DNA of 40,070 nucleotides from Gemmata sp. (GTDB taxonomy: Bacteria > Planctomycetota > Planctomycetia > Gemmatales > Gemmataceae): NCBI GenBank assembly GCA_022843445.1, contig JALHNS010000015.1, positions 1-40,070 of the forward strand. Direction: 5' to 3'. The first letter of the stretch is position 1, and each line of letters starts with the position of its first letter. Under the pieces are notes generated by a model. That model saw nothing but the letters and a program-made list of their open reading frames with translations. It was not told the DNA's origin and did not search any database. A program made the translations under genes and the position numbers. Below are positions 1 to 40,070 of the stretch, in pieces.

Positions 1-637
1 CGTGTGCATCGACGTGCCGACCGAGCGCGTGGCGTGGGTGCGCGACCCCGCGGCGCTGGTGGAGGCGTACCGCGGCGCGGTGCCGCCGGCCCTGCACGAC
101 GCCTGCGCGCGCGCGCTCCGGAACGGCCCGCCGGAAGTGGCCGCGAACCAACTGCTGCCGCGCAAGCACTTCGGCCGCGGCGGGATCGCGCTCGTGGGCG
201 ACGCAGTCGGCCACTGCCACCCGCTGTGCGCGGTGGGCATGACCGTGGGCTTCCAAGACGCGGTCGCGCTGGCGCGCGCCGAATCGGTCGAAGCCTACGC
301 CGAGGAGCGCCGCGCCGCGAGCCGCGTTCCGGAACTCGTGTCCACCGGGCTGTACGACGTGTTCGCGGGGCGCGACGCCAGCGCCGAAGAACTCCGCGCC
401 GCGGTTGTGCGCATGTGGCAGAAGTCGCCCGCGGCCCGGCGCGACACCATGCGCCTGCTCGCGGTGCGCGACACCCGCCGCAGCGCGCTGCTCACCACGT
501 TCGCGCGGCTGATGCTCGAAGCCGGTGGCAGCGTGGTGCGCGGCGTCGCGCGCCGGCCCATCCGCCGCACGATCGCGGCGCTTGCCGGCTTCGGCGGGTG
601 GGCGCACTGGTTCGCCCGCGAGTCGCTCGCGCGCTAA
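1..637 (+). CDS. Squalene monooxygenase (squalene epoxidase), C-terminal part, cut by the left edge
   Basis: This is the last ~211 residues of a FAD-dependent monooxygenase; the frame is open at the left edge, so the N-terminal dinucleotide-binding fold is missing. Near residues 62-90 it has the second FAD-binding GD motif of this superfamily (ALVGDAVGHCHPLCAVGMTVG), where the Asp contacts the FAD ribityl chain and the Gly-rich tail follows. The C-terminal ~110 residues are basic and helical, as in the membrane-associated end of squalene epoxidases. The call rests on that motif and on the next gene, an oxidosqualene cyclase that uses 2,3-oxidosqualene as substrate. The stop TAA (635-637) lies 9 bp before that gene. 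From the motif alone it could be another FAD hydroxylase of the geranylgeranyl reductase/PHBH class; the neighbour makes squalene monooxygenase much more likely. Confidence 0.82.
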   Translation, partial: VCIDVPTERVAWVRDPAALVEAYRGAVPPALHDACARALRNGPPEVAANQLLPRKHFGRGGIALVGDAVGHCHPLCAVGMTVGFQDAVALARAESVEAYAEERRAASRVPELVSTGLYDVFAGRDASAEELRAAVVRMWQKSPAARRDTMRLLAVRDTRRSALLTTFARLMLEAGGSVVRGVARRPIRRTIAALAGFGGWAHWFARESLAR

Positions 638-640
638 CAT
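611..640 (+). promoter_or_regulatory. Candidate leaderless promoter for the oxidosqualene cyclase
   Basis: TTCGCC (611-616), an 18-nt spacer and TAACAT (635-640) resemble a sigma-70 promoter. The -10 hexamer ends 6 nt before the ATG at 647 and contains the stop codon of the upstream gene. The six bases before the ATG (CTCCCC) hold no Shine-Dalgarno. The -35 match is weak, so this is suggestive only. Confidence 0.3.
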
Positions 641-646
641 CTCCCC

Positions 647-2563
647 ATGACACCTCTCGAACGCGCGGCGCGCGCACTCGTTTCCCGGCAGCACGCGAAC
701 GGCCACTGGGAAGGCGAAATGGTGTGGTGCCCGGTGGTCACCGCGCAGGTGGTCATCGCGCGGCACTGCGTCGGCCTCCCATTCGAAGGCGACGAAGCGG
801 TACGCGTTCTCGCACACTTCCGGTGGGCGCGCAACGCGAACGGGTCGTTCGGCCTGCACCCGGAGCACGCGGGTTCGCTGTTCGTCACCGCTCTCGTGTA
901 CGTCGCCGCGCGCCTCCTCGGCGCGGACGAAGACGACGCGCTGTGCGCGGCCGCCCGCGGGTGGCTGCACGAACAACCGGACGGCCTCGCGGGGTTGCCG
1001 ACGTGGGGGAAGTTCTGGCTCTCGCTGCTCGGCCTGTACGACCGGTACGGCGTGCGGCCGGTGCTGCCCGAACTGCTCCAACTGCCGCGCGTCGTGCCCG
1101 TTCACCCGTTCCGCTTGTACTGCCACACGCGCTACATTTACCTCGCGATGGGGATGCTATTCGCGCGCCGCACGCAGTTCGACCTGACCGAACTCGCGGG
1201 CGAACTGTACCCCAACGGCCGGCCGAACGCGTCGCGGTTCCGTTACCACGTCGCCGAAACCGACCTGCACCACGCGGTGCCGTTCGTGGTGTGCCCGGCC
1301 GAGTGGCTGATGAGCGGCTACGACGCGATCCACCACGGTGGGGTGCGCCGGCGCGCTCTCGCGCGGTGCGAAGACCTGATCCTGCGCGAACTCGTCGCGA
1401 CCGACCACCTCACGCTCTCCCCGGTGAACGGTACGCTCGTCGCGCTGGCGCTGCACGAAAATGAAGACCACCGGAACAACGTGCTGCGCGTCGTCGAGGG
1501 TTTCGAGTACTACCGGTTCGAGGACGCCGAACGCGGGCTGCGCTACTCTGGGGGCCGGACGCGCACGTGGGACACCGCGTTCGCGCTCGAAGCGCTGCTC
1601 GCTTCGCCGCTCGGCACGCGTGATATTGGGAAAGCGATTCGCACCGGCTATCGGTTCCTCGCGGAACAGCAAATGCGCGTGTCGGTAGCGGCGCGCGATC
1701 CGCTCTTCCCGGACACCGCGACCGGCGGGTGGTGCCTCGGCGACGCGCGCCAAGCGTGGCCCGTCAGCGATTGCACCGCCGAAGCGCTCGCCGCGATCCT
1801 CAGCGCGCACTCGGCCGATGCGATCCCACTTGGCGAGCGCATTTCGGACGCGCGGCTGTTGGAAGCGGCGCGGTTCATCTTGAGTCGGCAGAACGCGGAC
1901 GGCGGGTTCGGTTCTTACGAGCGCGCTCGCGGGCACCGGTGGCTCGAACTGCTGAACCCGTCGGAGATGTTCACGAACTGCATGACGGACCGGTCGTATG
2001 TGGAATGCACCGCGTCGTGCCTCGTGGCGCTGGCGCGGTTCCGCGACGCGTACCCGCACACCGAAAACGGCCCGATTTCGCGCGCGATCGCCCGCGGCCG
2101 CAACTTTCTCTTGAAGGAGCAGTACGAAGGCGGGCAGTGGCACGCGGCGTGGGGCATCTTCTGCACCTACGGCGCGTTCCAGGCGGTGCGCGGGCTGCGC
2201 GCGAGTGGCGTGCCGGCTTCGGCCGAACCGCTTCAGCGCGCCGCGAACTGGCTGATCGCGCACCAGCGCGCCGACGGCGGTTGGGGCGAAGACTGGCGCG
2301 GCTGTCTCGAACAGCGGTACATCGAGGGCCGCGAGTCGCAACCGGTGCAGACCGCGTGGGCGGTGCTGGCGCTGTGCGAAGTGGTGGGCCGCGATCACCT
2401 CAGCGTGCGCCGCGGCGCCGAGTGGCTGGCGGCGCACGCGGGCGAGCACGGCGGCGTGAACGGCGTGTTCTTCGGCACCGCGATGCTCGACTACCGGCTG
2501 TACCCGGTGTACTTCCCGTGCTGGGCGCTCGGCGCTACGTCGCCGGCGGAACCGAACGGTTGA
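647..2563 (+). CDS. Oxidosqualene cyclase (lanosterol-synthase type)
   Basis: This triterpene cyclase of 638 residues converts 2,3-oxidosqualene to a tetracyclic sterol, probably at the membrane surface. The catalytic motif is VSDCTAEAL at 373-381 with Asp375 as the proton donor; squalene-hopene cyclases have DxDD there, so this is the epoxide-using class. Val373, two residues before the Asp, is the residue typical of lanosterol rather than cycloartenol synthases, which carry Ile. QW-type repeats are visible at 414-424 (RQNADGGFGSY) and 540-550 (QRADGGWGEDW). MTDRSYVECTAS at 446-457 and the C-terminal YPVYFPCWALG at 619-629 also match family signatures. Length fits bacterial homologues and is shorter than the ~730-residue animal enzyme. 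It follows squalene monooxygenase by 9 bp, the two-gene sterol arrangement known from Gemmata. Its last 29 bp overlap the convergent gene at 2535-3626. Confidence 0.95.
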   Translation: MTPLERAARALVSRQHANGHWEGEMVWCPVVTAQVVIARHCVGLPFEGDEAVRVLAHFRWARNANGSFGLHPEHAGSLFVTALVYVAARLLGADEDDALCAAARGWLHEQPDGLAGLPTWGKFWLSLLGLYDRYGVRPVLPELLQLPRVVPVHPFRLYCHTRYIYLAMGMLFARRTQFDLTELAGELYPNGRPNASRFRYHVAETDLHHAVPFVVCPAEWLMSGYDAIHHGGVRRRALARCEDLILRELVATDHLTLSPVNGTLVALALHENEDHRNNVLRVVEGFEYYRFEDAERGLRYSGGRTRTWDTAFALEALLASPLGTRDIGKAIRTGYRFLAEQQMRVSVAARDPLFPDTATGGWCLGDARQAWPVSDCTAEALAAILSAHSADAIPLGERISDARLLEAARFILSRQNADGGFGSYERARGHRWLELLNPSEMFTNCMTDRSYVECTASCLVALARFRDAYPHTENGPISRAIARGRNFLLKEQYEGGQWHAAWGIFCTYGAFQAVRGLRASGVPASAEPLQRAANWLIAHQRADGGWGEDWRGCLEQRYIEGRESQPVQTAWAVLALCEVVGRDHLSVRRGAEWLAAHAGEHGGVNGVFFGTAMLDYRLYPVYFPCWALGATSPAEPNG

Positions 2564-3626
2564 GGTGCCGTACCACGAGACCGGTTGCTATGGCGAGCGC
2601 CGCGAATGCCGGCACCATGACCACCGAGAAGTAGAATGCGATAAGAATGCCCGCCATCCCGTCTGGCGTTGTCCCGCCGTCTTGGTGTGACGGAAGTGCT
2701 CTCTCGATTCCGACGAACGTGCAGATCAGACCCGCGCTCAACACGATGTGCGCGACGATCGCGACCGCGCCTCCGATTACGATGATGCGCGCGAGGTCGC
2801 CGCGCCGCCCTTCCTTGCGCCCGACGCGCCACACCCACCACACCGTCGCAACGCACAGCAGTGCGAACACAACCCAACCAACCACCTGCGCGACCGCGTA
2901 GGCGCGCCCCGCTGGCGCTTGCAGCGTGAGCGCGAGCGCGTCGGCCGGGATGCCGTCGAACGTGCCGCGCAGCGTATCCCCGTCGCGCGTCAGGGCCGGT
3001 TCACTCGCCGCGGTCCAGCCTTCGGGAACGTGAACGGTCACTTCGAGTTTCCCGAAGCCGTCCCACGATTTCGCGGGCGCGAGCACATACGCGAACTGCT
3101 GGTACGCCACCGGGTGGCCGTACATGTTCTTCGACGCTGGCGCGCGGTAGGTCACGCGCACCGTGTGTTCGCCCGGCGATACTGCGAGCGTGAAGCCGAT
3201 CGTTTTCAGATCGCTCCCACCGAGCTTCGGGCCGTAGTTCAGTGCGTGCCCGTCAAGCCCCGGTGTTGCCTTCGGCGGCTGCCAGCTCTTCGGCAGTTCG
3301 CCGACGTCGCGCACGGCCGACGGCACCGGCGTGCCGTTCAGCGCGACCGCGAAACCGGCGATTTCGTTCGCACCGGTGGCGAACAGCAGTTCGAGTTGGC
3401 GCGCCGGGCCGTCGTTGCGGAAGCGGTACGTGGCTTCGACGTGAGCGAACTCGCCGCGCGCGACCGGGCGCAGGTCGATCACAAGTGACTCGTGCAGGAC
3501 GCGGACGCCCTTCATGCCGTCCGGTTCCGCGACCACGCGCCCGCCGATCCACGGCGGACCCATGTTCGCGCTCGCGGCACTCGCGCACACCGCCACGATC
3601 AGCGCGGCACAAACGAAGCGGCCCAT
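2535..3626 (-). CDS. Exported/membrane protein of unknown function with three C-terminal TM helices
   Basis: This 363-residue protein starts with a clear signal peptide (residues 1-20, hydrophobic, ending ASA before NMGPPW). Residues ~25-240 form a beta-rich extracytoplasmic part with an MGPPWIGG motif right after cleavage. Three hydrophobic segments follow at about 245-270, 279-305 and 325-350, with an Arg/Lys-rich loop between the first two. I do not recognise a catalytic motif. The stop (TAG on the minus strand, 2535-2537) lies inside the oxidosqualene cyclase gene, a 29-bp convergent overlap. It is the downstream neighbour of aspartokinase on the same strand (59 bp gap), but nothing links their functions. 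Start at 3626 is supported by the signal peptide beginning immediately there. Confidence 0.75.
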   Translation of the reverse strand: MGRFVCAALIVAVCASAASANMGPPWIGGRVVAEPDGMKGVRVLHESLVIDLRPVARGEFAHVEATYRFRNDGPARQLELLFATGANEIAGFAVALNGTPVPSAVRDVGELPKSWQPPKATPGLDGHALNYGPKLGGSDLKTIGFTLAVSPGEHTVRVTYRAPASKNMYGHPVAYQQFAYVLAPAKSWDGFGKLEVTVHVPEGWTAASEPALTRDGDTLRGTFDGIPADALALTLQAPAGRAYAVAQVVGWVVFALLCVATVWWVWRVGRKEGRRGDLARIIVIGGAVAIVAHIVLSAGLICTFVGIERALPSHQDGGTTPDGMAGILIAFYFSVVMVPAFAALAIATGLVVRHLNRSVPPAT

Positions 3627-3685
3627 CGGGAAACCCTCGCGGTTGCAAGGACGATCCCGACGGGCCGGCGATTATTCCCCGAACC

Positions 3686-5572
3686 TCACGTGAGCTTAAA
3701 CGCCTCTTTCAGGCACGCGAGCGCCTCTTCGCCGCGGGCGCGCTCCACCACCACGCCCACGCACACTTCACTGGTGTTAATCATGGCGATGTTGATGCCG
3801 CGGGCCGCGAGTGCGCCGAACATCGTGCGGGCCACGCCGGTGTGCGTGCGCATCCCGACGCCCAACACGTACAGCACCGCGACGTCCGCGTCGCCCACCA
3901 CGCGGGCCGCGGGGTCGATCGCGCGCACCACGTCTTGAGTGCGCTTCAGAGCTCGCGTGAGGTCGGCGCGCGGGAGCGTGAACGAAAGTTCCGCCTTCGC
4001 GGGGCCGCTCTGGTTCTGCACGATCATGTCCACGAGGATGCCGCCGGTGGCGACCGCGTTGAACACGCGCGAGCAGTTCCCGGGCACGTCCGGCAGGTCG
4101 TGGATCGTGACCCGGCTCTGTTCGGCGTTCAGGTGAACGCCGCTCACGAGTACGCCCTCCATGCCGTCGAGCTTCGCAATCGCGGCGTCGCGGTCGCGCG
4201 CCACCGTTGCGAGCATGGGGCTGGGCCGCGGCTTGAAGCCGGTGCCGGTGTCGCCCGCGCCCTTCCGCGGTTGCGCCAGCGCGAAGGCTTTATGGACCGC
4301 GCGGAGGGCGCGCCGGCCGCGGACGGCCTTCTTGCTTTCGAGGTGCGCCTTCTTAATCGGTTCCCCGGTCGGCGGTTCGACGATCGCCGATTCCGGCGGG
4401 CCGTCTTCGTCGATGAGTACGCTGATTTTGATGTCGCCGGTGGTAATCATCTTCATGTTCACGCCCTCTTCGGAAAGGGCTTGGAACATGCGCTCCGCGA
4501 TACCGGACACGGCCCGCATCCCGGCCCCGACGACCGACACCTTGCTCACCTTGCCGGTTTCGTTCAGCGCCGCGCCGAGGTCCGCCACGATGGGTGCGAG
4601 CGTCTTCTTGGTCTTCTCGAGGTCCGCGTTCAGCACGGTGAAGCCGATGGTCGCTTTCCCGCCGGTGCCGACGCTCTGCGCGATCATGTCGACTGCGATG
4701 TTGGCGTCGGCGAGCGCGCTGAACACGCGGTGGCTCACGCCGGGGCGGTCCGGCACGCCCTCGAGCACGAGGCGCGCTTCGTCGGCCGCGAGCGCGACCC
4801 CGCACGCCGGGATTTCGCTCATCCACGGCTCTTCCGGCACGATCCACGTGCCCACCGCGTCGGACTGCGAGTTGCGCACCATCAGCGGCACGTCGAACTT
4901 TTTGGCGAACTCGATGCTGCGCGAGTGCATCACGCCCGCGCCCATGCTCGCCATTTCGAGCATCTCGTCGTAACTGATGGCGTCCATCTTGCGCGCGTCG
5001 GGTACGATGCGCGGGTCGGTCGTGTACACGCCGTCCACGTCGGTGTAGATTTCGCACTCCACGTCGTAGCCCGCGAGCTTGAGTGCCGCCGCGACCGCAA
5101 CGGCGGTGGTGTCGCTCCCGCCGCGCCCGAGCGTGGAGATGTCGCCCTGTTCGTCGATCCCTTGGAACCCGGCGATCACGACGATGTGGCCCGCGTCCAG
5201 TTCTTCCGTGAGCCGCTGCGTGTCGATCTTCTTGATGCGGGCCTTGCGGTGCGTGCTGTCGGTGACGATGCCGATCTGCGGCCCGGTGAGGCTGACCGCG
5301 CTTTCGCCCAGTTCCTGAATCGCCATCGCGGTGAGCGCGATGGATATCTGTTCGCCCGTGGCGAGCAGCATGTCCATCTCGCGGGCCGACGGCGCGCCGG
5401 TGATCTCCGCGGCCTTCGCGATGAGATCGTCTGTGGTGCTGCCCTGCGCGGAGACGACGACGAGCACCTTGTTGCCGGCGTGTTTGGCGCGAATCGCTTT
5501 GCGCGCCGCCTCCATGACCCGTTCCGCGTTCTTCAGGCTGCTCCCGCCGAACTTCTGCACGACGACGCCCAC
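3686..5572 (-). CDS. Aspartate kinase with four ACT domains
   Basis: This enzyme phosphorylates L-aspartate to 4-phospho-aspartate, the first step to lysine, threonine and methionine. The kinase domain starts with VQKFGGSS and contains LGRGGSDTTA and YTDVDGVYTTDPR, the ATP/aspartate motifs of the family, over roughly the first 250 residues. Two pairs of ACT domains follow, roughly residues 255-425 and 460-628; each has the (D/V)PDxPG-type start and the (I/V)xVDMI core. Length is ~628 residues against ~400-450 for the usual two-ACT enzyme; cyanobacterial aspartokinases have the same four-ACT layout. I chose the GTG at 5572 over an ATG at 5599 because a GAGAGGAAG Shine-Dalgarno lies just upstream and the protein then begins at the conserved VGVVVQKFGG. 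The ACT modules imply feedback control by pathway amino acids. Confidence 0.93.
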   Translation of the reverse strand: MGVVVQKFGGSSLKNAERVMEAARKAIRAKHAGNKVLVVVSAQGSTTDDLIAKAAEITGAPSAREMDMLLATGEQISIALTAMAIQELGESAVSLTGPQIGIVTDSTHRKARIKKIDTQRLTEELDAGHIVVIAGFQGIDEQGDISTLGRGGSDTTAVAVAAALKLAGYDVECEIYTDVDGVYTTDPRIVPDARKMDAISYDEMLEMASMGAGVMHSRSIEFAKKFDVPLMVRNSQSDAVGTWIVPEEPWMSEIPACGVALAADEARLVLEGVPDRPGVSHRVFSALADANIAVDMIAQSVGTGGKATIGFTVLNADLEKTKKTLAPIVADLGAALNETGKVSKVSVVGAGMRAVSGIAERMFQALSEEGVNMKMITTGDIKISVLIDEDGPPESAIVEPPTGEPIKKAHLESKKAVRGRRALRAVHKAFALAQPRKGAGDTGTGFKPRPSPMLATVARDRDAAIAKLDGMEGVLVSGVHLNAEQSRVTIHDLPDVPGNCSRVFNAVATGGILVDMIVQNQSGPAKAELSFTLPRADLTRALKRTQDVVRAIDPAARVVGDADVAVLYVLGVGMRTHTGVARTMFGALAARGINIAMINTSEVCVGVVVERARGEEALACLKEAFKLT

Positions 5573-5691
5573 GGCAACTTCCTCTCGACATCGAAACATC
5601 GGATGCGAACGCGGCTATCGTATTGATCGGCGCGCCCGCCGCCGGTACGCTTCATCTATCCCGCCTTCACCCCGCCAGAGGATCACCTCTC

Positions 5692-6939
5692 GTGAACCGT
5701 TTGCTGCTCGTTTCGCTGTTCGCGCTCGCGCTCGGCGCGCCCGCTTCTGCCGACAACTGGCCCCAGTGGCGCGGCCCCAAGAACGACGGCCATTCGGCCG
5801 AAAAGGGCCTCCCCACCGAGTGGAGCGCCGACAAGAACGTGGTCTGGAAACTCGCCCTGCCGGGCCGCGGCTCCTCGACGCCGGCGGTCTGGGGCGACCG
5901 CATCTTCCTCACGTCGGTTGCGGACGCCGACGTGGTGCTGATGTGCGTGGGCACCGACGGCAAGGAGCAGTGGAAGAAGGTCATCGGGAAGGCCGGCAAG
6001 TCCGGGCGCGGCGACGAGGGCAACGACGCCTCCGCGTCGTGCTCCACCGACGGCAAGCACGTCTGGACGTTCGCGGGCAGCGGTAACCTCGTGTGCTACA
6101 CCGTGGACGGCGAACAGGTGTGGCAGAAGAACCTGCAAGACTACGGCAAGTTCGGCATCCAGTTCGGCTGCCACTGGACGCCGGCGCTATACAAGGGCAA
6201 CCTGTACTTGCAGATCATGCACCGCGGCGCGCAGGTGGTCGTGGCGCTGGAAGCGAACACGGGCAAAGAACTGTGGAAGCAGAACCGGCCCGGTTACGGC
6301 AAGGGCGAAAGCCCGGACACCTACTCGTCCGCGTTCGTCTGGGAGGGCGAGGGCGGGCCGCTGCTGGTGGCGCACGGCAACGACTACTGCACCGGGCACA
6401 AGCTCACCGACGGCACCGAAGTGTGGCGCGTACAAGCGCTGAACCCGACGCTCAACGGCGCGTGGCGGTTCGTGTCGTCGCCGCTGGTGACGCCGGACCT
6501 GATCGTGGTGCCGTCGTGCAAGAACGGCCCGCTGGTGGCGTTCAACCCGGTGGGCGCGAAGGGCGACATTTCGCCCGATAACAAGGCCGAGAAGTGGCGG
6601 TTCAAGCAAACGCCGGACGTGGTCTCGCCGATCCGCGTGGGCGAGATCGTGTACACCTCCGGCGACGGCCCGCTGACCGCGATCGACGCGAAGACGGGCG
6701 AGCAGATTTACCGCCAAACGCTCAGCCCCGGCCTGCACCGGGCGAACATGATCGCCGCGAACAACAAGATTTACGTGACCTCCGCGAAGGGCGCGGTCGA
6801 CGTGGTGGAAGCGGGCCGCGAGTTCAAGAAGGTGGCGACCAACACGCTGCCGGACACGGTCTACGCGACCCCGGCCCCCGCGAACGGCCGCCTCTACATC
6901 CGCGGCTACAACTACCTCTGGGCGATCGGGGCGAAGTGA
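5692..6939 (+). CDS. Exported PQQ-like beta-propeller protein
   Basis: The protein is 415 residues from the GTG at 5692, which follows an AGAGGA Shine-Dalgarno (5677-5682) and begins a good signal peptide (NRLLLVSLFALALGAPASA). An ATG at 5623 is in frame but would bury the signal. The mature part opens with DNWPQWRGPKNDG, a start common in planctomycete PQQ-repeat proteins. It then runs as repeated blades with W-(K/R)-(L/Q) and A-x-(D/E)-x-x-T-G-(K/E) strands, for example ALEANTGKELWKQ, AIDAKTGEQIYRQ and SADKNVVWKLALPG. Such propellers are usually binding or scaffold modules; no cofactor-binding Cys pair or dehydrogenase residues are evident, so enzymatic activity is not claimed. It diverges from aspartokinase and is followed by a terminator-like hairpin. 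Confidence 0.88.
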   Translation: MNRLLLVSLFALALGAPASADNWPQWRGPKNDGHSAEKGLPTEWSADKNVVWKLALPGRGSSTPAVWGDRIFLTSVADADVVLMCVGTDGKEQWKKVIGKAGKSGRGDEGNDASASCSTDGKHVWTFAGSGNLVCYTVDGEQVWQKNLQDYGKFGIQFGCHWTPALYKGNLYLQIMHRGAQVVVALEANTGKELWKQNRPGYGKGESPDTYSSAFVWEGEGGPLLVAHGNDYCTGHKLTDGTEVWRVQALNPTLNGAWRFVSSPLVTPDLIVVPSCKNGPLVAFNPVGAKGDISPDNKAEKWRFKQTPDVVSPIRVGEIVYTSGDGPLTAIDAKTGEQIYRQTLSPGLHRANMIAANNKIYVTSAKGAVDVVEAGREFKKVATNTLPDTVYATPAPANGRLYIRGYNYLWAIGAK

Positions 6940-6950
6940 GCGAGAGACGC

Positions 6951-6973
6951 GGGGCGCACTGCGGGTGCGCCCC
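6951..6973 (+). terminator. GC-rich hairpin after the beta-propeller gene
   Basis: GGGGCGCAC (6951-6959) pairs perfectly with GTGCGCCCC (6965-6973) around a 5-nt loop, starting 11 nt after the stop codon. There is no T-tract, so it may slow RNA decay or act as a weak terminator rather than a classical intrinsic one. Confidence 0.4.
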
Positions 6974-7021
6974 CGCTTCGGACCCTGCCAGTGCGCTCGA
7001 CACACTTGTGAGGTTCCAGAC

Positions 7022-8059
7022 ATGCAATGGGGCGCCCTGTCATTCGCCGTTGGAGTTGTTGCAGTCGCGCTGTTCGCCGCGCAGCCGGGGGCGGCACAAG
7101 ACACGTCCCCTGCGATCAAGACGACCAAACCGGTCGTGTACTCAATTGAAATGACGACCACGTTCGTGGTTCCGGCCGGCAACGACAAGATCGATCAGGT
7201 GCGCGTCTACCACGCGCTCCCCACGGTGCGCCCGTGGAGCCCACCGAAGGCCGCGTTCGGCGCGACCAAGCTCGACTTCGTCCCCAATACCGCGAAAGAA
7301 CAGAGCCACGCAGACACCGCGTCGCGGCATTTGCTGTGGCAGGTGGACGGGCGGCAGAAGCCGGGCACGAAACTCACGTTTCGGTCGTCGCTCACCGTGT
7401 CGTCGCCGAGCCGCACGCTCGACCCGAAGGCGGTGAAGACGACGTGGAAGAGCTACGACGCTGTGCCGAAGGACAAAGCCGCGGTTGTCGATCCCGTGGT
7501 CGCGAAAGGCGTTCACCCGGAACTTGTCAAGGTCGCGGCCAAATTCAAAGCGGCGGCACCGCCGGCGCAAGCGGTTCAAGCGATGTGCAAGTGGATCGTG
7601 GACACATTCAAGTACGACGCGTCGGTGTCGTTCATCCAGTCGGACGTCGAGAGCATTATCAAGCACAAGTGCGGGCACTGCGGGCACCAAGCCACACTGC
7701 TCCAGCAACTCACCGCGAGCGCCGGTATCCCGTACCGCATGGTGTGGGGAATGAACCTGTACGTACCGGACGGGCGCACGAGCGCGCTCCAGAAAGTGCG
7801 CGCCGACTACACGAACGTCCACACGTGGGCCGAGGTGTATCTGCCGGGCGTGGGGTGGGTGGAACTCGATCCGGGGCTGGGTGCGAACGCGTTCAACGTA
7901 CCGGACCACTTGATTCAAAACAACCGCTGGTTCCAGAACTACGCCGTCTGGATGCGCGAGGGCGGCGCGGACAAGCAACCGACGTGGTCCGCGGTTCCCG
8001 GCGGGTTCAAGTCCGATTACGGCGTCGAGAACGTCATCAGCTACGCGAAGAAGAAGTGA
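7022..8059 (+). CDS. Exported transglutaminase-like cysteine protein
   Basis: The protein is 345 residues, with the ATG at 7022 after a GAGG Shine-Dalgarno and before a signal peptide (residues 1-25, ending PGAAQ). Residues ~40-180 form a beta-rich N-terminal half. The transglutaminase-like core covers ~180-290: Cys220 in KCGHCGHQATLL, His267 in NVHTWAEVYLPG and Asp283 in GWVELDPG are the expected catalytic triad. In bacteria this fold is more often a protease or amidase than a cross-linking enzyme, so the substrate is unknown. The signal places it in the periplasm or outside. It is 82 bp downstream of the beta-propeller gene with a hairpin between them; co-transcription is possible but uncertain. 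Confidence 0.88.
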   Translation: MQWGALSFAVGVVAVALFAAQPGAAQDTSPAIKTTKPVVYSIEMTTTFVVPAGNDKIDQVRVYHALPTVRPWSPPKAAFGATKLDFVPNTAKEQSHADTASRHLLWQVDGRQKPGTKLTFRSSLTVSSPSRTLDPKAVKTTWKSYDAVPKDKAAVVDPVVAKGVHPELVKVAAKFKAAAPPAQAVQAMCKWIVDTFKYDASVSFIQSDVESIIKHKCGHCGHQATLLQQLTASAGIPYRMVWGMNLYVPDGRTSALQKVRADYTNVHTWAEVYLPGVGWVELDPGLGANAFNVPDHLIQNNRWFQNYAVWMREGGADKQPTWSAVPGGFKSDYGVENVISYAKKK

Positions 8060-8083
8060 CCTACAACCGGCACGCTCGCCTGG

Positions 8084-8113
8084 TGACTAAGAGTGATCTC
8101 GCGTATACTATTC
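8084..8113 (+). promoter_or_regulatory. Promoter-like module, copy A
   Basis: GTGACT (8083-8088), TGATC (8094-8098) and GCGTATACTATT (8101-8112) form a promoter-like string: the -10 is TATACT (15-nt spacer) or TACTAT (17-nt spacer). 22 of 30 bases match copy B at 8262-8291, in the same orientation 178 bp away. No plus-strand gene starts directly after it. Confidence 0.35.
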
Positions 8114-8153
8114 GATTGCTCGCACCGCGTGCCGGTGTAGGGCGGTTCGTTTT

Positions 8154-8250
8154 CTGTGGTCCGGTCACGGAGCGACCGGATTTTCTGTTCGCTCCCTTGC
8201 TGAGTCTGTCGTGCTGCCCGTCATCCGGTCGCGGAGTGACCGGACCACAG
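8154..8250. repeat. Inverted pair of REP-like hairpin units (family 1)
   Basis: Two 28-nt units lie in inverted orientation at 8154-8181 and 8223-8250. Each begins (on its own strand) CTGTGGTCCGGTCAC and ends GCGACCGGAT, and each can fold on itself through TCCGGTC/GACCGGA. After reorienting, 25 of 28 bases agree; the only difference is the 3-nt loop, GGA in one and TCC in the other, i.e. the loop is inverted. The same unit occurs twice more at 10441-10538. The layout (short 5' tag, hairpin, paired inverted copies) is that of bacterial REP/BIME elements. They occupy the gene-free stretch 8060-8376, in which no protein-coding gene is evident. Confidence 0.75.
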
Positions 8251-8261
8251 GAAGAACCCAT

Positions 8262-8291
8262 TGACTTGATTTGATCGTGCGTATACTATTG
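8262..8291 (+). promoter_or_regulatory. Promoter-like module, copy B
   Basis: TTGACT (8261-8266) and TATACT (8282-8287, 15-nt spacer) or TACTAT (8284-8289, 17-nt spacer) form a good sigma-70-like promoter. TGACT and TGATC within it are spaced by one helical turn (10 bp), as in direct-repeat regulator sites. It reads toward the 3' end of the convergent FHA gene, so any product would be a short RNA or antisense transcript. Confidence 0.4.
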
Positions 8292-8376
8292 ATGTGTCGG
8301 CGCGAAGGGCGTGCGGCGTGGGGCCGTTCGTTGAGTAGCGCGAACTCGGAACGTCTGCGAAAGGGTCGAATTACGC

Positions 8377-8778
8377 TTATTTCTTCGGTTTCGGTTCTTC
8401 GTACACGTCAGGAAGGGCGTTGCGGCGGATCGGGGCGGGTGCCTCGCGCTTCGGCTTCGCGGCCTCGGCCGCTTCCGCGTCGTGTTTCTCGAGCTCCACA
8501 CCGAACAGCACCTTGAACTTGAGGTTCGCTACCGCCAACACGTCGTTGGGGAGCAGGGCCGCGCGGCGCACGCGCTGACCGTTCACGCGGGTGCCGTTCG
8601 TGCTGCCGAGGTCGCGGAGCAGCAGCACGCCGTCGGTCATCACGATGACGCAGTGGAGCTTCGAGACGCTCTTGTTGTCGAGCCGGACGTCGGAATCTTC
8701 GTCGCGGCCGAACAGCGTCATGTCTTTCGTCAGCTCGTAGGAGGCTCCGCCGTCGGCGGACACCAACCGGGCGCGCAT
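8377..8778 (-). CDS. FHA-domain protein
   Basis: This is a 133-residue cytoplasmic protein. Residues ~5-95 are a forkhead-associated domain, which binds phosphothreonine peptides: GRDEDSDVRLDN, SVSKLHC and LRDLGSTNGTRVNGQRV carry the conserved Gly-Arg, Ser, His and Asn residues of the binding loops. The remainder is a charged Ala/Glu/Lys/Pro-rich tail ending EEPKPKK with no recognisable fold. The start at 8778 follows AGGGTGAG, a plausible Shine-Dalgarno. It is divergent from the first sulfatase gene with a 269-bp gap that holds an 11-bp inverted repeat. FHA proteins usually pair with Ser/Thr kinases; none is present here, so its partner is unknown. Confidence 0.9.
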   Translation of the reverse strand: MRARLVSADGGASYELTKDMTLFGRDEDSDVRLDNKSVSKLHCVIVMTDGVLLLRDLGSTNGTRVNGQRVRRAALLPNDVLAVANLKFKVLFGVELEKHDAEAAEAAKPKREAPAPIRRNALPDVYEEPKPKK

Positions 8779-8926
8779 GTCTCACCCTTGCGAACGGGGG
8801 CAATCGGTTGCGTGCATTGTGTCTCGGAACCCGCGGCGGGACAAGCCTTCGGCGCGGAACTCGCGGCCGTCACACTTCCCGCGGTCGGTGTGCGCATCAT
8901 AAGCGTACTCTCTGATACTCCCGGCG

Positions 8927-8957
8927 CGCGCGGAAAACTTCACCACTTTTCCGCGCG
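8927..8957. promoter_or_regulatory. Perfect 11-bp inverted repeat upstream of the sulfatase run
   Basis: CGCGCGGAAAA (8927-8937) and TTTTCCGCGCG (8947-8957) form a perfect inverted repeat around a 9-bp spacer, in the divergent region between the FHA gene and sulfatase 1. The centre is ~106 bp upstream of the ATG at 9048. It could be an operator for a dimeric regulator or a hairpin in the leader; a TATGCT hexamer at 8977-8982 is a possible -10. Confidence 0.4.
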
Positions 8958-9047
8958 GCCGCGACCCGGGCGCGGGTATGCTCACCCCGCGGCACTTCGC
9001 CCCTCTTGCGGGGTTGGAAGTCTTCGCCCCCATCTCAAGGCGCTGCC

Positions 9048-10436
9048 ATGCCACGGTACGCGGTCGCGCTTGCGGCCTGTTTGTTCGTTCCGTGTGTCGC
9101 GCGCGCCGACGACGCGCGCCCGAACGTCGTGTTCCTGCTCGCCGACGACCTCGGCCGGCACGACTGCGGCTTCATGGGCGGAACCGACATCCGCACGCCG
9201 CACCTCGATAAGCTCGCGAAAGCGGGAACCGTTCTGGATGCGTTCTACGTGCAGCCGGTGTGCAGCCCGACGCGGGCCGCGCTGATGACCGGGCGCTACC
9301 CGATGCGCCACGGGCTTCAGGTGGGCGTCGTGCGGCCGTGGGCGCAATACGGGCTGCCGCTCGAAGAGCGCACGTTCGCGAGCGCACTGAAGGAAGCCGG
9401 CTACGCGACCGCGGTCGTGGGCAAGTGGCACCTCGGCCACTTCGCCCCGGACTACCTCCCCACGCGCCGCGGGTTCGATCACCAGTACGGCCACTACAAC
9501 GGGGCGCTCGACTACTTCACGCACGTCCGCGACGGCGGCTTCGACTGGCACCGCGACGACAAAGTTGCCCGCGACGAGGGCTATGCCACACACCTCATCG
9601 CCAAAGGCGCGGTGAAGTTCGTGCAGGAGCACGCGGGGAAGAAGCCGTTCTTTCTGTACGTGCCGTTCAACGCGGTCCACGCGCCGCACCAAGTTCCGCC
9701 GGAGTACATGAAGCCCTACGAAGGCAAACTGAAGGGCGAGCGGTTGAAGTACGCCGGGATGCTCGCGGCGATGGACGAAGCGGTCGGGCAGATCGTGGAC
9801 GCGGTGGAGAAGGCAGGGGCGCGGAAGAACACGCTGTTCGTGTTCAGCAGCGACAACGGCGGCCCGCAACCGGGCGTCGTGACCGACAACGGGAAGTACC
9901 GCGCCGGCAAGGGCACGCTGTACGAGGGCGGCGTGCGCGTCGCGGCGTTCGCCACGTGGGACGGCCGCATCAAGGCCGGCGGCACGCTGACCGAACCGCT
10001 GCACATGGTCGATTGGTTCCCGACGCTGGTGAAACTCTGCGGCGCGAAGGCCGAACAGAAGTTGCCGCTCGACGGCGTCGATCTGTGGCCCACTCTGACG
10101 GCCGGCAAGCCGTCACCGCACGACGCGATCCTGCTGAACACGACACCGAACACCGGCGCGGTGCGCGCCGGCGATTGGAAGCTCGTAGTGCGCACCGGCA
10201 CCGACGACCCGGACGGCGGCACGGTTCCCAAGAAGAAGGACGGCAAAGACGCGCTCGAACTGTTCAACCTGAAGGATGACCCGTACGAGAAGACGAACCT
10301 CGCGGAGAAGCACCCGGAGCGCGTGAAGGAACTGCAAGCGACGTTGTCGGCGTTCGCCAAGCAAGCCGTCACGCCGAAGTCGAAGCCGAAACCGAAAGAC
10401 TTCGTGACGCCCAAAGTCTGGGGCGAAAAGGACTGA
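9048..10436 (+). CDS. Exported sulfatase 1 (arylsulfatase-like)
   Basis: This 462-residue enzyme is the first of seven sulfatases on this strand. A signal peptide (1-20, ending VARA) exports it. Metal-site Asp33-Asp34 lie in FLLADDLGRHD. The formylglycine motif is CSPTRAALMTG with Cys72 as the residue to be oxidised. GKWHLGH (125-131) and SDNGG (268-272) supply the Lys, His and Asp/Asn of the sulfate and calcium site. Sulfatases hydrolyse sulfate esters; the substrate cannot be read from sequence. The ATG at 9048 was chosen because the signal starts there; an upstream in-frame TTG (9006) would add 14 unlikely residues. No accessory domain follows the catalytic fold. It is probably the first gene of the transcription unit, next to the inverted repeat at 8927-8957. 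Confidence 0.93.
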   Translation: MPRYAVALAACLFVPCVARADDARPNVVFLLADDLGRHDCGFMGGTDIRTPHLDKLAKAGTVLDAFYVQPVCSPTRAALMTGRYPMRHGLQVGVVRPWAQYGLPLEERTFASALKEAGYATAVVGKWHLGHFAPDYLPTRRGFDHQYGHYNGALDYFTHVRDGGFDWHRDDKVARDEGYATHLIAKGAVKFVQEHAGKKPFFLYVPFNAVHAPHQVPPEYMKPYEGKLKGERLKYAGMLAAMDEAVGQIVDAVEKAGARKNTLFVFSSDNGGPQPGVVTDNGKYRAGKGTLYEGGVRVAAFATWDGRIKAGGTLTEPLHMVDWFPTLVKLCGAKAEQKLPLDGVDLWPTLTAGKPSPHDAILLNTTPNTGAVRAGDWKLVVRTGTDDPDGGTVPKKKDGKDALELFNLKDDPYEKTNLAEKHPERVKELQATLSAFAKQAVTPKSKPKPKDFVTPKVWGEKD

Positions 10437-10440
10437 TTTC

Positions 10441-10538
10441 CCGTGGTCCGGTCACTCCGTGACCGGATTTGAAGTGCGACACAACTGCAACAACTCAACG
10501 AAGACAGAAACTCCGGTCGCGGAGTGACCGGACCACAG
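10441..10538. repeat. Inverted pair of REP-like units (family 1) between sulfatases 1 and 2
   Basis: Units at 10441-10468 and 10511-10538 are inverted copies of the 28-nt unit seen at 8154-8250. The first carries a perfect 9-bp stem (TCCGGTCAC, loop TCC, GTGACCGGA). The pair starts 4 nt after the stop of sulfatase 1 and ends 9 nt before the ATG of sulfatase 2, so it accounts for 98 of the 111 intergenic bases. The last bases of the right unit (CACAG) together with GA give the AGGA that serves as ribosome-binding site of sulfatase 2. Confidence 0.8.
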
Positions 10539-10547
10539 GAAAACTCT

Positions 10548-12221
10548 ATGCGCCTCTTCCTCTCTGCGGTTTGCGCGCTCGCTCTCTGCGCTGAAGGGCG
10601 GGCCGCCCCGAATGTCGTCGTGATCCTCACCGACGATATGGGCTTCTCCGATCTCGGCTGCTACGGCGGCGAGATTGCCACGCCGAACCTCGACGCGCTC
10701 GCCGCGAACGGCGTCCGGTTCTCGCAGTTCTACAACACAGCGCGGTGCTGCCCGACGCGCGCCAGCCTGCTCACCGGGCTGTACCCGCACCAAGCCGGTG
10801 TCGGGCACATGATGGACGACAAGGGCAAGCCCGGCTACCGCGGCGACCTGAACACCTCGTGTCGCGTGTTCGGTGAAGTGCTGAAGCCGGCGGGCTACCG
10901 CAGCTACGCGGTCGGGAAGTGGCACGTCACGAAGAGCGCCGGCAAAGACGGCCCGAAAGACAACTGGCCGCTGCAACGCGGGTTCGATCGCTTCTACGGC
11001 ACCATTCACGGCGCGGGCAGCTTCTACGACCCGTCGTCGCTGGTGCGCGACAACACGATGATCTCGCCCTACGCGGACCCGGAGTACAAGCCGAAGACCT
11101 ACTACTACACGGACGCAATCGCCGAACACGCCTCGCGGTTCGTGAGCGACCACGCGAAGGACCACAAAGAGAAGCCGTTCTTGCTGTACGTCGCGTTCAC
11201 CGCGGCCCACTGGCCGATGCACGCGCTGCCGGAAGACATCGCGAAGTACAAGGGGAAGTACGATTCCGGTTACGACCCGGTCCGCAAAGCCCGCTTCGAG
11301 CGCGCCGCGAAGCTCGGCCTCATCGACCCGAAGCAACCGACGACGCCCGGTTCGCGCGAGTGGGACAAGGTGCCCGACAAGAAGTGGGAAGCCGCGTGCA
11401 TGGAGGTGTACGCGGCGATGGTAGACCGCATGGATCAGGGCGTCGGGAGACTGGTCGCGGAGTTGAAGAAGACCGGACAGTTCGAGAACACGCTCATCCT
11501 GTACATGCAAGACAACGGCGGCTGCGCGGAACCGCAGGGCCGCACCGGGAACAAGAATCACCCCAACATCGCGCGCCCCGACAAGCCCACCTTCCCCGCG
11601 ATGAAGCCCACCGACTTCGCCGCGGCCGGCAGCGTGCCCGCGCAAACGCGCGACGGCTTCCCGGTGCGAATGGGGCCAAGCGTGATGCCCGGCCCGGACG
11701 ACACCTACATCGCCTACGGCCCCGGTTGGGCGAACGTCTCGAACACGCCGCTGCGCGAGTACAAGCACTGGGTTCACGAGGGCGGCATCAGCACGCCGCT
11801 GATCGCGCACTGGCCGAAGGGCATTTCCGCGAAGGGTGAACTGCGCCACACGCCGGGCCACCTCATCGACATCGCCGCGACCGTCTACGACCTCGCCGGT
11901 GCGAAGTACCCGAAGGACGCAACACCGCTCGAAGGCAAGAGCCTTGTGGCGGTGTTCGCCGGGAAGCCGCTCGAACGCGACGCGCTCTATTGGGAGCACG
12001 AGGGCAACCGGGCCGTGCGTGCCGGGAATTGGAAACTCGTGGCGAAGCACAACGCGAAGTGGGAACTCTACGACATCGGCAAAGACCGCGTGGAAGCGAA
12101 CGACCTGAGCGCGAAGGAACCGGACAAGCTGAAAGAACTGGTGGCAAAGTACGAGACCTACGCGAAGCGCGCGCTGGTGGAACCGTGGCCGGTGAACCCC
12201 GCGAAGAAAAAGAAGGAGTGA
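10548..12221 (+). CDS. Exported sulfatase 2 (arylsulfatase-like)
   Basis: The enzyme is 557 residues from the ATG at 10548, preceded by AGGA at 10537-10540 that overlaps the REP-like repeat. The signal peptide is residues 1-19 (ending EGRA). Asp29-Asp30 lie in VILTDDMGFSD. The formylglycine motif is CCPTRASLLTG with Cys67 as the modified residue; Cys68 is the variable position. VGKWHVTK and MQDNGG supply later active-site residues. It is ~100 residues longer than sulfatase 1 because of a longer central insertion (about residues 240-400), including LIDPKQPTTPGSREWDKVP, as in Pseudomonas-type arylsulfatases. The stop is 4 bp before the next start, so the two are very likely co-translated. Substrate unknown. 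Confidence 0.93.
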   Translation: MRLFLSAVCALALCAEGRAAPNVVVILTDDMGFSDLGCYGGEIATPNLDALAANGVRFSQFYNTARCCPTRASLLTGLYPHQAGVGHMMDDKGKPGYRGDLNTSCRVFGEVLKPAGYRSYAVGKWHVTKSAGKDGPKDNWPLQRGFDRFYGTIHGAGSFYDPSSLVRDNTMISPYADPEYKPKTYYYTDAIAEHASRFVSDHAKDHKEKPFLLYVAFTAAHWPMHALPEDIAKYKGKYDSGYDPVRKARFERAAKLGLIDPKQPTTPGSREWDKVPDKKWEAACMEVYAAMVDRMDQGVGRLVAELKKTGQFENTLILYMQDNGGCAEPQGRTGNKNHPNIARPDKPTFPAMKPTDFAAAGSVPAQTRDGFPVRMGPSVMPGPDDTYIAYGPGWANVSNTPLREYKHWVHEGGISTPLIAHWPKGISAKGELRHTPGHLIDIAATVYDLAGAKYPKDATPLEGKSLVAVFAGKPLERDALYWEHEGNRAVRAGNWKLVAKHNAKWELYDIGKDRVEANDLSAKEPDKLKELVAKYETYAKRALVEPWPVNPAKKKKE

Positions 12222-12225
12222 CACC

Positions 12226-13695
12226 GTGCGCACGCTGTGGATTCTCGCCGCGCTGTTCGCGTGCGCCCCGGTGCGCGCCGCGGACAAGCCGAACGTGCTG
12301 TTCATCGTCGCCGACGACCTGCGCGCCGAACTCGGCTGCTACGGCGGGGACGCCAAGACGCCGCACCTCGATGCGCTCGCGCGCTCCGGCACGCGGTTCG
12401 ATTTCGCGTTCTGCCAACAGGCCGTGTGCAACCCGTCGCGTTCGTCGTTCCTCACCGGGAAGCGGCCCGATTCGCTGCACCTGTGGTCGAACGGCACTCA
12501 CTTCCGTGCCCAGAACCCCGACGTGGTGACGCTGCCGCAGCACTTCAAAGCGAACGGCTACGACACGCGGTGCGTGGGCAAAATCTTCCACAACTGGCAC
12601 ACGAAGGAGAAGGGCGACCGGCGCTCGTGGAGCGCGGACGAGTTTCTCCACTACGCCAACCACGGCGACGACGCGCCGCAAGTGAAGAACGAACTGCCGC
12701 CGAACACCGCGAAGGGCATCGGCCGCGATTACGGCATGGTGCCGGTGTGCGAGTGCCGCGACGTGCCAGACGAAGCGTACTACGACGGCCGCGTCGCGTC
12801 GGAAGCGGTGCGCACTCTGGCGGCGGTGAAGGACAAACCGTTCTTCCTCGCGGTCGGGTTCTGGAAGCCGCACGCGCCGTTCAACGCGCCGAAGAAGTAT
12901 TGGGACCTGTACGACCGCGCGAAGTTACAGGACTTCCAAGCCGCGCGACCAAAGGGCGCACCGGAGATTGCGTTCCACGACGGCCGCGAGATACTCGGTA
13001 TCCCGCCGAAGGCGATCACGCCGACCGCGGAGCAAGTCGCCGAGATGCGGCACGGCTACTTCGCCAACATTTCGTACATGGACGCGCAAGTGGGCAAGGT
13101 GCTGAAGGCGCTGGACGAACACAAACTGCGCGACAACACGATCGTGGTGTTCCTCTCCGATCACGGCTACCACACCGGCGAACTCGGGCTGTGGGCGAAA
13201 ACGTCGTGCTTCGAGTTCGACGCGCGCGTGCCGCTCATCGTGCGCGCGCCGAAGGCCGAACCGCAGGTCGCGTCGCGCGCGGTGGTGGAACTGATTGACC
13301 TGTTCCCGACGCTCTGTGAACTGGCGAATCTCACTCCACCGAAGGGACTCGACGGCGCGAGTTTCGTACCCGCGGTGCGCGAAAAAAGGATCGCGAAAAC
13401 GGTCGCGTTCACGCAACACCCGCGGCCCGCCTACTACGACCGCACCGAGAAGGGCGTACCGGACGCGATGGGCTACAGCGCGCGCACCGCGGAGGGCCGT
13501 TACACCGAGTGGCGCGACTGGACCACCGGCAAACTGCTCGGCACGGAGTACTACGGTCGCGTGGTGCGCGGGAACGTGGCGCTGAACCAACTGAACAACA
13601 GGTTTACCGAGATCGAGCCGAGCGCCGCGCAGAAGGCGGCGCGCGACGCGCTGCACAAACAGTTCCCACCGGACGTGCCGCCCGCCAAACGCTGA
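12226..13695 (+). CDS. Exported sulfatase 3 (iduronate-2-sulfatase-like)
   Basis: The protein is 489 residues from the GTG at 12226, with AAGGAG as Shine-Dalgarno inside the end of the preceding gene. The signal peptide is residues 1-19 (ending VRAA). Asp30-Asp31 lie in FIVADDLRAELGCYGG and the formylglycine motif is CNPSRSSFLTG with Cys68. CQQAVCNPSRSS, PDVVTLPQHF, GKIFHNW and FWKPHAPF are typical of the iduronate-2-sulfatase-like subfamily rather than the plain arylsulfatases around it. LSDHGYHTGELGLWAKTSCFE holds later metal ligands and the subfamily GLW segment. It closely resembles sulfatase 5, with which it shares most of these motifs. The name reflects similarity only; actual substrates in planctomycetes are unknown. 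Confidence 0.92.
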   Translation: MRTLWILAALFACAPVRAADKPNVLFIVADDLRAELGCYGGDAKTPHLDALARSGTRFDFAFCQQAVCNPSRSSFLTGKRPDSLHLWSNGTHFRAQNPDVVTLPQHFKANGYDTRCVGKIFHNWHTKEKGDRRSWSADEFLHYANHGDDAPQVKNELPPNTAKGIGRDYGMVPVCECRDVPDEAYYDGRVASEAVRTLAAVKDKPFFLAVGFWKPHAPFNAPKKYWDLYDRAKLQDFQAARPKGAPEIAFHDGREILGIPPKAITPTAEQVAEMRHGYFANISYMDAQVGKVLKALDEHKLRDNTIVVFLSDHGYHTGELGLWAKTSCFEFDARVPLIVRAPKAEPQVASRAVVELIDLFPTLCELANLTPPKGLDGASFVPAVREKRIAKTVAFTQHPRPAYYDRTEKGVPDAMGYSARTAEGRYTEWRDWTTGKLLGTEYYGRVVRGNVALNQLNNRFTEIEPSAAQKAARDALHKQFPPDVPPAKR

Positions 13696-13712
13696 GACAA
13701 GGAGCGATTCGC

Positions 13713-14591
13713 ATGAACCCGATTTCCCGCCGCGAAGCCATCGCCGGCAGCGCGCTCGCGCTCGGCGCACTTACTTCGCGCGCCGAAGAGAAACCCGCCC
13801 GCGCGCTCGTGGTCGTGGGGCCGAGTCAGCACCCGCCGGGCACGCACGAAGTCGCCGCCGGCGGCCGGTTGCTCAAGCACTGCCTCGACGCGCTCGGCCT
13901 GAAAACGGACGTGGTCAGCGAGTGGCCGAAGGACGGCGCGAAGGCGTTCGCCGAGATCAAGACCGTCGTGTTCATCGGCGATCTGTTCCCGCCGGAAGTG
14001 ATGCCCAACCGCGACGCGATCATGGCCGACCTCGCGGCGATGACCAAGCGCGGTTGTGGCATCGTGTGCGTTCACTACGCGACCGGCCTTGAAGCGAAGC
14101 ACGTGCGCGAAGACGGCGACCACCCGCTGTTGCATTGGACCGGCGGCTACTTTGCGACGCGGTGCAATCACCACAAGTCGGTGGCGCGCGTGTTCAAGGA
14201 AGCGACCATCGAACCGGCGAAAGGCGACCACCCGGTGCTGCGCGGCTGGAAGCCGTTCACGCTGCACGACGAACCGTACATCAACAACTACTTCGGCAAA
14301 GACGGACCGTCGAAGGGCGTCACTGTACTGGCGACGTCGATGCTGCCACCGGAGAAGCCCGCGAAGGAAACGGTCGCGTGGGCCGCGGAGCGCGCCGACG
14401 GCGGGCGCGGCGCGGGCGTCGTGATGCCGCACTTCTACCGCAGTTGGGGCATTGAAGACTTCCGCATTCTGATGCTGAACGCGATCCTCTGGACCGCGAA
14501 ACTCGACGTGCCCAAAGACGGCGCGCGGGTGAAACTGCCGGACCTCGCGGAGTTCAAGCCGGCCGCGGTGGAACCGCCGAAGAAGAAGTGA
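13713..14591 (+). CDS. Exported ThuA-like protein
   Basis: The protein is 292 residues with its ATG at 13713 after an AAGGAG Shine-Dalgarno, 17 bp downstream of sulfatase 3. The N terminus MNPISRREAIAGSALALGALTSRA has a twin-arginine-like SRREA followed by a hydrophobic stretch, suggesting Tat export of a folded protein. The rest is a ThuA-like class-I-glutamine-amidotransferase-type fold: VVVGPSQHPPGTHE, GIVCVHYATG, HDEPYINNYF, and GRGAGVVMPHFYRSWG near the end. In planctomycetes ThuA-like domains often sit with sugar-modifying enzymes and sulfatases; the biochemical activity is not established, so I call only the fold. It ends with a Lys/Pro tail (PPKKK). The next gene is separated by a REP-type inverted pair. 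Confidence 0.88.
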   Translation: MNPISRREAIAGSALALGALTSRAEEKPARALVVVGPSQHPPGTHEVAAGGRLLKHCLDALGLKTDVVSEWPKDGAKAFAEIKTVVFIGDLFPPEVMPNRDAIMADLAAMTKRGCGIVCVHYATGLEAKHVREDGDHPLLHWTGGYFATRCNHHKSVARVFKEATIEPAKGDHPVLRGWKPFTLHDEPYINNYFGKDGPSKGVTVLATSMLPPEKPAKETVAWAAERADGGRGAGVVMPHFYRSWGIEDFRILMLNAILWTAKLDVPKDGARVKLPDLAEFKPAAVEPPKKK

Positions 14592-14597
14592 TTTCAG

Positions 14598-14704
14598 GGT
14601 AGTAGGCACGCTCCGCGTGCCGTTCTGCGGAGCGAAGATGGCAGTGCGAAGTTGGTGAATCTGACTCGGCCCGAACACACGGCACGCGGAGCGTGCCTAC
14701 TACC
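14598..14704. repeat. Inverted pair of REP-like units (family 2) between the ThuA gene and sulfatase 4
   Basis: A perfect 25-bp inverted repeat at 14598-14622 and 14680-14704. Each arm is GTAGTAGGCACGCTCCGCG followed by TGCCG and is itself a hairpin (GGCACGC, loop TCC, GCGTGCC) with a 5' GTAG tag, the signature of REP elements mobilised by RAYT transposases. The sequence differs from family 1 but the plan is the same: short tag, stem, TCC loop, inverted pair. It fills 107 of the 124 bases between the two genes. No RAYT gene lies in the window. Confidence 0.8.
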
Positions 14705-14715
14705 ATGGGGGCACC

Positions 14716-16464
14716 GTGCTTCGCTACTCGCTCCTCGCACTCCTCGCCGTCGCCGCGCCCGCGAGCGCCGCGGAGCGCCCGAACGTGCTCGTGATTCTCA
14801 CCGACGATCAGGGCTGGGGCGATCTGAGCATCAGCGGGAACACCAACCTGCGCACGCCGCACCTCGACGCGCTCGCCACCGACGGCGCGCGGTTCGACCG
14901 GTTCTTCGTGCAACCGGTGTGCTCGCCCACGCGGGCCGAGTTCCTCACGGGCCGCTGGCACCCGCGCGGCGGGGTGAGCGGCGTGAGTACCGGCGCGGAG
15001 CGCCTGAACCTCAGCGAGCGCACGATTGCCGATGCCTTCAGCGCCGCGGGCTACGCGACCGCGTGCTTCGGGAAGTGGCACAACGGCTCGCAGTTCCCCT
15101 ACCACCCGAACGGCCGCGGGTTCAGCGAATACTACGGCTTCACTTCCGGGCACTGGGGCGAATACTTCGACGCACCGCTCGACCACAACGGCAAGGCGGT
15201 GAAGGGCGACGGCTTCTCGGCAGACGACTTCACGTCGCGCGCCATCGCGTTCTTCAAAGCGCAGACCGAAGCGAAGAAGCCGGCGTTCGTGTACCTCGCG
15301 CTGAACACCCCGCATTCGCCGATGCAGGTGCCGCAGAAGTACTGGGACCGGTTCGAGAAGTTCCCGCTGAAGATGGTCGGCGACAAGAAGGAAGACGTGA
15401 ATCACACGCGGGCCGCGCTCGCGATGTGCGAGAACATTGACGACAACGTGGGCCGGCTCTCAGCAGCGCTTAAGGAACTGAAACTCGAGCGCGACACGAT
15501 CGTCGTGTACTTCAACGACAACGGCCCGAACGGTCCGCGGTGGAACGGCGGCATGAAGGGTCGCAAGGGGAGCACCGACGAAGGCGGGGTGCGCTCGCCG
15601 CTGCACATCCGCTGGCCGGCGGGCATCAAACCCGGCACGCTGGTGCCGCACATCGCGGGCGCGATCGACCTCTACCCGACGCTCTGCGCACTGGCCGGCG
15701 TGAAGCGCGTCGGTGAGAAACCGTTCGACGGCATCAGTCTCGCGCCGTGGCTGCTCGGCAAAGAGGCCAAGCCCACAGAGCGCGTGCTGTTCAGCGCGTG
15801 GGCCGGACGCGTGAGCGCGCGCGATCAGCGCTTTCGGTTGGATGCGGCCGGTGCGCTCTTCGATATGGTGAACGACCCGAACCAGACGAAAGACATCGCG
15901 AAGGAGAAGCCAGACGACGCGAAGCGCCTGAGCGCGGCGGTGGAAGCGTGGAAGCGCGACGTATACGCGCCTGCGAAGAAGGACGACCGGCCGTTCACGG
16001 TGGGCTACGCGGAGTTTCCGCGAACCGTGCTTCCCGCGCGCGACGGCGCGCCCGCCGGCGGCGTGAAGCGCAGCGCGAACGCGCCCAACTGCTCGTTCTT
16101 CACCAACTGGACGAAGCCCGAAGACGCGATGCTGTGGAACATCGAAGTGAACACCGCGGGCCGCTATGAAGCGATCGTTCACTATACCTGCGCGAAAGCC
16201 GACGTGGGCGCGACTGTGGAACTTGCGCTCGGCGCGGCGAAGTGGACCGGCACCATCGCCGACGCGCACGACCCGCCGCTGCGCGGCGCGAAAGAAGACC
16301 GCGTACCGCGACAGGGCGAATCCTACGTGAAGGACTTCAAACCGCTGTCGCTCGGTGTGGTGGAAGTGCCCGCGGGGAAGGGCACGCTGACGCTCCGCGC
16401 GCCGAAGGTGCCGGGCAAGGCCGTCGCGGATGTGCGCGCCGTGGAACTCGTGCTGGTGAAGTGA
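14716..16464 (+). CDS. Exported sulfatase 4 with C-terminal beta-rich extension
   Basis: The protein is 582 residues from the GTG at 14716 (CACCGTG context, as at sulfatases 3 and 7). The signal peptide is residues 1-19 (ending ASAA). Asp30-Asp31 lie in VILTDDQGWGD; the formylglycine motif is CSPTRAEFLTG with Cys69; FGKWHNG and FNDNGP give further active-site residues. The catalytic domain ends near residue 435. Residues ~437-582 are an added beta-rich module (MLWNIEVNTAGRYEAIVHY and a long tail of short strands) that looks like a carbohydrate-binding or linker module; sulfatase 6 has a comparable one. The Shine-Dalgarno is only a run of G after the REP pair. The stop overlaps the next start by one base (TGATG). 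Confidence 0.92.
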   Translation: MLRYSLLALLAVAAPASAAERPNVLVILTDDQGWGDLSISGNTNLRTPHLDALATDGARFDRFFVQPVCSPTRAEFLTGRWHPRGGVSGVSTGAERLNLSERTIADAFSAAGYATACFGKWHNGSQFPYHPNGRGFSEYYGFTSGHWGEYFDAPLDHNGKAVKGDGFSADDFTSRAIAFFKAQTEAKKPAFVYLALNTPHSPMQVPQKYWDRFEKFPLKMVGDKKEDVNHTRAALAMCENIDDNVGRLSAALKELKLERDTIVVYFNDNGPNGPRWNGGMKGRKGSTDEGGVRSPLHIRWPAGIKPGTLVPHIAGAIDLYPTLCALAGVKRVGEKPFDGISLAPWLLGKEAKPTERVLFSAWAGRVSARDQRFRLDAAGALFDMVNDPNQTKDIAKEKPDDAKRLSAAVEAWKRDVYAPAKKDDRPFTVGYAEFPRTVLPARDGAPAGGVKRSANAPNCSFFTNWTKPEDAMLWNIEVNTAGRYEAIVHYTCAKADVGATVELALGAAKWTGTIADAHDPPLRGAKEDRVPRQGESYVKDFKPLSLGVVEVPAGKGTLTLRAPKVPGKAVADVRAVELVLVK

Positions 16465-17339
16465 TGCTGCGATACGAGACGAAGGGGAAGGTGCGCGCGA
16501 TGGCGCTGTCGCCGTGCAGCACGCGCGTCGCGTTCGTGGCCGGTCGCGAAGCGCCGGCGAACGTGTGGGAGCCGGCGACTGGGGCCGTATCGAAGTCGCC
16601 GACGAGCGGTGATGTCGTACGGTCGCTCGCGTTCACCCCGTCCGGCGAAGTGCTGACGCTGGGCACCGGGCGAGTGCTTCATCAGTGGCGCTTTGAAGAC
16701 AACGTGCTCGACAGGAACTGGGCGCGCGTTGCGAACGACTGTCGACTTCTGTCGTACTCGCCGGACGGCACGAAGCTCGCGGCACTCACGTTCCCGTGGG
16801 GCGGTCCGGGCGACCGCTACTACCTCACGGTATTCGATGAAGCGAAATCGGACGAGCGCGAGAAAGTGCCGGGCGATTACGGCCCGCCGTTCGCGCTCGC
16901 GTTCTCGCCGACGGCGCGTTGGATCGCGGCCGGCGGGACCGGGAAGATGGTTCGCGTATGGGCGCTCGGCGAGAAACTCAAATCGCGGGGATGGCTGTGT
17001 AGCAGTGCCGTGAACGCACTCGCGTTTTCGCCAGACGAGCAAGCACTCGCGCTCGCGTCCGATACGTGGCTCGCGGTGAACGCCGCCGGCACATGGGAAC
17101 CGCTGGCGGAACTGATCGGCCACGCGGGCGCGGTGAGCGCGACCTGCTTCCTTCCCAACGGCACGCTGCTGAGCGCCGGGGCGGACGGCACCGCGCGCTT
17201 GTGGGACACCGGCACGGCGCGCGAGCTGGCGTGCTTCGATTGGAAACTCGGCGCGCTGTCGCACGCCGCAGTCAGCGCCGACGGCGCGCTTACGGCGGTC
17301 GCGGGCGAGCGCGGAATCGTGGTCTGGGACTTGGAGTAA
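16464..17339 (+). CDS. WD40-like beta-propeller protein, translationally coupled to sulfatase 4
   Basis: The protein is 291 residues; the ATG at 16464 shares its A with the TGA stop of sulfatase 4. It has no signal peptide, so unlike its neighbours it should stay in the cytoplasm. WD40-type repeats are visible throughout: AMALSPCSTRVAFVAG...ANVWEPATG, LAFTPSGEVLTLGTG, LLSYSPDGTKLAAL, ALAFSPTARWIAAGGTGKMVRVW, AVSATCFLPNGTLLSAGADGTARLWDTGT and SADGALTAVAGERGIVVWD. That gives about six or seven blades, enough for one propeller. WD40 propellers are protein-binding platforms with no enzymatic activity of their own. What it does inside a sulfatase operon is unknown; a sensing or scaffold role is a guess. 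The next gene starts 6 bp later. Confidence 0.88.
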   Translation: MLRYETKGKVRAMALSPCSTRVAFVAGREAPANVWEPATGAVSKSPTSGDVVRSLAFTPSGEVLTLGTGRVLHQWRFEDNVLDRNWARVANDCRLLSYSPDGTKLAALTFPWGGPGDRYYLTVFDEAKSDEREKVPGDYGPPFALAFSPTARWIAAGGTGKMVRVWALGEKLKSRGWLCSSAVNALAFSPDEQALALASDTWLAVNAAGTWEPLAELIGHAGAVSATCFLPNGTLLSAGADGTARLWDTGTARELACFDWKLGALSHAAVSADGALTAVAGERGIVVWDLE

Positions 17340-17345
17340 CACCGT

Positions 17346-18797
17346 ATGCGTATCCTCTCTGTGTTCGCGCTCGCCCTGCTCGCACCGGCGGCGCGGGCCA
17401 CGGACAAGCCGAACGTGCTGTTCGTCGCGGTGGACGACCTGAAACCGGCGCTCGCGTGCGCAGGCGATCCGCACGCCAAGACGCCGAACATCGACAAACT
17501 CGCGACCCGCGGCACGGTGTTTACGCGCGCGTACTGCCAGCAGGCCGTGTGCAGCCCGTCGCGCTCGTCGCTGCTCACCGGCCGCCGCCCGGACAGCACC
17601 AAAGTGTACGACCTCGTCACGCACTTCCGCAAAGCGCTGCCGGACGTGGTGACGCTCCCGCAGCACTTCAAGAACAACGGCTATTACGTTCACGGGATGG
17701 GGAAGATTTTCCACGGCGGCTACAACGACGAGCCGTCGTGGAGCGTGCCGTGGGAAGCGCCGAAGGCCCGCGGGTTCGGCCCGGTCGGGCAGAAACTGCT
17801 CGCCGAGTTGAAGGAGAAGGCCAAGGCCGCGGGTGAAGACGTCACCAAAGTGCGCGGGCTGCCGTTTGAAGCGCCGGATGTGCGCGACGACGAACTGAAC
17901 GACGGCTGGACCGCGAACCGCGCGGCGGAGATTCTGAAGGCGCGCAAGGGCGCGAAGGAACCGTTCTTCCTCGCGGTCGGGTTCGCGAAGCCGCACCTGC
18001 CGTTCGTCGCGCCGAAGAAGTATTGGGACCTGTACGACCCCGCGACGCTGCCCGTGCCCGCGTCCAGCGAGCCGCCGAAGGACGCGCCCAAGTTCGCCCC
18101 GCAATTCGGTGGCGAACTGCGCGCGTACCACGAAATCCCGAAGTCCGGGGCGATCCCCAAAGAGACCGCGGCGAAGCTCGTTCACGGCTACTACGCGGCG
18201 GTCAGCTACATGGACGCGCAACTCGGGCGCGTGCTGGAGGCGCTCAAGGCCAACGGCTTCTCCGATAACACCGTCGTGATTCTGTGGGGCGACCACGGGT
18301 GGCACTTGGGCGACCACGGCATCTGGTGCAAGCACACGAACTACGAGCGCGCCACCCGCGCCGCGCTGGTGATGAGCGCGCCCGGTCAGATGGACGCCGG
18401 GAAGAAGTCCGAGGCGCTGGTGGAGTTCGCGGACATCTACCCCACACTTGCCGCGGCGTGCGGGCTGCCCGAACCGAAGGGCGTCGAAGGCCACAGCTTC
18501 CTGCCGCTGCTTTATAGCGCTGCGAAGCCGTGGAAACAAGCCGCCTTCAGCCAGTACCCGCGGGGCGGGAAGGAGACAGGCCCGCTCATGGGCTACGCGG
18601 TGCGCACCGAGCGCTACCGCTACGTGGAGTGGCGCAAGCGCGGCACGACGGACGTTGTGGCGCGCGAACTGTACGACCACAAGACCGACCCGACCGAAGA
18701 CGCGAACGTCGCGGCCGACCCCGCGCACAAAGCGGTGATCGAGCGGCACGCGAAGTTGCTCGCCGGCGGTTGGAAAGAGAACGCTCCCCCGAAGTGA
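17346..18797 (+). CDS. Exported sulfatase 5 (iduronate-2-sulfatase-like)
   Basis: The protein is 483 residues, starting 6 bp after the WD40 gene. The signal peptide is residues 1-18 (ending ARA). Asp30-Asp31 lie in FVAVDDLKPALACAGD; the formylglycine motif is CSPSRSSLLTG with Cys69. It shares YCQQAVC, PDVVTLPQHF, GKIFHGG, VGFAKPHLPF, PKKYWDLYD and SYMDAQLGRVLEAL with sulfatase 3, so the two are paralogues. GDHGWHLGDHGIWCKHTNYE carries late metal ligands in the form usual for the iduronate-2-sulfatase group. No Shine-Dalgarno stronger than GGAG (17333-17336) precedes it. Substrate unknown; the name is by subfamily only. Confidence 0.92.
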   Translation: MRILSVFALALLAPAARATDKPNVLFVAVDDLKPALACAGDPHAKTPNIDKLATRGTVFTRAYCQQAVCSPSRSSLLTGRRPDSTKVYDLVTHFRKALPDVVTLPQHFKNNGYYVHGMGKIFHGGYNDEPSWSVPWEAPKARGFGPVGQKLLAELKEKAKAAGEDVTKVRGLPFEAPDVRDDELNDGWTANRAAEILKARKGAKEPFFLAVGFAKPHLPFVAPKKYWDLYDPATLPVPASSEPPKDAPKFAPQFGGELRAYHEIPKSGAIPKETAAKLVHGYYAAVSYMDAQLGRVLEALKANGFSDNTVVILWGDHGWHLGDHGIWCKHTNYERATRAALVMSAPGQMDAGKKSEALVEFADIYPTLAAACGLPEPKGVEGHSFLPLLYSAAKPWKQAAFSQYPRGGKETGPLMGYAVRTERYRYVEWRKRGTTDVVARELYDHKTDPTEDANVAADPAHKAVIERHAKLLAGGWKENAPPK

Positions 18798-18813
18798 CAC
18801 CGGAGGCCACGCG

Positions 18814-20565
18814 ATGCGGTTCCTCTCCCTCCTCGCGCTGCTGGCGCTCGCGCACGACGCGCGCGCCGCGGAGACGCGCCCGAACGTCATCCTCGTGATG
18901 ACCGACGATCAGGGCTTGGGCGACTTCTCGTTCACCGGCAACCCGGTACTCAAGACGCCGAACTTCGACACGTTCGCGAAGCAGTCCGTGCGGCTCACGG
19001 ACTTCCACGTGTCGCCCATGTGTACGCCCACGCGCGGCCAACTCATGACCGGGCTCGCGGCGCTGCGCAACGGGGCCACGTCCGTGACCGCGGGGCGCAC
19101 GTTCCTGCGCCCCGGGCTGAGCACGCTGCCGGAACTGTTCGCCAAATCCGGCTACAAAACCGGGCTGTTCGGGAAGTGGCACCTCGGCGATCACTACCCG
19201 CACCGGCCCATCGACAAGGGCTTCACCGAAAGTGTGTACCACCTCGGCTGGGGCCAACTGCACAGCACGCCGGAGTTCGACTTCCCGCTCGTGGACGGGC
19301 GCTACTTCCACAACGGCGCGGAGAAGCGGTACAAGGGCCACTGCACCGACTTCTGGTTCGACAGCGCGACCGCGTGGATGAAAGAGCAGAGCGCGAAGGG
19401 CGAACCGTTCCTGTGCTACATCCCCACGAACGCGCCGCACGCCCCGCACATCGAACTCGACGAATTCGTGAAGCCGTATCAGGGCAAGGGTCCGGCCGCG
19501 TTCTTCGGGATGATCGCGCACCTCGACAAGCGCTTCGGCGACCTGATGAAGTTCCTCGACGCGGAGAAACTCACCGAGAACACGGTCGTCGTCTTCATGA
19601 CCGACAACGGCGGCACCGCGGGCGTGGCGACTCACAACGCGGGCCTACGAGCGGGCAAAACCACCTACTACGACGGCGGACACCGCGTCCCGTGTTGGGT
19701 GCGCTGGCCAAACGGCAAACTCGGCGACCCGCGCGACATCGACACGCCGACGCAGAACACCGACCTGCTCCCGACGCTGTGCGACTGGTGCGCGGTCCCG
19801 CACCCGAAGCGCGCCGCGGCGGATGGGCAGTACGCCGGAACGAGCCTCGCTGCGCTGTTCCAAGGAAAGGGCAAGGAACTCGATGACCGCAAGTTCGTGG
19901 TGCAATACGGGCAGGTGCCGAAGAAGCACGAGGCGTGCGTGGTGTGGGGCAAGTGGCGGCTCGTGAAGGGCACGGAGTTGTACGACGTGCGCGCCGATCG
20001 CGCGCAGAAGGAGAACGTCGCGGAGAAGCACCCGAACGTGGTGAGCGAGATGCGCGCGTATTACGACGGCTGGTGGGCCGGCATCGAGAAGGGGCTGAGC
20101 GAGTTCGTGCCGGTCAGCATCGGGTCGAAGCAGCAACCGGTTGTGGAGTTGAACAGCGGCGATTGGGAGAACATCTACGCGGACAACAGCGGCTTCGTGC
20201 GCGAAGCGGTCGGTGGCCCGACCGGCGGCACGTGGCACGTGTTCGTCGAAGCCGCGGGCGAGTACGAGTTCGTCCTGCGCCGCTGGCCGGAGCAAACGAA
20301 GGCGGCGCTGGGCGACAAGTACGAGCCGAGTGAGAAATCGCCGCCGAACAAGAAGAAGATCGACACGAAGGGCTTCCCGACGATCGCCGCGGGGAACCTC
20401 GAAATCGCGGGCGCGCGCACGAGCGGAGTTGCCAACCCGAAGGCGACTCAGGTGACACTTCCCGCAACACTGCGCGCGGGTACCACGACCATGAAAGCGT
20501 GGTTCACGGACGCCAGCGGTCAAGCCTTGTGCGGCGCGTTCTACGTCACCGTTCGCAAGAAGTGA
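18814..20565 (+). CDS. Exported sulfatase 6 with C-terminal beta-rich extension
   Basis: The protein is 583 residues, with the ATG at 18814 after CGGAGG (18801-18806). The signal peptide is residues 1-19 (ending ARAA). Asp31-Asp32 lie in VMTDDQGLGDFSF; the formylglycine motif is CTPTRGQLMTG with Cys70; FGKWHLGDH and MTDNGG follow. The catalytic domain ends near residue 428. Residues ~430-583 form an extra module that includes NSGDWENIYADNSGFVREA and GGTWHVFVEAAGEYEFVLRRW, a pattern of strand-rich carbohydrate-binding-like folds often attached to planctomycete arylsulfatases. It shares the W-x-(V/I)-x-V-x-x-A-G-x-Y core with the extension of sulfatase 4. The gene is 16 bp after sulfatase 5 and 8 bp before sulfatase 7. 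Confidence 0.92.
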   Translation: MRFLSLLALLALAHDARAAETRPNVILVMTDDQGLGDFSFTGNPVLKTPNFDTFAKQSVRLTDFHVSPMCTPTRGQLMTGLAALRNGATSVTAGRTFLRPGLSTLPELFAKSGYKTGLFGKWHLGDHYPHRPIDKGFTESVYHLGWGQLHSTPEFDFPLVDGRYFHNGAEKRYKGHCTDFWFDSATAWMKEQSAKGEPFLCYIPTNAPHAPHIELDEFVKPYQGKGPAAFFGMIAHLDKRFGDLMKFLDAEKLTENTVVVFMTDNGGTAGVATHNAGLRAGKTTYYDGGHRVPCWVRWPNGKLGDPRDIDTPTQNTDLLPTLCDWCAVPHPKRAAADGQYAGTSLAALFQGKGKELDDRKFVVQYGQVPKKHEACVVWGKWRLVKGTELYDVRADRAQKENVAEKHPNVVSEMRAYYDGWWAGIEKGLSEFVPVSIGSKQQPVVELNSGDWENIYADNSGFVREAVGGPTGGTWHVFVEAAGEYEFVLRRWPEQTKAALGDKYEPSEKSPPNKKKIDTKGFPTIAAGNLEIAGARTSGVANPKATQVTLPATLRAGTTTMKAWFTDASGQALCGAFYVTVRKK

Positions 20566-20573
20566 GGTTCACC

Positions 20574-22103
20574 GTGCGCACTCTCCTCGCATTCGTCGCG
20601 CTCGCCGCGCTCGCGCCGTCGGCGCGGGCCGCGGACCCCAAGAAGCCGCCGAACATTCTGCTCATCTACACCGACGACCAATCGACGCGCACCGTCGACT
20701 GCTACCCCGATGCGTGGCCGTTCGCGCGCACGCCGCAAATCGATCGACTCGCGTCCGGCGGGGTGCAGTTCCGCGGCGCGTACCTCGGCGCGTGGTGCAT
20801 GCCGTCGCGCGCGTCGATCCTCACTGGGCGCTTCCCGCACGGCATCGAAAGTATGCGCATGGCCGGCAAGTACCCCGGCAGCGAGTACGACCCGAAGCAG
20901 TGCCCGTTCTGGCCGGCGCAGTTCCGTGCCGCGGGCTACCACACGGCACAAATCGGGAAGTGGCACACCGGCACCGACGCCGGCTTCGGCCGCGACTGGG
21001 ACTATCAGATCGTGTGGAACCGGCCGAAGCTGCCGGAGAACGCGGGCGCGTACTACACCACGCAGGTGCTCGCGTTCAACGGCGTCGAGAAGACGACCGA
21101 GGGCTACCCGGCCGACAACTACACGAAATGGGGCGTCGAGTACATCAAGGGCGCGAACCGCGACAAAGATAAACCGTGGTTTCTGTGGATGTGCTACGGC
21201 AGCATTCACGGCCCGAACACGCCCGCGCCGCGCCACAAAGGGAAGTACAAAGACGCCGCAGTGAAGGAACCGGACACGCTGTTCGGCCCGTGGCCCGGCA
21301 AGCCGGACTACCTGAAGGACACGCTCGCGTGGCGGCGCGATAAAGACGGCATCGTGCGCGCCGGCAGCAACGGAGAGAAAGTCGGCGACGAAGCGGGCGG
21401 GAAGGGCACCACGTTCGCCGATTGGGTGCGCCAGACCAACGAGTGCGCGCTTGCGGTGGATGAGGGCGTCGGCGCGCTCGCGGAGGCCGTGAAGAGCAGT
21501 GGGCAGTTGGAGAACACGCTCATCGTGTTCACGTCGGATCAGGGCTTCGCGATGGGCGAACAGGGGATGCGCATGAAGATCGCGCCCTACGACGCGAACT
21601 ACCGGTCGCCGCTCATCGTCAGCATGCCGGGCACGGTGGCGGTGGGGAAGAAGTGCCCGCAGTCGGTGACCGCGCCGGACCTCGTTGCCACGTTCTTCGC
21701 GCGCGCGGGCGTGAAACCGCCACAGGGCGCGCAGGCGCTGCACGGCCGCGACCTCACGCCACTTCTGAAGAACCCGAACGCCGATTGGCCGCACGCGGCG
21801 CTCTACGAACACACCGGCGAGCACTACGGATCGGACACCGGCAAGTTGTTGAAAGACGACGCGAAGAAGGCCATCTACCAGAAGGTGCCGTGGTACACCG
21901 CGGTGGTGCGGGGTGGGTGGAAGTATGTGCGCTATTTGCAGCCGGGCGTGCCGGAGGAACTGTACGACCTGAACACAGACCGGCACGAGACGCGCAACCT
22001 CGCGGGGAACGCGGATCACGCCGCGAAGCTCGGCGCGCTGCGCGAGGCGCTGGCGGCGGAGCTGGAGCGCACCGGCGCGCCCGCCGAGATGAAGCCGAAG
22101 TGA
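20574..22103 (+). CDS. Exported sulfatase 7
   Basis: The protein is 509 residues from the GTG at 20574, chosen because GAGGT lies just upstream and the signal peptide (RTLLAFVALAALAPSARAA) starts there; a longer in-frame start at 20499 lies inside sulfatase 6. Asp34-Asp35 lie in LIYTDDQSTRTVDCY; the formylglycine motif is CMPSRASILTG with Cys75; IGKWHTG and FTSDQGFAMGEQG follow. The active-site loop lacks the DNGG form of sulfatases 1, 4 and 6 and has SDQG instead, as in the choline-sulfatase/iduronate-like branch. It ends the sulfatase run; the 248-bp gap after it contains a promoter-like sequence but no terminator that I can see. Confidence 0.92.
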   Translation: MRTLLAFVALAALAPSARAADPKKPPNILLIYTDDQSTRTVDCYPDAWPFARTPQIDRLASGGVQFRGAYLGAWCMPSRASILTGRFPHGIESMRMAGKYPGSEYDPKQCPFWPAQFRAAGYHTAQIGKWHTGTDAGFGRDWDYQIVWNRPKLPENAGAYYTTQVLAFNGVEKTTEGYPADNYTKWGVEYIKGANRDKDKPWFLWMCYGSIHGPNTPAPRHKGKYKDAAVKEPDTLFGPWPGKPDYLKDTLAWRRDKDGIVRAGSNGEKVGDEAGGKGTTFADWVRQTNECALAVDEGVGALAEAVKSSGQLENTLIVFTSDQGFAMGEQGMRMKIAPYDANYRSPLIVSMPGTVAVGKKCPQSVTAPDLVATFFARAGVKPPQGAQALHGRDLTPLLKNPNADWPHAALYEHTGEHYGSDTGKLLKDDAKKAIYQKVPWYTAVVRGGWKYVRYLQPGVPEELYDLNTDRHETRNLAGNADHAAKLGALREALAAELERTGAPAEMKPK

Positions 22104-22249
22104 GAGCGCGAGCGGGGCGCGAAAAATTCCGCGGACCGCGAAACTCGCCGCGCGGGGGCGTGTTGGAGTCTCCTGTGGGGGCCGGGCACCGTTTGATTTG
22201 GTGTCGAATGGCGTGCCGGATGAAAGGCGCGTGAGAGCCGAATTGGCGC

Positions 22250-22278
22250 TTGTTGCGCCCGGCGCGCCCGAATACTAT
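22250..22278 (+). promoter_or_regulatory. Candidate promoter for the lysine-rich exported protein
   Basis: TTGTTG (22250-22255), a 17-nt spacer and TACTAT (22273-22278) would start transcription near 22285, giving a leader of about 67 nt before the ATG at 22352. The remainder of the gap 22104-22351 shows no gene or strong hairpin. Confidence 0.35.
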
Positions 22279-22351
22279 CCCCACAGAACCCCAGATCGGT
22301 TGCGGCCCCCTCGCACGGGTCGCCACCTCACCACCCGTTGGAGTTGCTCCG

Positions 22352-22690
22352 ATGCGCAAGTTCCTGCTAGCTCTCGTCGCCATGTTCGCCATGGCCGGCC
22401 TCGTCGTCGCGGTCGAGGTGAGCCTCGTGAAGTTCGACAAGGACAAGAAAGAAGTGACGGTGAAGGAAGGCGACGCGGAGAAGGTCTACAAGGTCACCGA
22501 CAAGACCAAGTTCACCACGACCGACGGCAAGGGCGAGAACGCGAAGGAAGCCGACTACGCCGCGTTCGAGAAGCGCGCCAGCGGCGGCAAGGGCGGCAAG
22601 GTGGGCGGCAAGCTCGACATCAAGGCCGACGGCGACAAGCTGACCGAAGTGACGTGGAAGACGGCCGGCAAGAAGAAGACCGACAAGTAA
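22352..22690 (+). CDS. Small lysine-rich exported protein of unknown function
   Basis: The protein is 112 residues. The ATG at 22352 follows GGAG (22340-22343) and begins a signal peptide (MRKFLLALVAMFAMAGLVVA). The mature ~92 residues are hydrophilic with about 22 lysines, starting VEVSLVKFDKDKKEVTVKEG and ending TWKTAGKKKTDK; the pattern of short alternating strands suggests a small beta-sheet protein. I recognise no named family. It has its own promoter-like sequence and a strong intrinsic terminator directly downstream, so it is probably a single-gene transcript and may be well expressed. The high positive charge after export could suit binding to nucleic acid or anionic surface polymer, but that is only inference. 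Confidence 0.8.
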   Translation: MRKFLLALVAMFAMAGLVVAVEVSLVKFDKDKKEVTVKEGDAEKVYKVTDKTKFTTTDGKGENAKEADYAAFEKRASGGKGGKVGGKLDIKADGDKLTEVTWKTAGKKKTDK

Positions 22691-22712
22691 GCCCGTCCGA
22701 ACGACTCGCACG

Positions 22713-22740
22713 CGCGGCCCGGCCTTTTGGCCGGGCCGCG
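22713..22740 (+). terminator. Intrinsic terminator after the lysine-rich protein gene
   Basis: CGCGGCCCGGCC (22713-22724) pairs perfectly with GGCCGGGCCGCG (22729-22740) around a TTTT loop, 22 nt after the stop, followed by the T-rich TTCATTTT. Confidence 0.85.
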
Positions 22741-22753
22741 TTCATTTTCGCCG

Positions 22754-22783
22754 TTCGCACGCGGCGCGAACGCGCTCTATGCT
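22754..22783 (+). promoter_or_regulatory. Candidate leaderless promoter for the GT87-like gene
   Basis: TTCGCA (22754-22759), an 18-nt spacer and TATGCT (22778-22783) end 5 nt before the ATG at 22789. The intervening CGCGC has no Shine-Dalgarno, so transcription would start at or near the start codon. Confidence 0.4.
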
Positions 22784-22788
22784 CGCGC

Positions 22789-23994
22789 ATGAGCTCTCGC
22801 AACGCACTCACACTCGTCGCGCTTGCCCTCACCGGCGCGCTACTCGCCGGGCAGATCCGGCAGTTGCTCGCGGACCCCACCGTGTGGCCGCCGGACGATT
22901 TTGTCGAGTACTGGGCCGCGGCCAAACTGACACTGAACGGCGAAAACCCGTTCGACCCCGCTCTCTTGCTCCCGCTACAGCAGCACGCCGGTCGCGACAC
23001 CGACGAAGCGATCATGATGTGGAACCCGCCGTGGGCGCTGCCCGCGGTGCTGCCGCTCGGCGTCATCCCGGCGCGCGAGGCGCAACTCCTGTGGTTGCTC
23101 GTTCACCTCGTCACCGTCGGCTACTGCGCCGATCGGTTGTGGCTGATGCTCGGCGGCGCGCGCGAGTCGCGCTGGGCGGGTTGGGCCGTCGGGTTTTTGT
23201 TCATGCCGGCCGTGTTTGTGCTCTCCAGCGGGCAAATCTCCGCGTTCCTGTTGCTCGGCGCGGTGCTGTTCCTCGAATGCGAGCGGCGCAACTGGCAGTA
23301 CCTCGCCGGCGCGGCGACCGTACTCATCGCGATTAAGCCACACCTCGCGTACCTACTGTGGGCCGGGCTTGCCGTTGATGCGGTCGCGCGGGGCCGGTGG
23401 CGCGTACTCGTGGGCGGCGCTCTCACGGGCATCGTGTGCGCGCTGCTGCCGATGCTCTGGAACCCGCAGGTGTGGCACCAGTACGCCGACGCGATGGGCA
23501 ACCGCCCGCCGGCCCAGTGGCTCTCGCCAACTCTCGGCACCGTGCTGCGCCTCGCCTTCGGCTTCGAGCACTTCCGGTTGCAGTTCGTGTCGGTCGCGCT
23601 CGGCGCGGTGTGGTTCACGTGGTATCGCCGCGCACATCGCGCGAACTGGAACTGGACCGAGCAGTTGCCGATCGTGCTCGCGGTTGCGTTCCTGACCGCG
23701 CCTTACGGCGCGTGGCCGTTCGACATGGTGCTGCTGCTCCCCGCGGTGGTGCAACTACTGCTGTCGGCACTGGCGGACCTCGGTACCAAGCCCGGTTGGG
23801 CACCCGGCGCGCCGCGGTTCACGCTCGCGGGCCTCGCGGCCGTCAACCTCGCGATGCTGAAGTTGAACCTGTTCCAGCTCGGTTCGTTCTGGTTCCTGTG
23901 GGTGTCCCCGGCCGTGGTGGTGCTGTACGCTCTCCACATGCGCTACGAACACGCTCGCGCCGCCGTCCCCGCGCCCCCGGCGGTGCCCGCATGA
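22789..23994 (+). CDS. Polytopic membrane glycosyltransferase, GT87-like
   Basis: The protein is 401 residues and very hydrophobic, with roughly nine to eleven membrane segments. The first loop contains DDFVEYWAAAKLTLNGENPFDP, with the acidic residues and the Y-x-x-A-K-L/NPYD-like string seen in GT-C polyprenyl-phosphate mannosyltransferases of the DUF2029/GT87 group. WNPPWALPAVLPLG and AIKPHLAYLLW are further family-like segments. Such enzymes transfer a sugar from a polyprenyl-phosphate donor on the outer face of the membrane. The donor and acceptor here are unknown. There is no Shine-Dalgarno before the ATG at 22789. Its stop overlaps the next start by 4 bp (ATGA), so the two membrane proteins are translationally coupled and probably act together. 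Confidence 0.8.
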   Translation: MSSRNALTLVALALTGALLAGQIRQLLADPTVWPPDDFVEYWAAAKLTLNGENPFDPALLLPLQQHAGRDTDEAIMMWNPPWALPAVLPLGVIPAREAQLLWLLVHLVTVGYCADRLWLMLGGARESRWAGWAVGFLFMPAVFVLSSGQISAFLLLGAVLFLECERRNWQYLAGAATVLIAIKPHLAYLLWAGLAVDAVARGRWRVLVGGALTGIVCALLPMLWNPQVWHQYADAMGNRPPAQWLSPTLGTVLRLAFGFEHFRLQFVSVALGAVWFTWYRRAHRANWNWTEQLPIVLAVAFLTAPYGAWPFDMVLLLPAVVQLLLSALADLGTKPGWAPGAPRFTLAGLAAVNLAMLKLNLFQLGSFWFLWVSPAVVVLYALHMRYEHARAAVPAPPAVPA

Positions 23995-25517
23995 CGCTCC
24001 CTCGGTGGCTCGCGCCGGGCGCGCTCGCGTTCGCGCTCGTGTGGCTCCTCTTGCTCGCCGCCGGGCGAACGGCCTTTTTCAACGACCCCGGCACGTTCTG
24101 GCACGTCCGCACCGGCGAACTCATTCTCGAACAAGGCTTCCTGCGGGAAGACCCGTTCACGTTCACCTTCGCGGGAACGTGGTGGGTGCCGTACCAGTGG
24201 CTCGGCGAAGTGCCGATGGCGCTGGTTCACGGTGCCGCCGGCTTCGACGGCCTGTTGCTGTTCGCGGTGAGTGTCGTCGCGGCGGTGTTCGCGTGGCTCA
24301 CGGCGCGGTTCCTGCGCTCCGGGCTGCACCCGATTGTCGTACTCAGCACCGCGGCGCTCGCGCTGGCCGCGAGCGCGTCGCACCTGCACGTCCGCCCGCA
24401 CCTGTTCACGCTCGCCGCGACCGCGGCCGTGTTCGTACTGCTCGCCGAAACCGACGTCGCGCGCCCCAAGTTGAAGCGCCTGTTCTGGCTCGTTCCGCTG
24501 TGCGTGGTGTGGGCGAACGTTCACGGCGGCGTGCTCGGCGGGATCGGGACCATCGGCATCGCGTTCGCGGGCTGGATCGCGTTCTGGAAACTCGGTCGCC
24601 CGTCGCCGGTGAAGAGCTGGCGCGACGTGCGCGTTCTCGCCCTCGCGGGCGCGGGGTGCGCGCTGTCGCCGCTCGTCGGCCCCTACGGACCCGATCTGCC
24701 GAAGACGTGGTTCGTCATCATGGGGGCGAGCGAGCTGCGCGAGATCATTATCGAACACCGTCCGCTGGACGTGACGCAACCCTACGCGTGGCCGGTGCTG
24801 GCGCTCGCGGTGCTGTTCCTCTTCGTGCTGTGGGGCACGAAGCGGAACGCGGTGCGCGTGGTGTGGCTACTGCCTTTGGTGTGGTTCGCACTCAGCGTGA
24901 GCCGGTGTCGGCACGTGTCGCTGTTCGCTGTGAGCGCGTTCGTGTGTATCGCCGCGATGTGGAAACACACGAGCTGGGCGCTGTGGATGGCGGCGCGCCG
25001 CCCTGACTTCTACCAACCCGGCAGCGCGGTCTCGCGCCCGCTGTGGGCGAGTTTGTGGCTGCCGGTCGCGCTCGTGGCGCTTTCGTTCTCGCTGCAAGTG
25101 GCGCGGCTGCCGGTGCCGGTGATCGGTAGCGGGTGGGCGAAACACGCCCCCGAGAACTGGCCGCTTGATGTGTTGGACGTCCTCAAAGAACACGAGCCGC
25201 GCGAAGGTGCACCGAACAAACTGTTCAACAGCGGGTACAGCGACGGCGGGTTCGTGATCTACCACGCGCCCGGCTACCGCGTGTTCGTGGACGACCGGTG
25301 CGAGGTGTTCGGCGGGCCGTGGCTGAAGGCGTTCGTGGAAGCGCAAGCCGACCCCGCGCCCGCGTTCGCGGATTGGGAGCAGAAGCACGGGCCGTTCGAC
25401 TTCGCGCTCACGCGCACCGGCACGCCGTTCGATGTGCTGTTCCGCCAGCGGCCCGGTTGGGTGCTCGTGAAGGAATCGCCGACCGCGACCTTCTACCGGC
25501 GCGCACTTTCTCGTTGA
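23991..25517 (+). CDS. Polytopic membrane protein, probable GT-C glycosyltransferase-like
   Basis: The protein is 508 residues with about ten hydrophobic segments between residues 10 and 390 and a soluble C-terminal part (~395-508). After the first helix comes FNDPGTFWHVRTGELIL with an acidic/His arrangement like the first loop of GT-C enzymes, then WVPYQWLGEVPMALVHGAAG. The C-terminal domain (LFNSGYSDGGFVIYHAPGYRVFVDDRCEVFG) resembles the ends of planctomycete membrane proteins of this type. I cannot name a specific family with certainty. The ATG overlaps the end of the GT87-like gene by 4 bp, so they form a coupled pair, perhaps for cell-surface glycan assembly. Confidence 0.72.
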   Translation: MTLPRWLAPGALAFALVWLLLLAAGRTAFFNDPGTFWHVRTGELILEQGFLREDPFTFTFAGTWWVPYQWLGEVPMALVHGAAGFDGLLLFAVSVVAAVFAWLTARFLRSGLHPIVVLSTAALALAASASHLHVRPHLFTLAATAAVFVLLAETDVARPKLKRLFWLVPLCVVWANVHGGVLGGIGTIGIAFAGWIAFWKLGRPSPVKSWRDVRVLALAGAGCALSPLVGPYGPDLPKTWFVIMGASELREIIIEHRPLDVTQPYAWPVLALAVLFLFVLWGTKRNAVRVVWLLPLVWFALSVSRCRHVSLFAVSAFVCIAAMWKHTSWALWMAARRPDFYQPGSAVSRPLWASLWLPVALVALSFSLQVARLPVPVIGSGWAKHAPENWPLDVLDVLKEHEPREGAPNKLFNSGYSDGGFVIYHAPGYRVFVDDRCEVFGGPWLKAFVEAQADPAPAFADWEQKHGPFDFALTRTGTPFDVLFRQRPGWVLVKESPTATFYRRALSR

Positions 25518-25576
25518 CTTCCGACACGCGCGACGTTACACCCCCTCACCTCGCACGGACGCAAGGGGAACGGGGA

Positions 25577-25798
25577 ATGACGCTGCGCCGCATCACTATT
25601 GCCGCCACGCTGCTGGCCGCGCTCGGCGTGTGGCAGTTCGCGGGTTCCGCGGACCACCACGCCCCCGCCATCGACCCGGTGCGCGTGGAAACCGCGGTCG
25701 AAGGTGGCACCCGCGACGCCGCCGTTTCGCGCCACCGCGACGGGCGCAGCGCCCACTGGCGGCACGTCGTCGTTGGGAACACGACCTCCCTCCGCTAA
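25577..25798 (+). CDS. Small hypothetical protein with N-terminal hydrophobic segment
   Basis: A 73-residue reading frame. The ATG at 25577 follows GGGGAACGGGGA, a fair ribosome-binding site. The N terminus MTLRRITIAATLLAALGVWQFAGSA looks like a signal peptide or single anchor; the remaining ~48 residues (DHHAPAIDPVRVETAVEGG and an Arg/His-rich tail) match nothing I know. It fills the gap between the membrane-protein pair and the helicase. The end overlaps a promoter-like sequence for the helicase. It could be a spurious frame in GC-rich DNA, but the combination of ribosome-binding site and signal-like start favours a real gene. Confidence 0.5.
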   Translation: MTLRRITIAATLLAALGVWQFAGSADHHAPAIDPVRVETAVEGGTRDAAVSRHRDGRSAHWRHVVVGNTTSLR

Positions 25799-25801
25799 CA
25801 T
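25773..25801 (+). promoter_or_regulatory. Candidate leaderless promoter for the UPF1-like helicase
   Basis: TTGGGA (25773-25778), a 17-nt spacer and TAACAT (25796-25801) end 6 nt before the ATG at 25808. No Shine-Dalgarno is present in GCCTGC. The TAA of the -10 is also the stop codon of the small upstream frame. Confidence 0.42.
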
Positions 25802-25807
25802 GCCTGC

Positions 25808-27937
25808 ATGGCACTGATCCACATCGAACCGCTCCCGCCGCACTGCGCGCCGGGCGCGGTTCTTGCGTTCGTTTGCACCACCACCAAACTCGCCGGCAAG
25901 CAGGTCGGGAAGATCGCGCTCGTCGGGCGCGGCGCGACGGTCGAAGTACCGGACACCAAAGCCGCGGCCGTTGTGAGCGCGCTCGACGGTGCCACGTTCG
26001 GCACGAAGCCCGTCCGCGTAAGGTTCGCCGGAAAAGGCGATTTCACCGACGCGGACCACTTCGGCCGGCTCTCGGCGCTACTCGATCTCGAAGCGAAAGC
26101 CGAACAGGAAGAGGCGCGCCGCCGCGCACAAGCCGAAGAGGGCGCACCTGTCGGCGACGGCACCACGCTCGGCACGCTCGTGCTGAAGGACGCGGAGTTC
26201 GGCCTCGGCGGGCGGCTGCTCCTCACCTTCGCGCGCAAGGGCGGCGAGCGGTTGCCGCCCACGCGCCTCGGCCCCGGTTCGCCGGTGCTGCTGAACCAGA
26301 CGAACGTGAACCGGCGCGTGCCGTCGTACCGCGGGGTGATCTACGACCGCGACTTCGCCGCACTCGGCGTCGCCATCGACCCGCCGGACGACGAACTGCC
26401 GGACGAAGCCGTTTGGCGCATCGACCTAACACCGGACGAAGTGTCGCGGTTGCGCCAGCAAGACGCGCTGCGCCGCGCCGCGAGCGCGACCGGCGACCGG
26501 CTCGCGGACTTACGCGACGTGCTGCTCGGCGCAAAAGACGCCGCGACTGCCGCGTGCGAAGTTCCGCCCGCGGCGCATCTGAACGACAACCAGCGCGCCG
26601 CGGTGCGGCTCGCGCTCGGCGCGCGCGATTGCGCCATCATTCACGGCCCGCCGGGCACCGGGAAGACCACAACGGTCGTCGAATTCATTCGCGCCGCGGT
26701 CGCGAGCGGCGACACGGTGCTCGCGTGCGCGCCGAGCAATCACGCGGTCGATAACCTGCTCGAAAAGCTGCTCGCGGTCGGCGAAGAACCGGTGCGCCTC
26801 GGGCACCCGGCCCGCGTGCAGGCCGATCTTCGCGGGCGTTCGTTGGACATCCTCGCGGAGAAACACGCGGACGCGCGGCAGGCGCGCAAGGTCGCGCGCG
26901 ACGCCTTCGCGCTGTTCCGCCAAGCGGACAAGTGGACCCGCGAGAAGCCGCAACCGGGCGAGAAGGCCGCGCTGCGCCGCGAGGCACGCGACATGCTCAC
27001 CGAGGCGCGCAAACTCGAAGCGCTCGCGGTAGAGCGCGTGCTGGACGAAGCGAAGATCGTGTGCGCCACGCTCACCGGTCTCGATTCGGAGGTGCTTGGG
27101 AAGCGGCGGTTCGCGGTCGCGGTGATCGACGAAGCGTGCCAATCCACCGAACCCGCGTGCTGGGTTCCGTTGCTGCGCGCGAACAAGCTCGTGCTCGCGG
27201 GCGACCACTGCCAGCTTCCGCCCACCGTGATTTCGCCCGAAGCCGCCGAACGCGGGCTTTCGATCAGTCTGATGGAACGGCTCGTGTCGCAGTTCGGGGC
27301 GGGCGCGTGCCAGTTGCTCACGGTGCAGCACCGCATGCACGCGAGCATCATGGGTTTCTCGAACGCGGAGTTCTACGGCGGCGAGTTGGTGGCGCACGAG
27401 AGCGTCGCTTCGCACCGGTTGTGCGACCTGCCCGGCGTGACCCCAAACCCGCTGACCGAAGCGCCCGTCCGTTTCATCGACACGGCCGGCGCGAGCTACG
27501 ACGAAGAGCTTGAGGAAGACACGGGCAGCCGGCGGAACGTGCAGGAAGCCAACCTCGCGGTGCGGAAGGTGCGCGAACTGCTCGCGGCCGGCGTGCGCGC
27601 GAGCGACATCGGGCTAATCACGCCGTACCGCGCGCAAGTGCGCCTGCTACGCGAGCGCCTCGCGGATGTCGAAGAGTTGGAAATCGACAGCGTGGACGGC
27701 TTTCAAGGGCGCGAGAAAGAGGCAATCGTGGTGTCGCTGGTGCGCTCGAACCCGGAAGGCGAAATTGGGTTCCTCGCGGACACGCGGCGCACGAACGTCG
27801 CGTTCACTCGCGCGCGCCGCGGGCTGCTGGTGATCGGCGACAGCGCCACCCTCGCGGGCAACGAGTTCTACGCGCGCATGCTGGAACACTTCGAGAGTAT
27901 CGGCGCTACGAGTAGCGTGTGGGAGGAACCGGAATGA
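25808..27937 (+). CDS. UPF1/SMUBP2-like SF1 helicase with N-terminal DbpA-type RNA-binding domain
   Basis: The protein is 709 residues. Residues ~15-76 (VGKIALVGRGATVEVPD...VVSALDGATFGTKPVRVRFAG) match the C-terminal RNA-binding domain of DbpA/CsdA DEAD-box helicases, an RRM-like fold. A charged linker (~85-115) and a beta-rich stretch (~120-210) follow. The SF1 motor spans ~255-680: Q-like LNDNQRAAV 258-266, motif I GPPGTGKT 280-287, Ia APSNHAVDNL 308-317, II DEAC 441-444, III GDHCQLPPTV 465-474, IV QHRMH 507-511, V SVDGFQGREKEAIVV 628-642 and VI NVAFTRARRGLLVIGD 663-678. This is the UPF1-like SF1B set, 5'-to-3' RNA or DNA unwinding. It lacks a Shine-Dalgarno. The stop overlaps the start of the acetyltransferase by 4 bp. 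The fusion of an RRM-like domain normally found in SF2 helicases onto an SF1B motor is unusual. Confidence 0.9.
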   Translation: MALIHIEPLPPHCAPGAVLAFVCTTTKLAGKQVGKIALVGRGATVEVPDTKAAAVVSALDGATFGTKPVRVRFAGKGDFTDADHFGRLSALLDLEAKAEQEEARRRAQAEEGAPVGDGTTLGTLVLKDAEFGLGGRLLLTFARKGGERLPPTRLGPGSPVLLNQTNVNRRVPSYRGVIYDRDFAALGVAIDPPDDELPDEAVWRIDLTPDEVSRLRQQDALRRAASATGDRLADLRDVLLGAKDAATAACEVPPAAHLNDNQRAAVRLALGARDCAIIHGPPGTGKTTTVVEFIRAAVASGDTVLACAPSNHAVDNLLEKLLAVGEEPVRLGHPARVQADLRGRSLDILAEKHADARQARKVARDAFALFRQADKWTREKPQPGEKAALRREARDMLTEARKLEALAVERVLDEAKIVCATLTGLDSEVLGKRRFAVAVIDEACQSTEPACWVPLLRANKLVLAGDHCQLPPTVISPEAAERGLSISLMERLVSQFGAGACQLLTVQHRMHASIMGFSNAEFYGGELVAHESVASHRLCDLPGVTPNPLTEAPVRFIDTAGASYDEELEEDTGSRRNVQEANLAVRKVRELLAAGVRASDIGLITPYRAQVRLLRERLADVEELEIDSVDGFQGREKEAIVVSLVRSNPEGEIGFLADTRRTNVAFTRARRGLLVIGDSATLAGNEFYARMLEHFESIGATSSVWEEPE

Positions 27938-28704
27938 CGCTGAAGCGGATCGCGCACGAGGCGCTCGGCCTGACCGAACCAGCGTACCTGAAGCACTACC
28001 GTACCGGGCGGTTCCGGGTGTGGCGCGGCGTCGGGTTCACCGGCAGCGAGCTACCCGGCCCCGGGTTCAACTTCGCCGCGGTGCTCGGTGACAACGCGCC
28101 GTCACTCGACGAACTGTTGCCGGTCGCGCGCGAGTTCTTCGCGGGTGCGGCCGACGGTTGGGGCGTGCAGGTGGAAGGCGACGCCGGGCAGCCGATGGAA
28201 GCCGAGTTGCGCGCTCGCGGGTGGGAACTTGCCGAAGACGAACCCGCGTTCGTGCTGCCGGACCTCGTGGCACTCGCCCTGCCCGCGACCGAACTGCAAC
28301 TGCGCATCGCGCGCTCGCAGGCCGACTCGGACATCTACAAAGCGCTGACCGCGACCGCGTTCGGTGCGCCGCCGGAGTTCGCGGACCTCATCGTGCCGTC
28401 GGTGTCGCTGGTGCTCGATCCGCTGATCGAAATTCAGATCGGGTCGCTGAACGGTGTGGATGTCGCCGCGGCCGGGTGTTCGCGCAGCGGCACGACCGCG
28501 GTATTGTGGGGCGTGGCGACGCTTCCTGTGCACCGCGGGCGCGGGTACGGCGACGCGCTGTGCCGCGCGGTGCTGTGTTCGGCCGCGAGTCGCGGGTGTA
28601 CGCACGGCGCGCTGCGGAGCGGGCCGAAGAGCGTTCCGCTGTACGAGCGGTTGGGCTTCCGGTATGTGTGCCAGCACCGCACTTACGCGGCCCCGCGCGA
28701 CTGA
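27934..28704 (+). CDS. GNAT-family N-acetyltransferase
   Basis: The protein is 256 residues, with its ATG at 27934 overlapping the helicase stop (ATGA) and GGGAGG as Shine-Dalgarno. The acetyl-CoA-binding motif A is in the C-terminal half: LWGVATLPVHRGRGYGDALCRAVLCSA, with the R-G-R-G-Y-G pyrophosphate loop, followed by the motif B region SVPLYERLGFRYVCQH. The N-terminal ~130 residues are a second, degenerate GNAT-like half (AVLGDNAPSLDELLPVAREFF, ELRARGWELAEDEPAFVL), as in double-GNAT enzymes in which only one half keeps catalysis. The substrate is unknown. Coupling to an RNA-helicase-like protein raises the possibility of RNA or ribosomal-protein acetylation, which is inference from position only. 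Confidence 0.87.
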   Translation: MTLKRIAHEALGLTEPAYLKHYRTGRFRVWRGVGFTGSELPGPGFNFAAVLGDNAPSLDELLPVAREFFAGAADGWGVQVEGDAGQPMEAELRARGWELAEDEPAFVLPDLVALALPATELQLRIARSQADSDIYKALTATAFGAPPEFADLIVPSVSLVLDPLIEIQIGSLNGVDVAAAGCSRSGTTAVLWGVATLPVHRGRGYGDALCRAVLCSAASRGCTHGALRSGPKSVPLYERLGFRYVCQHRTYAAPRD

Positions 28705-28718
28705 CCGAGGAGCGTGCG

Positions 28719-29501
28719 ATGCACCCGGAAGCCGAAGCGCTGCTGAACGCGATTTACGACCACCCGGACGACGACACGCCGCGCCTCGTGTACGCCGACT
28801 GGCTTCAGGAGCACGGGCAGGAGAACTACGCGCAGTTCATCCGCTTGCAGTGCGCCGCGGCCCGCGAACAACTGTGGAGCGCCGAAGCGAACCGGTTGTG
28901 GGAGGAAATCGGCCGCGTGTGGAACCGGCTGTATTACGAGTGGCTCCCGGCGATGCAGATGGGATGGCCGTTCTGCGGGAATGAAATCACGCTCGACGCG
29001 ATCCACTTCCACCGCGGCTTCCTCGATCACAAAGTTCCCATTACTTCTGAAGCGCTCGCATTCGTGGAACAGTGTCGGGCGTGGATACTGACGCCGACGT
29101 TTCACTTGCGTGCGATGAACAACGAATACGCCGCGACAGCGCTCGCTGACGATCCTGTGTTGCAGCGCGTGACAAAATTGAGCTTGGATATGGACAACGT
29201 TTGGTCGTACCCAAGTGGTCTGACGCACCCCGCATGGACTTCTACCGCTGTCGTGAACCCGTTGCTGCGCTCGCCGCACCTCTGCAAGGTTCGTGAACTC
29301 GATCTTTCTGGACCCTACTTGTCAACCTCGACCCTGAGCGTCTTGCTCGACGCGCCGAACCTTGCTTCCGTGAAAGAACTAATGCTGTACTGTCCCCGGC
29401 CAAACGGTGGCGACTCGCCGAAAGACGCGGTCCTTCCGTCGAAGCCGCTGATGTCGCAGCTCCGCAGCCGGTTCCGCGAAGTCCACATCGTTACGGAGTA
29501 A
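28719..29501 (+). CDS. TIGR02996 repeat-companion-domain protein
   Basis: The protein is 260 residues; the ATG at 28719 follows GAGGAG. Residues ~3-47 (EAEALLNAIYDHPDDDTPRLVYADWLQEHG...AQFIRLQ) are the TIGR02996 domain, first described from a large paralogous set in Gemmata obscuriglobus, usually at the N terminus of leucine-rich-repeat-like proteins. The remaining ~210 residues contain leucine-spaced segments (VTKLSLDMDNVW, VRELDLSGPYLS, VKELMLYCPRP) that look like degenerate leucine-rich repeats. No signal peptide, so cytoplasmic. The function of the family is unknown. Codon use in the second half is less GC-biased (for example TTGAGCTTGGATATGGACAA) than in neighbouring genes, which may mean relaxed selection or a different origin. 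It is the clearest lineage marker in the window. Confidence 0.9.
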   Translation: MHPEAEALLNAIYDHPDDDTPRLVYADWLQEHGQENYAQFIRLQCAAAREQLWSAEANRLWEEIGRVWNRLYYEWLPAMQMGWPFCGNEITLDAIHFHRGFLDHKVPITSEALAFVEQCRAWILTPTFHLRAMNNEYAATALADDPVLQRVTKLSLDMDNVWSYPSGLTHPAWTSTAVVNPLLRSPHLCKVRELDLSGPYLSTSTLSVLLDAPNLASVKELMLYCPRPNGGDSPKDAVLPSKPLMSQLRSRFREVHIVTE

Positions 29502-29559
29502 TGCGCGCACACCGTCTCGCGGTATGATGTGGGTAGGAACCCACAGCACCCCGGTGCGC

Positions 29560-30984
29560 ATGCCGCATTCCGTTCTCATCATCGACGACGAAGAACCTAT
29601 TGCGTGGGCGCTGCGGCGCGCGTTCGAGCGCGAGAAGCACCGCGTTGAGGTGGCCGCGACCGCCGAAGACGGCCTCGCCAAAGCCCGACGCACGCCGCCG
29701 GACGTCGTGTTCCTCGACGTGCGCTTGCCGGGCATGGACGGCCTCACGGCGCTCGCGCAACTGCGCGCCATCGCGCCGAACGCGGCGGTCGTCGTCATCA
29801 CCGCGCACGGGAACCTGAACACCGCGGTGAAGGCGGTCGAAGGCGGCGCGTTCGATTACCTCGCGAAGCCGTTCGAGTTGGCCCAAGCGCTCGACGCCGC
29901 GAAGCGCGCCCTCGCGCAGCGCGCCGCGCCGTTGGGCGAAGCTCTGAAGCCCGCGGACGTGGACGACACGCCGGACGCCATCGTCGGCCGCAGCCCGGCG
30001 ATGCAGACCGTGTTCAAGCGGATCGCGCTCGTTTCCCCAACGAACGCCTGCGTACTCGTGACCGGCGAGAGCGGAACCGGGAAGGAGTTGGTCGCGCGGG
30101 CGATTCACGCGAACGGCCCGCGGCGCGGCAAGCCGCTCGTGGTGGCGCACGTCGCGGCGTTCAACCCGAACCTCGTGGAGAGCGAACTGTTCGGGCACGT
30201 TCGCGGCGCGTACACCGGCGCGGAGAAGCAGCGCGAGGGGCTGTTCACCGTCGCGCACGGCGGCACGCTGTTCCTCGACGAACTCGCGGACATCCCGCTT
30301 CCAGTTCAGGCGAAGTTGCTGCGGGTGCTCGAGCGCCAAGAGGTGCAACCGGTTGGCGGGAACGAGACGCACACAGTCGACGTTCGGCTCGTCTCCGCGA
30401 CGCACGCCGACCTTTCGACCGCGGTCCGCGAGGGGAAGTTCCGGCACGATCTGTTCTTCCGCCTGAACGTGTACCCGATTCACCTGCCGCCGCTCCGCGA
30501 CCGCGTGGACGACATCCCGCTGCTCGCGGACCACTTCCTGCGCAAATTCGGCGTGTCGAACCCGGCGCAAGTGCTACCGGTCGAAACGCTGAACTTCCTC
30601 AAGGCGCGCCCGTGGCCGGGGAACGTGCGCGAGCTGCGCAACGCGCTCGAACACGCCGCGATCGAAGCCCGCGGCGCGACGCTGCGGCCCGAACACTTCC
30701 CCGAACCAACGAGCGCGACCGGCCCCGCGTCTGTCGCGGAGCGGTTGCGGTCGCTGGTGGTGGAGTGGGCGCGCGAGCAGGTGACCGCGCTCGCGGGCGC
30801 GGAACCGGCCGACTTGCACCTGAAGCTGATCGAGGAGTTGGAACCGGCGCTGCTCGACGAGGTGCTGCGCCAACTGGACGGGAACCGACTGGTCGCGGCG
30901 CGCTGGCTCGGCCTCGCACGCGCGACCGTTCGCAAGCTGATTCGCAAGTACCACCCGGACCGCAACGAACCGGACGACGACTGA
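29560..30984 (+). CDS. Sigma-54-dependent response regulator (NtrC family)
   Basis: The protein is 474 residues from the ATG at 29560. The receiver domain (1-120) has Asp9/Asp10, phospho-acceptor Asp53 in VVFLDVRLPGMDG, Thr81 and Lys103. The AAA+ domain (~140-375) has Walker A GESGTGKE 169-176, the sigma-54-contacting loop GAYTGA 216-221 (usual form GAFTGA), Walker B GGTLFLDE 234-241 and the RHDLFFRLNV segment with arginine fingers. A Fis-type helix-turn-helix is at ~425-465 (LLDEVLRQLDGNRLVAARWLGLARATVRKLIRKY). It activates sigma-54 promoters upon phosphorylation. No histidine kinase is adjacent, so it is an orphan here. The start is uncertain: no Shine-Dalgarno lies before 29560, and ATGs at 29524/29527 are in frame; a TATGAT hexamer at 29523-29528 would give a short leader before 29560. 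Confidence 0.93.
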   Translation: MPHSVLIIDDEEPIAWALRRAFEREKHRVEVAATAEDGLAKARRTPPDVVFLDVRLPGMDGLTALAQLRAIAPNAAVVVITAHGNLNTAVKAVEGGAFDYLAKPFELAQALDAAKRALAQRAAPLGEALKPADVDDTPDAIVGRSPAMQTVFKRIALVSPTNACVLVTGESGTGKELVARAIHANGPRRGKPLVVAHVAAFNPNLVESELFGHVRGAYTGAEKQREGLFTVAHGGTLFLDELADIPLPVQAKLLRVLERQEVQPVGGNETHTVDVRLVSATHADLSTAVREGKFRHDLFFRLNVYPIHLPPLRDRVDDIPLLADHFLRKFGVSNPAQVLPVETLNFLKARPWPGNVRELRNALEHAAIEARGATLRPEHFPEPTSATGPASVAERLRSLVVEWAREQVTALAGAEPADLHLKLIEELEPALLDEVLRQLDGNRLVAARWLGLARATVRKLIRKYHPDRNEPDDD

Positions 30985-31062
30985 GTTGTCAGTTGTCAGT
31001 TGTGAGTCAGAGCACACCGAGCTCCTGCACACAGACAACTGATAACTGACAACTGACAACTC
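30983..31062. repeat. Heptamer-based inverted repeat between convergent genes
   Basis: GAGTTGTCAGTTGTCAGTT (30983-31001) is perfectly repeated in inverse at 31044-31062. Each arm is made of tandem TTGTCAG heptamers, resembling the short tandem heptamer repeats described in cyanobacteria. The left arm begins inside the TGA stop of the response regulator; the right arm ends 4 nt before the stop of the minus-strand gene. A 19-bp stem with a 42-nt loop could act as a bidirectional terminator. Confidence 0.7.
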
Positions 31063-31066
31063 TGCG

Positions 31067-31807
31067 TTAGCGGCCCGCGACCGGCGCGCCGCCGAACTTC
31101 TCGGTCAGGTTCGCGCCCGCGGTCACGATGATCTTCTTCTCTTCCACCATCGGCTTGCCGGCGACGGTCGTTTCCACCTTCACGTCGTAGTAGAACTGGC
31201 CCGCGGCGAGCGGCGGGGTGTAGAAGGTGCGCTCGGTACCGGTGCCGGGTGTCAGGTTGCCGTCCACGTACAACTTCGCGTCCGCGGGCAGCACGAACTT
31301 GATGTTCGCGCCCGTCGGCGCGCCGTCGCTGCCCTTCGCGGGCGGCGCGGGCGGGGCCATCGGGATGGTCATCACCGGCGGCTTGTTCGGGCCGTACCCC
31401 GCACCGGCGTCGGCGTAGGCGGGCACTACCGGCGGGCCGGCACCCCACACGCCGCCCGCGTTGTAGCCGTGCAGCGTGTACGGCGGCATCCCGATCGGCG
31501 GGCCCCACGACGAACCGTAGCTGGTGCCGTAGCCCGCGATGCCGGCGCTACCGAAGCACGAGTTCGCGGAGCCGAAGCAGTTGTACCCGCTGCACGAGTA
31601 GCCGCCGCCGTGACACGCGGCCCGGTGCCCGCCGAGGATGCGCCGGTGCCCGCCGCTGCCGTGGCACGAGCCGTAGCTGACGCCGCCACCGGAGCACGAA
31701 CCGGAGCACCCGCCGAGCGCGACCGCCGGGGCCGGGGCCGCGACCTTCGGCGCGACCGGCGTATCTGCCGCGGGCGCGAGTGCCGCCATCATCACGATGC
31801 TGTACAT
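31067..31807 (-). CDS. Glycine/cysteine-rich exported protein with TIGR03000 domain
   Basis: The protein is 246 residues. Its start MYSIVMMAALAPAADTP is a short hydrophobic signal-like segment, and GAGG lies ~10 nt upstream. Residues ~31-100 are a low-complexity Gly/Ser/His region with seven Cys (GGCSGSCSGGG, GYNCFGSANSCFGSAG). A Pro-rich linker follows. Residues ~165-238 (ANIKFVLPADAKLYVDGNLT...ERTFYTPPLAAGQFYYDVKVE) are the TIGR03000 domain, a short beta-rich domain found in planctomycetes. The architecture suggests an exported, disulfide-linked surface or wall protein; this is inferred from composition. It converges with the response regulator across the heptamer repeat. Confidence 0.85.
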   Translation of the reverse strand: MYSIVMMAALAPAADTPVAPKVAAPAPAVALGGCSGSCSGGGVSYGSCHGSGGHRRILGGHRAACHGGGYSCSGYNCFGSANSCFGSAGIAGYGTSYGSSWGPPIGMPPYTLHGYNAGGVWGAGPPVVPAYADAGAGYGPNKPPVMTIPMAPPAPPAKGSDGAPTGANIKFVLPADAKLYVDGNLTPGTGTERTFYTPPLAAGQFYYDVKVETTVAGKPMVEEKKIIVTAGANLTEKFGGAPVAGR

Positions 31808-31958
31808 GGTGTTTCGCCTCGAACGGGAGCGCGGGCACTCTGCGCCCGCTTGAGGCGATGGTAGAACTGGGCGAAATGTGCGTCAAAGGTAAACAGCGGA
31901 AAGGGGGGAAGGTGTAGCGGTTGGCGCGAGCGCACAACCGGCACCCGCGCCCGAACCG

Positions 31959-32846
31959 TTACGCCTGCGGTGGTGGCGGCGCGGCGGGCTCGCGCGGCGG
32001 GCGGCGCACGGCCCACACCAGCCCGGCGAGTAAGAGCGCCGTCCCGAACCCGGTGAGCATCAGCCCGAAGTTGGCCGCGACGCCGAGCTGGTGCGGCGTC
32101 GGCCCGGGGCTCGGCGGCTTCACGCCCGCGTACACGCTCCAGCCGAAGTAGATTATATACGTGCCGTCGCTCACGGGCGCGGCCGCGCCGAGTTCGTCGG
32201 GCGTCTGGGGCGGGCGCTTGTTCTGGCCGCTGAAGCGGATGTACGCGAGGCCGAGCGCCTTCAACTCGTTCGCCACGCGCGTCCGCTGCTCCGCGCGCCA
32301 GACCACTTCGGCACCGGGCCGCAGGTCCGCGGGCGGCACCGGTTCGGGCGGCACGGGCTTCACCGGGCACTCGAACGCGGGAACGAACTCCGCCGGTCGC
32401 GCGCGCTTCGCGCGCGCGAATTCGTCTGTGTTCAGCGTGCGCACGGAACCGTCGGCGAAGAGCACCGGCCCGCCGCGCTCCGGCACGGCGCAGTGGAAGC
32501 CCAGCACCGTGTCGCCCGCGCCGCGCTTGTACTCGGGTACGACCGGCACGTCGCGCAAGTCGGCCTCGCGCTTGTCGCGGGCTGTGGAACTTGAGAAGAA
32601 GGCGACCGGCGCGAGGACCGCGCCGAACAGCACGACGCCGAGCGGGAGCCAGCGCCGCGGGCGAGCGGCGAGCGCGAACCCGAGCGCGCCGCCCGCGAAC
32701 AGGCCGAGGGCCGCGAGGTCGTAGGCGTCGAGGTTCCACGGGTCGCGCAGTTTGTGCGAGTAGTCGGCGCGGGACGCGAACGCCGCCACCGCGCCGACCG
32801 CAACGAGCAAACACAGAACGGCGGTGTTGAGTACGAACAGGCGCAT
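31959..32846 (-). CDS. Membrane protein with H-x-DG-like motif, function unknown
   Basis: The protein is 295 residues with hydrophobic segments at about 5-25, 44-62, 66-86 and 255-280 and a Pro-rich C terminus (PPREPAAPPPPQA). The central soluble part contains GFHCAVPERGGPVLFADGSVRTLNTDEF. This resembles the H-X9-DG-x-V-x-x-L end of DUF1559 proteins such as the neighbour at 33242-34177, but the spacing between His and Asp-Gly is 13, and the prepilin N terminus is missing. It may be a divergent relative or a case of motif reuse. The start at 32846 has no strong Shine-Dalgarno. It lies in a same-strand series with its neighbours, though gaps of 77 and 151 bp argue against tight coupling. Confidence 0.75.
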   Translation of the reverse strand: MRLFVLNTAVLCLLVAVGAVAAFASRADYSHKLRDPWNLDAYDLAALGLFAGGALGFALAARPRRWLPLGVVLFGAVLAPVAFFSSSTARDKREADLRDVPVVPEYKRGAGDTVLGFHCAVPERGGPVLFADGSVRTLNTDEFARAKRARPAEFVPAFECPVKPVPPEPVPPADLRPGAEVVWRAEQRTRVANELKALGLAYIRFSGQNKRPPQTPDELGAAAPVSDGTYIIYFGWSVYAGVKPPSPGPTPHQLGVAANFGLMLTGFGTALLLAGLVWAVRRPPREPAAPPPPQA

Positions 32847-32923
32847 GCGCTGGTTCCGGCGGAGTGCGAACGGGGGTGCGTGTCAATGCGCGCCGGCGGC
32901 CCGCCCTGTCTCGATTCGTGGCG

Positions 32924-33184
32924 CTACGCGCGGGCCGCGTACGCTTCGACCGCGCGCTTGGCGTCGGCCAGACCCGCGCCCGTGGCCGATCGGTACGCGG
33001 CGATGGCCCCGATTTTGTCACCCGCGTCGGCGCGCTCGCTGGCCGACGCGGGCAACTCGCCGTCGCCCGGCGCGCACGCGATGCCGAGGTGCGTTAAGAT
33101 GAGGTCGAGTTTGTGCTCGATGCGGCGCAGCCGCGCCGCGTCGTCCGCCGAAAAGTCCGAACCCGATTCAAATAGCCCGAACAC
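32924..33184 (-). CDS. Small protein with L7/L12 C-terminal-like segment
   Basis: The protein is 86 residues from the GTG at 33184 with GAGGG upstream. Residues ~15-35 are an amphipathic helix (ARLRRIEHKLDLILTHLGI). Residues ~56-84 (DKIGAIAAYRSATGAGLADAKRAVEAY) resemble the helix-loop-helix at the C terminus of ribosomal protein L7/L12, where the K-I-x-x-I-K-x-x-(R)-x-x-T-G-x-G-L-x-x-A-K pattern binds translation factors. It lacks the L7/L12 dimerisation part, so it is not the ribosomal stalk itself. Similar small bacterial proteins are known but not characterised. Confidence 0.78.
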   Translation of the reverse strand: MFGLFESGSDFSADDAARLRRIEHKLDLILTHLGIACAPGDGELPASASERADAGDKIGAIAAYRSATGAGLADAKRAVEAYAARA

Positions 33185-33241
33185 GGTTCGGCCCTCGCGT
33201 GTGGCTGAAGTGAGTTCGCTCGGGGCGCGCCGACCTTTCCT

Positions 33242-34177
33242 TCAATCCAGCGCCACCACTTCGCCCCCGGCGCGCGTGGCGAGCGCCGCGAGCGTGCGGA
33301 CGCTCACGCTCTCGCGCAGGAACCGCACGCTGCCGTCCGCGAGCGCCACGTTCGCGCCGCCGCTGTGGAACGCGTAAATTTCGTAGGCGTTCGTGCAGTT
33401 GATCGCGCACTCGCCGACGAGCGTGAAGCCGTCGGCACTCGTGCCCTCGATGCCGAAGCCCTTTTGGTGATCGGCCCACAGCCCGCCGGTCACGGTGCCC
33501 GCGGTGTCCCCGCCGCCGAACGCCGGGAACCGGTCGGTGATCCGCCGGCCCTTCACCCAGAACTCCGGCCGGTTCGCGTCTTCGGCAATTAGCAGCGTGT
33601 TCGAGAGGCCGTCGGTGATTTGGGCGTGCGTGGAGCCTTGCGAACTCATCACCCCGCGCCACACGGTCGAGTACGAGGCCGGCTCCGGGTAGTTCAGGTA
33701 CGCGAGAAGGGGAGTCGCCACCACCGACACGTTCGTGTAGTCCCACGCCGCGCCCGCGAACGGCGAGCCGGTCACGCCGGCCACCGCGCACGACGCGCTG
33801 CGGGAGCCGTGCGCGCTCGGGCACAGGAACGTCTTCACGTTCACCGACCGTGCTTGGGCGTTCGGCGCGTCGTACCAGTTCGCGGTCGTCACGTAGATGT
33901 TGCGCACGTTCTCCTGTTCGAGGTCCGGCAGCACCAGCGCCGGCCACCCGTGGAACGGTGCGGTCAGTGTGTTCGACTTCGGGAACGCGCCGAATTTGCT
34001 CTCGTACCCGTGGCACGCGAGCGCGATCTGTTTCAAGTTGTTCTGGCAGCTCATGCGGGCCGCGGCCTCGCGCACCTTCTGCACCGCGGGCAGCAACAGC
34101 CCGATCAGCACCGCGATGATCGCGATGACGACGAGCAGTTCGATCAGCGTGAACGCGCGCGCGCAACGGTGAGTCAT
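33242..34177 (-). CDS. DUF1559 prepilin-like protein
   Basis: The protein is 311 residues from the ATG at 34177. The N terminus [33 protein letters not shown] is a type-IV-pilin-type leader with F-T-L-I-E and a hydrophobic helix. The C terminus holds the DUF1559 signature [17 protein letters not shown] (H-X9-DG). DUF1559 proteins are strongly expanded in planctomycetes and are thought to be pseudopilins or surface proteins exported by a type II-like apparatus. I prefer 34177 over the in-frame ATG at 34207: a TAAAAT hexamer at 34211-34206 (minus) would overlap the upstream ATG, and the shorter start gives the usual short prepilin leader. Confidence 0.92.
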
Positions 34178-34205
34178 GTGTCGTGTTCGGGGGGCGGGCG
34201 TGGGC

Positions 34206-34211
34206 ATTTTA
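34206..34211 (-). promoter_or_regulatory. Candidate -10 box of the DUF1559 gene
   Basis: TAAAAT on the minus strand matches the sigma-70 -10 consensus at five of six bases and lies ~29 nt before the ATG at 34177. I see no convincing -35 hexamer. Confidence 0.3.
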
Positions 34212-34225
34212 GCAGGAGCGGGCGC

Positions 34226-34828
34226 TCAGACGACCGCCCCGCGGCGCTCGGCCACGAACGCTTGCAACTCGGGGTAGAAACTGTGGAAATCGGCGGCGAG
34301 GTCCGCGTCGCGCGCCGCGAGCAACGGCAAGTGGTTCGGCAGCCACACCGCGCGGTTCGGGATGCGCTCCGCGATCACCTCCGACACGCGCGCGAACGTG
34401 CGCGCGATGCCCTCTTGGGTGGAGTACGCGGTGAGTCGGTCGTCGTCGATGAACGGGCGCACGAAGTCGCGCGCGTCTTCGGACAGGTCCGCGAACCGCG
34501 CTTCTAGAACCGCGTAGCAGCGGCGCGCGAACTCCGGGAGCGGTTCGCTCGAATAGCGGTGCCACTCGCGCGCGAGGATGTGATCGTAGTAGATGTCGAT
34601 GGCGACGCCGCCGAACCAGCCGAGTGCCGCGGACACGCGCGAGATGCTGCGCAGCGTGACCGGATGCCGGTCGGTGAAGCCGTCGATGAGGCGGTGCAGT
34701 TGCACCCCGCGGCGGATGTCGGCGGGCAGCGCGCCGAGTTCCGGGTTGCGGACGAAATCCGCGACCACCCCGCCGGCCATGTCGCCGGCGTCCCCATCGG
34801 CTAGGTGCAAGTGTGCGAGGAAGTTCAT
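34226..34828 (-). CDS. acpH: Acyl carrier protein phosphodiesterase (AcpH-like)
   Basis: The protein is 200 residues, close to the ~193 of E. coli AcpH. It begins MNFLAHLHLADGDAGDMAGG and has VVADFVRNPELGALPADI and GVQLHRLIDGFTDRHPV, the family motifs, including the H-R-x-I-D and T-D residues of the metal site. AcpH removes the 4'-phosphopantetheine group from acyl carrier protein, returning holo-ACP to apo-ACP in the cytoplasm. No Shine-Dalgarno precedes the ATG; TACAAT lies 8 nt upstream. It starts 24 bp after the DUF1080 gene ends on the same strand, so it may be co-transcribed with it, but no functional link is obvious. Confidence 0.88.
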   Translation of the reverse strand: MNFLAHLHLADGDAGDMAGGVVADFVRNPELGALPADIRRGVQLHRLIDGFTDRHPVTLRSISRVSAALGWFGGVAIDIYYDHILAREWHRYSSEPLPEFARRCYAVLEARFADLSEDARDFVRPFIDDDRLTAYSTQEGIARTFARVSEVIAERIPNRAVWLPNHLPLLAARDADLAADFHSFYPELQAFVAERRGAVV

Positions 34829-34852
34829 GCTCTGCTATTGTACGCGCGGCGC

Positions 34853-36178
34853 TCACTTCCTCGCTTCCAGCTTTTTGATTGCGATGTTACGAAACGCGAC
34901 CGCGTCGTTGTGACCGGCGAACCCGAAGTGCCCGCTCAAGCGGTCCTTACCCGGGTGCGGCGTCCTGTCTTTGAACTCGGTCACGCCGCTCAGGTCGCCG
35001 TACACGATGCGCGTGCCGTTTAGCTCGATCGTGAGCGTGTGGCCGACGGCGGCGGCTTCCATCACGTTCCACTCGCCCACCGGTCGCAGGAAGCCGCGGT
35101 GCGCCGCAATCATGCCGTAGGCCGAACCGTTGTACTGCCGCGGGTCCAGCTTCGCGTACTTCGGGTCGGTGTCGTCGAGGATTTGCACTTCGCACATCGC
35201 CTGCGTGGCGACGTGAACCGCGCCGCCGGGGTAGCGGATCGCGAGGCCGTTGTTCCCGCCCTTCGGGAGCTTGTATTCGAGCCGCACGATGTGGTCGGCG
35301 AATTCCTCGCGCGTGAAGATGTTCCCGCCCTTACCGGGCTTGCACACGATCGCGCCGTCGGTCACCTCGTAGTTCTCCAAAGCTCCGGCCCAACCAGCGA
35401 AGTCCTTGCCGTTGAAAACGGGTTCGTAGCCCTTCGCGTGCGCGGCGCGCAGGATGTCGTTCGCCTCCGGCGCGAAGATTTCGCGCACGAACAGGTTGCG
35501 CCAGCGGATTTCACCTCCGTGCGTTTGCAGCAGAATCTTGCCGGTGCGCGGGAGCGGCTGTTTGCGGTCCCAGTAGTTTTCCATCCGCGCGTGATCGACC
35601 ACCAACTTGCCGTTCAGCCACACCGACGTACGCTCGCCGACCTGCACGACGCGCACCGCGTTCCACTCGCCGAACGGCTTGTCCGCGAGAACGAGCGGGT
35701 CGCGCCCGGGCGCGCCGGGGGTGTTGTTGAACAGGCCGCCGGAGCCGAGGTGCGGGCGGCGATTCGGGTTCTTCTCGTCGAACTTCTGGTTGCTGTCCCA
35801 GATTTGCACTTGCGGCGTGCTTCGCAGATAAACGCCGCTGTCGGCACCCGCGACCGTGCGGTACTCGAGCCACAGTTCGACGTCGCCGTACTCCTTCTCG
35901 GTCGCGAGGTACGCCCCTTTGCCGTCGTTAACGAGCGCGCCCTCTTGAACGCTCCAGTGCTTTTTCGCGTCGGCGGTCCAAGTATCCACTTTCGACGCGC
36001 GCTCGTCGGCGCTCAACTTCGCCACGTCCGAGGGCGACGCGCCCTTGGCGTGAATGTCCCACCCGTGCCAGCCGGTGAGGTCGCGCCCGTTGAAGAGCGC
36101 GACAGCGCCTTTGGGCGGCTCCGCGGCGAACGCGGGGAGAGGGAGCGTGAACGCGAGCAGAGAGAAGAGTTGGCGCAT
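34853..36178 (-). CDS. Exported protein with two DUF1080 (3-keto-disaccharide hydrolase-like) domains
   Basis: The protein is 441 residues from the ATG at 36178, where a signal peptide starts (MRQLFSLLAFTLPLPAFAAE). Two copies of the DUF1080 concanavalin-like domain follow. The first, ~25-225, opens VALFNGRDLTGWHG and contains GDVELWLEYRTVAGADSGVYLRS. The second, ~245-440, opens PVFNGKDFAGWAG and contains HIVRLEYKLPKGGNNGLAIRYPGG. Both end with a (L/I)-x-(L/I)-(Q/A)-x-H or GHFGFAGHNDAVAFRNI strand pattern. PF06439 members include 3-keto-glycoside hydrolases acting on oxidised disaccharides. It belongs to exported sugar processing in planctomycetes. An upstream in-frame start at 36295 would hide the signal peptide. 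Confidence 0.88.
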   Translation of the reverse strand: MRQLFSLLAFTLPLPAFAAEPPKGAVALFNGRDLTGWHGWDIHAKGASPSDVAKLSADERASKVDTWTADAKKHWSVQEGALVNDGKGAYLATEKEYGDVELWLEYRTVAGADSGVYLRSTPQVQIWDSNQKFDEKNPNRRPHLGSGGLFNNTPGAPGRDPLVLADKPFGEWNAVRVVQVGERTSVWLNGKLVVDHARMENYWDRKQPLPRTGKILLQTHGGEIRWRNLFVREIFAPEANDILRAAHAKGYEPVFNGKDFAGWAGALENYEVTDGAIVCKPGKGGNIFTREEFADHIVRLEYKLPKGGNNGLAIRYPGGAVHVATQAMCEVQILDDTDPKYAKLDPRQYNGSAYGMIAAHRGFLRPVGEWNVMEAAAVGHTLTIELNGTRIVYGDLSGVTEFKDRTPHPGKDRLSGHFGFAGHNDAVAFRNIAIKKLEARK

Positions 36179-36284
36179 GGCGGCGTGTGGTGTGCGTGCG
36201 GGCGTGCGAGTGAGAATACACGCAACCGCACGGAACCGCACGAAAAAGGCGCACCCGACCGGTGCGCGCTCAGACGCTCGGCTC

Positions 36285-37139
36285 TCAGCCGCCACCGCCT
36301 TGCGCTTTGCTCCGCTTCGCGCACCGCTCGGCGATTTCGTCCGCGAACAGCTCGCGCACCTTCTTCCGCGCGAAGATGTCGATCAGCCACGGGAAGAACC
36401 GGTTCACCAGCACCAGCATTTTGCCCTTGAACGTCAGCGTGGTGTCGAGTTTCCCACGGCGCAGCGCGTTCAGGGTCGCATCGGCCACTTCTTCGCTCGT
36501 CATGCCGCGGAGGTGGTCGAGTTGGATCTTCGCTTTCTGTTCCAGCATGTTCTGAGAGAAGTTCGTCTTCGTGAGGCCGGGCGAAACGACGATCACGTCG
36601 ACGTTGTCTTTCGCCAGTTCTGCGCGAATCGCCTCGCTGAAGCCCATCACCGCGAACTTGCTCGCGGAGTAAAGAGAGCGGGCCGGAAGCGCGCGCTTCC
36701 CGACCACCGACGAGATGTTCACGATCGCGGGCGTGGTGCCCTGCTTGAGCATCGGGAGGAACGCGCGCGTCACTTCCGTGAGGCCGAAGAAGTTCACCTC
36801 GAAGATTTTGCGCAGTACGTCCGGTTCGGAGTCCATGAAGTGCCCGGTCGCGCCGATGCCGGCGTTGTTCACCAGCACATCGAGGCCGCCGAAGTGCTTC
36901 TGCGCGGCTTCCACCATCTTGGCCCGATCTTCGTGCGAAGTGACGTCGGCGAGTACCGTTTCGATGGTGCCGTTCGCCTTGCGCACCTCGGCCGCGAGTT
37001 CGTCCAACAGTTGCTGCGACCGGGCCGCGGCGAGCACCTTGCAGCCCTGTGCCGCGGCGCGCGCGACCAGCGCACGGCCGATACCCTGTGAAGCACCGGT
37101 GACGAGTACGCGCAGCCCAGCCAAGTTCCGACGCGCCAT
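36285..37139 (-). CDS. Short-chain dehydrogenase/reductase
   Basis: The protein is 284 residues, with the ATG at 37139 after a strong AGGAGGG Shine-Dalgarno (complement of 37147-37153). The NAD(P)-binding motif is TGASQGIG 14-21, NNAG is at 91-94, and the catalytic residues are Ser144, Tyr157 and Lys161 (YSASK). The C-terminal ~50 residues (LVLVNRFFPWLIDIFARKKVRELFADEI) are hydrophobic/amphipathic, as in SDRs that attach to membranes and act on lipids or steroid-like substrates. The substrate is not known. It is divergent from the NagA-like gene with 96 bp between starts. A longer in-frame extension upstream runs antisense through that gene and is not real. Confidence 0.92.
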   Translation of the reverse strand: MARRNLAGLRVLVTGASQGIGRALVARAAAQGCKVLAAARSQQLLDELAAEVRKANGTIETVLADVTSHEDRAKMVEAAQKHFGGLDVLVNNAGIGATGHFMDSEPDVLRKIFEVNFFGLTEVTRAFLPMLKQGTTPAIVNISSVVGKRALPARSLYSASKFAVMGFSEAIRAELAKDNVDVIVVSPGLTKTNFSQNMLEQKAKIQLDHLRGMTSEEVADATLNALRRGKLDTTLTFKGKMLVLVNRFFPWLIDIFARKKVRELFADEIAERCAKRSKAQGGGG

Positions 37140-37235
37140 ACCGCGGCCCTCCTGCGATACTGACTTTCTACGCCGCGGCGCGGGCCGGTGCGACGGCTCG
37201 CGCTCCGCGAACTTCGGCAAATGGGGGCGGGCGCA

Positions 37236-38417
37236 ATGTCTGTAACGGTTTTCACGAACGCGACGCTCGTGCTGCCGGACGCGGTGCGCCCGAACGCGAC
37301 GCTCGCGGTCAGCGACGGCATCATTTCCGAAATCGACGACGATTTGCACGTCGCGGACGCGATCGACCTCGAAGGCGCGTACCTCGCCCCGGGGTTCGTC
37401 GACCTGCACGTTCACGGTGGCGACGGCTCCGACTTCATGGACGGCACGCCGGAGGCGTTTCGTACCGTTTGCCGGTGTCACGCGCGGCACGGCACCACGA
37501 GCCTGACGCCCACGAGTACCGTTGCCACCGGTGCGCAGTGCGACCGGTTCCTGCAACTGTGCCGCGAACTGAAGGGCGACGTGCCCGGCGGCGCCCGCAT
37601 TATCGGCAGCCACTTCTACGGTCCGTACTTCGCGCGACCCGCACGCGGCTGTCACCCGGACCAAGAGTTCCTGATTCCCGATGCGGCGAACGCGGCGCGC
37701 TTCATGCCGACGGCCGATGTGATGCCGCTGATCGTGACGGTGGCACCGGAGATCGAGAACGCGGAGTGGCTGGTGCGCGAGTTCGCGCCGCGCGGCGTGA
37801 AGTTCAACGCCGGGCACAGCCACGCGACGTTCCCGCAAGTGGAGGCCGCGGTTTCGTGGGGCGTGCGGCACGTCGATCACCTGTTCTGCGCGATGTCCGA
37901 CCGCGCGCGACTGCGGCAGACACAAACGTACCCGATGCGCGCGGGCGTGATGGAAGCGACGCTGTACTTCGACGAACTGACGACAGAAGTGATCGCGGAC
38001 GGCAAGCACCTGTCGCCAGAGTTGCTGCGGCTCGCGTACAAGGTGAAAGGGCCGGACCGCCTCGCGCTCGTCACCGATTCCATGCGCGCCGTGGACCTGC
38101 CCGACGGCGAATACTGGTTCGGTGCGGAAGGCAGCGGCGAGAAGGTGCGCAAGCTCGACGGCGTGGGTGTGACGCTCGACGGCACCGCGCTGGCGTCGTG
38201 CGTGATGGGCATGGATCACTGCGTGCGCACGATGCACTTCGCGGCCGGCGTGCCGCTGGTGGAAACGATTCGCATGGCGAGCCTGACGCCGGCCCGCATT
38301 CTGGGGGTCGAACGCGAGATCGGCAGCATCGAAGTGGGTAAGCGGGCGGACTTGCTCGTGCTCGACGCGCAACTCAACGTGCGCGCGGTGTACGTGGGCG
38401 GGGAGCAGGTGCAGTAG
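37236..38417 (+). CDS. N-acetylglucosamine-6-phosphate deacetylase-like amidohydrolase (NagA family)
   Basis: The protein is 393 residues from the ATG at 37236 (an in-frame ATG at 37221 has poorer spacing to a ribosome-binding site). NagA removes the acetyl group from GlcNAc-6-phosphate in the cytoplasm, feeding amino-sugar catabolism or wall recycling. HxH is at 58-60 (DLHVHGGDG), His194 in NAGHSHAT, His215 in HVDHLFCAM and Asp281 in LVTDSMRA. In the usual family motif G-x-H-L-E-G-P the Glu is a metal ligand; here the segment is GSHFYGPYFARPARGCH (124-140), so Tyr128 replaces that Glu. HLFNAM is also HLFCAM. The enzyme may use a different metal geometry or substrate. A perfect hairpin terminator overlaps its stop. 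Confidence 0.85.
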   Translation: MSVTVFTNATLVLPDAVRPNATLAVSDGIISEIDDDLHVADAIDLEGAYLAPGFVDLHVHGGDGSDFMDGTPEAFRTVCRCHARHGTTSLTPTSTVATGAQCDRFLQLCRELKGDVPGGARIIGSHFYGPYFARPARGCHPDQEFLIPDAANAARFMPTADVMPLIVTVAPEIENAEWLVREFAPRGVKFNAGHSHATFPQVEAAVSWGVRHVDHLFCAMSDRARLRQTQTYPMRAGVMEATLYFDELTTEVIADGKHLSPELLRLAYKVKGPDRLALVTDSMRAVDLPDGEYWFGAEGSGEKVRKLDGVGVTLDGTALASCVMGMDHCVRTMHFAAGVPLVETIRMASLTPARILGVEREIGSIEVGKRADLLVLDAQLNVRAVYVGGEQVQ

Positions 38418-38449
38418 GCGAACCCCGCCCTTGTGGGCGGGGTTCGCCT
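38416..38449. terminator. Bidirectional intrinsic terminator
   Basis: AGGCGAACCCCGCCC (38416-38430) and GGGCGGGGTTCGCCT (38435-38449) form a perfect 15-bp stem with a TTGT loop. It overlaps the last two bases of the NagA-like stop codon and ends 6 nt before the stop of the convergent DUF4139 gene, so it can serve both. Confidence 0.88.
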
Positions 38450-38455
38450 CAAACG

Positions 38456-40070
38456 TCAGTCGCTGATGTTGGCGAGGTAGTCGTCGTACTTCTTGCGGGC
38501 CTTGAATTCGTCGTCCATCAGGGCCTTCTGCTTCTCGGTCAGTTGGTCGATTTCCTTCTCTTGGTCGTTCAGCTTCTTCAGGTACTTCGTGTACACTTCG
38601 GCTTCTTTCGGCGTCTCGCGCAGGTTCTTGCGGATACGGTCTTGGTCCGCGTTCAGGCGGTTCAGGTCGGCTTGCAACTGTTGCAGTTCGCGGCGGATCA
38701 CGTCCCACGCGCCCTTCACCTTCAACGCCTCTTGCAGCTTCGCCTTCAGCGCCGGGCTGGCTTCCGCGAGGTTGATGAAGTAGCGGATCGTGTTTTCGTC
38801 GCCGTTGGTGAGCTGCATCGAGCTGGCGAAGTCCTTCTCTTCCTTCACGGTGAACACGCTCATTTCACCGGCCTTGATGCTCGTTTGGAAGCGGAACACT
38901 TCTGGCGTGTCTTCCACCGGCTTGGGGGTGTCCACGAACTTGAACTGCTGGCTCGTGCGGTTCGGGTGCTCGATCAGCAGCGTGCGGTCGGTCTGGCTGC
39001 GGTTCACGATGCGGTAGCTCTTCTCTTCGGTGTGCTTGGTGTTCGTGGTGACGATGCCGCGAACGGCCTTCACGCTGGTGATGATCTGCTTGCCCGCACC
39101 GGCCTGCGCATCGACTTCGGTGCCGAGGTCGATGGCGTAGCTCACGAGCCGCTCTTCGTTCGGTTGCACGTCGAGCACGCGGGTGTCGCCGGCGTAGGTG
39201 CTGCCCTCGAACACCGTGATCGGCCCTTGGTTCAGGTGCGCGCCGCTCGTGTTCTTGAACTTCAGGCCGAGCAGCGGGTGCTTCCCTTGCACGCGCTCGT
39301 TGTAGATCGACACGCGTGTGCCCTCGATCTCCTTGCCCACGATGGGCAGCATCGCACTCTTCTGCCGGGTGAGCGTCACCGGGTGGTCGATAGTGTACTG
39401 GAAGAAGTCGCCCAGTGCCCCCGCGGTCGCCGCGGATTGCACCGCGCCCATTTCCATCCGCTTTTTGAAGTCGGCATCGGCTTTCTGGTCGATTCCGCCG
39501 ACGGTCGGCGCAAGAACGAGGCCGTCCGCCGACGGCTCGCCGGGCTTCGCTTCGCCCTTCGCGCGATCCGATTGGCGGTTGCGCAGCTTCCCGTCTTGCA
39601 GTTCCTTGCTCAGCTTCTGCTCGAGCCGCTCGGCGTCGTTCAGCCCTTGGAGGAAGAACTGCTCTTTGTCCTTGTTGAACCCGCCGCTGTAGGTGACGGG
39701 TCGCAGCGAGGCGAACAGTTCGGGTTCCACGGTCGGGCGACCGATGAACAGCGGGTTGTACAGGTCCATCTTGAAGCTGATGGGCCGACCGCTCACCAGC
39801 GCCATCTTGACGCCGCTCCAGTCCTCGTCGGTCGGGTTCTCGACCATCGCCCACCCTTGCAGGTACGGCTTCTTCTCGTTCGTCGTGTCCAGCACGAGGC
39901 GATACGAGGTCTTCCAGATGGGCGCTTCAATCACGTAGCCCACTTGCACCTTCCGCTTGCCCGCGCCCGCGAAGTGCAACTGCACCGCCTTCTTCTGGCT
40001 GTCGTGGCTCAGCGCCAGCGTTTCCAGCGCGCGGCGGAACTCGCTCTCGATGATCGGGTTGCTGAACCGC
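38456..40070 (-). CDS. DUF4139-domain protein, C-terminal part, cut by the right edge
   Basis: About 538 residues are visible and the frame stays open to the window edge (first readable residues RFSNPIIESEF). The segment KRKVQVGYVIEAPIWKTSYRLVLD and the later VENPTDEDWSGVKMALVSG are hallmarks of DUF4139, a beta-rich domain of surface or outer-membrane-associated proteins related to the mucoidy-inhibitor group. A charged insertion (SKELQDGKLRNRQSDRAKGE) sits in the middle. The last ~110 residues form a long predicted coiled coil rich in Leu, Gln, Lys and Glu (for example LQQLQADLNRLNADQDRIRK). The signal peptide and N terminus lie beyond 40070. Function unknown. Confidence 0.85.
   Translation of the reverse strand, partial: RFSNPIIESEFRRALETLALSHDSQKKAVQLHFAGAGKRKVQVGYVIEAPIWKTSYRLVLDTTNEKKPYLQGWAMVENPTDEDWSGVKMALVSGRPISFKMDLYNPLFIGRPTVEPELFASLRPVTYSGGFNKDKEQFFLQGLNDAERLEQKLSKELQDGKLRNRQSDRAKGEAKPGEPSADGLVLAPTVGGIDQKADADFKKRMEMGAVQSAATAGALGDFFQYTIDHPVTLTRQKSAMLPIVGKEIEGTRVSIYNERVQGKHPLLGLKFKNTSGAHLNQGPITVFEGSTYAGDTRVLDVQPNEERLVSYAIDLGTEVDAQAGAGKQIITSVKAVRGIVTTNTKHTEEKSYRIVNRSQTDRTLLIEHPNRTSQQFKFVDTPKPVEDTPEVFRFQTSIKAGEMSVFTVKEEKDFASSMQLTNGDENTIRYFINLAEASPALKAKLQEALKVKGAWDVIRRELQQLQADLNRLNADQDRIRKNLRETPKEAEVYTKYLKKLNDQEKEIDQLTEKQKALMDDEFKARKKYDDYLANISD

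Follow-up and report, generated by a model that had tools for sequence, protein, structure and literature searches.

The window analysed here, a stretch of 40,070 nucleotides from a Gemmata genome, contains an operon of nine genes, of which seven match the Pfam family Sulfatase, one matches ThuA and one WD40. Most of its junctions are tight, with spacings of 4 and 17 bp, then an overlap, then 6 and 16 bp and a second overlap. There are two exceptions: 111 bp (10437-10547) lie between the sulfatase genes S1 (9048-10436, + strand) and S2 (10548-12221, +), and 124 bp (14592-14715) between the ThuA-domain gene (13713-14591, +) and the sulfatase gene S4 (14716-16464, +). An earlier note on this DNA had stated that these are the only wide gaps, all other junctions being 17 bp or less, and that each of them contains an inverted pair. 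The gene ends bear out the first point and an inventory of inverted pairs the second, so that the observation is confirmed: the pair after S1 (10437-10470/10509-10542, 34-nt arms, 91%) and the pair after the ThuA gene (14595-14623/14679-14707, 29-nt arms, 97%) rank first among the 18 inverted pairs of the window.

Each wide gap is predicted to fold, as RNA, into one long hairpin (-62.7 kcal/mol, z -10.4, after S1; -73.1 kcal/mol, z -7.9, after ThuA), which none of 200 shuffles equalled in either case, and the predicted stems begin immediately after the stop codons of S1 and ThuA. No Rfam family matched anywhere in the window at gathering thresholds. Long GC-rich hairpins in an operon could be intrinsic terminators or attenuators, and three of the 15 terminator-like sites of the window do overlap elements of the kind described below, at 8158-8182 (+), 10532-10512 (-) and 10525-10510 (-). 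However, 15 sites are what shuffled sequences lead one to expect (15.3), none of them lies on the + strand within the two operon gaps, and, read in the direction of transcription, neither operon hairpin is followed by a T run, which leaves the transcripts without the U run of a terminator. We therefore consider this explanation extremely improbable.

Two palindrome families with one layout

Each gap pair is built of two short tagged palindromes in inverted orientation. The element after S1 (10437-10542, no strand assigned) is of REPIN type and belongs to a family that we call family 1. It begins right after the TGA of S1, has GTGG-tagged palindromes at 10443-10466 (+) and 10513-10536 (-), a variable middle and the tails TTTCCC and CAGGAAA, and its end includes the AGGA (10537-10540) that precedes the ATG of S2. 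The element after the ThuA gene (14592-14707, no strand assigned), a REPIN-type element of family 2, also begins right after the TGA and has S4 on its 3' side; its palindromes, at 14599-14622 (+) and 14680-14703 (-), are tagged GTAG, its tails are TTTCAGG and CATG, and its middle is again variable. The window holds a further family-1 element that is absent from the earlier note: it occupies 8151-8253 (no strand assigned), downstream of a transglutaminase-like gene, with arms at 8156-8179 (+, loop GGA) and 8225-8248 (-).

The arms of family 1 read GTGG TCCGGTCAC TCC GTGACCGG and those of family 2 GTAG TAGGCACGC TCC GCGTGCC. Aligned at the GTRG foot they are identical at 14 of 24 positions, and both follow a common layout, consisting of GTRG, nine bases, a loop of three bases that is as a rule TCC, and a return stem with at least seven of eight pairs. 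Used as a search rule in the window, this layout finds the arms of the three elements, six in all, with no further match; all six have a GTGG or GTAG foot, a loop of three and at least 7/8 stem pairs, and in one of them the loop is GGA. The two pairs had been described as unrelated in sequence. Their arm identity and single GTRG-N9-TCC-stem layout contradict this description, and for the same reasons we regard the families as related. As in REPINs and in dimers of GTAG-tagged REPs, two inverted REP palindromes fold together into one hairpin.

Copies in the genome and position behind stop codons

Both families are repeated in their own genome, an assembly of 7.39 Mb in 636 contigs that is 94.6% complete. 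Allowing up to three mismatches, we found 43 arm matches for family 1 (24 + 19, at least five of the 43 being the same palindrome read again on the opposite strand) and 185 for family 2 (95 + 90); patterns reversed as controls gave no match in this assembly at the same threshold for either family. Family 2 occurs mainly as doublets: in 100 loci of this genome, some of them overlapping, there were 58 distinct pairs against 11 leftover arms among the best matches listed, and a length of 106 or 107 bp is shared by 41 of these pairs. To the eye their ends are alike and their middles variable, in elements that were chosen by their arms.

Where these elements lie relative to genes was counted in 57 of the 58 pairs, one being too near the end of its locus. 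The sample was drawn from the best matches listed, with one listed element (at C386) left out, and since the best matches come first it favours intact copies. The gene ends are those of a custom codon-usage caller, for which this operon was the training set and whose start positions are unreliable (it placed the start of S2 at 10620 instead of 10548). Among these best matches, a gene end lies within 13 bp of an arm in 42 of the 57 family-2 elements; where both neighbours were called, this holds for 38 of 52, against the 16.8 that random placement in those gaps would give. For family-2 elements flanked by co-directional genes, still among the best matches listed, the distance to the stop codon is at most 13 bp in 30 of 35 and the distance to the start in 5 of 35, and on 10 of 46 stop sides the stop codon is partly or wholly inside the arm. 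Family 1 behaves in a similar way in its own genome (8 of 10 near a gene end, 4.4 expected) and somewhat more loosely in relatives, with 11 of 19 in the genome G006 (6.4 expected) and 8 of 12 in G015 and G018 together (4.4 expected). For these last figures, stretches were sampled from each relative: 20 in G006, where there are 209 arms, 15 in G015 (40 arms) and 5 in G018 (13 arms). The usable elements numbered 19 in G006 and 12 in G015 and G018 together. The elements are mainly extragenic: none of the 57 family-2 elements among the best matches and none of 11 family-1 elements of the same genome lies inside a called gene, and the relatives' family-1 elements do so in 1 of 19 and 1 of 12 cases. 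The middle of family 2 has no preferred orientation relative to the preceding gene (19 against 16, with 11 unclear, among the best matches listed).

The genome-wide rule is thus nearness to a stop codon, and the idea that operon junctions are special sites for these elements is not upheld. Such adjacency is expected for elements of this kind, since the available part of Di Nocera et al. (2013, PMC3733652) reports REPs less than 20 bp from the 3' ends of genes and GTAG ends that supply TAG stop codons. Nearness to stop codons also bears on the string TGATTTC, which the earlier note had recorded behind both upstream stops. The string is indeed there. It is not a separate shared sequence, being TGA followed by the elements' own ends, because TTTC belongs to flanks that recur inverted on both sides of the elements: CTTCA(G/T/A)(G/A) in family 2 (116 ends among the best matches listed, 110 of them with A at -3), and in family 1 of the same genome a sequence in front of GTGG that is mostly TTNCT (20 ends), with different tails in G006, G015 and G018.

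The junctions in related genomes

The distribution of both families is patchy. With at most one mismatch, family 1 was found in six of 99 genomes (27 arms in its own, 209 in G006, 40 in G015, 13 in G018, 8 in G001 and 4 in G004) and family 2 in seven (151 in its own, then 7, 3, 2, 1, 1 and 1). A range of 0 to 209 arms of a single family across one genus makes these genomes good material for studies of how such families expand and how they affect gene expression.

The comparison of loci, which the earlier note had proposed, showed that the hairpins are not conserved at these junctions. Loci with the S1 orthologue were compared in 16 cases among relatives; in none of them is the gene followed by an element of family 1 or of family 2, and none of the five relative loci that show the ThuA junction has an element of either family there. 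In the closest relative, G001, whose S1 protein is 83% identical and whose empty junctions are accordingly not base-exact, the ThuA junction consists of TAA, 17 bp and ATG, exactly the 17 bp predicted for this junction without its element; in G004 it is also empty, with 18 bp. G011 and G017 have longer ThuA junctions with no scored pair, and G015 has a different inverted pair, of the GTAGCACAGGGC type. After S1 the next ATG follows at 26 bp in G001 and at 27 bp in G008. In G015 and G035 the place behind S1 is taken by inverted pairs, again of two other types, while a hairpin lies at the end of the gene in G014. S2 was found in none of the 16 loci, the S2 genes of genus members being located elsewhere, so that the S1/S2 site, for which 13 bp had been predicted without the element, has no counterpart in these relatives.

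These data also weigh on the possibility that the hairpins are selected regulatory RNAs at these two junctions, where they would control the relative amounts of the enzymes encoded before and after them. Hairpins of high predicted stability within an operon, and inverted pairs of other types in both corresponding slots of G015, are what one might expect from such a function. Pairs of other types behind S1 and ThuA in relatives could also suggest a hot spot at these slots, an idea that we rejected: of the 77 gaps called in ten loci, 15 hold an inverted pair, and so do two of three in G015, so that a shared slot is unremarkable. Regulation at these junctions is further contradicted by the absence of both families from the slots in the relatives examined, with empty slots in G001, and by the many copies elsewhere, most of which follow the stop codons of many genes. 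We regard it as decidedly unlikely. Of the proposal that mobile hairpins were inserted at operon junctions, the first half is supported, since the elements are of REP type and have marks of mobility (copy number, patchiness and a layout linked to RAYT genes, as described below); operon junctions as the target are not.

Link to REP-associated transposases

Proteins resembling REP-associated tyrosine transposases (RAYTs) are present in relatives. Five of them group in one clade, whose members carry the motifs HxH and YIxxNP; the NCBIfam RAYT model, with a cut-off of 80 bits, gives them 57-64. A scan of a genome collection for this clade gave 37 loci; since it relied on short peptide patterns shared with a planctomycete alignment, the host range it returns is biased, and we take all 37 loci to be from Planctomycetota or Verrucomicrobiota with that bias in mind. 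Arms that follow the layout are present in 24 of the 37 loci, 21 of which have two or more, whereas 13 of the 37 have no arm of the GTRG-N9-TCC layout. The loop is TCC in 91 of 98 arms beside the genes of this clade. In controls, one of the 26 IS200-like transposase loci had the layout, and there were 23 hits in 740 loci with shuffled bases. Rows of the query alignment appear to make up at least four of the 37 loci (L249, L257, L261 and L267), and 20 of 33 carry the layout when they are set aside; L264 and L265 have identical palindromes and are perhaps not independent. In G006, the genome with 209 family-1 arms, the palindrome flanking the RAYT gene reads GTGGTCCGCTCGC-TCC-GCGAGCGG and differs from family 1 in two compensated changes of the stem. 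The palindromes beside the relatives' RAYT genes share the layout of our two families and not their sequence. A layout common to this RAYT clade in records of Planctomycetota and Verrucomicrobiota can help to match orphan REPIN families to their transposases.

A search of the assembly that carries the two families (636 contigs, 94.6% complete) yielded no RAYT of this clade. The cognate gene may have been lost, or it may be missing from the assembly; in the part of Di Nocera et al. (2013, PMC3733652) available to us, a missing cognate RAYT is described for some hosts. The assembly does contain one RAYT above the NCBIfam cut-off. This gene, the assembly's best match to the clade, is of another type and lies beside a third palindrome, which has 48 + 48 matches in this genome, some of them the two strands of one palindrome. 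Matches to Pfam Y1_Tnp in the same genome were rejected: an IS200-like gene is accompanied by different palindromes, and a further match is a doubtful frame that contains a stop codon.

As no clade RAYT was found in this assembly, the inverted ends and the family-2 length near 106 bp could also suggest miniature elements of a cut-and-paste (DDE) transposon. Against this, both ends of an element are palindromes in their own right, with GTRG at the foot; the flanks are conserved as inverted and not as direct repeats; and RAYT genes elsewhere are flanked by the same layout, all of which makes a DDE origin very improbable. In our interpretation, both features are very probably REPINs, short non-autonomous mobile elements made of two inverted repetitive extragenic palindromes with GTRG tags, lying mostly next to stop codons and having a RAYT of this clade as their likeliest mobiliser. 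Both families would have been moved by a RAYT associated with GTRG, nine bases, the loop TCC and a return stem, and a cognate gene in their own genome would be flanked by GTGGTCCGGTCAC-TCC or GTAGTAGGCACGC-TCC palindromes.

Possible effects on the operon

The two gaps of the operon would then be two stop-adjacent insertion events. An insertion directly behind a stop codon should spare both the gene and the next ribosome-binding site and may be tolerated for this reason; the adjacency itself could be caused by target choice or by selection. Once transcribed, each element is expected to form a long hairpin right behind the upstream stop. If this has an effect, the likeliest one, by analogy with Escherichia coli, would be a slowed release of ribosomes from S1 and ThuA, together with a change in how the 3' ends of their RNAs are processed.

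A more specific effect can be imagined. The ends of a REPIN could act as a translational clamp, in which the hairpin hides the next start unless a ribosome terminates upstream: the UUUCC or UUUCA behind the stop would pair with bases that resemble a ribosome-binding site, the AGGA of S2 or the UGGGG of S4, respectively. If true, a mobile element would install translational coupling wherever it lands. With the RNA unconstrained, the predicted probability of being unpaired is 0.00 for the final three bases of the AGGA in front of S2. Constrained folds in which the stop region was blocked up to +15 gave 0.01-0.41 for the four bases of S2 and 0.07-0.76 for S4, so that no clear release was seen in these models, and we think it very unlikely that the elements work as clamps. 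Taken as a whole, the interpretation of the earlier note is partly supported: its mobile-element part is well supported and its operon-specific regulatory part is not. A regulatory story about one operon gives way to a genome-wide one, of palindromes with a fixed layout that lie mostly behind stop codons.

Comparison with known systems

No mention of either family was found in the literature searched, although one may still be in print, and the comparisons below refer to the accessible parts of the papers cited. REPINs, as described by Bertels and Rainey (2011, PMC3116915), are doublets of inverted REPs that enclose a spacer, form one hairpin and are mainly extragenic. The elements described here resemble them in each of these respects, and also in that doublets outnumber single arms; they differ in sequence and in the phylum of the host. 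For the transposases, the available text on RAYT or TnpAREP proteins (Nunvar et al. 2010, PMC2817692; PMC6006769) describes HxH and Y---NP motifs and flanking palindromes headed by GT(A/G)G, and states that homologs were not found in other major lineages (PMC2817692). Our clade shares the motifs and the GT(A/G)G flanks, with model scores that stay under the cut-off. In E. coli, REPs within 15 nt of a stop codon are reported to stall ribosomes (Liang et al. 2015, as summarised in the accessible part of PMC12306157); the predicted hairpins described here also lie within 15 nt of a stop, in another phylum. A close parallel is provided by the dimers of GTAG-tagged REPs, of which the available part of Di Nocera et al. 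(2013, PMC3733652) describes 24 families and a presence in Planctomycetes too. Our elements have in common with these the GTAG foot with its GTRG/GTGG variants, short stems and loops, tags on the outside, a position near the 3' ends of genes and tags that can double as TAG stop codons; the comparison with the 24 families was made by description, and the fixed N9-TCC layout does not appear in that part of the paper. These likenesses argue that the elements belong to a known class, that of the REPINs, of which the two families of this Gemmata genome appear to be new examples.

Element ends and other hairpins of the window

The REPINs (paired inverted palindromes) of the sulfatase operon carry ribosome-binding-like bases at their ends, at 10537-10540 before the sulfatase gene S2 and at 14706-14710 before the sulfatase gene S4. 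In predicted folds, these bases pair with bases located 3' of the upstream stops. Within the same operon, the gene encoding a WD40-repeat protein (16461-17339) overlaps the preceding sulfatase gene by 4 bp.

A further inverted pair, made of GAGTTGTCAGTTGTCAGTT and its complement, lies between convergent genes at 30983-31062, and its GAGTTGTCAGTTGTCAGTT arm has five matches with at most one mismatch in the own genome. The 38-bp gap between convergent genes that includes a short hairpin (38416-38449) gives the latter a terminator-like placement.

Transposases and their palindromes

Only one REP-associated tyrosine transposase (RAYT) of the own genome scores above the model cut-off (80 bits, NCBIfam RAYT model). 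This gene, at about 1275-1987 of locus L207 (G000:C172), is surrounded by GTGGCACAGGCT-NNNN-AGCCTGTGCC palindromes. They make up a third family, whose matches number 48 + 48, some of these being the two strands of one palindrome. The own genome also encodes an IS200-like transposase (L031, G000:C241, 150-830), whose gene has inverted CCCCGGCC-GGCCGGGG palindromes on its flanks, and GTAGCACAGGGC-type palindromes accompany the IS200-like genes of other relatives.

In the relative G015, both corresponding slots, behind the sulfatase gene S1 and behind the ThuA-domain gene, are occupied by inverted pairs (3426-3541 and 4441-4575 of locus L094). These are of two types, both differing from the elements of the window, and the pair behind ThuA resembles the GTAGCACAGGGC-type palindromes of the relatives' IS200-like genes.
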